From: Brachybacterium nesterenkovii
Lineage (GTDB): Bacteria > Actinomycetota > Actinomycetes > Actinomycetales > Dermabacteraceae
Reading direction: 5' to 3'
Assembly (NCBI RefSeq): GCF_900163655.1
Contig: NZ_FWFG01000116.1
Location: 1 to 58,327 of the forward strand
DNA: 58,327 nt
How positions within the stretch are numbered: position 1 is the stretch's first letter; every line of letters starts with the position of its first letter. The notes below the pieces were generated by a model. It was given only the letters and a program-made list of their open reading frames with translations. It did not search any database and was not told the DNA's origin. Position numbers and translations under genes: made by a program. Positions 1-58,327 of the stretch are shown here, piece after piece.

Positions 1-48
1 GGAGGGGGACGAGGGGGCCGCGGGGGCGCTGGAGTCGGGCTGGTTCAT
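1..48 (-). CDS. N-terminal fragment of an unidentified divergent gene
   Basis: An ATG on the minus strand at 48 opens a frame that runs without a stop to the window edge, giving 16 residues that begin MNQPDSSAPAAP. A good ribosome-binding site (GGGGAGGA) lies a few bases upstream of the ATG. The Pro/Ala/Ser-rich start resembles a disordered N-terminus, but nothing identifies the product. It is transcribed divergently from the exporter gene, whose start is about 30 bases away, so the two 5' regions overlap. Confidence 0.45.
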   Translation of the reverse strand, partial: MNQPDSSAPAAPSSPS

Positions 49-75
49 GGGTTCCTCCCCAGGTCGCAGGCGGGA

Positions 76-1548
76 ATGCGGATGCGACCGACAGTGTGGC
101 ACGATCCTGGCGTGGCTACCGATCTGGCGCGTCTGCACGCGGTCTTCGACCTCGCGATTCGCATCGGCGAGGGGATGCTCACCAACGGGGCCGCGGCCTC
201 CGAGGTCACCGCCACGGTGCTGCGGATCATCTCATCCTCGGGCATCCGCAACGTGTCGGTGACCGTCACCTTCGACGAGGTCTCGATCTCCTACCTGCCC
301 GACCCGGAGGCGGCCCCGTTCACGAGGATCCGCGCGGCGGGCGCCCGCATCCAGGACTTCACCAAGCTCGAGGCCTTCGAGCAGATCGCCGAGGACTACG
401 TGAAGGGCGCGGCGACGCTCGAGGAGTCCACCGCGCGCATCGCGCTGGTCCCCTCCGCGGCCCCGTCCTACCCGTCGTGGCTCGTGGCCGCGGCGCTCGC
501 GCTCATGGGCGGCGCGGCCGCCTACGGCCTCGGCGCCGGGATCCTGGTCACGCTCGCCGCGACCGCGACGGCGGCGTTCCTCGCCGTCCAGACCGAGTCC
601 CTCGTGCGGCGCCGCATCCCCCTGTTCTACGTGCAGGCCGCGGGGGGCTTCGTCGCCGCCGCGGCCGCCATCGCGGTCCACCTCATCGACCCCGCCCGCT
701 CGTCGTCCCTCGTCGTGGTGGCCTGCCTCATCATCCTGCTCGCCGGCCTCACCTCGATCGGCGCGATGCAGGACGCGATCACGGGCTGGTACGTGACGGC
801 GTCGGCCCGGATGCTGGAGACGATCATGCTCACGGTCGGCCTGATCGTCGGCGTCCGCGGCGGCCTGCTCGCCGCCGACCTGCTGGGCGCCGATCTCTCG
901 GTCAGCGCCCCCATGTCGGTCTCCCTGTCCTCGGTCCCGGTCGTGCTGGTCTCCGGCGCCCTCATGGGGCTCGGCTACGCGATCAGCGTCCAGACCCCGC
1001 CGCGATCGCTCGTGTGGTGCGCCGTGATCGCCGCGGTCTCCGCCCTGGGAGCGAACCTCCTGACCGATACCGGGATCGAGCGGGTCTGGGCGGTCGGCGC
1101 GACCTCGCTCGCCGCCGGCGTGATCGCCGTGCTCATGGCCCAGCAGGTGCGGGCCCCGGCCCGCACCTTCGTCATGGCGGGCGTGATCCCGCTGGTCCCC
1201 GGCAGCCGCATCTACGCCGGGCTCCTGCTCATCGGCACGGATCTGACCGCCGGCGCCGCGAAGCTCTTCGAGGCGGGCGAGGTCGCGGTCGCGCTCGCCG
1301 CCGGCGCCGTCCTGGGCCAGCTCCTGGCGGCGTGGGCGCTGGGCGCTAGCGGGCGCACTGTGAGCACGTTCACACCGGTCATCGCCGCGCCCTTCACCAC
1401 CCTGCGCCGCCGTCGGCAGGTGGCCGGGAGTCCCCGGGGAGGCCGCCGCGGCGGGTCTACGATTGCAGCGGAGCGGACAATGCCGTCCACGTCGCAACCG
1501 TCCGAGCCCCGCCACGACCGGGCCGCGGACCAGGAGGAGACCCCATGA
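76..1548 (+). CDS. thrE: ThrE-family threonine/serine exporter
   Basis: Predicted inner-membrane exporter of L-threonine and L-serine. The 490-residue length is close to the Corynebacterium ThrE. An N-terminal soluble region of about 130 residues (with TNGAAASEV near residue 37 and a VSISYLP strand) is followed by about ten hydrophobic segments from residue 133 to 430. The conserved ThrE motif PLVPGS lies near residue 373. A hydrophilic tail follows residue 435. The start is uncertain: ATG 76 has only a weak GGCGGGA upstream. GTG 112 (VATDLARLH) fits where family similarity should begin and sits 6 bases after a possible -10 CACGAT at 100-105, as a leaderless start would. The stop overlaps the next ATG in ATGA, so translation is probably coupled to the lactonase gene. 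Confidence 0.85.
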   Translation: MRMRPTVWHDPGVATDLARLHAVFDLAIRIGEGMLTNGAAASEVTATVLRIISSSGIRNVSVTVTFDEVSISYLPDPEAAPFTRIRAAGARIQDFTKLEAFEQIAEDYVKGAATLEESTARIALVPSAAPSYPSWLVAAALALMGGAAAYGLGAGILVTLAATATAAFLAVQTESLVRRRIPLFYVQAAGGFVAAAAAIAVHLIDPARSSSLVVVACLIILLAGLTSIGAMQDAITGWYVTASARMLETIMLTVGLIVGVRGGLLAADLLGADLSVSAPMSVSLSSVPVVLVSGALMGLGYAISVQTPPRSLVWCAVIAAVSALGANLLTDTGIERVWAVGATSLAAGVIAVLMAQQVRAPARTFVMAGVIPLVPGSRIYAGLLLIGTDLTAGAAKLFEAGEVAVALAAGAVLGQLLAAWALGASGRTVSTFTPVIAAPFTTLRRRRQVAGSPRGGRRGGSTIAAERTMPSTSQPSEPRHDRAADQEETP

Positions 1549-2594
1549 CTGTCAGCGCCCCCAGCGCACCCACCGCCGTCATCGCGACCGGCGCCTACAC
1601 GTCGGCCTCCCGCGGCCGCGGGAGGGGGGTGACGCTCTGGGCGCTCAATCGCGCGGATCTGACGATGCGCGAGCTCGCGACCGTCGAGCTCGAGGACCCG
1701 AGCTTCCTGCTGTGGAGCGAGGACGGGACGCTGCTGCACGTGGTCCAGGAGACCTCGCCGACGCGCCTGACCACCCTGCGCGTCGCCGCGGACGGCGCGG
1801 GCGCCGAGGTCCTCGGCGACCTCGAGCTCACCGGATCGGGCGGATGCCATGCGGCGCCCGGGCTGCGCGAGGGCACCCTGGTGGTGACCGACTACGCGAG
1901 CGGGCACGTCGAGGTCGTGCGCCTGGACGAGGAGGGACGACCGGTCGCGGTGCTCGACGTCTGCGACCAGGACTCCTACCGCCCGGCCCGCGAGGGGCAC
2001 CCGCACCAGGCGGTGGTGCTGCCCGGCACCGAGCTGCTGGCCGTGAGCGACCTCGGGATGGACCGGGTGTACCTGTACAAGCAGGACCCCGCGGGGACGA
2101 TCGATCTGACGGGCGAGATCAGCGCTCCCCGCTTCTCCGGCCCCCGCCACCTCGCCGCCGACCACGAGAGCCGCACGGTCTACGTTGCGTGCGAGCTCAG
2201 CGGCCAGATCGTCGACTTCACCCGCATCGAGGCCACCGCCGAGCAACCCGGGCCCGCCTTCAGCGCAGGTCGCCCGCTCCGCGCGAGCGGGCGCGACGGG
2301 GAGAACCGCCCCTCGCACATCGAGGTCTCCCGCCACGAGAACCACCTGTTCGTCGCCAACCGCGGCCCGAACACGATCTCCGCCTTCAGCCTCGGTATGA
2401 TGCGACCGGAGCTCGTCTCCGAGATCGAGGTCGGCGCCGAGCCGCGGCACTTCGCGCGCGTGGCCGAGCTCATGCTCGTCGCCGCGCAGGAGGGCGACCG
2501 CATCGACGTGCTGCGCTGGGACGGGATGCGCCTGGGCACGGCCGCCGATCCGGTGCCCGCACCGTCGGTCGCCTGCATCGCGCCGCGCCCCTGA
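1545..2594 (+). CDS. Beta-propeller lactonase (YbhE/6-phosphogluconolactonase-like family)
   Basis: A 349-residue protein of the seven-bladed lactonase family, whose best-known member hydrolyses 6-phosphogluconolactone in the pentose phosphate pathway. Family hallmarks recur as blade motifs: HPHQAVVLPG with VSDLGMDRVYLY near residues 150-175, GPRHLAADHESRTVYVACEL near 200, RPSHIEVSRHENHLFVANRG near 255-275, and EPRHFARV near 300. There is no signal peptide, so it is probably cytoplasmic. The start is ATG 1545 with AGGAGGAG upstream, overlapping the exporter stop by four bases. Galactokinase follows 91 bases later, so a sugar-lactone substrate is plausible, but the actual substrate cannot be read from the sequence. 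Confidence 0.82.
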   Translation: MTVSAPSAPTAVIATGAYTSASRGRGRGVTLWALNRADLTMRELATVELEDPSFLLWSEDGTLLHVVQETSPTRLTTLRVAADGAGAEVLGDLELTGSGGCHAAPGLREGTLVVTDYASGHVEVVRLDEEGRPVAVLDVCDQDSYRPAREGHPHQAVVLPGTELLAVSDLGMDRVYLYKQDPAGTIDLTGEISAPRFSGPRHLAADHESRTVYVACELSGQIVDFTRIEATAEQPGPAFSAGRPLRASGRDGENRPSHIEVSRHENHLFVANRGPNTISAFSLGMMRPELVSEIEVGAEPRHFARVAELMLVAAQEGDRIDVLRWDGMRLGTAADPVPAPSVACIAPRP

Positions 2595-2685
2595 TTCCGG
2601 TGCGACCCTGACCGGCGCAGCCCTGATCGCGGTGCCGGACGCGCGCCCCTAACCTGCACCATCCCCGAACCGGATCGGAGTCCTG

Positions 2686-3906
2686 ATGACCGTCCCCGCC
2701 GCCGTGCCCTCGTCCCCCCTGTCCGCCGCGCCGGATCGCGAGGCGGCGGCGGACGCGATCGCCGCCCACTTCACGGAGGTGTTCGGGTACGAGAGCGACG
2801 GGGTGTGGTCCGCGCCCGGGCGCGTCAACATCATCGGAGAGCACGTCGACTACCAGGACGGGCTGTGCCTGCCGATGGCGATCTCGCACCGCTGCTTCAT
2901 CGCGGCCGCGCGCACGCCGACGAACCTGCTGCGCCTCCGCTCGGTGCAGAGCGACGTGGCGATCGACGTCGACGTGAGCGATCTCGAGCCGGGCGACGTC
3001 GACGGCTGGGGCGCCTACGTCGCCGGCGTGCTGTGGGCCCTCGAGCGCTTCCGCGGCGCGGGCCAGGGCGGGGCCGACATCCTCGTGGACGGGCACGTCC
3101 CGCGCGGCGCGGGCCTGTCCTCGTCGGCCGCGCTCGAGTGCGCGGCGGCGGAGGCCTTCGAGTCCCTCCTGTCGCTGGGCACGGCGCCGCTGGACCGGGT
3201 GCGCGCCGCGATCCGCGCCGAGACGGAGTTCGCGGGCGCCTCCACGGGCGGGCTCGACCAGTCGGCCTCCGTGCTGTGCACGGCGGGGCACGCGCTCGAG
3301 CTTGACTGCCGGGACTTCTCCACCGCGCCCGTGCCGTGGGACCTCGCCTCCGGGGGCCTCGCGCTGCTCATCTGCGACACAAAGGCCGAGCACTCCCACG
3401 TCGACGGCGAGTACGCCGCGCGGCGGCGCGACAGCGAGGCGGCGGCCGCGGCGGTCGGCGTGCCCGCGCTGCGCGACGTCGAGCTGGCCGATCTCGACGC
3501 GGTGCTCGCGCGCATCGAGGACGGGACGGTCCGCCGCCGCGCCCGCCACATCGTCACGGAGATCCAGCGGGTGCGGGAGACCGTCGAGCTGCTGCGCACG
3601 ACGGACCTGCGCGCGGGCGTCGAGCGCCTGGGCGCCCTGCTGAACGCCTCCCACGACTCGCTGCGCGACGACTACGAGGTGACGGTGCCCGCCCTGGACG
3701 TGGCGGTCGATGCCGCCCGCGCGGCCGGCGCGCACGGCGCCCGCATGACCGGCGGCGGGTTCGGCGGGAGCGTCATCGCGCTCGTCGAGGCCGATGCCGC
3801 GGAGTCCGTCGCCGCCGCGATCACCGCCGCGTTCGCGCGCGAGGGCCTCGGGACGCCCGCCTTCTTCCTGGCGCTGCCCGAGGACGGGGCCGGCCAGGAC
3901 CGCTGA
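2686..3906 (+). CDS. galK: Galactokinase
   Basis: Phosphorylates galactose to galactose-1-phosphate with ATP, the first committed step of the Leloir pathway, in the cytoplasm. The 406-residue protein has all GHMP-kinase signatures: the galactokinase motif APGRVNIIGEHVDYQDG at about residues 43-59, the ATP-binding GAGLSSSAA near 141, and the C-terminal MTGGGFGGS near 354. The length is normal. The ATG is preceded by GGAG. No galT or galE is adjacent, so the rest of the pathway must be elsewhere. It lies convergent with the minus-strand deaminase gene, only six bases from its stop, and no clear terminator separates them. Confidence 0.95.
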   Translation: MTVPAAVPSSPLSAAPDREAAADAIAAHFTEVFGYESDGVWSAPGRVNIIGEHVDYQDGLCLPMAISHRCFIAAARTPTNLLRLRSVQSDVAIDVDVSDLEPGDVDGWGAYVAGVLWALERFRGAGQGGADILVDGHVPRGAGLSSSAALECAAAEAFESLLSLGTAPLDRVRAAIRAETEFAGASTGGLDQSASVLCTAGHALELDCRDFSTAPVPWDLASGGLALLICDTKAEHSHVDGEYAARRRDSEAAAAAVGVPALRDVELADLDAVLARIEDGTVRRRARHIVTEIQRVRETVELLRTTDLRAGVERLGALLNASHDSLRDDYEVTVPALDVAVDAARAAGAHGARMTGGGFGGSVIALVEADAAESVAAAITAAFAREGLGTPAFFLALPEDGAGQDR

Positions 3907-3912
3907 CGCCCG

Positions 3913-4989
3913 TCACGTGCGCTGCGCGGCGCGCACCTCGGCCGCCGAATCTCCGCTGGTGCCCGGCACCTGGGCGAGCCAGGCGTCGACGCCCCGCAGC
4001 ATCCGGCGCCGGCTCTCCTCATCGGCCCGCGAGGCCCGGATCGAGGCGGCCGCGAGGCCCGCGAGCGCGGTGTCGTCGAGCCCGAGAGCACGGGCTGTCT
4101 CGTACTGGTCCAGGAGGCGCGAGCCGAACAGGAGCGGATCGTCGGCGCCGAGCGCGACGGTCGCCCCCGCGTCCAGCAGCGCGCGCAGGGGCACCTCGTC
4201 CGCGGAACGGAACACCCCGAGCGCGGCGTTCGAGGCGGGGCAGACCTCGAGGGCGATGCCGAGCTCGACGATCCGCTCGAGCAGCGCCGGGTCCTCGGCC
4301 GCGCGGACCCCGTGGCCCAGACGATCGGGCCCCAGATGCTCGACCACGTCGCGGACATGGGACGGGCCCAGCAGCTCGCCTCCGTGGGGGAGGCTCGCGA
4401 GCCCCGCATCGCGGGCGATCCGGAAGGCCGGCGCGAAGTCGGCCGTCGTGCCGCGGCGCTCGTCATTGGACAGGCCGAAGCCCACGACGGCCCCGGCGTG
4501 CCGGGCGGCCAGGCGCGCGAGGGTCCGCGCGTCCAGGGGGTGGCGCGTGCGGGAGGCCGCGACGACGATGCCGATGTCGACGCCGGTGGCCCGACGGGCG
4601 GAGGCCGCCTCGTCGAGCACGATCTCGAGCGCCGGGGTGAGCCCGCCGACGAAGGGCGCATAGCTGGTGGGGTCCACCTGCAGCTCGAGGCGCACCGATC
4701 CCTCGGCCGCGTCGTCCTCGGCGGCCTCGCGGACGATGCGCCGCATGGCCGCCTCGGAGTCCACCACGGCGCGCGCGGCGTCGTAGTGGCGCTGGAAGCG
4801 GAACCAGCCGCGGGCGTCGGGCTCGACGCGCAGCGCCTCGGACTCCGCGAGGCCGCGCGGCAGACGCAGGCGCCGCGCGGCGGCCATCTCCACGAGCGTG
4901 GTGGGCCGCATCGAGCCCGTGAAGTGCAGGTGCAGATGCGCCTTGGGCAGCGTCGCGAGGTCCCGGACGGCCCCGGGCGCGGCGCTCAC
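3913..4989 (-). CDS. add: Adenosine deaminase family protein
   Basis: A 358-residue metallo-hydrolase predicted to deaminate adenosine or deoxyadenosine to inosine for purine salvage. Zinc-ligand and catalytic motifs are present in order: HLHLH at residues 18-22, HGGE at 202-205 (usually HAGE), RLGHG with His226, EVCPASN, and GADDP with Asp283-Asp284. The HFTGSMRP variant after the first motif is, from memory, common in actinobacterial members annotated as adenosine deaminase, though the substrate is not proven. The start is GTG 4989, which overlaps the aminotransferase stop as GTGA. There is no strong Shine-Dalgarno, so translation probably depends on coupling to the upstream gene. Confidence 0.87.
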
Positions 4990-6230
4990 CGGGCCAGGAG
5001 CGCGGCCACGCGGTCGATGCCCTCGACGAGGTCGGCGTCGGCGAGGGCGTAGGAGAAGCGCAGGTGGCCGGGGGCGCCGAACGCCTCGCCGGGGACCGCG
5101 GCGACCTCGGCGTGCTCGAGGATCGCGGCGGCCAGCTCGGCGGAGGTCTCGACGCGGGTGCCGGCGATCTCGCGGCCCAGGATCCCGGTGACGTCGGGGA
5201 AGGCGTAGAAGGCGCCGCGCGGGGTCGGGACGGTCATGCCCTCGATCGCCGCGAGCCTCTCCACGATCGTGCGGCGCCGACGGTCGAAGGCCTCGCGCAT
5301 CTCCCACGCCGCGTCCATCGGCCCCGTGAGCGCCGCGAGCGCTGCGCGCTGGGACACGTTGGCGACGTTCGAGGTCAGATGCGACTGCAGGTTGGCGGCC
5401 GCCGCGATCACGTCGGTCGGGCCGATGGTCCAGCCCACCCGCCAGCCGGTCATCGCGAAGGTCTTCGCGACGCCGTTGAGGAGCATGCAGGTGTCGGCGA
5501 GCTCCGGCACGGCGGCTAGGACCGAGGTGAACTCGGCGCCGTCGTAGGTGAGGTGCTGGTAGATCTCGTCGGAGATCACCCAGATCCCGTGCTCGAGCGC
5601 CCACCGCCCGAGCTCCGCGACCTGCTCGCGGTCCATGACGGCGCCCGTGGGGTTCGAGGGGGAGCACAGCAGCACGGCGCGCGTCGCGTCGGTGCGGGCT
5701 GCCTCGAGCTGCGCGATCGTGGGGAGGTACCCCTGGTCGGCGCCCGCGAGCACCGGGACCTCGCGCGCACCGGCGAGCCGGATCGCCTCGGGGTAGGTGG
5801 TCCAGTACGGGGCGGGCAGGATCACCTCGTCGCCCGGATCCAGCAGCGTCGCGAAGGTCTGGTAGACGGACTGCTTGCCGCCGTTGGTGACGAGCACCTG
5901 GGACGGATCGACGTCGATGCCGTCGGTGCGCCGCGTCGCCTCGGCGATCGCGGCGCGCAGCTCGGGCAGGCCCGCCGAGGGGGAGTAGCGGTGGTTGCGC
6001 GGATCGGCGGCGGCCTCCTGGGCGGCCGCGACGATGTGCGCGGGCGTGGGGAAGTCGGGCTCGCCGGCGCCGAAGCCGATCACGGGGCGGCCCGCGGCCT
6101 TGAGGGCCTTGGCCTTCGCGTCGACGGCGAGCGTCGCGGACTCCGCGATCGCGCCGATGCGACGGGAGATGCGGCCGTGGGCGGCAGGGGACGGGTTGAA
6201 TGCGGGAGCGGCGGCGCCTGTGCTGTTCAC
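4986..6230 (-). CDS. PLP-dependent aspartate aminotransferase-like enzyme
   Basis: A class I/II fold-type I aminotransferase of 414 residues. It probably moves the amino group between aspartate and 2-oxoglutarate. Characteristic motifs are [10 protein letters not shown] near the N-terminus, [23 protein letters not shown], and the PLP-binding lysine in [16 protein letters not shown] (about Lys256). I chose GTG 6230 (VNSTGAAAP) because the sequence before it looks non-coding and an AGGTGAG lies immediately upstream. An in-frame ATG at 6281 is an alternative. It is the first gene of a two-gene minus-strand unit with the adenosine deaminase and is divergent from tRNA-Trp. Exact substrate preference cannot be fixed from the sequence. 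Confidence 0.88.
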
Positions 6231-6395
6231 CTCACCTATGGTGGCAGAGCCCGGGCGGCGCGGCCACCGCGCAGGCCGCATCCGGCGACGTCGGCCCTCG
6301 TCGGAGGCGGTCCCGAAGGGGTGCGGGACCTGCCCGGTCCGCGCGGATCCGAGCAGGCGGCGCACTCGTCGCGGGCCCGACGGGAGGCGGAGCGA

Positions 6396-6425
6396 TTCGC
6401 ACGGCGCGGACGCGGCCGCTATGCT
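6396..6425 (+). promoter_or_regulatory. Probable promoter of tRNA-Trp-secE-nusG
   Basis: TTCGCA at 6396-6401 and TATGCT at 6420-6425 are separated by 18 bases. Transcription would start near 6432, about 78 bases before the tRNA. The 279-base gap between the aminotransferase start (6230) and the tRNA holds this promoter and presumably the divergent one. I see no other gene in it. Confidence 0.5.
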
Positions 6426-6509
6426 GGTCCTCGGTCCGAACGCTCGGACTCCCGCTGACGACGTCCCCGGACGAGGTCGGCAGGAGCTGCGAGCGGCACG
6501 GTCCGGTGA

Positions 6510-6582
6510 AGGGCAGTGGCGCAATTGGTAGCGCAGCGGTCTCCAAAACCGCAGGTTGCAGGTTCGAGCCCTGTCTGCCCTG
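6510..6582 (+). tRNA. trpT: tRNA-Trp (anticodon CCA)
   Basis: A full cloverleaf can be drawn. The acceptor stem AGGGCAG (6510-6516) pairs with CTGCCCT (6575-6581), with discriminator G6582. The D stem is GCGC/GCGC (6519-6522, 6531-6534). The anticodon stem GCGGT/ACCGC encloses the loop CTCCAAA with anticodon CCA at 6543-6545. The T arm is GCAGG-TTCGAGC-CCTGT. The 3' CCA is not encoded and must be added after transcription. Its position directly before secE and nusG is the common actinobacterial arrangement. Confidence 0.97.
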
Positions 6583-6646
6583 CTCATCCGCCCGGGAACT
6601 CCCGGGTGGGAGCGGTCGCCCTCGACGAGATCGGACGGATGCAGGC

Positions 6647-6913
6647 GTGAGCACCAGCGAGCACACCTCCCCGACCCGCAGCGCGGAGGGGCCCGAGGGG
6701 AGCCGCAATCCGTTCGTCGCGATCCTCCGCTTCGTGCGCGAGGTCATCGCCGAGCTGCGCAAGGTCGTCGCCCCGACGGGCCGCGAGCTCGGGGTCTACA
6801 CGGTCACCGTGCTGGGCTTCGTGCTCTTCATGATCCTCCTCGTGTTCGGGCTCGACGTCGCCTTCGGGTGGCTCGCGGACCTCGCCTTCACGGTCGGCGG
6901 CCCGGGGGCCTGA
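6647..6913 (+). CDS. secE: Preprotein translocase subunit SecE
   Basis: The small essential clamp subunit of the SecYEG channel in the plasma membrane. The 88-residue product has a short polar N-terminus, the conserved amphipathic stretch [19 protein letters not shown], and one transmembrane helix ([20 protein letters not shown]), as in single-span SecE proteins. The start is GTG 6647 (VSTSEHTSP). The Shine-Dalgarno is weak, but no better start precedes the conserved region. It sits between tRNA-Trp and nusG, the usual neighbours. Confidence 0.93.
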
Positions 6914-6993
6914 CCCGACTCGTCGCGCTCGGCCCCTGAGGTCCCCGCGGACCCGACCCCACGATCCACAGCCGGACAGAAAGCAGGTTCACG

Positions 6994-7920
6994 GTGGCAG
7001 ACGACTTCGCCGACCAGACTCCCGAGCACGACGCCGACACCCCGGCGTTCTCCGCCTCGCAGGCGGAGGCGCCCGTCTCCGAGCTGCCCGAGGGCGATGG
7101 CGAGACCAGCTCGGCCGACCTCGACTTCGGTGCCGCCGACGACCGCGAGGCCGGTGCCGCCGCCGGCACCCCCGTCGAGGCCGCCGCCGATCCGATCGAC
7201 GAGTCCGACGCCGTCGCCGGCGTCGTCGACGAGCTGACCGCCCCCGAGGGCGCTGAGCCCGGCGCCGACGAGCCCGCGGGCGAGGAGGACGGCGCCGCGG
7301 AGGCCCCGGCCGAGGAGGACCCGGTCGCGGTCCTGCGCCGCCAGCTGCGCTCGGCCCCCGGCGAGTGGTACGTCATCCACTCCTACTCCGGCCACGAGAA
7401 CCGCGTGAAGACCCAGCTCACCACGCGCATCGAGACCCAGGACATGGAGGAGTACATCTTCCAGGTCGAGGTCCCCATGGAGGACGCGACCGAGGTCAAG
7501 GGCGGCCAGAAGAAGGTCGTGCGCCGCGTGCGCATCCCCGGCTACGTGTACGTCCGCATGGAGATGACCGAGGGCTCGTGGCGCGTCGTCCGCGACACCC
7601 CCGGCGTCACCGGCTTCGTGGGCAATGCGACCGACCCGACGCCGCTGAGCTTCGACGAGATCTTCTCCGTGCTCGCGCCGTCGGCGGGGCTGCCCGAGAA
7701 GAAGCGCTCCTCGTCGTCCTCCGCGAAGGCCCAGGCCGCGCAGAAGATGCCCGATTTCCAGGTCGGCGAGTCGGTCACCGTCATGGACGGTCCGTTCGAG
7801 ACCATGCCCGCGTCGATCGCCGAGATCGACGCCGAGCACCGCAAGCTCCGGGTGCTCGTGTCCATCTTCGGGCGCGAGACCCCGGTCGAGCTGGCCTTCG
7901 ACCAGGTCGCCAAGATCTGA
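6994..7920 (+). CDS. nusG: Transcription termination/antitermination factor NusG
   Basis: NusG binds the RNA polymerase clamp and links transcription to Rho or to the ribosome. The NGN domain begins at [15 protein letters not shown] (about Trp125). The C-terminal KOW domain starts near residue 257 ([13 protein letters not shown]) and runs to the end ([10 protein letters not shown]). The first ~120 residues are a low-complexity acidic Ala/Glu/Asp/Pro extension, which makes the 308-residue protein much longer than the ~180 residues of E. coli NusG. Such extensions are known in actinobacteria. The start is GTG 6994 with AAAGCAGG upstream. Confidence 0.95.
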
Positions 7921-7947
7921 TCGGGCGCTCGTCCGTGTGACCTGACC

Positions 7948-7977
7948 GATAGCCGGGCCCTGCGGGGCTCGGCTATC
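7948..7977 (+). terminator. Hairpin after nusG
   Basis: GATAGCCGGGCCC and GGGCTCGGCTATC form a 13-bp stem with one G-U pair and a 4-base loop, 28 bases after the nusG stop. There is no U-tract, so it is either a GC-rich actinobacterial-type terminator or a partial read-through point before rplK. Confidence 0.6.
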
Positions 7978-8033
7978 GTCGGGTGGCCGGTCGTGCGAGC
8001 GCCGGCAGGGCGCCGCCTCGTGCGGCGCCAGCA

Positions 8034-8073
8034 GTGGGAGGGGCCCAGCGGCCCCGCCCGGACCACGATGAGT
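8034..8073 (+). promoter_or_regulatory. Probable L1-binding operator in the rplK leader
   Basis: Just before the rplK ribosome-binding site, GTGG (8034-8037) can pair with CCAC (8063-8066). Inside, GGGGCC (8040-8045) pairs with GGCCCC (8050-8055), leaving an asymmetric internal loop, and GATGAG follows. This resembles the target by which ribosomal protein L1 represses its own rplK-rplA mRNA in other bacteria. A second hairpin, GGCGCCGC/GCGGCGCC at 8009-8029, precedes it. The assignment rests on structure and position only. Confidence 0.5.
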
Positions 8074-8085
8074 TAAGGAAGAGCA

Positions 8086-8517
8086 ATGCCTCCCAAGAAG
8101 AAGGTCGCGCGCATCATCAAGCTCCAGATCCAGGCCGGCGCGGCCACCCCCGCCCCGCCCGTGGGTCCGGCGCTCGGTGCTGCCGGCGTCAACATGATGG
8201 AGTTCGTCAAGGCGTACAACGCCGCGACCGAGCACCAGCGCGGGAACATCATCCCCGTCGAGATCACCGTGTACGAGGACCGCTCGTTCACGTTCATCAC
8301 CAAGACCCCGCCGGCCGCGGAGCTCATCAAGAAGGCCGCCGGCCTCCAGAAGGGCTCGGCCACGCCGCACACCGACAAGGTGGGCTCGGTGACCATGGCT
8401 CAGGTCCGCGAGATCGCGGAGACCAAGATGCCCGACCTGAACGCGAACGATATCGATGCTGCCGCGAAGATCGTGGCCGGGACCGCGCGGTCCATGGGCA
8501 TCACGGTGGAGGACTGA
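8086..8517 (+). CDS. rplK: 50S ribosomal protein L11
   Basis: L11 forms the GTPase-associated stalk base and is needed for stringent-response sensing by RelA. The 143-residue product has the usual length and signatures: the N-terminal lysine-rich start ([18 protein letters not shown]), the thiostrepton-site proline region [11 protein letters not shown], and the C-terminal 23S-binding domain ending [11 protein letters not shown]. The ribosome-binding site AAGGAAG precedes ATG 8086. rplA follows 5 bases later. Confidence 0.97.
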
Positions 8518-8522
8518 GACTG

Positions 8523-9242
8523 ATGGCATTCCGCAGCAAGGCTTACAAGGACGCCGCCGCCAAGATCGAGGAGGGTCGTCTCTACGCCCCGCTCGACGCC
8601 GTGCGTCTGGCCCAGAAGACCTCCCCGGCGAAGTTCGACGCGTCCGTCGAGGTCGCGATGCGCCTGGGCGTCGACCCCCGCAAGGCCGATCAGATGGTCC
8701 GCGGCACGGTCAACCTGCCCAACGGCACCGGCAAGACCGCTCGCGTGATCGTGTTCGCCACCGGCCCCCAGGCCGAGGCGGCGCTCGCCGCGGGCGCCGA
8801 TGAGGTCGGCGACGACGAGCTCATCGAGAAGGTCGCCGGCGGCTGGACCGACTTCGACGCGGCCGTCGCCACCCCGAACCTGATGGGCAAGGTCGGCAAG
8901 CTCGGCCGCGTCCTGGGTCCGCGCGGCCTCATGCCGAACCCCAAGACCGGCACGGTCACGATGGACACGGCCAAGGCCGTGGGCGACATCAAGGGCGGCA
9001 AGATCGAGTTCCGCACCGATCGTGCGGCGAACCTGCACTACATCATCGGCAAGACCTCGTTCACCGATCAGCAGCTGGTGGAGAACTACGTCGCCGCGCT
9101 CGAGGAGATCCTCCGCCTCAAGCCGTCGTCGTCGAAGGGCCGCTACATCACGAAGATCACCGTGTCCACCACCATGGGCCCGGGCATCCCGGTCGACGTG
9201 ACCCGTACGCGCAACCTCACCGAGGACACCGACGAGGCCTGA
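8523..9242 (+). CDS. rplA: 50S ribosomal protein L1
   Basis: L1 forms the mobile L1 stalk that guides the exiting tRNA, and in other bacteria it represses its own operon. The 239-residue product is full length, with the signature [19 protein letters not shown] and the C-terminal [15 protein letters not shown] 8523 has GGAGGA upstream, within the end of rplK, so it is translated from the same mRNA. A strong hairpin follows the stop. Confidence 0.97.
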
Positions 9243-9259
9243 TCGCCTCGGCACGACGC

Positions 9260-9295
9260 ACGACGCCCCCGCAGCCACGGCTGCGGGGGCGTCGT
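9260..9295 (+). terminator. Terminator of the rplK-rplA operon
   Basis: A perfect 17-bp inverted repeat (ACGACGCCCCCGCAGCC and its complement, 9260-9276 and 9279-9295) lies 18 bases after the rplA stop. It has a very tight loop and a short pyrimidine tail. Confidence 0.85.
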
Positions 9296-9419
9296 CGTCT
9301 CTGCGGTGCGCGTGATCGCTGGTCGAGCGCCATGCTGCGACCCATCCGGGCCCTGCGATGAGCCGCAGCATGGCATTCGGCACCCGTGAGCGGGGTGCGT
9401 GCCCGCGGGGATGCGCGAA

Positions 9420-9447
9420 GGGGCGGCGCCGTGGTCGGCACCGCCCC
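9420..9447 (-). terminator. Probable terminator of adhE
   Basis: GGGGCGG (9420-9426) and CCGCCCC (9441-9447) pair. After a C-A mismatch, three more pairs close a loop. It lies about 60 bases beyond the minus-strand adhE stop and would form in either direction. Confidence 0.55.
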
Positions 9448-9465
9448 TCCGCGTGCTGTCAGCCC

Positions 9466-9491
9466 CGCAGGGCCTCAGCGCAGGGCCTCAG
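9466..9491. repeat. Two perfect 13-bp tandem copies beside the adhE 3' end
   Basis: CGCAGGGCCTCAG occurs twice in a row (9466-9478, 9479-9491), followed by a degenerate third copy up to about 9506. It lies between the adhE stop and its terminator hairpin. It looks like a slippage product and no function is evident. Confidence 0.7.
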
Positions 9492-9507
9492 CGCGTCAGG
9501 GCCTCGC

Positions 9508-12324
9508 TCAGGCCTTGCCCTTCTTCCGCTCCTCCTCGGGGTCCATGGAATCGACCCAATCGGCGGTGTCCTCGGCCATCGCGGGCGTGCGGGCCGGCGA
9601 CTTCTTGGCGGCCTTCGGGGCCTTCGAGGGCTTGTCGGCCTCGCCGGACGGAGCGTGCACGACGGACTTGCCGTGCGTACGGGTCCAGCCGACCTCTCCC
9701 TCGTAGGCGTCGCGGATGAGCTCCTTGAGCTCGGCCACGAGCGGCTCCTTGGGGTTGGCCGGGGTGCACTGGTCCTCGAAGGCGCGGTAGGCGAGATCGT
9801 CGATCGCTGCCTCGAGGCGCTCCTCGGTCACGCCGTTGTCCTTCAGGCTCATCTCGATGCCCAGGTCGGTCGCGAGCTTCGTGACCTCGTCGATGAGCGA
9901 CTGCACGCCCTCCTCGACGGTCGAGGCGGCGAAGCCCATGTAGCGCGCGAAGTCCGCGAGGTCCTGATCGGCCCGGTAGGACTCGTACTTGGGGAAGATC
10001 GCGTGCTTGAACGGCCGTGTCGCGTTGTAGCGGATCACGTGCGGCAGGAAGATCGCGTTGGTGCGGCCGTGGGCCAGCTCGAACTCGCCGCCGCACTTGT
10101 GCGAGAGCGAGTGCACGATCCCCAGGAACGCGTTGGCGAAGGCCATGCCCGCCATCGCCGAGGCGTTGTGCATCTTCTCCTTGGCGTCGCGGTCGTTCTC
10201 CAGCACCGCGGCGCGCAGGTTCTCGAAGATGAGCTGCCCGGCGCGCAGCGAGAGGCCGCGCGTGTAGTCGCTGGCCATGACCGAGACGTAGGACTCGATG
10301 CAGTGCGTCAGCGCGTCCATGCCGGAGTCGGCGGCGGTGCGGCGCGGCACCGTGTCGACGAACTGCGCGTCGACGATCGCCACGTGCGGGGTGACCGCGT
10401 AGTCGGCGATCGGGTACTTCACGTGGGTCTCGGAGTCGGTGATGACGGCGAAGGGCGTGCACTCCGAGCCGGTTCCCGAGGTGGTCGGGATGGACACGAA
10501 CTGGGCCTTCTTGCCCAGCTTGGGGAAGCGGTAGGAGCGCTTGCGGATGTCCATGAACTTCTGCTTCATGCCGAAGTAGGAGGCCTCGGGCTCCTCGTAG
10601 AACAGCCACATGCCCTTGGCGGCGTCCATGGCAGAGCCGCCGCCGAGGGCGATGATGCAGTCGGGCTCGAAGTCCCGCATGTGCTGGGCGCCCTTGAAGA
10701 CGGTCTCCGAGGTGGGGTTCGGCTCGACGTCGGAGAAGATCGTCCAGGCGACCTCCTGCTTGCGCTTCTTGAGGTGGTCGATGAGCACGTCGACGTAGCC
10801 GAACTGCACCATGCCCGGATCGGAGACGATGAAGACGCGGTTGATGGCGGGCATCTTCTGCAGGTACTGGACCGAGTAGCGCTCGAAGTACGTCTTCGGG
10901 GGCACCTTGAACCACTGCATGTTGTTCCGCCGTTCTGCGATCCGCTTGACGTTGATGAGGTCGATGGCCGAGACGTTGCGCGACACCGAGTTGTGCCCGT
11001 AGGAGCCGCAGCCCAGCGTCAGCGAGGGGATCAGACCGTTGTAGACGTCGCCGATGCCGCCCAGCGCGCTGGGGGAGTTGACGATGATGCGGCAGGCCTT
11101 CATCCGCAGCCCGAACTCGCGCTGCAGCGCGGCGTCGCGGGTGTGGACGACGGCCGTGTGGCCGAGGCCGCCGAACTCGAGCATCGCCTCGGAGAGCGCG
11201 AGGCCCTCCTCGTGGCCCGAGACCGTCTTCATCGCCAGGACGGGGCACAGCTTCTCGCGGGAGAACGGGTGCTCCTCGCCGACCCCGTCGATCGGGACCA
11301 GCAGCAGCTTGGTACCCGCGGGCACGTCGATCCCGGCGCCCTCGGCGATCGCCTGCGCGCTCGCGCCGACGACCGAGGCCACGACGGACCCGGACTCGGT
11401 CATCATGTACGCCTGCAGCTTCTCGCGCTCGGCCTCGGTGACCACGTGGCAGCCGTACTTCACGAACTCCGCGACGACGTCGTCGGCGATCTCCTGGTCG
11501 ATGAAGATCGCCTGCTCCGAGGCGCAGATCATGCCGTTGTCGAAGGTCTTGGACAGGATCAGGTCGTTGACCGAGCGGGAGATCTTCGCGGTCTTCTCGA
11601 TGTACACCGGCACGTTGCCGGGGCCGACGCCGAGGGCGGGCTTGCCCGTGGAGTAGGCGGCCTTGACCATGCCGGAGCCGCCGGTCGCGAGGGTGAGCGC
11701 GATCGTCGGGTGGTTCAGCAGGGCGTTGGTGGCGTCGATCGAGGGCTTCTCGATCCACTGGATGCAGTTCGCGGGCGCGCCGGCCTCGATGGCCGCGTCG
11801 TACATGACCTTGGCGGCGGCGGCCGAGCTCTGCTGCGCGCTCGGGTGGAAGGCGAAGATGATCGGGTTGCGCGTCATGATCGCGATGAGGCACTTGAACA
11901 TCGTGGTCGACGTCGGGTTGGTGACCGGGGTGACGCCTGCGACGACGCCCACGGGCTCGGCGATCTCGGTGATGCCGGTCTGGTCGTCCTCGCGGATCAC
12001 GCCGACGGTGCGGTCGTACTTGATGGAGTTCCAGACGTACTCCGTGGAGAACAGGTTCTTGACGCACTTGTCCTCGAAGAGGCCGCGGCCGGTCTCCTCG
12101 ACGGCCAGCTTCGCGAGCGGCATGTGCTGGTCGACGCCGGCGAGGGCCATCGCGTGGACGATGGCGGTGATGCGCTTCTGGTCGTAGTCGTAGAACGCGG
12201 AGAGGGCCTCGGCGCCTCGGGCTGCCAGGAGGTCGATGTCGGCGGTGGACGCGCTGGCGGAGTCGGCGGCAGGGGCCGTGGACGTCGCGCTGTCGGCGGT
12301 CTTCGCGGTGCGAGGGGCTGCCAT
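9508..12324 (-). CDS. adhE: Bifunctional acetaldehyde-CoA/alcohol dehydrogenase AdhE
   Basis: Converts acetyl-CoA to acetaldehyde and then ethanol, regenerating NAD+ during oxygen limitation. The 938-residue protein has the two-domain order of AdhE. The N-terminal aldehyde dehydrogenase carries the nucleophile Cys267 in NGMICASEQ and the GVGPGNVPVYI motif. The C-terminal iron alcohol dehydrogenase has ALGGGSAMDAAKG near 560, PTTSGTGSE near 613, and the metal-binding HSLSHKCGGEFELAHG near 740. A ~50-residue Lys/Ala/Pro tail after the catalytic domain is unusual. The start is ATG 12324, with GAAGGA 13 bases upstream. It stands alone on the minus strand between the L11/L1 and L10/L12 operons, with its own promoter. 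I saw no clear Rex-type operator. Confidence 0.95.
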   Translation of the reverse strand: MAAPRTAKTADSATSTAPAADSASASTADIDLLAARGAEALSAFYDYDQKRITAIVHAMALAGVDQHMPLAKLAVEETGRGLFEDKCVKNLFSTEYVWNSIKYDRTVGVIREDDQTGITEIAEPVGVVAGVTPVTNPTSTTMFKCLIAIMTRNPIIFAFHPSAQQSSAAAAKVMYDAAIEAGAPANCIQWIEKPSIDATNALLNHPTIALTLATGGSGMVKAAYSTGKPALGVGPGNVPVYIEKTAKISRSVNDLILSKTFDNGMICASEQAIFIDQEIADDVVAEFVKYGCHVVTEAEREKLQAYMMTESGSVVASVVGASAQAIAEGAGIDVPAGTKLLLVPIDGVGEEHPFSREKLCPVLAMKTVSGHEEGLALSEAMLEFGGLGHTAVVHTRDAALQREFGLRMKACRIIVNSPSALGGIGDVYNGLIPSLTLGCGSYGHNSVSRNVSAIDLINVKRIAERRNNMQWFKVPPKTYFERYSVQYLQKMPAINRVFIVSDPGMVQFGYVDVLIDHLKKRKQEVAWTIFSDVEPNPTSETVFKGAQHMRDFEPDCIIALGGGSAMDAAKGMWLFYEEPEASYFGMKQKFMDIRKRSYRFPKLGKKAQFVSIPTTSGTGSECTPFAVITDSETHVKYPIADYAVTPHVAIVDAQFVDTVPRRTAADSGMDALTHCIESYVSVMASDYTRGLSLRAGQLIFENLRAAVLENDRDAKEKMHNASAMAGMAFANAFLGIVHSLSHKCGGEFELAHGRTNAIFLPHVIRYNATRPFKHAIFPKYESYRADQDLADFARYMGFAASTVEEGVQSLIDEVTKLATDLGIEMSLKDNGVTEERLEAAIDDLAYRAFEDQCTPANPKEPLVAELKELIRDAYEGEVGWTRTHGKSVVHAPSGEADKPSKAPKAAKKSPARTPAMAEDTADWVDSMDPEEERKKGKA

Positions 12325-12388
12325 GGTGTCTGACGTGTCCTTCGTGTCGGAGGGAACGGCGTCGGCTCCGTCGGAGTCGACGAGGACG

Positions 12389-12417
12389 ACGCTAGAGGAC
12401 GGGCGGGGGCAGGGCAA
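12389..12417 (-). promoter_or_regulatory. Probable adhE promoter
   Basis: On the minus strand, TTGCCC (12417-12412) and TAGCGT (12394-12389) are separated by 17 bases. This gives a leader of roughly 60 bases before ATG 12324. Between this promoter and the rplJ promoter, from 12420 to about 12790, I see no gene, repeat or operator I can name. Confidence 0.6.
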
Positions 12418-12791
12418 CGCTCCGCCGCGGGTTGCCGCGGCCGAGGGGGAAAGCGCAGGTCGGCGCCGGTTTCTCGATTCCGGGCGCCGCGGCCCCCGGT
12501 CGCTCGCGGGGACGCCGCACCGGGGGGAGCGGACGACGGGTGATGCACCTCTCAGCCTTTGCGCCAAACACGGCGGGGGACTCGGGTCCCGCTCTGACCT
12601 GCGCCTTGGCTGGAAGGATGCATGGTGGGCGCGAAGCGGCCTCGGAGCGCACCGATCCCCGCCCGCTCGGGGCGTCAGCGCCCCGACGCCGAGAGATCGC
12701 GACGACGGGGACCGACGTCCCGCGGAGGAGCGGCACTCGGAGCGATGTGGCGGGGTTCACGCGGATGTGAGCCACGGCGCTCCCCGTGTCC

Positions 12792-12820
12792 TGGAGGCGC
12801 CGGGCGGCACGGGGTAGGGT
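12792..12820 (+). promoter_or_regulatory. Probable promoter of rplJ-rplL
   Basis: A good -10 element TAGGGT (12815-12820) is preceded, 17 bases upstream, by the weaker -35 TGGAGG (12792-12797). Transcription would begin near 12827, at the 5' edge of the structured L10 leader. Confidence 0.5.
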
Positions 12821-12825
12821 GGCAT

Positions 12826-12988
12826 CACCGAAGACCGCCGGTCGTCGCCCTCGACCCCGAGGACGACCGAAGGAATCCCGTACGGGACGGCCTGCGCAGG
12901 TGAATCGAACGACCGTCGCACGACGTGGACCTCTTATGAGGGCCGCCCTGTGCGCCGCGAGCCTCGACGCCTGCGCGTCGAGGCTTTT
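12826..12988 (+). promoter_or_regulatory. L10 leader with attenuator hairpin
   Basis: The 5' leader of rplJ is highly structured. GACC-GCC-GGTC (12833-12843) is followed by a hairpin built from GTCGT and CCTCG with their complements (12841-12867), the palindrome TCCCGTACGGGA (about 12877-12888), and CCTGCGCAGG (12891-12900). It ends with GCCTCGACGC-CTGC-GCGTCGAGGC followed by TTTT (12961-12988), one of the few U-tailed hairpins in this window. In other bacteria the L10(L12)4 complex binds such leaders and causes premature termination or repression. The assignment rests on position and structure. Confidence 0.65.
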
Positions 12989-13036
12989 CTCGTTCCGGGC
13001 CCTCAGCCGGCGTCCGAGACCTCTGGAAGGAGGGCC

Positions 13037-13555
13037 ATGGCGAAGCCCGAGAAGGTGGACGCCGTCGCCGAGCTCACGGAACTGTTCCGCGAGTCCGACG
13101 CCGCTGTTCTCACCGAATATCGCGGCCTCAGCGTGAAGCAGCTCAAGGAGCTGCGTCGTGCGCTGGGCGCCGATACGCAGTACGCCGTGGTGAAGAACAC
13201 GCTCACCGAGATCGCCGCCCGTGAGGCCGGCATCGACGTGTTCGAGGGCAAGCTCTCGGGCCCGACCGCCATCGCCTTCATCAAGGGCGAGCCGGTCGAG
13301 GCCGCGAAGGCCCTCCGTGACTTCGCCAAGGGCAACGACAAGCTCGTCCTCAAGGGCGGGTACTTCGAGGGCAAGGAGCTCTCGGAGGCCGATGTCACCA
13401 AGCTCGCGGACCTCGAGTCCCGCGAGGTCCTGCTGGCCAAGGCCGCGGGAGCCATGAAGGGCTCCCTGTCCAAGGCCGCTGCCGTGTTCCAGGCGCCGCT
13501 GTCGAAGACCGCGCGCACCGTGGACGCGCTGCGTGCGAAGCAGGAAGCGGCCTGA
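13037..13555 (+). CDS. rplJ: 50S ribosomal protein L10
   Basis: L10 anchors L7/L12 dimers to the ribosome stalk. The 172-residue protein starts [20 protein letters not shown] and contains the RNA-binding [12 protein letters not shown] and [12 protein letters not shown] segments, with a C-terminal helix (ALRAKQEAA) for L12 binding. ATG 13037 has GGAAGGAGGG upstream. The 165-base gap to rplL has no obvious terminator, so both genes should share one transcript controlled by the leader. Confidence 0.97.
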
Positions 13556-13720
13556 GCCCTCGGGCTCGGGTGATCGTTCCCGCATCGCGCATCCCAGCGC
13601 GTCAGCGCTGACATCCGCGCTCCCCGGCAGGGGAGGGCGGAACCCGATCAGGCGCACGAGCGCCGCATACCCCCGGACGGGGCCCCTGCGCGGGTCCCCC
13701 CAACAGGAAGGAACGCCACC

Positions 13721-14110
13721 ATGGCGAAGCTCAGCAACGACGAGCTCATCGAGGCTTTCAAGGAGATGTCCCTCATCGAGCTCTCCGAGTTCGTGAAGCA
13801 GTTCGAGGAGGTCTTCGACGTCACCGCCGCTGCCCCCGTGGCCGTCGCCGCCGCCGGCGGCGCCGCCGGTGGCGATGCCGCCGCGGCCGCCGAGGAGCAG
13901 ACCGAGTTCGACGTCATCCTCGAGTCGGCCGGCTCGGCCAAGATCGCCGTCATCAAGGAGGTGCGCGCTCTGACGGGCCTCGGTCTGAAGGAGGCCAAGG
14001 ACCTCGTCGACGGCGCCCCCAAGGCCGTCGTGGAGAAGGTCGACCAGGCCGCGGCCGACAAGGCCAAGGAGCAGCTCGAGGGCGCCGGCGCCACCGTCAC
14101 CGTCAAGTGA
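13721..14110 (+). CDS. rplL: 50S ribosomal protein L7/L12
   Basis: The multi-copy stalk protein that recruits and stimulates translation GTPases. At 129 residues it is the normal size. It has the N-terminal dimerization helices ([18 protein letters not shown]), an Ala/Gly hinge near residues 40-62, and the conserved C-terminal domain ([20 protein letters not shown]). CAGGAAGGAA precedes ATG 13721. Two tandem hairpins end the operon. Confidence 0.97.
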
Positions 14111-14116
14111 CCTCGG

Positions 14117-14140
14117 GGCGCGCGGATCCCTCCGCGCGCC
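14117..14140 (+). terminator. First terminator after rplL
   Basis: GGCGCGCGGA (14117-14126) pairs perfectly with TCCGCGCGCC (14131-14140) around a TCCC loop, six bases after the stop codon. Confidence 0.75.
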
Positions 14141-14150
14141 GCTGATCCGC

Positions 14151-14184
14151 GAAGGGTCGTCCCGCTCAGGCGGGGCGGCCCTTC
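14151..14184 (+). terminator. Second terminator after rplL
   Basis: GAAGGGTCGTCCCGC (14151-14165) and GCGGGGCGGCCCTTC (14170-14184) form a 15-bp stem with G-U pairs and a 4-base loop, directly after the first hairpin. Confidence 0.8.
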
Positions 14185-14295
14185 GCCATGCCCGGGGGAT
14201 CCGCGTGCTCGGGACGCGCGGCGGGCGCGCCCCGGCCCCGCCGTGCGAGAGCGCTCCGCCGCGCGACAGCGCGCCGCAGTGCGAGGATGTCGCCC

Positions 14296-15450
14296 ATGCT
14301 GAGCGCTCGCATCACCGCCTGGACGTCCGCGTCCCGCGATCCCGAGGTCCGGGAGACCGATGATCCCGAGGCGGTCGTCGCCGCCCTGATGGACCCGGAC
14401 TCCCTGGTGTGGGTGGACCTGCTGGCCCCCACGGCGTCGGAGCTGACGGAGGTCGGCGCGCCCCTGGGCCTGCACGCCCTCGAGATCGAGGACGCGATCG
14501 CCCCGCGCGAGCGCCCGAAGGCCGCGCAGCATGAGGACCACGCCACTTTCGTCGTCTACGCCCTCACGCCCCGCAGCGATGTGGCGCGCGCGATCGAGGT
14601 CGACGAGCGCGCTCGGCGGGCACCCGCGGGCCCGGATGCCGCGCCCGACGCCGCCGGGGCGGCCGCGGCCGACGCCGCCGACGCCCTGCTTGACCGCGTG
14701 CTCGAGGGGCAGGAGGCCGAGGCGTCCTTCGGGGAAGCCCTGTTCGCCCACACCCGGGTCTCCGGCTTCGTGCTCCCCGGAGGCGTCCTGGCCGTGCGCT
14801 CGGACGACGCGCTGACGCCCGACGCCGTGGAGGCGGGGTGGCGGGGGCTCGGCGATGCCCGCCGCCTGGGTCCCTACGGCCTCGTGCACGGCCTGCTCGA
14901 CGTCGTCGTCGACGGGCTATTCGACGCCACCCAGTTCCTCGACGACCGCATCGAGGACCTCGAGGAGGACCTGTTCGACCGCTCGGCGCATCTCGAGGGC
15001 TTTCAGCGCCGTGCGTACGCGCTGCGCAAGGAGCTGGTCGCGCTGCGACGCGCGGTGCTGCCGCTGCGCGACGTGCACTCGGCGCTGTGGCGCCGCCGTC
15101 CCGAGGACGCGGGGGCCGGGGGAGGGGCCGCGCGGCTCGATGCGCTGTACGCCGACCTGCTCGACCACATCCTGCGGGTGACGGAGTGGACGGAGTCGCT
15201 GCGGGACATGATCGCGACCGTGTTCGAGACGCATCTGTCGCTGCAGGACCAGCGCCTGAACGAGGTGATGCAGCGCCTCGCCGGCTGGGCCGCCGTGGTC
15301 TCGGTCCCCACCCTCGCCACGGGCTGGTACGGGATGAACGTGCCCTACCCGGGGCAGTCGAGCCCGCTGGGGCTCGTGCTCGCGGTGCTCACCGTGGTCG
15401 TGCCGGCCGCCACGATCTGGTGGGCGCTGCGGCGGCGCGGCTGGCTGTGA
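14296..15450 (+). CDS. corA: CorA-family divalent cation transporter
   Basis: Predicted Mg2+/Co2+ channel. The 384-residue product has a large soluble N-terminal region, a long helical section (residues ~190-310, rich in Asp/Glu/Arg) and two C-terminal transmembrane helices. The diagnostic GMN motif is at residues 346-348 in WYGMNVPYPG, after helix 1. The protein ends in a short basic tail (RRRGWL). I chose ATG 14296 because GAGG lies 9-10 bases upstream and the sequence before it is not protein-like. An ATG at 14287 is possible. A low-complexity Ala/Asp insert lies near residues 113-135. It is a single gene after the rplJL terminators. Confidence 0.92.
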   Translation: MLSARITAWTSASRDPEVRETDDPEAVVAALMDPDSLVWVDLLAPTASELTEVGAPLGLHALEIEDAIAPRERPKAAQHEDHATFVVYALTPRSDVARAIEVDERARRAPAGPDAAPDAAGAAAADAADALLDRVLEGQEAEASFGEALFAHTRVSGFVLPGGVLAVRSDDALTPDAVEAGWRGLGDARRLGPYGLVHGLLDVVVDGLFDATQFLDDRIEDLEEDLFDRSAHLEGFQRRAYALRKELVALRRAVLPLRDVHSALWRRRPEDAGAGGGAARLDALYADLLDHILRVTEWTESLRDMIATVFETHLSLQDQRLNEVMQRLAGWAAVVSVPTLATGWYGMNVPYPGQSSPLGLVLAVLTVVVPAATIWWALRRRGWL

Positions 15451-15499
15451 CGCGGCGACGTGCCCGGTCGGGGGCGTGCGTGCCGGGATGACGTCGTGT

Positions 15500-15517
15500 G
15501 TCCGCGATACGGCGGAC
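15500..15517. promoter_or_regulatory. Short inverted repeat upstream of the truncated lipoprotein gene
   Basis: GTCCGC (15500-15505) and GCGGAC (15512-15517) form a perfect 6-bp dyad spaced by six bases, ending four bases before a good -35 element. The position suits an operator, but no regulator gene is nearby. Confidence 0.3.
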
Positions 15518-15520
15518 GAA

Positions 15521-15549
15521 TTGATGCGCCCTTCCTCCACTCATAACGT
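15521..15549 (+). promoter_or_regulatory. Promoter of the truncated lipoprotein gene
   Basis: TTGATG (15521-15526) and TAACGT (15544-15549) with a 17-base spacer match an actinobacterial housekeeping promoter well. The predicted transcript starts near 15556 and would include the 15-bp tandem repeats in its leader. Confidence 0.65.
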
Positions 15550-15585
15550 AGGGCGTCGACAGAGCACAGCAGGACTTATGCCTCT

Positions 15586-15645
15586 GTGTCGGACCCGTTC
15601 GTGTCGGACCCGTTCGTGTCGGACCCGTTCGTGTCGGACCCGGTC
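15586..15645. repeat. Four tandem copies of a 15-bp unit
   Basis: The unit GTGTCGGACCCGTTC occurs three times exactly (15586-15600, 15601-15615, 15616-15630). The fourth copy ends GGTC instead of GTTC (15631-15645), which creates the palindrome CGGACCCGGTCCG at 15635-15647. The array lies in the presumed 5' leader of the lipoprotein gene remnant, 26 bases before its start codon. Confidence 0.95.
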
Positions 15646-15671
15646 CGATTGGCGCAGCGCGGAGGAGGGCC

Positions 15672-16029
15672 ATGCCCACGGAGAGCCGACCCGGCGGGCG
15701 GGCGCTGGGCCGCCGCGCCCTGCTGCACGGCGGTGCCGCCCTCGCGGCCTCCGCGACCCTCAGCGGCTGCGCCGGCGGGCTCGCGGGAGCGGTCGGCCAG
15801 GCGGATCCGCACGTCGTCCCCTTCTGCACGGTCGAGAACGACCCGGCCACGCTCGAGCTGTTCCAGCGCGTCGTCAAGGGTTTCCGCGCCGACCACCCCG
15901 GCGTCGACGTCCAGGTCACGGTGCTCTCGGACTCCAACGCGGCGCAGCAGATCGCGATGTCGATGCGCAACGGCGTGGACATGGGCGTCTTCGCGATACC
16001 GGGCTGCCAGCTGACCAGGCTCGTCCAGG
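15672..16029 (+). pseudogene. Truncated extracellular solute-binding lipoprotein (ABC transporter)
   Basis: A strong ribosome-binding site (GGAGGAGGG) precedes ATG 15672. The product starts with a lipoprotein signal peptide carrying twin arginines (GRRALLHGGAALAASA) and the lipobox LSGC. It continues for about 90 residues as a family-1-like substrate-binding protein: TLELFQRVVKGFRADHPGVD, then SNAAQQIAMSMRNGVDMGVF. After LTRLVQ (about residue 119) the frame turns into Arg/Gly-rich non-protein sequence to a stop at 16571. Such proteins are normally 400 or more residues, so about three quarters of this gene is missing. The break coincides with the start of the AhpD-like fragment. Confidence 0.72.
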
Positions 16030-16392
16030 GTGAGCACGGGGGAGCGGGAGCTCGCGGCGCTGGCCGTCTCTCTGCGCACGCCCTGCGTCTTCTGCGCCTC
16101 GGTGCACGGGCGCCGTCATTTCCTCGAGACGCGGGACGAGCGGACCGCGACCCTGCTCGCGGACGCGGACGCGGACGCCGGCGCCGAGGCGCTGGAGGGC
16201 GAACGGGATCGGGCGGTGGCCCGCCTCGCGCAGGCGCTCGCCGCCCCGGTGCCCGCCGTGCCCGTCGACGAGGCGGTCGAGCTGCGGGGACTGGGCGCGG
16301 GGGACGCGGAGATAGCCGTGGTCGGTGCCGTCGCCGCGATGTTCGCCTGGGCCAACCGCCTCATAAGCATGCTGGGCGAGCCGGTCGACTGA
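16030..16392 (+). pseudogene. C-terminal fragment of an AhpD/carboxymuconolactone decarboxylase-family protein
   Basis: In a different frame from the lipoprotein remnant, a 120-residue stretch beginning at GTG 16030 holds the complete AhpD-type catalytic signature E-x11-C-x2-C-x3-H (GERELAALAVSLRTPCVFCA, then SVH). It is followed by a helical tail ending FAWANRLISMLGEPVD. The motif begins only a few residues from the junction, so the usual N-terminal helices are absent, and no Shine-Dalgarno precedes the GTG. It is most likely the 3' remnant of a peroxidase-related gene brought next to the lipoprotein gene by a deletion. A functional short protein is possible but less likely. Confidence 0.65.
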
Positions 16393-16409
16393 CGCGGACG
16401 CGCGCCTGC

Positions 16410-16438
16410 TTGACTCGCCGAGACTTTCCCCTCATCCT
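16410..16438 (+). promoter_or_regulatory. Possible distal rpoB promoter
   Basis: TTGACT (16410-16415) and CATCCT (16433-16438) are spaced by 17 bases. It lies just after the AhpD-like remnant, about 310 bases before rpoB. Confidence 0.45.
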
Positions 16439-16581
16439 TGAACCCGAACGCGAGCCGTTCCTGCCGAGCACCTTCCGCCGCCGATGTCGGGCGGGTGCGC
16501 ACCCCGAACAGGGCAGGAGGCCCGCCGTCCGCGCCAGGCATATAGCGGCCGACGCGGATGGACCGAGGTGACGCGCACCTC

Positions 16582-16611
16582 TTGTGTCCATCCGTGCTCT
16601 TCGGCTACGCT
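16582..16611 (+). promoter_or_regulatory. Probable proximal rpoB promoter
   Basis: TTGTGT (16582-16587) and TACGCT (16606-16611) with an 18-base spacer would start transcription near 16618, giving a leader of about 135 bases. The 360-base gap 16393-16752 holds this and the distal promoter candidate. I see no gene in it. Confidence 0.6.
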
Positions 16612-16752
16612 CAGTCTTTGCGCTGTGCTCTCAGCTGCCGTGCCCGTGCTCGCGAATCGACCCCCTGCTCCGCCGGAGGTCTGTCCGCATCCGGTCGCAC
16701 GTCGTTGTGAACGGTCGCGCCCCACTGTCGTCGGCCTGTGGAAGGACCCCCC

Positions 16753-20232
<3,480 letters not shown>

Positions 20233-20344
20233 CGGATCCGCTCCGCGCCCTGCACCGCCCTCGGGCGAACGGCGGGCGCGGAGCGGCCCCGCGACCTGAG
20301 ATCCATCAGACCTACGAGATTTTCGATTCGAGAGAAGGACATCT

Positions 20345-24232
<3,888 letters not shown>

Positions 24233-24241
24233 GCCGAGACG

Positions 24242-24268
24242 CTCGCCCGGGCCGCGCGCCCGGGCGAG
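24242..24268 (+). terminator. First terminator after rpoC
   Basis: CTCGCCCGGG (24242-24251) and CCCGGGCGAG (24259-24268) form a perfect 10-bp stem around CCGCGCG, nine bases after the stop codon. Confidence 0.75.
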
Positions 24269-24271
24269 TGC

Positions 24272-24320
24272 ACGGCCGAGGGCCGGTTCCCGCCGAGCGC
24301 GGGGACCGGCCCTCGGCCGT
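24272..24320 (+). terminator. Second, very long terminator hairpin after rpoC
   Basis: A 22-bp stem (24272-24293 with 24299-24320) is interrupted only by one G-U pair and closes a 5-base CGAGC loop. It is the longest stem I found in the window and should insulate the str operon from rpoBC transcription. Confidence 0.85.
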
Positions 24321-24358
24321 CCCCGGGATGTGATGTGCGACCGACCTCCCCGGGCCCT

Positions 24359-24388
24359 TTGACCCCCTGCGAGCGCGGTTTGTAGAAT
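24359..24388 (+). promoter_or_regulatory. Promoter of the str operon (rpsL)
   Basis: TTGACC (24359-24364) and TAGAAT (24383-24388) with an 18-base spacer are the best promoter match in the window. Transcription from about 24395 gives a leader of nearly 380 bases before rpsL. The 542-base gap 24233-24774 holds the two rpoC terminators, this promoter and that leader. I see no gene or riboswitch I can name in it. Confidence 0.8.
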
Positions 24389-24774
24389 CACGAGTGCGTC
24401 CGGAGTGCCCTCTGGCAGCCGCATCACCGCTTCATGGCGACGACATGGCAGCGACATGGCAGCTCGGACCACGACTGGGACCGGTCCTCGCGGTCCGCTC
24501 CGCCCCTCGCGGCGGATCGGCGGCGAGGCAGGGTCCCCCGCGAGGAGCGGATCCTCGCGGCGTGCCCGCATGCGGAATCAGCAGTCCCGATCCTGCGGCG
24601 GTCACGGTGCCGGACGCACGGGCGGCCCCTGCGCCGCCCGAGCGGGTCGTCCCCTCGTACCCCCGCGGCTCGCGCCGCGCGGAGCGCGAGGACGGGTCGC
24701 TGGCCGCGTGAGCGGTCGCAAGATGTCGATCCCCGGACCTCAACAGGGTCCAGGGCCGAACAGGAAGAGTTGAA

Positions 24775-25149
24775 GTGCCCACTATTCAGCAGTTGGTGCG
24801 CAAGGGACGGTCGGCGAAGTCCTCGTCGTCCAAGACGCCCGCGCTCAAGGGCTCGCCCCAGCGCCGCGGTGTCTGCACCCGCGTCTACACCACCACCCCC
24901 AAGAAGCCGAACTCGGCCCTGCGGAAGATCGCCCGCGTGCGTCTGTCCACGGGCATCGAGGTCACGGCGTACATCCCGGGCGTCGGCCACAACCTGCAGG
25001 AGCACTCGATCGTGCTCGTGCGCGGCGGCCGCGTGAAGGACCTCCCCGGTGTGCGATACAAGATCGTCCGCGGTTCGCTCGACACCCAGGGCGTGAAGGG
25101 CCGCCAGCAGGCCCGCTCCCGCTACGGCGCCAAGAAGGAGAAGAAGTAA
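24775..25149 (+). CDS. rpsL: 30S ribosomal protein S12
   Basis: S12 sits at the decoding centre and controls accuracy. It is 124 residues, full length, with GTG start 24775 ([15 protein letters not shown] as translated) and AGGAAG upstream. The streptomycin-site lysines are wild type: Lys43 in [11 protein letters not shown] and Lys88 in [10 protein letters not shown]. The stop shares a base with the rpsG start (TAATG), indicating tight coupling. Confidence 0.97.
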
Positions 25150-25619
25150 TGCCTCGTAAGGGAGCAGCTCCCAAGCGCCAGCTCGTCGTCGACCCGGTCT
25201 ACGGCTCGCCGCTGGTCACCCAGCTCATCAACAAGATCCTCCTCGACGGCAAGAAGACCGTCGCCGAGTCGATCGTCTACGGCGCCCTCGAGGGCTGCCG
25301 CGAGAAGAACGGCCAGGATCCCGTCGCGACCCTGAAGAAGGCCATGGACAACATCCGTCCGAGCCTCGAGGTCCGCTCCCGCCGCGTCGGCGGCGCGACC
25401 TACCAGGTCCCCGTCGAGGTCCGCCCGGGCCGCTCGACCACGCTGGCGCTGCGCTGGCTGGTCGGCTACTCGCGCGCCCGTCGCGAGCACACCATGACCG
25501 AGCGCCTCATGAACGAGATCCTCGACGCCTCCAACGGCCTCGGGGCCGCGGTCAAGCGCCGCGAGGACACGCACAAGATGGCCGAGTCCAACAAGGCCTT
25601 CGCTCACTACCGCTGGTGA
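25149..25619 (+). CDS. rpsG: 30S ribosomal protein S7
   Basis: S7 nucleates assembly of the 30S head and contacts the E-site tRNA. It is 156 residues, with the conserved start [20 protein letters not shown] and the family motif [23 protein letters not shown] 25149 overlaps the rpsL stop. fusA begins 84 bases later, with no terminator visible between them. Confidence 0.97.
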
Positions 25620-25703
25620 GCCCCCGGGCGGGCCCCGCATCCGCGGGGTCCGCCCGTCCTCGACCTCACGTCGACCCCTTTGCCCACAGAAAGGCAGCAG
25701 CCC

Positions 25704-27857
25704 GTGGCACTCGCAGTGCTCAGCGACCTCACGAAGGTTCGCAACATCGGCATTATGGCCCACATCGATGCCGGCAAGACCACCACCACCGAGCGCATCC
25801 TGTACTACACCGGTGTGAACTACAAGATCGGCGAGACGCACGACGGCGCCGGCACGATGGACTGGATGGAGCAGGAGAAGGAGCGCGGCATCACGATCAC
25901 GTCGGCCGCGACGACCTGCTACTGGCACGACAGCCAGATCAACATCATCGACACGCCCGGCCACGTGGACTTCACCGTCGAGGTGGAGCGCTCGCTGCGC
26001 GTGCTCGACGGCGCGGTCGCCGTGTTCGACGGCAAGGAGGGCGTGGAGCCCCAGTCGGAGACCGTGTGGCGCCAGGCCGACAAGTACGAGGTCCCCCGCA
26101 TCTGCTTCGTCAACAAGATGGACAAGCTCGGCGCGGACTTCTTCTTCACCGTGCGCACCATCGTCGACCGCCTCAAGGCCAAGCCGCTGGTGATGCAGGT
26201 CCCGATCGGCGCGGAGAACGAGTTCCGCGGCGTCGTCGACCTGCTGAACATGAAGGCCTACGAGTGGCCCGAGATCTTCCCGGACGAGGCGTCCGCCAAG
26301 CCCTTCGGCAAGAAGGCCGGCGACGCCGCCCTCGGTCAGCTCCAGGTCGAGGTCCCGATCCCCGCCGAGCTGCAGGACACGGTCGACGAGTACCGCGCCA
26401 AGCTGGTCGAGGACGTCGCCGAGAGCTCCGAGGAGCTCATGAACGCCTACCTCGAGGAGGGCGATCTGACGATCGACCAGCTCAAGGCGGGCATCCGCGA
26501 GCTGACGACCACCTCGCAGGCGTACCCGGTCTTCGCCGGCTCGGCGTTCAAGAACAAGGGCGTCCAGCCCATGCTCGACGCCGTGATCGACTTCCTGCCC
26601 TCGCCCGTCGACGTGCCGCCGATGGTCGGCCACGACGTGCGCGACGAGGAGAAGGAGATCATCCGCAAGCCCTCGACGGAGGAGCCCTTCTCGGCCCTCG
26701 CGTTCAAGGTCGCCACGCACCCGTTCTTCGGCACGCTCACCTACGTGCGCGTCTACTCGGGCCACGTGAAGTCCGGTGACCAGGTGCTCAACGCCACCAC
26801 CGGCAAGAAGGAGCGCATCGGCAAGCTGTTCCAGATGCACTCCAACCAGGAGAACCCCGTGGACGAGGCCTTCGCCGGCCACATCTACGCGTTCATCGGG
26901 CTCAAGGACACCAACACCGGTGACACCCTGGCCGATCCGGCGAACCCGGTGCAGCTGGAGTCGATGACCTTCCCCGAGCCCGTGATCTCCGTGGCCATCG
27001 AGCCCAAGACCAAGGGCGACCAGGAGAAGCTGTCCGTCGCCATCCAGAAGCTCGCCAAGGAGGACCCGACCTTCCAGGTCGAGCTCGACGAGGAGACCGG
27101 GCAGACGGTCATCAAGGGCATGGGCGAGCTCCACCTCGACATCCTCGTGGACCGCATGCGCCGCGAGTTCAAGGTCGAGGCGAACATCGGCAAGCCCCAG
27201 GTGGCCTACCGCGAGACCATCCGCCGCGCCGTGGAGAAGTTCGACTTCACCCACAAGAAGCAGACAGGCGGCTCCGGCCAGTTCGCCAAGGTCCAGCTCA
27301 CCTTCGCGCCCCTCGAGGACGCCGAGGACGGCGTGTTCTACGAGTTCGACAACGCCGTCACCGGCGGCCGCGTCCCGCGCGAGTACATCCCGTCGGTCGA
27401 CGCCGGCATCCAGGACGCCCTGCAGTCGGGCGTGCTCGCCGGCTACCCCGTGGTCAACGTCAAGGCGACCCTGGTCGACGGCGCGTACCACGACGTCGAC
27501 TCCTCGGAGATGGCGTTCAAGATCGCAGGCTCCATGGCCACCAAGGAGGCCCTGCGCAAGGCGAACCCCGTGATCCTCGAGCCCCTCATGGATGTCGAGG
27601 TGCGCACCCCCGAGGAGTACATGGGCGATGTCATCGGCGACCTGAACTCGCGTCGCGGGCAGGTCCAGTCGATGGAGGACGCGAGCGGCGTGAAGATCGT
27701 GCGTGCTCTCGTCCCGCTGTCGGAGATGTTCGGGTACGTCGGCGACCTGCGGTCCAAGACCCAGGGCCGTGCGATGTACACGATGCAGTTCCACAGCTAC
27801 GCGGAGGTCCCGAAGAACATCTCGGACGAGATCGTCGCGAAGACCCGGGGCGAGTGA
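25704..27857 (+). CDS. fusA: Elongation factor G
   Basis: The GTPase that drives ribosomal translocation and, with RRF, recycling. It is 717 residues. The G motifs are intact: G1 [10 protein letters not shown], the switch [14 protein letters not shown]3 DTPGHVD and G4 NKMDKLG. Domain IV (GSGQFAKVQ) and the C-terminal [17 protein letters not shown] are also present. I chose GTG 25704 ([14 protein letters not shown]), with AAAGG upstream, over an in-frame TTG at 25680 that lies before the ribosome-binding site. Confidence 0.96.
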
Positions 27858-27883
27858 GGCACGCGGGGGAGGGGCGGTAGTAT
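27855..27883 (+). promoter_or_regulatory. Possible internal tuf promoter
   Basis: A good -10 TAGTAT (27878-27883) is paired with only a weak -35 (TGAGGC, 27855-27860) that overlaps the fusA stop, 17 bases away. A separate tuf promoter in the 129-base fusA-tuf gap would fit the high demand for EF-Tu. Confidence 0.45.
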
Positions 27884-27986
27884 TCATCAGCCGCCCTTCT
27901 CCCGGCGCCCTTCGGCCGACGCGCCAGCGCGTGGGCCGATCCCGATCAGTAATACCCAGAGATAAGAAGTCCTAGGAGGACACCCC

Positions 27987-29174
27987 ATGGCCAAGGCCAA
28001 GTTCGAGCGGACCAAGCCGCACGTCAACATCGGCACCATCGGTCACGTCGACCACGGCAAGACCACCCTGACGGCTGCCATCTCGAAGGTCCTGTACGAC
28101 CAGTTCCCGGACCTCAACGAGAAGCGGGACTTCGATCAGATCGACAACGCGCCCGAGGAGAAGCAGCGCGGCATCACGATCAACATCTCGCACATCGAGT
28201 ACCAGACCGACAAGCGCCACTACGCGCACGTCGACGCCCCCGGCCACGCCGACTACATCAAGAACATGATCACCGGTGCGGCGCAGATGGACGGCGCCAT
28301 CCTCGTGGTCGCCGCGACCGACGGCCCGATGGCCCAGACCCGCGAGCACGTTCTGCTCGCCCGCCAGGTGGGCGTCCCTTACCTGCTGGTCGCGCTGAAC
28401 AAGTCCGACATGGTCGACGACGAGGAGATCCTCGAGCTCGTCGAGATGGAGGTCCGCGAACTGCTGGCCAGCCAGGAGTTCGACGAGGACGCTCCCGTCG
28501 TCCGCGTCTCCGCTCTCAAGGCCCTCGAGGGCGACGAGAAGTGGGTCAAGTCGGTGCAGGACCTCATGGCCGCCGTCGACGAGTCCATCCCGGACCCGGT
28601 CCGCGACATGGACAAGCCCTTCCTCATGCCGATCGAGGACGTCTTCACGATCACCGGTCGCGGCACCGTCGTCACCGGCAAGGTGGAGCGCGGCAAGCTC
28701 GCCATCAACTCCGAGGTCGAGATCGTCGGCATCCGCGAGCCCCAGAAGACCACGGTCACGGGCATCGAGATGTTCCACAAGCAGATGGACGAGGCGTGGG
28801 CCGGCGAGAACTGCGGCCTCCTGCTCCGCGGCACCAAGCGCGAGGACGTCGAGCGCGGCCAGGTCGTCGTGAAGCCGGGCTCGATCACCCCGCACACGAA
28901 CTTCGAGGCGCAGGTCTACATCCTGTCCAAGGACGAGGGCGGGCGTCACAACCCGTTCTACTCGAACTACCGCCCGCAGTTCTACTTCCGCACCACCGAC
29001 GTCACCGGCGTCATCACGCTGCCCGAGGGCACCGAGATGGTCATGCCCGGCGACTCCACCGAGATGTCGGTCGAGCTGATCCAGCCGATCGCCATGGAGG
29101 AGGGCCTCGGCTTCGCGATCCGCGAGGGCGGCCGCACCGTCGGCTCCGGCCGCGTCACCAAGATCACCAAGTGA
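27987..29174 (+). CDS. tuf: Elongation factor Tu
   Basis: Delivers aminoacyl-tRNA to the ribosome as a GTP complex. It is 395 residues, full length. The G motifs are [18 protein letters not shown] and NKSDMVDD, the effector loop is [12 protein letters not shown], and the C-terminus is [23 protein letters not shown] precedes ATG 27987. It is the last gene of the str operon and ends in a strong hairpin. Confidence 0.97.
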
Positions 29175-29230
29175 TCGCCGCGGGTTGAGCCCGCAGCCGT
29201 GACCGGCCCCTCCGCGGGAGGGACCATGAC

Positions 29231-29267
29231 GAGGGCCCCGCACCAGCAGCGCTGGTGCGGGGCCCTC
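29231..29267. terminator. Bidirectional terminator between tuf and the general stress protein gene
   Basis: A perfect 17-bp stem (29231-29247 with 29251-29267) with an AGC loop lies between two convergent genes. It can serve both. Confidence 0.88.
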
Positions 29268-29293
29268 GATCATGCGCGGGCTCCTCAGTCCTC

Positions 29294-29941
29294 TCAGTCC
29301 TCGCGGCGGGGATCCTGCGCCCTCGGCGGCTCGGTCCGCTCCGGCGCGGGCTGCCCGTAGGAGGCGCGGCCGCCGAAGGCGGGGCGCGGGCTCGACGACG
29401 CGGCCTGCTCCGGCGCGCCGGCACCGCCGGGGCTGGTGACCGGCCGGGGCAGGGAGGGGCCCGCGGCGGCCAGGAGGCGGCGCGCCTCCTCGGCCACCGA
29501 GTGCTCGACCAGGAGTTCGTACTGCATCGGGATCGTCGCCGTGGTCGAGGTGAAGTCCCGCCGGCCGCTGGAGAGCGCGTAGCCGATCGCCGCCCACACC
29601 GTGAAGAACACGATCCCGAGGACGACGGAGGAGACGAGCGTCGTCAGCGCCTGCTCGGACAGCATCGAGAACAGCAGGCCGATGAACAGGCCCATCCATG
29701 CGCCGGACAGGATGCCGCCGCCGATCACGCGGCCCCAGGAACGGCGGCCGGTGACGCGCTCGACGAGCCGGAGGTCGGTGCCGACGATCATCGTGTTCTC
29801 GACGGCGAAGTCCTCGTCCGCGAGGGCGTCGACGACCGCCTGGACGTCGGCGTAGCTCGCGTAGGTGCCCAGCGAGCGCGGGAAGCGCAGGCGGAACAGC
29901 TGGTTGTCGAGGGGGGAGTCGGTGGTGCGGGGGCTGCTCAT
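29294..29941 (-). CDS. General stress protein 17M-like membrane protein
   Basis: A 215-residue protein with an N-terminal domain like Bacillus YflT/GsiB-associated GSP-17[21 protein letters not shown] and [21 protein letters not shown]. Two hydrophobic helices follow ([20 protein letters not shown] and [20 protein letters not shown]). The C-terminal ~60 residues are a Pro/Ala/Ser/Arg-rich disordered tail. It probably lies in the membrane with a cytoplasmic head, and its biochemical role is unknown. The start is ATG 29941. It is a single minus-strand gene between the str and S10 operons. Confidence 0.8.
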
Positions 29942-30012
29942 GGCGCGAGCCTAGACGAGCGACCCGACAGAGTCCGGGATGCGCATGTGACCGGGTGCAC
30001 CAGCGCGCACGC

Positions 30013-30042
30013 TTGGCATGGGTGCTTCCGGCCTGGCACACT
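30013..30042 (+). promoter_or_regulatory. Probable S10 operon promoter and long leader
   Basis: TTGGCA (30013-30018) and CACACT (30037-30042) are separated by 18 bases. Transcription near 30049 gives a leader of about 315 bases before rpsJ. The 422-base gap 29942-30363 holds this promoter, the leader and the upstream motif ATGTGACCGGGTGCAC (29985-30000). I see no gene in it and cannot assign an L4-type control structure. Confidence 0.55.
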
Positions 30043-30363
30043 TGGGGAGTTGTCTGCGCGGACCGTCATCCCCGGTTCCGTTCTCCGCGGCAGGGACACA
30101 CGTCCTGCGGCGGCGAATGATCACCGGATGTGGTCCGCCCCGATGATGCGAACGGCCTCCTGCGGGAGAGAATGCCGAGCGCGCATCGTTCGAGGGGCAC
30201 CGAGGAATCGGGCGCAGGCGTGCTGATCGGCACCGATGGTCCCTAGCCGTGCTCAAGGAATGGCTCTGACGTGCGGGGATGAGGCGACACGCCCATCCGC
30301 GGGGACCGGGACGAACAGCAGTCATGTCAACAGCGTGTGAAGAAGAGAGAGTCGATAAAGGCT

Positions 30364-30672
30364 ATGGCGGGACAGAAAATCCGCATCCGGCTGAAGTCGT
30401 ACGACCACGAGGTGATCGACAGCTCGGCGCGCAAGATCGTCGACACCGTCACCCGTGCGGGTGCGACCGTCGTGGGCCCGGTGCCGCTTCCGACCGAGAA
30501 GAACGTGTTCTGCGTGATCCGTTCGCCCCACAAGTACAAGGACTCCCGCGAGCACTTCGAGATGCGTACGCACAAGCGCCTGATCGACATCGTCGATCCC
30601 ACGCCCAAGGCCGTGGACTCGCTCATGCGTCTCGACCTGCCGGCGGACGTCAACATCGAGATCAAGCTCTGA
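30364..30672 (+). CDS. rpsJ: 30S ribosomal protein S10
   Basis: S10 is part of the 30S head and doubles as NusE in antitermination complexes. It is 102 residues, the standard length, beginning [19 protein letters not shown], with the conserved [17 protein letters not shown] and [14 protein letters not shown] chose ATG 30364, with AAAGG upstream, instead of an in-frame GTG at 30337. It opens the S10 operon. Confidence 0.97.
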
Positions 30673-30683
30673 GGTATCCGGAC

Positions 30684-31364
30684 ATGAGCAACGAACTGAC
30701 AGGGCAGCGTGCGCGCGCCCTCACCGGCGTGCTCGGCACCAAGGTCGGCATGACCCAGGTCTGGGACGAGAACGGAAAGCTCGTGCCCGTCACGGTCGTC
30801 CAGGCCGGTCCGTGCGTCGTCACGCAGGTCCGCACCGTCGAGACCGACGGCTACGACGCGATCCAGATCGCGTACGGCCAGATCGATCCCCGCAAGGTGT
30901 CCAAGCCGCTCAAGGGCCACTTCGAGAAGGCCGGCGTGACCCCGCGCCGTCACCTGACCGAGCTGCGCACCCTCGACGCCGCCGAGTACACCGTGGGCCA
31001 GGAGATCGACGCCACCGCGTTCGAGGCCGGCCAGAAGGTCGACGTCGTCGGCACCACCAAGGGCAAGGGCACCGCCGGTGTCATGAAGCGCCACGGCTTC
31101 GCCGGCGTCTCCGCCTCCCACGGTGCGCACCGCAACCACCGCAAGCCCGGTTCGATCGGCGGGGCCTCGACGCCCGGCCGCGTCTTCAAGGGCCTGCGGA
31201 TGGCCGGCCGCATGGGCGGCGAGCGCGCCAGCATCCAGAACCTGACCGTGCACGCGGTCGACGCCGAGAAGGGCCTCGTGCTCGTCAAGGGCGCCGTCCC
31301 CGGCCCCAAGGGCGGCGTCGTCCTCGTCCGCACGGCCGCCAAGAGCCCCGTGAAGGAGGCCTGA
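30684..31364 (+). CDS. rplC: 50S ribosomal protein L3
   Basis: An early-assembling protein whose extension reaches the peptidyl-transferase centre. It is 226 residues. The conserved start is [19 protein letters not shown], the central loop [16 protein letters not shown] is followed by the RKPGSIG region, and GRMGG lies near the C-terminus. ATG 30684 lies 11 bases after rpsJ and GAGG precedes it. Confidence 0.97.
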
Positions 31365-31369
31365 GTCCG

Positions 31370-32071
31370 ATGGCAGCGAACCTGACCGTCGACGTGCTCG
31401 ACGTGGCCGGCAAGAAGGCCGGCACCGCTGAGCTCCCCGCGTCGATCTTCGATGTGCAGACCAACGTCCCGCTGATCCACCAGGTCGTCGTCGCCCAGCT
31501 GGCCGCTGCCCGCCAGGGCACCCACAAGGCGAAGACCCGCGGTGAGGTCGCCGGCGGCGGCAAGAAGCCGTACAAGCAGAAGGGCACCGGCCGCGCTCGT
31601 CAGGGCTCGATCCGCGCGCCCCAGTTCGCCGGCGGCGGCGTCGTGCACGGGCCGGTCCCGCGCGACTACAGCCAGCGCACACCCAAGAAGATGAAGGCCG
31701 CCGCCCTCCGCGGCGCCCTCTCGGATCGCGCCCGCAACGGCCGCGTCCACGTCGTGAGCTCCCTGCTCGAGGGCGATGCGCCCTCGACCAAGGCCGCGCT
31801 CAAGACCCTGTCCGCCGTCTCGGAGCGCAGCCACGTCCTCGTGGTGCTCCGTCGCGACGACGAGGTCGGCGCGCTCAGCTCGCGGAACCTGCCGAACGCG
31901 CACGTCCTGTACGCCGATCAGCTGAACACCTACGACGTCATGCTGTCCGACGACGTGGTCTTCACCTCCGGCGCCCTCGAGGACTTCATCGCCTCGGCCA
32001 CGCTGTCCCTGCCGACCTCGTCCTTCGCCCAGGCGAAGGCCGCTGCGGCCGCTGAGGAGGAGTCCAAGTGA
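31370..32071 (+). CDS. rplD: 50S ribosomal protein L4
   Basis: L4 lines the exit tunnel, and in E. coli it represses the S10 operon. It is 233 residues with the tunnel-loop signature [18 protein letters not shown] and [22 protein letters not shown] 31370 has GAAGGAGG in the end of rplC. The stop overlaps the rplW start (GTGA). Confidence 0.97.
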
Positions 32072-32370
32072 GCACGCTGAACAAGGACCCGCGCGACATC
32101 ATCGTCGCCCCCGTCGTCTCCGAGAAGAGCTACGGGCTGATGGACGAGGGCAAGTACACCTTCCTGGTGGACGGCCGCGCCAACAAGACCGAGATCAAGG
32201 TCGCCGTCGAGAAGATCTTCGACGTCAAGGTGAGCTCGGTGAACACGATCAACCGGCAGGGCAAGACGCGTCGCACGCGTCTGGGGATGGGCAAGCGCAA
32301 GGACACCAAGCGCGCCATCGTGACCCTCGTCGACGGAACCATCGACATCTTCGGGGGCTCGGTCGCCTGA
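32068..32370 (+). CDS. rplW: 50S ribosomal protein L23
   Basis: Lies at the tunnel exit, where trigger factor and SRP dock. It is 100 residues, with [20 protein letters not shown] at the N-terminus and the 23S-binding [18 protein letters not shown]. The start is GTG 32068, overlapping the rplD stop by four bases, so translation is coupled. Confidence 0.96.
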
Positions 32371-32418
32371 GGCGCCCGAGGAACCGAAGAGCCGTAAGAG
32401 AGTCTGAGGAAACCCACC

Positions 32419-33255
32419 ATGGGAATTCGCAAGCACAAGCCGACCACGCCGGGCCGTCGCGGCTCGAGCGTCGCCGACTTCGTCGAGGTCACCCGCAGCA
32501 CGCCTGAGAAGTCGCTGGTCCGCCCGCTCAGCAAGTCCGGTGGCCGCAACAACAACGGCCGCGTCACCTCCCGTCACCGCGGCGGCGGCCACAAGCGCGC
32601 CTACCGCGTCATCGACTTCCGTCGCCATGACAAGGACGGCATGCGCGCCAAGGTCGCTCACATCGAGTACGACCCCAACCGCACCGCCCGCATCGCCCTC
32701 CTGCACTACGAGGACGGCGAGAAGCGCTACATCCTGGCCCCGGCCAAGCTGCGCCAGGGCGACTGGATCGAGAACGGCCCCACCGCCGACATCAAGCCCG
32801 GCAACAGCCTCCCGCTGCGCAACATCCCCCTGGGCACCGTGATCCACGCGATCGAGCTCCGCCCCGGCGGCGGCGCGAAGATCGCGCGCTCCGCGGGCGC
32901 CTCGGTGCAGCTCGTCGCCAAGGAGGGCCGCTTCGCGCAGCTGCGCATGCCCTCCGGCGAGATCCGCAACGTGGACATGCGCTGCCGCGCCACGATCGGC
33001 GAGGTCGGCAACGCCGAGCAGTCGAACATCAACTGGGGCAAGGCCGGCCGCATGCGCTGGAAGGGCAAGCGCCCCCACGTCCGCGGCGTCGTCATGAACC
33101 CCGTCGACCACCCGCACGGCGGTGGCGAGGGCCGCACCTCCGGCGGCCGTCACCCCGTGTCGCCGTGGGGCAAGCCCGAGGGCCGCACGCGCCGTCCGGG
33201 CAAGGAAAGCGACAAGCTCATCGTGCGCCGTCGTCGCACCGGCAAGAAGCGCTGA
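32419..33255 (+). CDS. rplB: 50S ribosomal protein L2
   Basis: A large rRNA-binding protein needed for subunit association and peptidyl transfer. It is 278 residues, with [20 protein letters not shown] at the start, the [15 protein letters not shown] motif, and the C-terminal signature [20 protein letters not shown] containing the conserved histidine. GAGGAAA precedes ATG 32419. Confidence 0.97.
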
Positions 33256-33270
33256 TAGGGAGTACGAGAA

Positions 33271-33552
33271 ATGCCTCGCAGTATCGCCAAGGGCCCGTTC
33301 GTCGACGACCACCTGCAGAAGAAGGTCGGCGTCGCCAACGAGAAGGGCACCAAGAACGTCATCAAGACCTGGTCGCGCCGCAGTGTCATCACTCCGGACT
33401 TCCTCGGTCACACCTTCGCAGTGCACGACGGCCGCAAGCACGTCACGGTGTTCGTCACCGAGTCGATGGTCGGCCACAAGCTCGGCGAGTTCGCTCCCAC
33501 GCGGACTTTCAAGGGCCACGAGAAGGACGACAAGAAGGGGCGTCGTCGCTGA
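33271..33552 (+). CDS. rpsS: 30S ribosomal protein S19
   Basis: A small-subunit head protein that contacts S13 and the A-site tRNA. It is 93 residues. It begins [19 protein letters not shown] and contains [20 protein letters not shown] and the conserved [20 protein letters not shown]. The usual L2-S19-L22 order is kept. Confidence 0.97.
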
Positions 33553-33602
33553 CCGCGGTCAGGGACGGCACCCTCTCGAATCGAAGAGAAAGCAGGACAG
33601 CA

Positions 33603-33956
33603 ATGGAAGCCAAGGCGCAGCTGCGGTACGCCCGCATGTCGCCCATGAAGGCCCGGCGCGTCGTGGACCTGATTCGTGGCAAGAGCACGGGCGAAGCGCT
33701 GAACACCCTGCGGCACGCGCCGCAGGCCGCCAGCGAGCCCGTTCTCAAGCTCGTGGAGTCCGCGATCGCCAACGCCCGTGTCAAGGCGGAGCAGGCGGGG
33801 GAGCGCTTCGATGAGCGCGAGCTCGTCGTCGCGACCGCGTTCGTCGACGAGGGCCCGACCATGAAGCGGTTCCAGCCGCGCGCTCAGGGTCGTGCCTTCC
33901 AGATCAAGAAGCGCACGAGCCACGTGACCGTGGTCGTCGCCGACGCGAAGAAGTAA
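33603..33956 (+). CDS. rplV: 50S ribosomal protein L22
   Basis: An exit-tunnel constriction protein. It is 117 residues. It starts [20 protein letters not shown] and ends with the beta-hairpin and tail region [20 protein letters not shown]. No insertion or deletion is apparent in the hairpin. ATG 33603 was chosen because AGCAGGA lies upstream. Confidence 0.97.
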
Positions 33957-33969
33957 GGGGAACCGAAGA

Positions 33970-34806
33970 ATGGGCCAGAAGGTCAATCCGAACGGGTTCC
34001 GCCTCGGGATCACCACGGAGCACACCAGCCGGTGGTTCGCCGATTCCACCAACGACGGGCAGCGCTACCGCGACTACGTGAAGGAAGACGTCGCGATCCG
34101 CAAGCTCATGTCCGAGGGGCTCGAGCGCGCCGGCATCTCCAAGGTCGAGATCGAGCGCACCCGTGATCGAGTCCGCGTGGACCTCCACACCGCCCGCCCG
34201 GGCATCGTCATCGGGCGTCGCGGCGCGGAGGCCGAGCGCCTGCGCGGCGCTCTCGAGAAGCTCACCGGCAAGCAGATCCAGCTGAACATCCTCGAGGTCA
34301 AGAACCCCGAGGCCGATGCCCAGCTGGTGGCGCAGAACATCGCCGAGCAGCTCGCGAGCCGCGTGTCGTTCCGTCGCGCCATGCGCAAGGGCATCCAGTC
34401 CGCGCAGCGCGCCGGCGCCAAGGGCATCCGCGTGGCGGTCTCCGGCCGCCTCGGCGGTGCCGAGATGAGCCGCAGCGAGTTCTACCGCGAGGGGCGCGTG
34501 CCGCTGCACACCCTGCGCGCGAACATCGACTACGGCTTCTACGAGGCCCGCACCGCCTTCGGCCGCATCGGCGTGAAGGTGTGGATCTACAAGGGCGACG
34601 TCACCGCCAAGGAGCTCGCGGCCCAGGCCGCCTCGCAGGCGCCCCGCGGCGCCGGCCGGGGCCCCCGCGCCGAGCGCCCCCGCGGTCGTCGCAACGAGCG
34701 CAACGCCGCCGCCCGCGGCGGGAACGAGGCTGAGCAGGCGACTGCCGGCACCGCCCCCGCCGAGCAGGCTCCCGCGGCTGCCGCCGAGACCGGAACGGAG
34801 GCCTGA
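33970..34806 (+). CDS. rpsC: 30S ribosomal protein S3
   Basis: Guards the mRNA entry channel. It is 278 residues. The start [18 protein letters not shown] and the KH-domain GxxG region ([20 protein letters not shown]) are canonical. The S3 C-terminal domain contains [20 protein letters not shown]. The last ~65 residues are an Arg/Ala/Pro-rich low-complexity tail, longer than in E. coli (233 residues) and typical of actinobacteria. Confidence 0.97.
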
Positions 34807-34808
34807 GC

Positions 34809-35228
34809 ATGCTGATCCCGCGCAGGACCAAGCACCGCAAGCAGCACCACCCCACCCGCCGGGGCATGGCCAAGGGCGGCACCGAGCTCGCGTTCGGCGA
34901 CTACGGCATCCAGGCGCTCGCGCCGGCCTACGTCACCAACCGCCAGATCGAGGCCGCGCGTATCGCGATGACCCGCTACATGAAGCGCGGCGGCAAGGTG
35001 TACATCAACATCTTCCCGGACCGCCCCCTGACCAAGAAGCCTGCCGAGGTCCGCATGGGCTCGGGCAAGGGCTCGGTCGAGTGGTGGGTCGCGAACATCA
35101 AGCCCGGCCGCGTCATGTTCGAGGTCGCCGGTGTTCCCGAGGATGTGGCGCGCGAGGCCCTTCGCCTCGCGATCCACAAGCTCCCCATGAAGTGCCGCAT
35201 TCTGAGCCGAGAGGGTGGTGACATCTGA
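34809..35228 (+). CDS. rplP: 50S ribosomal protein L16
   Basis: Lies near the A-site and the binding region of several antibiotics. It is 139 residues. It begins [20 protein letters not shown] and contains [18 protein letters not shown]-like rRNA-binding sequence and [18 protein letters not shown]. It starts two bases after rpsC and its stop shares a base with the rpmC start. Confidence 0.97.
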
Positions 35229-35461
35229 TGGCAGCGACCAAGCTCACCGCTGAGGAGCTCGACAAGCTGGACGACCTGAAGCTGGCCGACGAGCTGGCGA
35301 AGGCCAAGGACGAGCTGTTCAAGCTCCGTTTCCAGTCCGCCACCGGTCAGCTCGAGACCCCGGGCCGACTCCGGTCGGTCAAGAAGGACATCGCACGGAT
35401 CTACACGATCCTGCGCGAGCGCGAGCTGGGGATCCGCCAGGCCCCCGGCGCCGCCGAGTGA
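35228..35461 (+). CDS. rpmC: 50S ribosomal protein L29
   Basis: A small two-helix protein near the tunnel exit. It is 77 residues and contains [20 protein letters not shown] and [23 protein letters not shown] 35228 overlaps the rplP stop (TGATG). The stop overlaps a GTG that could be an alternative start for rpsQ. Confidence 0.96.
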
Positions 35462-35481
35462 CCGCGAAGCGAGGAGACTCC

Positions 35482-35796
35482 ATGAACGACAACACCACCG
35501 AGGTCGAGAACCTCGACAAGGAGGGGGCGCAGGCCTCCTCCTCCGAGCGCCCGTACCGCAAGGTGCTGCGCGGCTTCGTGACCTCAGACAAGATGGACAA
35601 GACCATCGTCGTCGAGGTCGAGGAGCGCGTGAAGCACGCTCTGTACGGCAAGGTCATGACCAAGACAAACAAGTTCAAGGCGCATGACGAGGAGAACGTC
35701 GCCGGCATCGGCGACCGCGTCCTCATCATGGAGACCCGACCGCTGTCGGCCTCCAAGCGCTGGCGTCTCGTGGAGATCCTCGAGAAGGCCAAGTGA
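35482..35796 (+). CDS. rpsQ: 30S ribosomal protein S17
   Basis: A primary 16S-binding protein of the small subunit. It is 104 residues, with [20 protein letters not shown] and [20 protein letters not shown]. An acidic extension of about 25 residues precedes the conserved core. I chose ATG 35482 because GAGGAG lies five to six bases upstream. GTG 35458, overlapping the rpmC stop, would add eight residues. It is the last gene of the S10 operon here, followed by a strong terminator. Confidence 0.95.
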
Positions 35797-35840
35797 TCCG
35801 CTCGCCGCGCTGACCGCAGGTCGGTCGCGGACGAGGTGTC

Positions 35841-35880
35841 AGAGCAGGCCCGCTCCCCAACAGGGGAGTGGGCCTGCTCT
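35841..35880 (+). terminator. Terminator of the S10 operon
   Basis: AGAGCAGGCCCGCTCCCC (35841-35858) pairs with 35863-35880 over 18 bp with a single G-U pair and an AACA loop. It separates S10 from the transporter gene and the spc operon. Confidence 0.87.
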
Positions 35881-35996
35881 CGTTGTCGGGTCTCTGACGC
35901 GCGGGACGTCCCGGTGCGGGCCTTCCCTTGATCGGCTCGCGGGCGGGACCTGCGTCTCGTCTGCGGGCGTCCATGTCCGCGAACGAGAGGCACCCC

Positions 35997-37742
35997 ATGG
36001 CACGGCCGCATGCAGGAGAGCGCACAGCACGAGCGGAGAGGCGCTTCCGCCTCGCGACGCGGCGACGGCGCCTCGAGGCGGACGACGTCCTGGTGGTCGA
36101 GCGCTCCAGCATCCGCAGCGCCATCTCCGGCACCGTCGTCGGCAACTTCATGGAGTGGTTCGACTTCGGCGTCTACGGGTACGTGACCGTCACGCTGTCC
36201 CAGCTGTTCTTCCAGACGGGCGACGAGCAGCTCGACGTGCTGCTCGCGTTGCTCGGCTTCGCGGTCAGCGTCGTCGTGCGCCCCCTCGGCGGCCTGGTCC
36301 TCGGCCCGCTCGGCGATCGCATCGGCCGCCAGAAGGTCCTGTTCTTCACGATGGCGGCGATGGCGATCGCGACGGCGCTCATCGGCGTGCTGCCCACCCA
36401 CGCGCAGATCGGGTTCCCCGCCGCGATCCTGCCGTACGTCCTGAAGATGGTGCAGGGCTTCTCGACCGGCGGCGAGTACGCGGGCGCAGCGACCTACGTC
36501 TCCGAGTTCTCCTCAGACCGCAAGCGCGGCTACTACGCCTCCTGGCTCGACATCGGCCCCTACCTCGGCTTCGCCACCGGCGCGGGCACGGTCGCGCTGG
36601 TCCACGCAATCGCCCCGGCCGGCTGGGGCGAGTCCGCGTTCCCGGACTGGGGCTGGCGCGTGCCGTTCCTCGTCGCGATCCCGCTGGGCGCGGTCGCGAT
36701 CTACTTCCGCGCCCGCATCCCCGAGACCCCGGCGTTCGAGAGCGCCGAGCCGGGCGCGGATGCGGCGCCCGAGGAGATCGTCGCCGATGACCCGCTGCAG
36801 GCGACCGGACTGCGCAGCGTCCTGCGCCACTACCGCAAGGAGCTTCTGGTCGCGATCGTGATCGTCGCGGCCGCGAACTCCGTCGGCTATGCCCTCACCA
36901 GCTACATGCCCACGTTCCTGGGCACGCAGCTGGGGCTCGACAAGATGCAGTCCGCCCTGCTCACGATCCCCGCGATGGTGCTCGTGGCCCTCAGCCTGCC
37001 CGCCATCGGACGCCTCTCCGACGCGATCGGCCGCCGCCGGGCGCTGCTGCTCGCGGCGATCGGCACGCTCGTGCTGTCCATCCCCTCGTTCTGGCTGATC
37101 CTGCACGCGACGAGCTTCGCCCTCACGCTGCTCGCGATGCTGCTGCTGGGCATCCCGACCGCGCTGTACCTGGCGATGCTCGCGCCGACGCTCCCGGCGA
37201 TGTTCCCCACCCGCGCCCGCTACTCGGCCATGGGCTTCGCCTTCAACGTGGCCGTCTCACTGTTCGGGGGGACGACGCCGCTGATCGCGCAGGCGCTGAT
37301 CGGCTGGACCGGGATCCAGCTCATGCCCGCGTTCTGGATCATGCTGCTGTCGGTGCTGTGCCTGCTGGCCCTCCCCGCCCTGCACGAGACCGCCGGGGCC
37401 CCGCTGCTGGGCTCCTACCCGACCGTCGAGCACGAGGACGAGGTCGCCGAGCTCGTCGAGGGCCAGGACGAGGACCCGCACCTGGACCTCGAGCGCATGC
37501 CGCTGGACGACGAGATCGTGGCCGTCCCGGTCGATGCGAGCGGTCAGGTGCTCGAGGACGTCGGGCCGGTCGTGCTTGACGACCTCTCGCCGCGCGACCG
37601 CACCCAGCTCGACGAGTACTACTCGACGCGGGAGATCCCGACGCTCGCGACGCTCACCGGCGAGATGCCCGCGATCGACCCGGGCGAGGCTCCGGACGCC
37701 GTCGCCGAGGGCTCGGAGGCTCCCGGCGCGACGCGGGCCTGA
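35997..37742 (+). CDS. MHS-family MFS transporter (ProP-like)
   Basis: A predicted proton-coupled symporter for an organic osmolyte or acid. The family includes ProP and citrate/ketoglutarate carriers, and the substrate is not readable here. The first helix motif GNFMEWFDFGVYGY and the MHS signatures GRQKVLFFTMAAMAIATALI and MVQGFSTGGEYAGAATYVSE are clear. About twelve transmembrane segments fill residues ~45-460. An acidic cytoplasmic tail of ~120 residues follows, longer than usual. The start is ATG 35997, with GAGAGG upstream. An in-frame ATG at 35973 is possible. It sits between the S10 and spc operons and is flanked by terminators, so it is probably transcribed on its own. Confidence 0.9.
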   Translation: MARPHAGERTARAERRFRLATRRRRLEADDVLVVERSSIRSAISGTVVGNFMEWFDFGVYGYVTVTLSQLFFQTGDEQLDVLLALLGFAVSVVVRPLGGLVLGPLGDRIGRQKVLFFTMAAMAIATALIGVLPTHAQIGFPAAILPYVLKMVQGFSTGGEYAGAATYVSEFSSDRKRGYYASWLDIGPYLGFATGAGTVALVHAIAPAGWGESAFPDWGWRVPFLVAIPLGAVAIYFRARIPETPAFESAEPGADAAPEEIVADDPLQATGLRSVLRHYRKELLVAIVIVAAANSVGYALTSYMPTFLGTQLGLDKMQSALLTIPAMVLVALSLPAIGRLSDAIGRRRALLLAAIGTLVLSIPSFWLILHATSFALTLLAMLLLGIPTALYLAMLAPTLPAMFPTRARYSAMGFAFNVAVSLFGGTTPLIAQALIGWTGIQLMPAFWIMLLSVLCLLALPALHETAGAPLLGSYPTVEHEDEVAELVEGQDEDPHLDLERMPLDDEIVAVPVDASGQVLEDVGPVVLDDLSPRDRTQLDEYYSTREIPTLATLTGEMPAIDPGEAPDAVAEGSEAPGATRA

Positions 37743-37779
37743 GGGCTCCTGGTGTCCTGAGGGCTCCGCGCGCGCTGGT

Positions 37780-37809
37780 GGCCGCCCGTCCCGACCGGGA
37801 CGGGCGGCC
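37780..37809 (+). terminator. Terminator after the MFS transporter gene
   Basis: GGCCGCCCGTCCCG (37780-37793) and its perfect complement (37796-37809) form a 14-bp stem, 37 bases after the stop codon. Confidence 0.8.
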
Positions 37810-37904
37810 CTCGCCGTCCGCGGGGCGCAGCGCGGCAACCTGCGCACGAGCGGCGCGGTACCCCGCGGGAGAGCAAGGACACAGCGGCGGGGCGATGGGC
37901 GGGG

Positions 37905-37934
37905 TTCTCACCGCGCCCCGCCCTCCCGTATGCT
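37905..37934 (+). promoter_or_regulatory. Probable spc operon promoter and leader
   Basis: TATGCT (37929-37934) is preceded by TTCTCA (37905-37910) with an 18-base spacer. Transcription near 37941 would give a leader of about 355 bases before rplN. The 555-base gap 37743-38297 holds the transporter terminator, this promoter and the leader, which has an isolated T6 run at 38157-38162. I see no gene or named riboswitch in it. Confidence 0.5.
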
Positions 37935-38297
37935 TGAACGGTTGCGATTCCGCACGACCACGCTGATGCGCCTCCCGAGGCGCCCGGTGGGGGAGTGAGG
38001 AGGAGCGGACGCCCGCGTCCATCCCCCGACGGAGACCTCGCATCGCCTCGTCCCGGTCCACCGGGACTGGCCCGCCCCGTGGGCGGCGAACGGCAGCCTC
38101 GCTGCCGCCGCCGCGTCAGGTCAGGCCCATAGGCGCTGCCCGAGTCCGACGGAGGGTTTTTTGATGCCCGCGGTCGATCGCATGCAACGGTCCGATATCC
38201 GTTCCGCCAGGCTCGTCCTCGCCGTGTCCGGTCCCGCGCCCCAGGGCGCTGGAGCCGAGCGGCGGAGAGAGAACCGGCGAGACGCAAGGAGAACTGA

Positions 38298-38666
38298 GTG
38301 ATTCAGCAGGAGTCGCGACTGAAGGTCGCCGACAACACGGGTGCCAAGGAGATCCTCTGCATCCGCGTTCTCGGCGGCTCCGGTCGCCGTTACGCCAGCA
38401 TCGGCGACACCATCGTGGCGACCGTTAAGGACGCCATCCCCGGTGGCAACGTGAAGAAGGGCGATGTCGTCAAGGCCGTCGTCGTGCGCACCACCAAGGA
38501 GCGTCGGCGCGCCGACGGCTCCTACATCCGCTTCGACGAGAACGCAGCGGTGATCCTGAAGGGCGACGGCGAGCCGCGCGGAACGCGCATCTTCGGCCCC
38601 GTCGGTCGCGAGCTCCGCGACAAGCGCTTCATGAAGATCGTCTCGCTGGCACCGGAGGTGCTGTGA
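38298..38666 (+). CDS. rplN: 50S ribosomal protein L14
   Basis: Lies at the subunit interface and binds the silencing factor RsfS. It is 122 residues. It begins [20 protein letters not shown] and contains [20 protein letters not shown] and [20 protein letters not shown]. The start is GTG 38298, with AAGGAGAA upstream. It is the first gene of the spc operon, which has its own promoter because a transporter gene separates it from S10. Confidence 0.97.
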
Positions 38667-38667
38667 C

Positions 38668-39054
38668 ATGGCAAAGATGAAGATCAAGAAGGGTGACCTG
38701 GTCCAGGTCATCACGGGTCGCACGAGCGACGCCGACAAGGCCGCGAAGCGCGAGCTCGCCGCCGGCGACAAGGGCAAGCAGGGCCGGGTGCTCGAGGTCT
38801 ACCCCGAGGCGCAGAAGGTCCTCGTCGAGGGCGTCAACCGTCGCACCCACCACCTCAAGGCCAACCCGGCCGGCGGCGCGGGCGGCATCGAGCAGCGCGA
38901 GGCGCCGATCCACGTGTCCAACGTGGCGCTGGTCGACCCGGAGGACAACAAGCCCACCAAGGTCGGCTTCCGCGTGGAGACCGTGGAGCTGGAGAACGGC
39001 CGCACCAAGCAGGTGCGCGTCCGCTACGCCAAGCGCTCCGGGAAGGACATCTGA
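38668..39054 (+). CDS. rplX: 50S ribosomal protein L24
   Basis: An early assembly initiator of the 50S subunit. It is 128 residues with an N-terminal KOW motif ([20 protein letters not shown]) and [20 protein letters not shown]. The segment [19 protein letters not shown] makes the KOW loop longer than in E. coli. It starts one base after the rplN stop, and its stop overlaps the rplE start. Confidence 0.97.
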
Positions 39055-39626
39055 TGACCGAGACGAGCACCCAGGTGCGGGAGCTCCCGCGCCTGCAGCA
39101 GAAGTACCGCGACGAGATTAAGGGCGCGCTGACCGAGCAGTTCGGCTACGGCAACGTCATGCTCATCCCGGGCCTGACCAAGATCGTCGTCAACATGGGT
39201 GTCGGCGAGGCCGCTCGCGACTCCAAGGCGATCGACGGCGCGATCCGCGACCTGGCCTCCATCACCGGCCAGAAGCCGCAGGTCACGCTGGCCCGCAAGT
39301 CCATCGCGCAGTTCAAGCTGCGCGAGGGCATGCCGATCGGCGCCCACGTGACGCTGCGCGGCGACCGCATGTGGGAGTTCCTGGACCGTCTGCTGTCCAC
39401 GGCGCTTCCCCGCATCCGCGACTTCCGCGGCCTGAGCCCCAAGCAGTTCGACGGCAACGGCAACTACACCTTCGGTCTCACGGAGCAGGTCGTGTTCCAC
39501 GAGATCGACCAGGACAAGATCGACCGGACCCGCGGCATGGACATCACGGTCGTCACCACCGCCAAGACCGACGACGAGGGACGCGCGCTGCTCAAGCTGC
39601 TCGGCTTCCCCTTCAAGGAGAACTGA
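39054..39626 (+). CDS. rplE: 50S ribosomal protein L5
   Basis: Binds 5S rRNA and the P-site tRNA in the central protuberance. It is 190 residues, with [40 protein letters not shown] and [23 protein letters not shown] 39054 shares a base with the rplX stop (TGATG). Confidence 0.97.
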
Positions 39627-39627
39627 C

Positions 39628-39813
39628 ATGGCAAAGACCGCTCTCATCAAGAAGCAGGAGGCGAAGCCGAAGTTCGGCGTTCGCGCCTACACCCGGTGCC
39701 AGCGCTGCGGCCGTCCGCACTCCGTGTACCGCAAGTTCGGGCTGTGCCGCGTGTGCCTGCGCGAGATGGCTCACCGCGGTGAGCTCCCCGGCGTCACCAA
39801 GAGCAGCTGGTAA
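39628..39813 (+). CDS. rpsN: 30S ribosomal protein S14, zinc-binding (type Z)
   Basis: A small-subunit head protein of 61 residues. The two CxxC pairs of the zinc-ribbon form are present: [20 protein letters not shown]. This is therefore the C+ short paralog, not the longer zinc-free S14 that some actinobacteria keep elsewhere for zinc limitation. It ends [11 protein letters not shown] as expected. Confidence 0.97.
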
Positions 39814-39876
39814 GGACTATCGCCACAGGTCCTGTGCGGAAGCACAGGAAACCGCGGTGAGGAAGAAGCAAACGAC

Positions 39877-40275
39877 ATGACCATGACCGACCCGATCGCG
39901 GACATGCTGACGCGGATCCGTAACGCCTCCGGGGCGTACCACGACACCGTGTCCATGCCGTACTCGAAGTTGAAGTCCCGTATCGCGGACATCCTGAAGG
40001 CCGAGGGCTACATCCTCGACTGGCGCGAGGAGGAGGCCGAGGTCGGCTCGACTCTCGTGCTGGAGCTCAAGTACAGCAGCAGCCGTGAGCGCGCCATCTC
40101 GGGCATCCGCCGGATCAGCAAGCCCGGCCTGCGCGTGTACGCCAAGTCGACCAATCTGCCCAAGGTGCTCGGCGGCCTGGGCGTGGCCATCCTGTCCACG
40201 TCCTCCGGCCTCCTGACCGACAAGCAGGCAGCGCAGAAGGGTGTGGGTGGGGAAGTCCTCGCCTACATCTGGTAA
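39877..40275 (+). CDS. rpsH: 30S ribosomal protein S8
   Basis: A primary 16S-binding protein, and in E. coli the repressor of the spc operon. It is 132 residues, with [20 protein letters not shown] at the start and [20 protein letters not shown]. The C-terminus [20 protein letters not shown] is canonical. The 63-base gap after rpsN holds no visible terminator. Confidence 0.97.
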
Positions 40276-40294
40276 GCGGAAGAGGAGAGGCGAA

Positions 40295-40837
40295 ATGTCC
40301 CGCATCGGACGCCTGCCGGTCGCAGTGCCGGCCTCTGTCCAGAACGTCACCATCCAGGACCGGACCGTCACGGTCACGGGCCCCAAGGGCGAGCTGAAGC
40401 ACGTCGTGCCCTCGCCCCTGACCGTCGAGCGCGCGGAGGACGGCACCATCGTCGTCCACCGCCCGGACGACGAGCGCGAGAACAAGGCCCTGCACGGCCT
40501 CACGCGCACCCTGATCGCGAACATGATCACCGGTGTCACCGACGGCTTCACCAAGAAGCTCGAGATCGTCGGCACCGGCTACCGCGTCACCGCCAAGGGC
40601 ACGGACCTCGAGTTCGCGCTCGGGTTCTCCCACCCGGTCGTCATCAAGGCGCCCCAGGGGATCACCTTCGCGGTCGAGACGCCGACCAAGTTCTCGGTCA
40701 GCGGCATCGACAAGCAGCAGGTCGGAGAGGTCGCGGCGAACATCCGCAAGCTCCGCAAGCCCGAGCCGTACAAGGGCAAGGGCGTGCGCTACGCCGACGA
40801 GGTCGTCCTGCGCAAGGCCGGAAAGGCTGGTAAGTGA
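40295..40837 (+). CDS. rplF: 50S ribosomal protein L6
   Basis: Lies by the sarcin-ricin loop and factor-binding site. It is 180 residues, starting [20 protein letters not shown]. It contains [11 protein letters not shown]-like core sequence ([20 protein letters not shown]) and the C-terminal signature [29 protein letters not shown] precedes ATG 40295. Confidence 0.97.
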
Positions 40838-41226
40838 TCATGGGTTACGCAAGCAAGCACTCCGTCGGCGGCCGCGGCAGCCGACTGCGCGCCCGTGGAC
40901 GCCGTCACCTGCGCGTAGGCCGTCGTGTGGTGGGCACCCCGCAGCGCCCCCGCCTGGTGGTCACCCGCAGCCAGCGCCACGTGTTCGTGCAGATCGTGGA
41001 CGACTCCAAGGGCATCACCCTGGCGTCGGCCTCGACCATGGAGAAGGACCTGCGTGCGGCGAGCGAGACCAAGTCCGACAAGGCCCGCTCCGTCGGCGCC
41101 CTCGTCGCCGAGCGCGCCAAGGCCGCCGGCATCGACGCGGTCGTCTTCGACCGCGGCGGCAACAAGTACCACGGCCGTGTGGCCGCCGTCGCCGACGGCG
41201 CCCGCGAGGCCGGGCTGACGCTCTGA
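40834..41226 (+). CDS. rplR: 50S ribosomal protein L18
   Basis: Binds 5S rRNA in the central protuberance. It is 130 residues from GTG 40834, which overlaps the rplF stop as GTGA and has GGAAAGG seven bases upstream. The ATG two codons later (40840, [13 protein letters not shown]) is an equally possible start. [20 protein letters not shown] and the ending [20 protein letters not shown] are typical. Confidence 0.95.
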
Positions 41227-41256
41227 TCGCCCCCGGACAGGAGAAGAGGATCTGAT

Positions 41257-41946
41257 ATGGCTGCACAGCAGCGAAGCAACGGTCCCGCGGCCTCCGGCCG
41301 GCGGGACGACAACACCAGCAGCAACGATCGCGGCACCGGTCGCGGCGACCGCCAGGGCGGGCGTCGCGGCGAGGGCCGCGGCGGCCGCAACCAGGAGGCC
41401 GAGAAGTCGGCGTTCCTCGAGCGCGTCGTGAGCATCAACCGCGTGTCGAAGGTCGTCAAGGGCGGCCGGCGCTTCTCGTTCACGGCCCTCGTGGTCGTGG
41501 GCGACGGCGACGGCACTGTCGGCGTCGGCTACGGCAAGGCCAAGGAGGTCCCCGCAGCGATCTCCAAGGGTGTCGAGGAGGCGAAGAAGAACTTCTTCCG
41601 CGTCCCCCGCATCCAGGGCACGATCGTCCACCCGGTCCAGGGCGAGCAGGCAGCGGGCGTCGTCCTGCTGCGTCCGGCCGCTCCGGGAACCGGCGTGATC
41701 GCCGGCGGTCCGGTGCGCGCGGTGCTCGAGTGCGCCGGCGTGCACGACGTGCTGTCCAAGTCGCTCGGCTCGACCAACGCGATCAACATCGTGCGGGCGA
41801 CCATCGCGGCGCTCCAGCAGCTCGAGGAGCCGGAGGCCGTCGCGGCTCGTCGCGGTCTCCCCGTCGAGGACGTCGTCCCGGCCCCGCTCCTGCGTGCGCA
41901 GGCCGCGGGCCGCGCCGCCGCCCGCGCCGAGAAGGTGGGTGCGTGA
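41257..41946 (+). CDS. rpsE: 30S ribosomal protein S5
   Basis: Lies at the mRNA entry site and affects fidelity. It is 229 residues. The conserved core begins at [20 protein letters not shown] and includes [21 protein letters not shown] Gly/Arg/Asn/Gln-rich N-terminal extension of about 48 residues is absent from E. coli S5 but common in actinobacteria. The stop shares a base with the rpmD start. Confidence 0.97.
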
Positions 41947-42125
41947 TGCAGCTGAAGGTGACCCAGACCCGCTCGGAGATCGGCGGCACCCAGCCCCAGC
42001 GCGCCACGCTGCGAGGCCTCGGCCTCAAGCGCATCGGCGACACGGTGGTCAAGGAGGATCGTCCCGAGATCCGCGGCATGATCCGCGCCGTCACCCACAT
42101 GGTGACGGTCGAAGAGGTGAAGTGA
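41946..42125 (+). CDS. rpmD: 50S ribosomal protein L30
   Basis: A small 59-residue protein of the large subunit. [20 protein letters not shown] and [20 protein letters not shown] match the family over its whole length. ATG 41946 overlaps the rpsE stop (TGATG), and rplO begins two bases after its stop. Confidence 0.95.
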
Positions 42126-42127
42126 CG

Positions 42128-42580
42128 ATGACCGAGAACAACCCGATCAAGCTCCACGACCTGCGCCCCGCGCCCGGCGCCAAGACCGCGCGCACCCGCG
42201 TCGGCCGTGGTGAGGGCTCCAAGGGCAAGACGGCCGGCCGCGGCACCAAGGGCACCAAGGCCCGGTACCAGGTCAAGGCCGGCTTCGAGGGCGGCCAGAT
42301 GCCGCTGCACATGCGCCTGCCGAAGCTGCGCGGGTTCACCAACCCGTTCCGCGTCGAGTACCAGGTCGTGAACCTGTCGGCGCTGGCCGAGGCCTTCCCC
42401 GAGGGCGGCGACGTGACCGTCGACGACCTCGTGGCCAAGGGCCTGGTCCGCAAGAACCAGCCGGTGAAGGTGCTGGGCTCCGGCGACCTGAGCGTCAAGC
42501 TCGACGTCACCGCCCAGAAGTTCTCCGCCTCGGCGGAGCAGAAGATCACTGCGGCGGGCGGAACCGTCACGGTCGCGTGA
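42128..42580 (+). CDS. rplO: 50S ribosomal protein L15
   Basis: A late assembly protein of the large subunit. It is 150 residues, with [39 protein letters not shown] and [19 protein letters not shown]. It is the last ribosomal gene of the spc operon. secY follows after 87 bases that contain a new promoter. Confidence 0.97.
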
Positions 42581-42591
42581 TCGACCCCTTT

Positions 42592-42621
42592 TTGACGGGG
42601 CATCGCGGCGCACAATAGCCT
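42592..42621 (+). promoter_or_regulatory. secY promoter inside an inverted repeat
   Basis: TTGACG (42592-42597) and TAGCCT (42616-42621) have an 18-base spacer, so transcription would start near 42628. The spacer and -10 lie within an 18-bp imperfect inverted repeat: 42595-42612 complements 42621-42638 at 15 of 18 positions. Confidence 0.65.
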
Positions 42622-42638
42622 GTGCCGCGGTGCCCCGT
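42595..42638. repeat. 18-bp imperfect inverted repeat between rplO and secY
   Basis: ACGGGGCA-T-CGCGGC-G-CA on the left mirrors TG-T-GCCGCG-G-TGCCCCGT on the right around CAATAGCC. In read-through RNA from the spc operon it would be a strong hairpin. As DNA it spans the secY promoter and could be an operator. Confidence 0.75.
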
Positions 42639-42667
42639 CGCCGTTTTCGACCCCTGAGGAGGGCTCC

Positions 42668-43978
42668 GTGAAGAACGCCTTCATCCGCGCGTTCAGCACC
42701 CCGGACCTGCGATCCAAGATCCTGTTCACGCTCGGGCTGCTGGCGATCTACCGGCTGGGCGTGTTCATCCCGACCCCGGGGTTCGACTACACCACGGTCA
42801 AGCAGTGCGCGACCGACGCCATGCAGGGTGACTCCGCCGGGCTGCTGGGCATGGTGAGCCTGTTCTCGGGCGGCGCGCTCCTGCAGCTGTCCGTCTTCGC
42901 CCTCGGCGTGATGCCCTACATCACCGCCTCGATCATCATCCAGCTGCTGCGCGTGGTGATCCCGCGCTTCGAGGCCCTCCACAAGGAAGGCCAGTCGGGC
43001 ACCGCGAAGCTCACGCAGTACACGCGCTACCTGACCATCGGACTGGCCGTCCTGCAGTCGACGACGATCATCACCCTCGTCCGCTCCGGCGGCTTCTTCC
43101 CCAACTGCTCGCCGACCGCGCTGCTGCCCGACCAGTCCGCCCTGATGCTGCTGCTCATGGTGCTGACGATGACCGTCGGCACGGTGCTCATCATGTGGAT
43201 GGGCGAGCTCATCACCGAGCGCGGCGTCGGCAACGGCATGTCCCTGCTGATCTTCACGTCGATCGCCGCCTCGTTCCCCGGGGCGCTCACGCAGATCTGG
43301 AAGCTGCAGGGCCAGCTCACGTTCTGGCTCGTCATGCTCGTGGCCGTGGTGGTCATGGTCGGCGTCATCTTCGTCGAGCAGTCCCAGCGCCGCATCCCCG
43401 TGCAGTACGCCAAGCGCATGGTGGGGCGCCGCACCTACGGGGGCGCCTCGACCTACATCCCGATCAAGGTGAACCAGGCCGGCGTCATCCCCGTCATCTT
43501 CGCGAGCTCCATGCTCACGGTCCCGCAGCTCATCGCGCAGTTCGGGGACCCCTCGGCCTCCTGGGTCCGCTGGATCATGGACCATGTCGTCCAGGGCCAG
43601 AACTTCTCTTGGATCCACACCCTGCTGTACACGGGCCTGATCATCTTCTTCGCCTTCTTCTACACGTCGATCACCTTCAACGCCGAGGAGATCGCCGACA
43701 ACATGAAGAAGTACGGCGGCTTCATCCCGGGCGTCCGCGCCGGGCGCCCCACGGCGCGCTACCTGCAGTACGTCATCAACCGCATCCAGACCGCGGGCGC
43801 CATGTACCTCGCGGTCATCGCCCTGATCCCGATGCTCGCCCTCGTGTTCCTGGGCACGAGCCAGAACTTCCCGCTGGGAGGCGCGTCGATCCTCATCATC
43901 ATCGGCGTCGGCCTGGACACCGTGAAGCAGATCGACGCCAAGCTCCAGCAGCACCATTACGAAGGGATCCTCCGCTGA
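42668..43978 (+). CDS. secY: Preprotein translocase subunit SecY
   Basis: The channel subunit of the Sec translocase. It is 436 residues with ten predicted transmembrane helices. The conserved start is FSTPDLRSKILFTLGLLAIY, and the helix-2 region contains LQLSVFALGVMPYITASIII. ITERGVGNGMSLLIFTSI and the cytoplasmic-loop motif YGGFIPGVRAGRPTARYL are typical. GTG 42668 has GAGGAGGG upstream. The stop overlaps the adk start, which keeps the usual secY-adk-map order. Confidence 0.97.
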   Translation: MKNAFIRAFSTPDLRSKILFTLGLLAIYRLGVFIPTPGFDYTTVKQCATDAMQGDSAGLLGMVSLFSGGALLQLSVFALGVMPYITASIIIQLLRVVIPRFEALHKEGQSGTAKLTQYTRYLTIGLAVLQSTTIITLVRSGGFFPNCSPTALLPDQSALMLLLMVLTMTVGTVLIMWMGELITERGVGNGMSLLIFTSIAASFPGALTQIWKLQGQLTFWLVMLVAVVVMVGVIFVEQSQRRIPVQYAKRMVGRRTYGGASTYIPIKVNQAGVIPVIFASSMLTVPQLIAQFGDPSASWVRWIMDHVVQGQNFSWIHTLLYTGLIIFFAFFYTSITFNAEEIADNMKKYGGFIPGVRAGRPTARYLQYVINRIQTAGAMYLAVIALIPMLALVFLGTSQNFPLGGASILIIIGVGLDTVKQIDAKLQQHHYEGILR

Positions 43979-44604
43979 TGAACCAGCCCGCCGCCGCCCA
44001 GACCCCCGAGCAGCCCGGCTCCGCGCAGCCCGCCCCCGCCCGTCGCCTCCTGATCGTCGGACCCCCCGGGGCCGGCAAGGGCACCCAGGCCGCGCGCATC
44101 GCCGAGTCCCTCGCGATCCCCGCCATCTCCACCGGCGACATCTTCCGCGCCAACGTGGGCCAGCAGACCGAGCTGGGCGTGCTCGCCAAGTCGTACATGG
44201 ACAAGGGCGAGTACGTGCCCGACTCGGTCACCAATGACATGGTCGACGCGCGCCTGCACGAGGCCGATGCCGCCGACGGCTTCCTGCTCGACGGCTACCC
44301 CCGCACCCTCGCGCAGGTCGATGCCCTCGATGCGATGCTCGAGCGCCTGGGCACCTCCCTGGACGCCGTGGTGCTCCTGGAGGTCGACCTCGAGGAGGTC
44401 GTCGGGCGCCTCGTCCAGCGCGGCCGCGAGCAGGGCCGCTCCGACGACACCGAGGAGACGATCCGCCGCCGCATTGAGGTCTACACCGAGCAGACCTCCC
44501 CGCTGATCGACGTGTACGAGAAGCGCGGACTGGTGCGCCGGGTCGACGGCATGGCCTCGATCGACGCGGTGACCGCCGCGATCATGGAGGCGCTGGGCGC
44601 GTGA
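43978..44604 (+). CDS. adk: Adenylate kinase
   Basis: Interconverts AMP+ATP and 2 ADP. It is 208 residues. The P-loop GPPGAGKGTQAARIAE, the AMP-binding STGDIFRANVG and DGYPRTLAQ are present. The LID is the short form without a Cys4 zinc site (QRGREQGRSDDTEETIRRRI). About 22 Pro/Ala/Gln-rich residues precede the P-loop strand. ATG 43978 overlaps the secY stop, and the adk stop overlaps the map start. Confidence 0.95.
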   Translation: MNQPAAAQTPEQPGSAQPAPARRLLIVGPPGAGKGTQAARIAESLAIPAISTGDIFRANVGQQTELGVLAKSYMDKGEYVPDSVTNDMVDARLHEADAADGFLLDGYPRTLAQVDALDAMLERLGTSLDAVVLLEVDLEEVVGRLVQRGREQGRSDDTEETIRRRIEVYTEQTSPLIDVYEKRGLVRRVDGMASIDAVTAAIMEALGA

Positions 44605-45461
44605 GCCCCCGACTGCGCGCCCCCCGTCTGCAGCTGAAGACCCCCGAGCAGATCGCCCTCATGCGGCGCTCGGGGCTCCTGCTGTCGCAGGTGCACGACA
44701 TGCTGAGCGAGAGCCTGCGCCCCGGCATCACCACGGGCCGCCTCGACGAGCTCGCCGAGGATATGATCCGGGACCACGGCGCGACCCCGAACTTCCTGGG
44801 CTACCAGGGGTACCCGAGGACGGTGTGCATCAGCGTCAACGAGGAGGTCGTCCACGGCATCCCCGGGGAGCGCGTGCTCGAGGAGGGGGACGTCGTCTCG
44901 ATCGACGGCGGCTGCATCGTCGAGGGCTGGCACTCCGATGCGGCCCGCACGCACATCGTCGGCGCGCCGCGCAGCGCGGCCGACGAGGCGCTGGTGGCCG
45001 TCACCGAGCAGTCGCTGTGGGCGGGCATCGCCGCGCTCGCGAGCGCGAGGCGCGTCGGGGAGGTCGGCGCCGCGATCGAGGACTTCGTCGACGACGCGAT
45101 GACCGACGGCTGGCACGGCCCGGCCCTCTCGCACCTCGAGGGCTTCGGCGGCCACGGTATCGGGACCGCGATGCACATGGAGCCCGACGTCATGAACTAC
45201 CGCACGCACGACAAGGGCCCGAAGATCGCCCCGGGCCTGTGCGTGGCGATCGAGCCCATGCTGATCCAGGGGCCGGGCGACTGGCGCATGCTCGAGGACG
45301 ACTGGACCGTGGTGGCCACGGGCGGCGGCCGTGCCGCGCACGCCGAGCACTCCGTCGCCGTGACCGAGCACGGCGTGCTCGTGCTCACCGCGGCCGACGG
45401 GGGAGCGGCCGAGCTGGCCGCGCGCGGGATCGTCGCAGCCCCCGACCCTCTGGTGGCCTGA
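44601..45461 (+). CDS. map: Methionine aminopeptidase, type I
   Basis: Removes the initiator methionine from nascent proteins. It is 286 residues with the pita-bread metal ligands: Asp in VSIDGGCIVEGW and HSDAARTHIVG, His in GFGGHGIGTAMHMEP, and Glu in VAIEPMLIQ and HAEHSVAVTEHG. The GTG start 44601 overlaps the adk stop as GTGA. Many actinobacteria carry a second map gene elsewhere. This is the secY-linked copy. Confidence 0.95.
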   Translation: MSPRLRAPRLQLKTPEQIALMRRSGLLLSQVHDMLSESLRPGITTGRLDELAEDMIRDHGATPNFLGYQGYPRTVCISVNEEVVHGIPGERVLEEGDVVSIDGGCIVEGWHSDAARTHIVGAPRSAADEALVAVTEQSLWAGIAALASARRVGEVGAAIEDFVDDAMTDGWHGPALSHLEGFGGHGIGTAMHMEPDVMNYRTHDKGPKIAPGLCVAIEPMLIQGPGDWRMLEDDWTVVATGGGRAAHAEHSVAVTEHGVLVLTAADGGAAELAARGIVAAPDPLVA

Positions 45462-45515
45462 CCCGGGCGGTTCGCGTCGTACTGGTGCACGCCATCGCGT
45501 GACGCACGCGACCTC

Positions 45516-45533
45516 CCCGGCCCCTGGGCCGGG
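45516..45533 (+). terminator. Probable terminator after map
   Basis: CCCGGCCC (45516-45523) and GGGCCGGG (45526-45533) form a short perfect stem, 55 bases after the map stop and just upstream of the infA promoter. Confidence 0.5.
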
Positions 45534-45547
45534 TCGCGGTGGACGTG

Positions 45548-45553
45548 TAAGAT
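45548..45553 (+). promoter_or_regulatory. -10 element of a probable infA promoter
   Basis: TAAGAT at 45548-45553 lies about 200 bases before infA. The -35 region (TGGGCC, 17 bases upstream) is poor and lies in the map terminator stem, so the call rests on the -10 and on position. The 294-base gap 45462-45755 otherwise holds nothing I recognise. Confidence 0.45.
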
Positions 45554-45755
45554 TGACCCTCGGGTGTCCTCCGCGCGCGTCAAGAGGCTCCCGCGCACGA
45601 GCGAGTCTCGAGCGCCCCGTGGATCTGCGGAAGCGGACCGCTCGACCCCTCGCGGCGAGCCCGGTCCGGAGGGTCACGGGACGCTCCCCCTCTCGTGGAC
45701 CGAAGAAGACGCGATGCTCTGTCCCCGCACGGCGGGAGCAGGAGATAGGGGATCC

Positions 45756-45977
45756 ATGGCCAAGAAGGACGGCGTCATCGAGGTCGAGGGCACGGTGACG
45801 GAGGCGCTCGCCAACGCGCGCTTCCGCGTCGAGCTCGACAACGGGCATAAGGGCCTCGCGCACATCTCCGGGAAGATGCGTCAGCACTACATCCGGATCC
45901 TGCCCGAGGACCGCGTGGTCGTCGAGCTGAGCCCCTACGACCTCGACAAGGGCCGCATCGTCTACCGCTACAAGTGA
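45756..45977 (+). CDS. infA: Translation initiation factor IF-1
   Basis: Occupies the A-site during initiation. It is 73 residues, one S1/OB fold over the whole length. It starts [20 protein letters not shown] and contains [20 protein letters not shown] and ends [19 protein letters not shown] precedes ATG 45756. rpmJ follows 69 bases later. Confidence 0.97.
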
Positions 45978-46046
45978 CCTGCGCACGCGCCCGCGTTGCA
46001 CAGGACCGGTCCGCCTCGCGGCGGGCCCGGACGTGAGAAGGAAGAA

Positions 46047-46160
46047 ATGAAGGTCAAGCCGAGCGTCAAGCCGATCTGCGACAGCTGCAAGGTGATTCGT
46101 CGCCACAGCGTCGTCATGGTCATCTGCAAGAACCCGCGCCACAAGCAGCGCCAGGGCTGA
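46047..46160 (+). CDS. rpmJ: 50S ribosomal protein L36
   Basis: A 37-residue protein, [20 protein letters not shown] onwards, ending NPRHKQRQG. The zinc ligands of the C+ form are present (Cys11, Cys14, Cys27, His32). GAAGGAAG precedes ATG 46047. It is easily missed because of its size, but the infA-rpmJ-rpsM order makes it certain. Confidence 0.97.
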
Positions 46161-46177
46161 TCGCCCCGGCGTCGCAT

Positions 46178-46195
46178 CCGGGGCCCCGGCCCCGG
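46178..46195 (+). terminator. Possible hairpin between rpmJ and rpsM
   Basis: CCGGGGCC (46178-46185) and GGCCCCGG (46188-46195) pair perfectly around CC in the 208-base gap. It may be a weak terminator or an RNA processing site. Confidence 0.4.
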
Positions 46196-46368
46196 TGACG
46201 CACCGGCCGCATGCGGCCACCCGCCCCTCGGGGCACGACAACACAAGAGACGTCACCGCCCCTCGGAGGAGGGGACACCCGCAGGACGGAGGCTGCGGCG
46301 CATCGACGGGCGACATGCCGGATGCGAGGGGACGGATCAGGCCTCCGCGACAGTAGGAGAACACTGCC

Positions 46369-46743
46369 ATGGCACGACTTGTGGGAGTCGACCTTCCGCG
46401 CGACAAGCGCCTCGAGGTCGCCCTGACGTACATCTACGGCGTGGGCCGCACCCGCGCCCTGGAGACCCTGGAGGCCACCGGCGTCTCCGGCGACCTCCGC
46501 GTCCGCGAGGTCAGCGACGAGCAGCTCGTCGCGCTCCGCGACCACATCGAGGCGAACTACCAGGTCGAGGGCGATCTTCGCCGCGAGGTCGCCGCCGACA
46601 TCCGCCGCAAGGTCGAGATCGGTTCGTACCAGGGCCTGCGCCACCGTCGTGGCCTGCCCGTCCGCGGTCAGCGCACCAAGACCAACGCCCGCACCCGCAA
46701 GGGCCCCAAGCGCACGGTCGCCGGCAAGAAGAAGGCCCGCTGA
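46369..46743 (+). CDS. rpsM: 30S ribosomal protein S13
   Basis: A head protein bridging to the 50S subunit and the P-site tRNA. It is 124 residues. It starts [20 protein letters not shown] and contains [20 protein letters not shown] and the C-terminal [28 protein letters not shown] precedes ATG 46369. Confidence 0.97.
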
Positions 46744-46843
46744 TTCAGCTGGCCCGTCCGGACCAGAAGCTCTCCGCCGCCGCCACCGAGCGTGATGCGC
46801 GCGGCACACCGATCACCTGAACCCACCCGAGGAGTTCTGCCGC

Positions 46844-47251
46844 ATGGCACCCAAGACCCGCCAGGCCTCCGGCGCGCGCAAGCCCCGCCGCAAGGACAAG
46901 AAGAACGTCGTCAACGGCCAGGCCCATATCAAGAGCACGTTCAACAACACCATCGTGTCGATCACCGACCCGACCGGTGCCGTCATCTCCTGGGCCTCCG
47001 CCGGCCAGGTCGGCTTCAAGGGCTCGCGCAAGTCGACCCCGTACGCCGCGCAGATGGCCGCCGAGGCCGCCGCTCGCCGCGCCCAGGAGCACGGCCTCAA
47101 GAAGGTCGACGTCTTCGTGAAGGGCCCGGGCTCGGGCCGCGAGACCGCGATCCGCTCGCTCACCGCGGCGGGCCTCGAAGTCGGCTCCATCCAGGACGTC
47201 ACGCCGCAGGCCCACAACGGCACCCGTCCGCCCAAGCGCCGCCGCGTCTGA
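46844..47251 (+). CDS. rpsK: 30S ribosomal protein S11
   Basis: A platform protein near the Shine-Dalgarno helix. It is 135 residues. [20 protein letters not shown] and ending [18 protein letters not shown] are canonical. rpoA follows directly, and rpsD, which lies between these genes in many bacteria, is absent. Confidence 0.97.
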
Positions 47252-47396
47252 TCCGGGCGTCGGTCGGCACGGGGGAGCGGGCACCGTCCCGCCTCCGCGT
47301 TCCGGCCGACGCACCGCGATCGTGCCCATCCACCCCTTCTGAGGCCACCACCCCTCCCGAGCGTCATATGGCGGACGCTCCCAGAAAGGAACCACC

Positions 47397-48395
47397 GTGC
47401 TCATTGCACAGCGCCCCACGCTGACCGAAGAGGTCGTGTCGGACAACCGCTCCCGGTTCGTCATCGAGCCTCTCGAGCCCGGCTTCGGCTACACGCTCGG
47501 CAACTCGCTGCGCCGCACCCTGCTGTCCTCGATCCCCGGCGCCGCGGTCACCTCGATCCGCGTCGACGGCGTGCTGCACGAGTTCAGCACCATCCCCGGG
47601 GTCAAGGAGGACGTCACCGAGATCATCCTCAACATCAAGAACCTCGTCGTCTCCTCGGAGAACGACGAGCCCGTCGTGATGTACCTCCGCAAGGAGGGCG
47701 AGGGCGAGGTCACCGGCGCCGACATCACCCCGCCGGCCGGGGTCGAGATCCACAACCCCGAGCTGCAGATCGCCACGCTCAACAGCGCCGGCCGTCTGGA
47801 GATCGAGCTCATCGTCGAGCGCGGACGCGGCTACGTGTCCGCCGCCCAGAACAAGGGCGTCGACGCCGAGATCGGCCGCGTGCCGGTCGACTCGATCTAC
47901 TCGCCGGTCCTCAAGGTGACCTACAAGGTCGAGGCCACCCGCGTCGAGCAGCGCACCGACTTCGACCGTCTGATCGTGGACGTCGAGACCAAGCCGGCCA
48001 TCACCCCGCGCGACGCCGTCGCGTCCGCGGGCAAGACCCTGGTCGAGCTGTTCGGCCTGGCCCACGAGCTGAACGAGGAGGCCGAGGGCATCGAGATCGG
48101 CCCGTCGCCGACGGATCAGGCGCTCGCCGCCGATCTGGCGCTGCCGATCAACGACCTGAACCTCACGGTCCGCTCGTACAACTGCCTCATGCGCGAGGGC
48201 GTCCACACCGTGGGCGAGCTGACCGCGCGCAGCGAGGCCGACCTTCTGGACATCCGCAACTTCGGGCAGAAGTCCATCGACGAGGTCAAGGCGAAGCTCG
48301 CGGAGCTGGGCCTGTCGCTCAAGGACTCCCCGGCCGGGTTCGACCCGTCCGCCGCGCTGGGGTCCTACGACGACGACTTCGGCGACCAGTACTGA
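47397..48395 (+). CDS. rpoA: DNA-directed RNA polymerase subunit alpha
   Basis: Dimerizes to start polymerase assembly and contacts UP elements and activators. It is 332 residues. The N-terminal domain contains [20 protein letters not shown]. The C-terminal domain has [20 protein letters not shown] and the DNA-contacting [23 protein letters not shown] 47397 has AGAAAGGA upstream. An acidic tail ends the protein. Confidence 0.97.
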
Positions 48396-48420
48396 CCTCA
48401 TCTGATCTAGGAGAACGATC

Positions 48421-48897
48421 ATGCCTGCACCCACCAAGGGCGCTCGCCTCGGCGGATCCCCCGCTCACGAGCGGATGATCCTGGCGAACCTCGCCACCGA
48501 GCTGTTCCGCCACAAGGCGATCACCACCACCGAGTCGCGCGCCAAGCGCCTGCGCCCCCTCGCGGAGCGCCTCGTGACCCAGGCGAAGAAGGGCGATCTC
48601 GCCTCCCGCCGCCGGGTTATGCGCACCGTGCGCGACAAGGGCGTCGTCTACTCGCTGTTCGAGGAGATCGCGCCGACGTTCGCGGAGCGCCCGGGCGGCT
48701 ACACCCGCATCACCAAGGTCGCGCCCCGCAAGGGCGACAACGCGCCGATGGCCGTCATCGAGCTCGTGACCGAGGCCTACTCGGCCAAGCAGTCCGTGGT
48801 CAAGGAGGCCGAGGGCGCCGCGAAGAACGCCGCCAAGGCCGACGAGACCCCCGCCGCGCTGGTCGACACCGCCGCCGCGGAGGACGAGAAGGCCTGA
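48421..48897 (+). CDS. rplQ: 50S ribosomal protein L17
   Basis: Lies near the tunnel exit. It is 158 residues. It has [20 protein letters not shown] and [20 protein letters not shown], with the usual L17 core ending near residue 120 ([10 protein letters not shown]). An Ala/Glu-rich tail of about 38 residues follows, as in other actinobacteria. It ends the alpha operon. truA, often next, is not here. Confidence 0.97.
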
Positions 48898-48917
48898 GCC
48901 TCCTCTCCGACTCCGCT

Positions 48918-48953
48918 CGACGGGCCGCGATCCTCACGGATCGCGGCCCGTCG
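48918..48953 (+). terminator. Terminator after rplQ
   Basis: CGACGGGCCGCGATCC (48918-48933) and its complement (48938-48953) form a perfect 16-bp stem with a TCAC loop, closing the ribosomal block. Confidence 0.87.
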
Positions 48954-49160
48954 CGCATGCGGCGCCGTTCAGCTCACGCGCGGGGGCGTGCGTGCGGCGC
49001 CGTGCCTCGGTGATGTGACCAGGTGCACGAGAGTTCGCGGGGTCTTGACCATCCCGTTGCCCGAACCGGGAAAGCGCGCGGGCACAATGGGCTCCGTCCG
49101 CCCCGGACGTCCCCGCGGCCGGGTGGGCGATCCCCGCTTCCCCTCTCCCCGGAGCACGTC

Positions 49161-51239
49161 ATGTCCCCCTCCCATCCCGTCCGCCCCCTCCCGTCGGTCC
49201 GTCGGCGCGTGCTCCTCGGCCTCGGCGCCGCCGCCGTCCCCGCGGCCGTGCTCGGCCTCCCGGAGGTCGCCGACGCCGTCCCCGCCGGGCCCGGTGCGCC
49301 CGCGGAGCCCGTGCTGCCGCTCGAGCCGGTCGATCCGGCGGTCACCGGCGGCGAGACCGTCATCCTCGATCAGGTGCTCGCGGACCTCGCGCCCGTCACG
49401 GACGACCCGGACGGCCCGCTGCGGCGCATCGAGGACGTCGCCGCCACGATGATCGGCTGCACGTGGCAGGGCGAGGCCCCCGAGGAGGTGTGGGTCCGCG
49501 GCCGCGCCGAGGACGGCACCTGGTCCCCGTGGCTCGAGGCCGAGCGCGCCTTCGACCCGGAGACGGGCGATGCCGCCGACGGCACCGAGCCCTCCTGGCT
49601 GGGCGGCTCCTTCGCCGTCGACGTGCGCGCCTCCCGCGGCGGCGAGGACGTCTCCGGCGAGCTCACCGCGCACATCGTCACCACCTCCCCCCGCAAGCAG
49701 GACGACGGGACCGCGCTGTTCACCGCCGGGGCCGGCGTCGGCGCGACGGGCCGCGTCGGCGTCGTCGGCGCGATCTCCTCGACGGCGGGCACCAGCATCG
49801 GGCCCAACGCGCCGACCGTCATCTCCCGCGCGCAGTGGGGAGCCGATGAGTCCCTCGTCCGCTCGGTGTCCACGAGCTCCTCGCTCAAGGGCGTGGTCCT
49901 GCACCACACGGCGGGGGCGAACTCCTACAGCCAGGCGGAGTCGGCCCAGCAGGTGCGCGGCATCCTGAGCTACCACACCAAGACGCTCGGCTGGTCGGAC
50001 ATCGGCTACAACTTCCTGATCGACCGCTACGGCCAGGTCTTCGAGGCCCGCCACGGCGGGATGATCAACAACGTCGTCGGCGCCCATGCGCTCGGCTTCA
50101 ACACCGGCACCTGCGGGATCTCGGTCATGGGCGACTTCACCTCGAGCGCCCCGCCGCAGGTCGCGATCGACGCCGCGATGTCGGTGGCCGCATGGAAGCT
50201 GCTGGGCACGATGCGCGCCGACATCTCCGAGAAGGTTTCCTACACCGTCGGCATCTCCGGGACGCGCTTCCCCAAGGGGTCGACGCAGTCGCTGCCGCGG
50301 TTCTACGCGCACCGCGACGTCGGCACCACCGCCTGCCCCGGCGCCGCGTTCTACGGCCGCATGTCGACCATGCGCACGGATCTGCAGCGCCGTATCGACA
50401 CCGGCTGGCGAGGCCACTTCGACGCATTCCGCACGGCGGGCGGAGGCGACGTCCTCGGCTCGGTCAAGAAGGTCGCCCACCCGAAGGGCTCGTACACGCT
50501 CACGGTCCTGACCAAGGGCATCATCCTGTCCGATGGGCTCAAGAACTCCGTCGCCTACGCGACGCCGTTCGCGGACTCGTGGAAGCCCGAGTGGGGCCGG
50601 CCGACCTCGGAGGCTTCGGAGGTCTCGGGCGTCACGCGTCAGCGGTTCGAGCACGGGACCGCCGTCCTCCAGGGCGGTAACGTCACGTTCTCGACGCAGC
50701 GCTTCAGCGACGTCCCCCCGAGCATGATGTTCGCGGCCGAGATCGAGGAGATCGCCGCCCGGGGCATCACGACCGGCTACCCCGACGGCACCTACCGGCC
50801 GGCGGCGTCGATCAACCGCGATGCGATGATCGCGTTCATCCACCGCGCCAAGGGGTCCCCGTCGTCCACGCCGCCAGCGCGCTCGCCGTTCCGGGATCTG
50901 ACGCCGTCGACGATGTACTACAAGGAGATCTGCTGGGCGCTGGACCAGGGCATCACGACGGGTTATCCGGACGGTACGTATCGTCCGACGGAGCCGGTCG
51001 AGCGCGGTGCGGTCGCGGCATTCCTCCACCGCTGCGCTGGATCGCCCACGGTGTCGACCGGAGGCCAGCGGTTCAGCGACGTGCCGGTGAGCCATCAGTT
51101 CTTCCGGGAGATCTCCTGGCTCGTGAGCGCAGGGATCACCACGGGGTGGCCGGACGGCACGTTCCATCCGGAGGCTGCGATCAACCGTGATGCGATGGCG
51201 GCGTTCATGGTGCGGTGGCTCAAGGCCACCGGGGCATGA
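49161..51239 (+). CDS. Secreted N-acetylmuramoyl-L-alanine amidase with three SLH domains
   Basis: A 692-residue exported cell-wall hydrolase. The N-terminus has a signal peptide with three arginines (SVRRRVLLGLGAAAVPAAVL), possibly Tat-dependent. A linker of about 200 residues leads to an amidase_2/PGRP domain with zinc-ligand candidates His248/His249 (LHHTAG), His384 and Cys392 (AHRDVGTTACPG). A short LGFP-like region follows near residues 420-510. Three SLH repeats end the protein (about 513-563, 574-627, 636-692), each with a GITTGYPDGTY-type core. The usual TRAE motif is replaced by NRDA, ERGA and NRDA. GGAG precedes ATG 49161. The stop overlaps the next start (ATGA), coupling it to the pyruvyltransferase/glycosyltransferase gene. 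Confidence 0.9.
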   Translation: MSPSHPVRPLPSVRRRVLLGLGAAAVPAAVLGLPEVADAVPAGPGAPAEPVLPLEPVDPAVTGGETVILDQVLADLAPVTDDPDGPLRRIEDVAATMIGCTWQGEAPEEVWVRGRAEDGTWSPWLEAERAFDPETGDAADGTEPSWLGGSFAVDVRASRGGEDVSGELTAHIVTTSPRKQDDGTALFTAGAGVGATGRVGVVGAISSTAGTSIGPNAPTVISRAQWGADESLVRSVSTSSSLKGVVLHHTAGANSYSQAESAQQVRGILSYHTKTLGWSDIGYNFLIDRYGQVFEARHGGMINNVVGAHALGFNTGTCGISVMGDFTSSAPPQVAIDAAMSVAAWKLLGTMRADISEKVSYTVGISGTRFPKGSTQSLPRFYAHRDVGTTACPGAAFYGRMSTMRTDLQRRIDTGWRGHFDAFRTAGGGDVLGSVKKVAHPKGSYTLTVLTKGIILSDGLKNSVAYATPFADSWKPEWGRPTSEASEVSGVTRQRFEHGTAVLQGGNVTFSTQRFSDVPPSMMFAAEIEEIAARGITTGYPDGTYRPAASINRDAMIAFIHRAKGSPSSTPPARSPFRDLTPSTMYYKEICWALDQGITTGYPDGTYRPTEPVERGAVAAFLHRCAGSPTVSTGGQRFSDVPVSHQFFREISWLVSAGITTGWPDGTFHPEAAINRDAMAAFMVRWLKATGA

Positions 51240-53581
51240 CCGACGGCCGTGCGCTCCGCGTCGCGCTGCTGTGCGACGTCGACCAGAGCGTCTACCACGT
51301 CGGCGACGAGGCGATCGGGCTGGCCGGCGCCCAGCGGCTGGGGGCGCACGGATTCGACGTCGTCATGGTCTCGCGGGGCGAGAAGTACGGCCCCGAGGGG
51401 ACCGTGCCCGCCGAGGCGATCGAGGCGCTGACCTTCCCCTGGCCCGAGCCCGACCGCGAGCGGTACCTCGACGAGATCACCCGCGTGCTCGCGGGGGAGC
51501 CCGGTGCCCTGCCGCCCGAGGACAAGCTGCATCGCATCATCGAGCAGATCCGCGGGGTCGACGCCCTCGTGATCGGCGGCGGAGGCAGCCTGAACTCCCG
51601 CTACGGCTGGCTCCTGTACGAGCGCGCCGCGACGGCGCTGGTCGCGGCGGCGCTCGGCAAGCCCGTCGTCCTGACCGGTCAGAGCGTCGGACCCGACCTC
51701 ACGGTCACGGATGCCGAGGTCCTCGGACGGCTGCTCGACGCGTGCGTCCTCGCAGGCGTGCGGGACGCCGACTCGCTCGCGCTCGCCCGCGCGATCCGCC
51801 CGGAGCATCCCGCGCTCGTGCAGACCGTCGACGACGCCGTGCTGCTCGAGGGCCTCGACGACGTCGGGCTCGCCGAGCGCATTTCCGTGACCGTAGGATC
51901 GGACCCGGGCTCCCTGCCCGCCGACGATCTCGTCGCGGTCATGGCCGCCGTCGTCGACGGCCTCGCGGACCGCACCGGCGCCGAGATCGAGCTCGTGCCC
52001 CACATGGCCGATCCCGACACCGGCGGCAGCGACCTCGACATGCACGCGCGCATCGCCTCCCGCCTGCGCCACGATGCCGCGCAGCTGCCCATCCGCCCCG
52101 CCGAGGAGACGGCGCGGCGCCAGGCGGGCTCCGCCTGGATCGTGACGACCCGCTTCCACCCCGTCGTGTTCGGCACCGCGTCCGGGGCAAGCGTGCTCGC
52201 GCTGCCGATGAACCGGTACGGGCGCAGCCGCGTCGACGGCGCCCTCGCCAACGCCGGCTGGTCCGGCGGCTCGGTCCCGCTCGCGGCGCTCTGGGATCCG
52301 GCGACCGGCGGGGCATCCGCCCTGCTCGACCCCGTCCTCGACGCGCTCGTCGCCCGTGCCGAGCGCGAGCGCGAGCACCTGCGCGCCCGCCGGACAGGGG
52401 TGCGCGCCGACGCCGCGGCATGGTGGGACCGGATCGCCGGGGCCCTGCGCGGCGAGGGAGCCGGATGCGCACCCGCCCTCCGCGGCCCCGCCCCCGTGCA
52501 GCGCTTCGACGACGACCTGCGCGCGGCGCTCGCACCGTACCGCGCCGTCGAGCAGGCGGAGCGGAGCGCACCGGCGACCGTCGGCATCGTGATGCGCACC
52601 CAGGACCGGACGGTGATGCTCGATCGCGCCGTGCGCGACGTCCTGTCCCAGACCTGGGCCGACTGGCATCTCGTGATCGTCGACGATGCGGGCTCGGACC
52701 CCGCAGGCGTCGTCGCCGTCGTCGCCCGCTACGCGCATGAGGCCGCTGGGCGCATCACCGTCCTGCATCGCGATCGTTCGACGGGGATGGAGGCCGCGAG
52801 CAACGCCGGGATCGCCGCGACGGCGACGGAGCTGCTCGCGATCCACGACGATGACGACACCTGGCGGCCGACGTTCCTGCAGCGCACTGTCGCGCATCTG
52901 CGCGCGCATCCCGAGCAGCCGGCCGTCGTGGTGCGCACCGAGATCGTGCATGAGCACCAGGAGGGCACGACGCTGGTCGAGGACGAGCGCTTCGTCGTGA
53001 ACCCCGAGCTCACCGGGATGCACCTCGTGGACTTCATGGCGCTGAACCGGACCACGCCGATCGCCGTGCTGCACCGCCGGGCCGTGCACGATGAGGTGGG
53101 CCTGTTCCGCGAGGACCTCCCCGTCGTGGGCGACTACGAGTTCCACTTGCGCCTGCTGGCCCGGGGACCGATCGGCTTCCTGGATCTGCCGCTCGCCGAG
53201 TGGCGTCTGCGCCCGAGCGCCTCGGGCACAGCGAGCAACTCGATGTTCGCGGCCGCCGACGCCCACACGGAGTTCGACCGTGTCCTGGCCGACGAGCATC
53301 TGCGCCCCTGGGTCGCCGAGCACGGGCTCGGCCTGCCCCTGTTCATCTCCCGCGCCGTCGAGGAGCGCGTGGGGAAGGCCCTGTCCCCGCTGCATGAGCA
53401 GAACGAGCGGCTGCTCGCACTGCTCGAGGAGACCACGGCACGTCTCTCCATGCTCGAGGAGGTCGCGCGCCACCAGCAGGTCCGTCTCGATGAGCGCAGC
53501 GCCGTCGACCTCACGCGGCGCGCGGCCCGCTCCGCGCGCACCGGGATGCACCGGGCGGTGGGGCTGCTCCGCCGGAACTGA
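51236..53581 (+). CDS. Polysaccharide pyruvyltransferase fused to a family-2 glycosyltransferase
   Basis: A 781-residue cytoplasmic fusion. Residues ~6-330 resemble the CsaB/WcaK pyruvyltransferase family, which moves a pyruvyl ketal from phosphoenolpyruvate to a wall sugar: VGDEAIGLAGAQRL, VIGGGGSLNSRYGWLLYE near 115, and the R-F-H motif at Arg306-His308. Residues ~448-690 form a GT-A glycosyltransferase with VGIVMRTQDRTVMLDRAV, VDDAGSD and the metal-binding DDDD at 538-541. A coiled-coil segment lies near 700-745. No membrane segment is seen. The start, ATG 51236, overlaps the SLH-amidase stop. I infer that it modifies the wall polymer to which SLH proteins bind. The sugar substrates are unknown. 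Confidence 0.83.
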   Translation: MTDGRALRVALLCDVDQSVYHVGDEAIGLAGAQRLGAHGFDVVMVSRGEKYGPEGTVPAEAIEALTFPWPEPDRERYLDEITRVLAGEPGALPPEDKLHRIIEQIRGVDALVIGGGGSLNSRYGWLLYERAATALVAAALGKPVVLTGQSVGPDLTVTDAEVLGRLLDACVLAGVRDADSLALARAIRPEHPALVQTVDDAVLLEGLDDVGLAERISVTVGSDPGSLPADDLVAVMAAVVDGLADRTGAEIELVPHMADPDTGGSDLDMHARIASRLRHDAAQLPIRPAEETARRQAGSAWIVTTRFHPVVFGTASGASVLALPMNRYGRSRVDGALANAGWSGGSVPLAALWDPATGGASALLDPVLDALVARAEREREHLRARRTGVRADAAAWWDRIAGALRGEGAGCAPALRGPAPVQRFDDDLRAALAPYRAVEQAERSAPATVGIVMRTQDRTVMLDRAVRDVLSQTWADWHLVIVDDAGSDPAGVVAVVARYAHEAAGRITVLHRDRSTGMEAASNAGIAATATELLAIHDDDDTWRPTFLQRTVAHLRAHPEQPAVVVRTEIVHEHQEGTTLVEDERFVVNPELTGMHLVDFMALNRTTPIAVLHRRAVHDEVGLFREDLPVVGDYEFHLRLLARGPIGFLDLPLAEWRLRPSASGTASNSMFAAADAHTEFDRVLADEHLRPWVAEHGLGLPLFISRAVEERVGKALSPLHEQNERLLALLEETTARLSMLEEVARHQQVRLDERSAVDLTRRAARSARTGMHRAVGLLRRN

Positions 53582-53620
53582 GACAGCCCCGCCCGCATGA
53601 CGGACGGGGCGGCGCCTGTC
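53582..53620. terminator. Bidirectional terminator between convergent genes
   Basis: GCCCCGCCCG (53586-53595) pairs with CGGACGGGGC (53601-53610) with one mismatch. GACAG and CTGTC outside it (53582-53586, 53616-53620) can extend the structure. The element fills the gap between the glycosyltransferase and purL stops. Confidence 0.6.
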
Positions 53621-55949
53621 AGGCGAAGCGGCCCGGCAGGGTCTCCTCGCGCAGCGCGCGCAGCTCGTCGACGCCGAACGCGCCGATGCCCTGGATCTCG
53701 AGCGCATCCCCGGTGGTCACGCCGATGCGGACCATCGGCAGGGCGCGGGCGGTGCACATGTCGGTGAAGCGGACCTCCTCGCTGCGGGGGACCGCGACGA
53801 TCGCGCGCGCCGAGGACTCCGAGACGAGCGCCATGAACGGGTCGATCCCGTCGCGGGCGCAGAGGTCGTCGAGCACGATGCGGGCGCCGACGCCGAAGCG
53901 GCAGCAGGACTCGACGAGGGCCTGGACGAGGCCTCCCTCGGAGAGGTCGTGCGCCGCATCGGCCATCCCGTCCCGGGAGGCGGCGACGAGCACCTCGCCC
54001 AGCACCTTCTCGGCGGCCAGGTCGTCGATGGGAGGCATGCCGCCCAGGTGGGCGTGGATGACGTCGGCCCAGGCGCTGCCGGAGAGCTCCTCGCGGGTGG
54101 TGCCGAGCGCGAAGATCGCCAGGCCCTCGGCCTGCCAGCCCGAGGGGGTGCGGCGGTTGACGTCGTCGAGGACGCCGAGGACGCCGATGACGGGGGTCGG
54201 GTGGATCGCCGAGTCGATGCGCCCTACCTCGCCCGTCGAGTTGTACAGCGAGACGTTGCCGCCGGTGACGGGCACGCCCAGCTCCTGGCAGCCGTCGGCG
54301 AGGCCGCCGATCGCCTCGACCAGCTGCCACATGGGCCCCGGGTCCTCGGGGGAGCCGAAGTTCAGGCAGTCGGTGACGGCCAGCGGGACGGCGCCCGCGG
54401 TGGCGACGTTGCGGTAGGCCTCGGCCAGCGCCAGGCGGGCGCCGGTGCGGGGATCGAGCTTGGTGTAGCGGCCGTTGCCGTCGGTCGCGAGCGCAACCCC
54501 GCGGCCGGTCTCCTCGTCCACCCGCAGCACGCCCGCGTCATCGGGCATCGCGAGCGCGGTCTGCCCGCCGACGTAGCGGTCGTACTGATCGGTGATCCAG
54601 TGGCGCGAGCACAGGTTCGGGGAGGCGACGAGCGTGCGGATCTGCGCGGCGATCTCCTCGGGGGACTGCGCGCGGGGGAGGTCCTCGGCGCGGTCGGCCT
54701 GCAGGGCGTCCTGCCAGTCGGGGCGGGCGTAGGGGCGCTCGTAGGTGGGGCCGCCGTGGGCGACCGTCACGGGGTCCACGTCCACGATGCGACGCCCGAA
54801 ATGGTCGATGGTGAGGCGGCCGTCGCCGGTGACCTCGCCGATCACGGCGGCCTCGACGTCCCAGCGGCCCGTGATCGCGAGGAAGCGCTCGAGCTTCTCG
54901 GGAGCGACGACGGCCATCATGCGCTCCTGCGACTCGCTCATGAGGATCTCGCCGGCACTCAGCGTGGGGTCGCGCAGCAGCACGTTCTCGAGGTCCACGT
55001 GCATGCCGGAGCCGCCGTTGGAGGCCAGCTCGCTCGTGGCGCAGGAGATGCCGGCGGCGCCGAGGTCCTGGATGCCCTCGACCACGTCGGCCGCGAACAG
55101 CTCGAGGCAGCACTCGATGAGGACCTTCTCCATGAAGGGGTCGCCCACCTGGACGCTCGGCCGCTTGACCGGGCCGCCCTCCTCGAAGGTCTCCGAGGCG
55201 AGGATGGAGGCGCCGCCGATGCCGTCGCCGCCGGTGCGGGCGCCGAACAGCACCACCTTGTTGCCCGGGCCGGTCGCGGACGCCAGGTGGATGTCCTCGT
55301 GGCGCAGGACGCCGACGCACAGGGCGTTGACGAGGGGGTTGGTCTGGTAGGCGGCGTCGAAGACGGTCTCGCCGCCGATGTTGGGCAGGCCCAGGGAGTT
55401 GCCGTAGCCGCCGACGCCGCCGACGACGCCGTGGACCACGCGCGCCGTGTCATCGGCGTCGATGGCGCCGAAGCGCAGCTGGTCCATGACCGCCACGGGG
55501 CGCGCGCCCATCGCGATGATGTCGCGGACGATGCCGCCCACGCCCGTCGCCGCGCCCTGGTACGGCTCGACGTAGGAGGGGTGGTTGTGGGACTCGACCT
55601 TGAAGGTCACCGCCCAGCCGTCGCCGATGTCCACGACGCCCGCGTTCTCGCCGATGCCCACGAGCAGGTGCTCGCGCATCTCCTCGGTGGTCTTCTCCCC
55701 GAACACCTTCAGGTGAACCTTGGAGGACTTGTAGGAGCAGTGCTCGGACCACATGACTGAGTACATGGCGAGCTCAGCGTTCGTGGGGCGGCGCCCCAGG
55801 ATCTCCCGGATCCTCGCGTACTCGTCGTCCTTGAGGCCGAGCTCGGCGTAGGGCTGGGGCTGGTCCGCGGTGGCCGCGGCGAGCTCGACCGTGTCGAGGT
55901 CGCCGCCGTCGGAGGGCGCGGTGGACGGGCTGGCGGGGGGAGGAGTCAT
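53619..55949 (-). CDS. purL: Phosphoribosylformylglycinamidine synthase subunit PurL
   Basis: Fourth step of purine synthesis: FGAR plus glutamine-derived ammonia to FGAM. It is 776 residues, the small PurL type that needs separate PurQ and PurS. It has [19 protein letters not shown] near residue 63, the nucleotide-binding [32 protein letters not shown], and the C-terminal half with [15 protein letters not shown] Pro/Ala/Ser stretch of about 30 residues leads. The start is ATG 55949, with a poor ribosome-binding site. A possible -10 TAGGAT lies at 55999-55994. purQ and purS are not next to it. Confidence 0.95.
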
Positions 55950-56029
55950 CGCTGCGTGCGCATCCGTTCGGTGATGTCGGCCGGGACGCGCTCATCCTAC
56001 GGGGCCGGTCCCCTCCCCGCCCTGCCCGT

Positions 56030-58183
56030 TCAGCCCTTCCGGTGGGTCCGCTTGAGCGCCTTCTCGCTGATCGGCGCGTCGGCGCGAGCGCGCTCGGAGC
56101 GGGCGTGGGCGGCGGCCTCCGCCTGGCGCTCGCGCTCGGCCCCCAGGGCGATGGGCGCGCGCACGTGCTCGGGCTGCAGGTCGAAGGCGGCGACGAGGTC
56201 GAGCGCGTGGGGGCGCAGGCGCCACAGCAGGCGCCGGATGTCGCGCGCGACGGTGCGGCCCCGCTGGAGCGACATCATGCCGTCGAGGAGGAACCAGGCG
56301 AGGTCGTCGTGGATGACGGTGAGGCCGAAGAGGTCGCGCAAGTCGGTCAGCACGGCGCGGGTGCCGTCGTCGGCCACCGCGCCGACCGCGCTCGAGAAGG
56401 CGCGCCAGCGCACGAGGTCGGCGTGGGCGCGGGCGGCGTCCAGCAGCTCCACCTGGTGCTTGTTGACGATCGCCGCGGCCTCGGCGGGCTCCTTGCCCGC
56501 GGCCGGGCGCAGCGCCAGGGCCACCTCCTCGACCTTCACGCGGGCCCGCTCGGAGAGCATCTGCTCCTGGAACTCGGGCAGGCGCAGCGACTCGGAGGAG
56601 CGGCGCGGGCGGCCCGCATCCGCGGCGCTCTGGACCAGGCGGTTCCAGGGCGTGTGGCGGCGCGACAGGGTCTCCGCGCGCTGGGCGATGTAGCGCCCGA
56701 TGCCCGCGCGGTCGATGCTGCGCAGCTCCCCGGTGTAGTCGGCCAGCAGGCGCTTGCTCACGAGCTGCAGCAGCACCGTGTTGTCGCCCTCGAAGGTCGC
56801 GTACACGTCGAGGTCCTGGTGCAGGCCCACCAGGCGGTTCTCGGCGAGGAAGCCCTGGCCGCCGCAGGCCTCGCGGCACTCCTGGATCGTGTCGAGCGCC
56901 AGGCGCGTGGAGGTCGGCTTGAGGGCGGCGGCGAGGGTCTCGAGGTCCTCGCGGGCCTCGGGGGAGTCGCCGCGGCCGGAGAAGACGTCGTCGAAGGCGT
57001 GGAGCAGCTCCTCGTGGGCGAAGGCGCCAGCATAGGTCGCGGCGAGCTTCGGCAGCAGGCGTGCGAGGTGGCTCTGGTAGTCCAGCAGGACGGTCTCCTC
57101 GGTGGCCGAGGCGCCGGTGAACTGGCGGCGCTGGCTCGCATAGGTGATCGCGATGTGCAGGGCCAGCTGGGCGGCCCGGTTCGCGGAGCCGTCGAGGGAG
57201 ACGCGGCCCTGGACCAGGGTGCCGAGCATCGTGAAGAAGCGGCGCCCGGGGGAGTCGATCGGCGAGGTGTAGGTGCCGTCGGGAGCGACGTCGCCGTAGC
57301 GGTTCAGCAGGTTCGTGCGGGGGATGCGGACGTCGTCGAAGGCCAGGCGCCCGTTGTCGATGCCGTTGAGGCCGCCCTTGGGGCCGTCGTCCTCGCTGCG
57401 GACGCCGGGCAGGAGGTTCCCGTCCTCGTCGCGCACGGGCACGTAGAAGCAGTGGACGCCGTGGTCGACGCCCCGGGTGATGAGGCGGGCGAACACGGTC
57501 GCGGCGCGGGCGTGCAGGGCGGCGTTGCCCAGGTAGTCCTTCCAGGCGGCGCGGAAGGGCGTGCGGATCACCCACTCCTCGGTCTCCGGATCGTAGGTCG
57601 CGGTCGTCGCGAGCGACTGCACGTCCGAGCCGTGGCCGATCTCCGTCATGGCGAAGGCGCCGGGGGTCTTCAGCGACATCGCGTCGGGGATCCAGCGCTC
57701 GTGGTGCTCGGCCGTGCCCAGCTGCAGGATCGCCGAGGTGAACAGGCCCCACTGGACGCCGGCCTTGATCTGCAGGGACGGGTCGGCGACGACGAGCTCG
57801 GCGAAGGCGGCGACGTTGCCGCCGTTGTCGTTGGGCCCGCCGAGCGACTCCGGGAGCATCCGATGGGACATCTCCTCGGCCGCGAGCAGGTGCATCTGCT
57901 CGAGCACGCGGGCGCGGTGCTCGGCGACGGTGACGTCCTCGGGGCGGTGCAGCTCCGGGCGGCGCGCGCTCTCGCGGGCGGCGCGGCGCACATCGGCCCA
58001 GTCGCCCAGCAGCATCTCGGTCACGAGGCCCACGTCGAGGCGCGGCGCCCCGGACGGGGGTACCGGGATCGGGCCGGTCGGGGCAGGGACGCGGCGGCGG
58101 GTCTCAGCGGCCTGGGCGGCGGAGGCCGGGGCGGTGGTGCTCTGCGCGGCGGTCGCCGTGGTGCGGGCGGTCGGTGCGGTCAT
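56030..58183 (-). CDS. Acyl-CoA oxidase/dehydrogenase family protein
   Basis: An FAD enzyme predicted to make the first double bond in fatty acyl-CoA, in the oxidase-type long form (717 residues, versus ~380 for short dehydrogenases). AFAMTEIGHGSDVQSLATTA is the FAD/substrate loop, GRVSLDGSANRAAQLALHIA lies in the middle domain, and CREACGGQGFLAENR followed by DVYATFEGDNTVLLQ contains the likely catalytic Glu. I chose ATG 58183, with GAGGAGG upstream. The same frame runs on into adapter sequence, so longer models are artefacts. It overlaps an upstream minus-strand stop, suggesting a coupled regulator or partner gene. Confidence 0.92.
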   Translation of the reverse strand: MTAPTARTTATAAQSTTAPASAAQAAETRRRVPAPTGPIPVPPSGAPRLDVGLVTEMLLGDWADVRRAARESARRPELHRPEDVTVAEHRARVLEQMHLLAAEEMSHRMLPESLGGPNDNGGNVAAFAELVVADPSLQIKAGVQWGLFTSAILQLGTAEHHERWIPDAMSLKTPGAFAMTEIGHGSDVQSLATTATYDPETEEWVIRTPFRAAWKDYLGNAALHARAATVFARLITRGVDHGVHCFYVPVRDEDGNLLPGVRSEDDGPKGGLNGIDNGRLAFDDVRIPRTNLLNRYGDVAPDGTYTSPIDSPGRRFFTMLGTLVQGRVSLDGSANRAAQLALHIAITYASQRRQFTGASATEETVLLDYQSHLARLLPKLAATYAGAFAHEELLHAFDDVFSGRGDSPEAREDLETLAAALKPTSTRLALDTIQECREACGGQGFLAENRLVGLHQDLDVYATFEGDNTVLLQLVSKRLLADYTGELRSIDRAGIGRYIAQRAETLSRRHTPWNRLVQSAADAGRPRRSSESLRLPEFQEQMLSERARVKVEEVALALRPAAGKEPAEAAAIVNKHQVELLDAARAHADLVRWRAFSSAVGAVADDGTRAVLTDLRDLFGLTVIHDDLAWFLLDGMMSLQRGRTVARDIRRLLWRLRPHALDLVAAFDLQPEHVRAPIALGAERERQAEAAAHARSERARADAPISEKALKRTHRKG

Positions 58184-58277
58184 CGGGGATCCTCCTCGGA
58201 GCCGGCGGCGATGCCGGCGATGAGCCAGGCGACGAGGCTCTCGGTGAGCTCGTCGGGCGTGGGACGGGACGGGGACG
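58180..58277 (-). CDS. C-terminal fragment of the gene upstream of the acyl-CoA oxidase
   Basis: A frame ending at TGA 58182-58180 gives about 31 residues (PTPDELTESLVAWLIAGIAA, then GSEEDPR). The TGA overlaps the oxidase ATG (ATGA), and the oxidase ribosome-binding site lies inside this frame. A helical, slightly acidic ending of this kind fits a TetR-type regulator, a common neighbour of acyl-CoA oxidases, but that is a guess. The gene is cut by the contig end. Confidence 0.5.
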
Positions 58278-58327
58278 CTGTCCCTTATACACATCACCGC
58301 GCCCACGAGACGCGTAGTAATCTCGAA
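58278..58327. other. Illumina Nextera adapter and index (not genomic)
   Basis: CTGTCCCTTATACACATC at 58278-58295 is the Tn5 mosaic end with one mismatch. ACCGCGCCCACGAGAC completes the Read 2 adapter with two more mismatches. GCGTAGTA (58312-58319) sits exactly where an 8-base i7 index belongs, and ATCTCGAA matches the start of the P7 region with one mismatch. These bases should be trimmed. Confidence 0.95.

Follow-up and report, generated by a model that had tools for sequence, protein, structure and literature searches.

A candidate SLH anchor and wall-ligand pyruvyltransferase that appear to be exchanged together in Dermabacteraceae

Does the pyruvyltransferase gene that follows an SLH-amidase gene in Brachybacterium nesterenkovii make the wall ligand on which that amidase docks? 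Pyruvate recognition by SLH domains has been worked out in detail for the pyruvylated ManNAc of Firmicutes, and an earlier note on the 58,327-nucleotide stretch of contig NZ_FWFG01000116.1 analyzed here (the window) had proposed that the neighboring gene makes the ligand of the SLH anchor. From sequence comparisons across related genomes, we consider it probable that gene 2 makes the wall ligand bound by the gene 1 SLH trimer, and that the pair would act as a swappable lock and key.

The first gene (49161–51239, forward strand) encodes, by profile search, a secreted Amidase_2 protein of 692 aa with a C-terminal SLH trimer. By eye, its N terminus is signal-like, with RRR followed by a hydrophobic stretch. 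The Amidase_2 match (PF01510) scored 49.4 bits against a cut-off of 26, and the Amidase_2/PGRP-like domain (residues 242–394; 49884–50342, forward strand) matched PGRP structures with E values down to 1.3e-27; the predicted protein also contains the motifs HHTAG and AHRDVGTTACPG. The SLH repeats (50700–50828, 50886–51017, and 51069–51200, all on the forward strand; PF00395) together scored 115.8 bits over three stretches, each exceeding the cut-off of 20.8, and both coordinates and scores agree with an earlier description of three SLH repeats ending a secreted amidase. A structure model of the trimer (pLDDT 92.9) had the three-pronged SLH fold and aligned with 3pyw (E 5.9e-8, TM 0.82/0.86), and with the SLH structures of Sap and SpaA, among them 6bt4 and 6cwh, which were solved with pyruvylated ligands.

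The second gene (51236–53581, forward strand) encodes a 781-aa protein that, by profile search and structure model, joins a pyruvyltransferase and a GT2 glycosyltransferase in one chain, here called the LONG type. The PS_pyruv_trans domain occupies residues 22–323 (51299–52204, forward strand; PF04230, 84.7 bits against a cut-off of 25.3) and the GT2 domain residues 455–573 (52598–52954, forward strand; Glycos_transf_2, 68.7 bits), where the model aligns with TarS, TarP, and SpsA. Of the pyruvyltransferase signatures that had been claimed for this gene, both GGGGSLNSRYG and R-F-H were found, together with the PF04230 match; the GT2 domain had gone unnamed. R306 and H308 were invariant across 18 aligned enzyme sequences, consistent with a PEP-binding R-x-H motif; in CsaB, R148, H308, and K328 matter for PEP, according to excerpts of PMC10435577. 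In the enzyme model (pLDDT 87.1), the N-terminal part aligned with UDP-GlcNAc 2-epimerases and other nucleotide-sugar enzymes. The pyruvyltransferase structure 5ax7 was not among the structure matches listed for this model, which excludes nothing, and a PDB sequence search with alignments of the LONG pyruvyltransferase and of a shorter type (SHORT) returned no matches.

On the CsaB equivalog model TIGR03609, the 781-aa enzyme scored 58.4 bits and the SHORT enzyme 15.6 bits, against a cut-off of 213.1. A profile search for the TagA/WecG ManNAc transferase (PF03808) found none in the B. nesterenkovii genome and one among 47 genomes of the family. With a score this far short of the cut-off, no TagA match in the genome, and the SLH-Trp13 lost, the enzyme is, judged by sequence, not a CsaB equivalog, and the label "CsaB-like" that it had been given is too loose. 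The low TIGR03609 score and the near absence of TagA/WecG also mean that the sugar pyruvylated here is probably not TagA-made ManNAc.

The two genes share an ATGA stop/start overlap (51236–51239, forward strand). The translational coupling once proposed from it is right as to the overlap itself; elsewhere, however, the spacing of amidase and enzyme ranges from overlaps (start uncertain) to a 116-base gap, which rules out coupling as a conserved principle. A scan of the locus for promoters and terminators found none, and in one relative (G035) an inverted repeat was seen by eye between the amidase and enzyme genes. Upstream of the pair lie ribosomal genes, the last of them rpoA and rplQ (rplQ, 48421–48897, forward strand), and downstream, on the opposite strand, lies purL (53619–55949, reverse strand). 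We take these genes, and rpsK, to be what their names say from recognizing the sequences rather than from a family search.

Among the 47 family genomes, 41 had a PF00395 match and 42 a PF04230 match (E <= 0.001). The fetched loci fell into 17 LONG (mostly 750–820 aa with GT2; 941 aa in G042), 11 SHORT (about 360–415 aa without GT2), and 19 with neither. For genomes outside the order sample described below (G014–G016, G020, G026–G032, G039, and G046 among them), the class was taken from PF04230 matches together with the fetched loci, of which G029 (74% complete) was not one; G002 was classed as having no enzyme, with a LONG-profile match of 171.8 bits in a gene without GT2 and no SLH. The PF04230 score was 84.7 bits for LONG and 48.5 bits for SHORT, and six LONG–SHORT pairs were 28–32% identical. 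Named relatives of the enzyme came from many Brachybacterium, a Helcobacillus, and other Dermabacteraceae.

The enzyme adjoined an SLH gene in 25 of the 28 LONG or SHORT genomes (25 of 47 in the family), and its partner was the SLH-amidase wherever the contig showed it (in G031, the SLH end only). Of these 25 fetched stretches, 20 were flanked by rpoA or rplQ at one end and by purL at the opposite end; purL was absent from those of G010 and G017, G026 had neither flank, and G030 and G031 had purL only. In G033, which was counted as enzyme-bearing, the amidase was at the end of one contig and the enzyme at the end of another; the enzyme lay elsewhere than this slot in G045 and G046. The pair was inverted as a unit in G043, and in G042 the enzyme was convergent with the domain order GT2–PYR. 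Since the B. nesterenkovii genome (3.02 Mb, 119 contigs) holds one PF04230 match, the 781-aa enzyme, and six SLH repeats in two genes, adjacency in 25 of 47 genomes is far above chance; the conserved synteny rules out chance neighbors.

We then followed the LONG and SHORT types through the family. On a species tree of rpsK, rpoA, rplQ, and purL (45 genomes, G026 dropped), the states LONG, SHORT, and none required 16 changes, somewhat clustered relative to shuffled states (mean 20.8; as low in 3 of 200), and the starred branches of this tree alone force at least 8 changes for LONG. LONG required 12 changes on the amidase-domain tree (38 rows; shuffled mean 12.1) and 2 on the SLH-trimer tree (29 rows; shuffled mean 9.9, with 0 of 500 as low). 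On a common set of 25 rows, from which the enzyme-less genomes were left out, the type changed 8 times on the amidase tree and twice on the SLH tree; the incomplete trimers of G031 and G033 were omitted from the SLH trees. With species distance controlled (23 sequences, the first amidase copy of G010 dropped), type correlated with SLH distance (r 0.71, p 0.0005) and not with amidase distance (r -0.03, p 0.68). The sisters G014 (LONG) and G027 (SHORT) illustrate the pattern: they are 100% identical in rpoA, 95% in purL, 85% in the amidase, 50% in the SLH trimer, and 28% in the enzyme. G014 and G037, both LONG, share 68%, 75%, and 75% in amidase, SLH, and enzyme, and the corresponding values for G027 and G003, both SHORT, are 71%, 86%, and 80%.

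A single LONG clade was rejected by the AU test for the amidase domain (p 7.4e-79). It was also rejected for the SLH trimer (p 0.013), which counts against the lock-and-key reading, and the SHORT genomes G038 and G039 sit inside the LONG clade of the SLH tree. A further point against is that the segment-identity comparison offered only five independent pairs (5/5, p 0.0625). The discordance between amidase and SLH within one gene makes the SLH trimer plus the pyruvyltransferase the unit of exchange; judged from these trees, the two appear to have been exchanged repeatedly beneath a conserved amidase domain.

The SLH end and the pyruvyltransferase gene are contiguous, and one recombination tract could move both without any functional need. 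The alternative that survives best builds on linkage only: contiguity alone would make the trimer and the enzyme travel together, whether the product of the enzyme is the SLH ligand or a different decoration of the wall, and both SLH versions would bind one ligand and differ by descent. The genes are indeed adjacent, and a crossover in the conserved amidase domain would yield the observed discordance. We therefore weigh linkage against the residues of the SLH pocket. Excerpts of PMC6081394 name SLH-Trp13, residues 28–29, and the TRAE motif at 42–45 as what holds the ligand in SpaA, with Arg43 gripping the pyruvate. Arg43 and Gly29 were present in 42 of 42 LONG and 32 of 32 SHORT amidase SLH repeats. 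At positions 13/28/29/42–45, repeats 1 to 3 of the 692-aa protein align as M/T/G/NRDA, M/T/G/ERGA, and Q/T/G/NRDA, lacking the ManNAc-stacking Trp13 and the full TRAE motif; Trp13 is lost in LONG and SHORT amidases.

Seven of 156 aligned SLH columns separated LONG from SHORT perfectly, and six of the seven are ligand positions from the literature (hypergeometric p 1.9e-5): position 13 in all three repeats, position 42 in repeats 1 and 2, and position 45 in repeat 3. This test was composed after the list of separating columns, with the positions taken from the same excerpts of PMC6081394, and laxer thresholds weakened the enrichment (7 of 14, p 5.6e-4; 8 of 22, p 0.0028). When the LONG clade itself was split as a control, neither of the 2 separating columns fell at a ligand position. 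Descent alone fails to predict this concentration of fixed differences. Nor does it fit G038 and G039, which combine a SHORT enzyme with an SLH trimer that groups with that of LONG G043, yet carry no LONG residue at the seven columns; these two were left out of the first pocket run and included in the second, with the result unchanged.

SLH genes unlinked to the enzyme bear on the same question. K, R, or L occupied position 42 in 26 of 33 SHORT and 0 of 42 LONG amidase repeats, a residue set derived from the amidases after viewing and then used on unlinked genes. There, in a selection of family genes among the matches listed, 6 of 12 SHORT repeats (4 genes, 3 genomes) had K, R, or L versus 7 of 100 LONG repeats (p 4.6e-4, the repeats not being independent). 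The unlinked gene of SHORT G031 had K/K/L at position 42, as predicted before its sequence was read; its closest match in the set, 79% identical, was an A/N/N protein of LONG G037. Within the presumed orthologue group, 6 of 6 SHORT repeats (K/K/K and K/K/L; two genomes) and 0 of 15 LONG repeats (five genomes) had these residues, or 2 of 2 versus 0 of 5 at the level of genes (p 0.048). A second predicted gene (LONG G016:C91) was degenerate and uninformative. A LONG/SHORT profile classifier was rejected for unlinked genes as biased, the LONG profile scoring higher for nearly all SLH proteins, those of SHORT genomes of other families included.

Other observations favor linkage only. The unlinked evidence comes mainly from one protein group in few genomes, in which position 13 does not track type, and SHORT genomes outside the family have LONG-like pockets and no SHORT pocket. 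G006, which has neither enzyme, yet carries K/K/L in an unlinked SLH protein, is unexplained. Taking both sides together, we hold linkage only to be unlikely; on the residue patterns above, a functional matching of SLH pocket and enzyme type is likely.

A different account is that the pyruvyltransferase/GT2 enzyme hitch-hikes: it would decorate an exopolysaccharide or teichoic acid, have no anchoring role, and owe its neighborhood to history. Here the co-occurrence of the genes, which the earlier note had proposed to count, is informative, and it was positive. All 28 LONG or SHORT family genomes had SLH proteins, versus 13 of the remaining 19. Across 396 genomes of the order, SLH was found in 80 (E <= 1e-5), and all 23 genomes with LONG matches above 220 bits, a threshold picked after the scores were seen, were among them, including all 11 that lie outside the family. 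Either a LONG match above 220 bits or a SHORT match above 150 bits was present in 46 genomes, 40 of them with SLH, versus 40 of 350 others (Fisher 3.9e-26, uncorrected for relatedness); one order genome had both enzyme kinds above 150 bits.

Hitch-hiking draws support from weaker and broader matches. PF04230 of any kind is common (247 of 396 order genomes) and less specific, being present in 70 of 80 genomes with SLH and 177 of 316 without. LONG matches above 150 bits occurred in 30 genomes with SLH and 17 without, G002 among the latter, and the LONG-related enzymes of these 17 scored 160–205 bits; SHORT matches above 150 bits occurred in 18 with and 6 without (6 of 24). Ten of the 80 SLH-bearing genomes had no PF04230 match at E <= 1e-5, and this, like the two SLH-less sets, counts against the enzyme as maker of the SLH ligand.

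Against hitch-hiking, adjacency recurs in other families and orientations, the inverted G043 pair included. An SLH gene lay within the stretch in 20 of 40 fetched regions, which come from part of the order genomes with an enzyme match; three of the 20 (L198–L200) had been cut to include known SLH matches. Of 35 loci from named genomes, some of whose strains are family genomes too, 24 had an SLH gene, 16 of these within 2 kb. In Arthrobacter and Rothia loci, PYR and GT2 were mostly separate neighboring genes in either order; this fusion in some loci and separation in both orders in others suggests, from gene arrangement, that GT2 and PYR work in one series of steps.

Hitch-hiking also sits poorly with the genomes lacking the enzyme, in which SLH shows loss or decay. 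Of the 19 enzyme-less family genomes (G029 not being among the loci read), seven had no detectable amidase in the slot (G002, G005, G008, G009, G015, G020, and G023) and seven kept the amidase without detectable SLH (G011, G013, G018, G034, G040, G041, and G044). Four (G006, G021, G025, and G036) kept a diverged SLH trimer on the amidase, which counts against the ligand-maker reading, and co-loss alone is no proof of function because one deletion could take the SLH end and the enzyme together. An unlinked PhoX-SLH protein had summed SLH scores of 197–231 bits in eight LONG genomes, and of 149 and 176 bits in two enzyme-less genomes, with the PhoX domain similarly conserved in both groups; since the two enzyme-less genomes are relatives, this decay is one event at most. 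On these grounds we regard hitch-hiking as very unlikely.

We give still less credence to the proposal that Arg43 and Gly29 are kept only for trimer folding while the SLH domains bind another anionic group, such as phosphate or uronic acid. These amidases have indeed lost SLH-Trp13 and most of TRAE, and excerpts of the SpaA paper (PMC6081394) also give the motif a folding role, but some repeats of enzyme-less amidases lose Arg43 (2 of 12) or Gly29 (2 of 12), and the PhoX-SLH protein shows weaker SLH scores beside an intact PhoX domain.

We thus return to the reading in which the enzyme makes the SLH ligand. In the mechanism that we infer for this anchor/ligand-maker pair, from its chemistry and ligand identity to binding and localization, the cytoplasmic PS_pyruv_trans domain would use PEP to form a pyruvate ketal on a sugar of the precursor of a wall polymer, a sugar that in LONG enzymes is probably attached by the GT2 domain of the same protein. 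Export of the polymer and its attachment to peptidoglycan would fall to genes at other loci. The SLH trimer would then hold the secreted amidase on the wall: Arg43 and Gly29 would grip the pyruvate, and positions 13, 42, and 45 would read the sugar. The cell's other SLH proteins would use the same wall tag. Depending on the species, the slot holds LONG (with GT2) or SHORT, and each enzyme comes with a distinct form of the SLH pocket. From gene order, co-occurrence, repeated replacement, within-gene discordance, and pocket co-variation, we infer that the SLH ligand is a product of this enzyme and, more surprisingly, that two epitope/anchor pairs replace each other. The core of the original proposal, an anchor beside its ligand-maker, is thus well supported by co-occurrence, repeated co-exchange, co-loss, and pocket co-variation in these sequences, whereas the proposal in full is supported in part; "self-contained", as the module had been called, is too strong, as the pair includes no polymer-backbone builder and many of these genomes have unlinked SLH proteins.

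The closest known systems are the CsaB/SLH systems of Firmicutes (SpaA–CsaB–TagA of Paenibacillus alvei; Bacillus), which share with this locus the SLH trimer fold (3pyw, 6bt4, 6cwh), Arg43, Gly29, and a PS_pyruv_trans enzyme. In P. alvei, the SLH and pyruvyltransferase genes lie near each other, as here, and CsaB and TagA act on lipid-linked GlcNAc and ManNAc-GlcNAc, according to excerpts of PMC6030368. Unlike those systems, the present one scores far below the TIGR03609 cut-off in both enzyme types, has TagA/WecG in a single family genome, replaces Trp13, has a GT2 domain fused or adjacent in the LONG type, and includes two enzyme types that replace each other, the SLH pocket differing with the type. 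Compared with the wall teichoic acid glycosyltransferases TarS and TarP, the GT2 domain here is instead fused to a pyruvyltransferase. In Actinobacteria, wall glycopolymers of Promicromonospora, Nocardiopsis, and Brevibacterium carry pyruvate on sugars other than ManNAc, and no function of such polymers was known, according to excerpts of a 2019 review (PMC6801904); those examples share the phylum with this locus and differ in genus and in the function suggested here, protein anchoring. In excerpts of PMC5902329, the lone mention of "pyruvyl" sits in the reference list. Other literature searches turned up reviews, studies of Firmicutes, and papers on unrelated subjects. No paper linking SLH and pyruvyltransferases in Micrococcales or in Arthrobacter came up in a search whose coverage lay mostly outside subscription journals, which fits the earlier remark that such a link was not described for this lineage.

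We lean, by a small measure, toward a broader view in which Actinobacteria dock SLH proteins on more than one pyruvylated wall epitope, the writer enzyme and reader trimer form an exchanged cassette, and a lineage switches its whole anchoring code, after which unlinked SLH proteins adapt at position 42. The natural swaps single out a few SLH residues (13, 42, and 45) as those expected to set the choice of epitope, a reading code open to test. They also suggest anchor/epitope pairs that may be orthogonal and could serve to display proteins on the surface of harmless actinobacteria. Overall, the locus offers a candidate function, protein anchoring, for the pyruvylated wall polymers of Actinobacteria.

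We observed two variant arrangements among the loci in which an SLH-amidase is paired with either a LONG (pyruvyltransferase plus GT2) or a SHORT (pyruvyltransferase without GT2) enzyme. Genome G010 carries two SLH-amidases in tandem (L070:2696-7402, + strand), of which copy 1 groups with the version from G036, a genome with neither enzyme, and copy 2 with the SHORT types. In G042, the enzyme (L086:6115-8940, - strand) has the same two domains in reverse order, GT2 followed by the pyruvyltransferase, and is apparently a separate fusion.

A LONG enzyme was also found in a Propionibacterium metagenome-assembled genome (L264:4466-6910, + strand), with 62% identity to the enzyme of the window, the first sequence of the query alignment. 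SLH genes lie in the same locus, which suggests either that the gene has moved from one family to another or that the contig was binned wrongly.

We also examined SLH genes of other kinds. SLH trimers recur in the genus on PhoX-type alkaline phosphatases (for example at L100 and L104), with 10 such proteins among the fetched SLH genes. The other SLH gene of the window's own genome (L101:6260-7210, + strand) has a degraded ligand pocket, with A/G/V at the Gly29 positions and H at one Arg43, and adjoins a VanY/PG_binding_1/LGFP gene. At 58278-58296 (- strand), where the window and its contig C2 end, lies a near match (2 mismatches) to what we take to be a transposase-adaptor mosaic end, so the final bases are probably a library artefact.

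Other pyruvyltransferases were observed as well. G006 encodes a third kind (L092:5916-7142, + strand), scoring 71.3 bits against the CsaB profile TIGR03609, below its cut-off. G021 and G025 have PF04230 matches of comparable score; these two genomes also retain a divergent SLH-amidase and carry neither LONG nor SHORT. Furthermore, within the sample of 396 genomes of the order, members of group f7/g12 (L194 and L196) have LONG-related pyruvyltransferases of ∼160-190 bits against the LONG profile, and a profile search of these genomes returned no SLH match. These LONG-related enzymes may serve pyruvylated teichoic acids.
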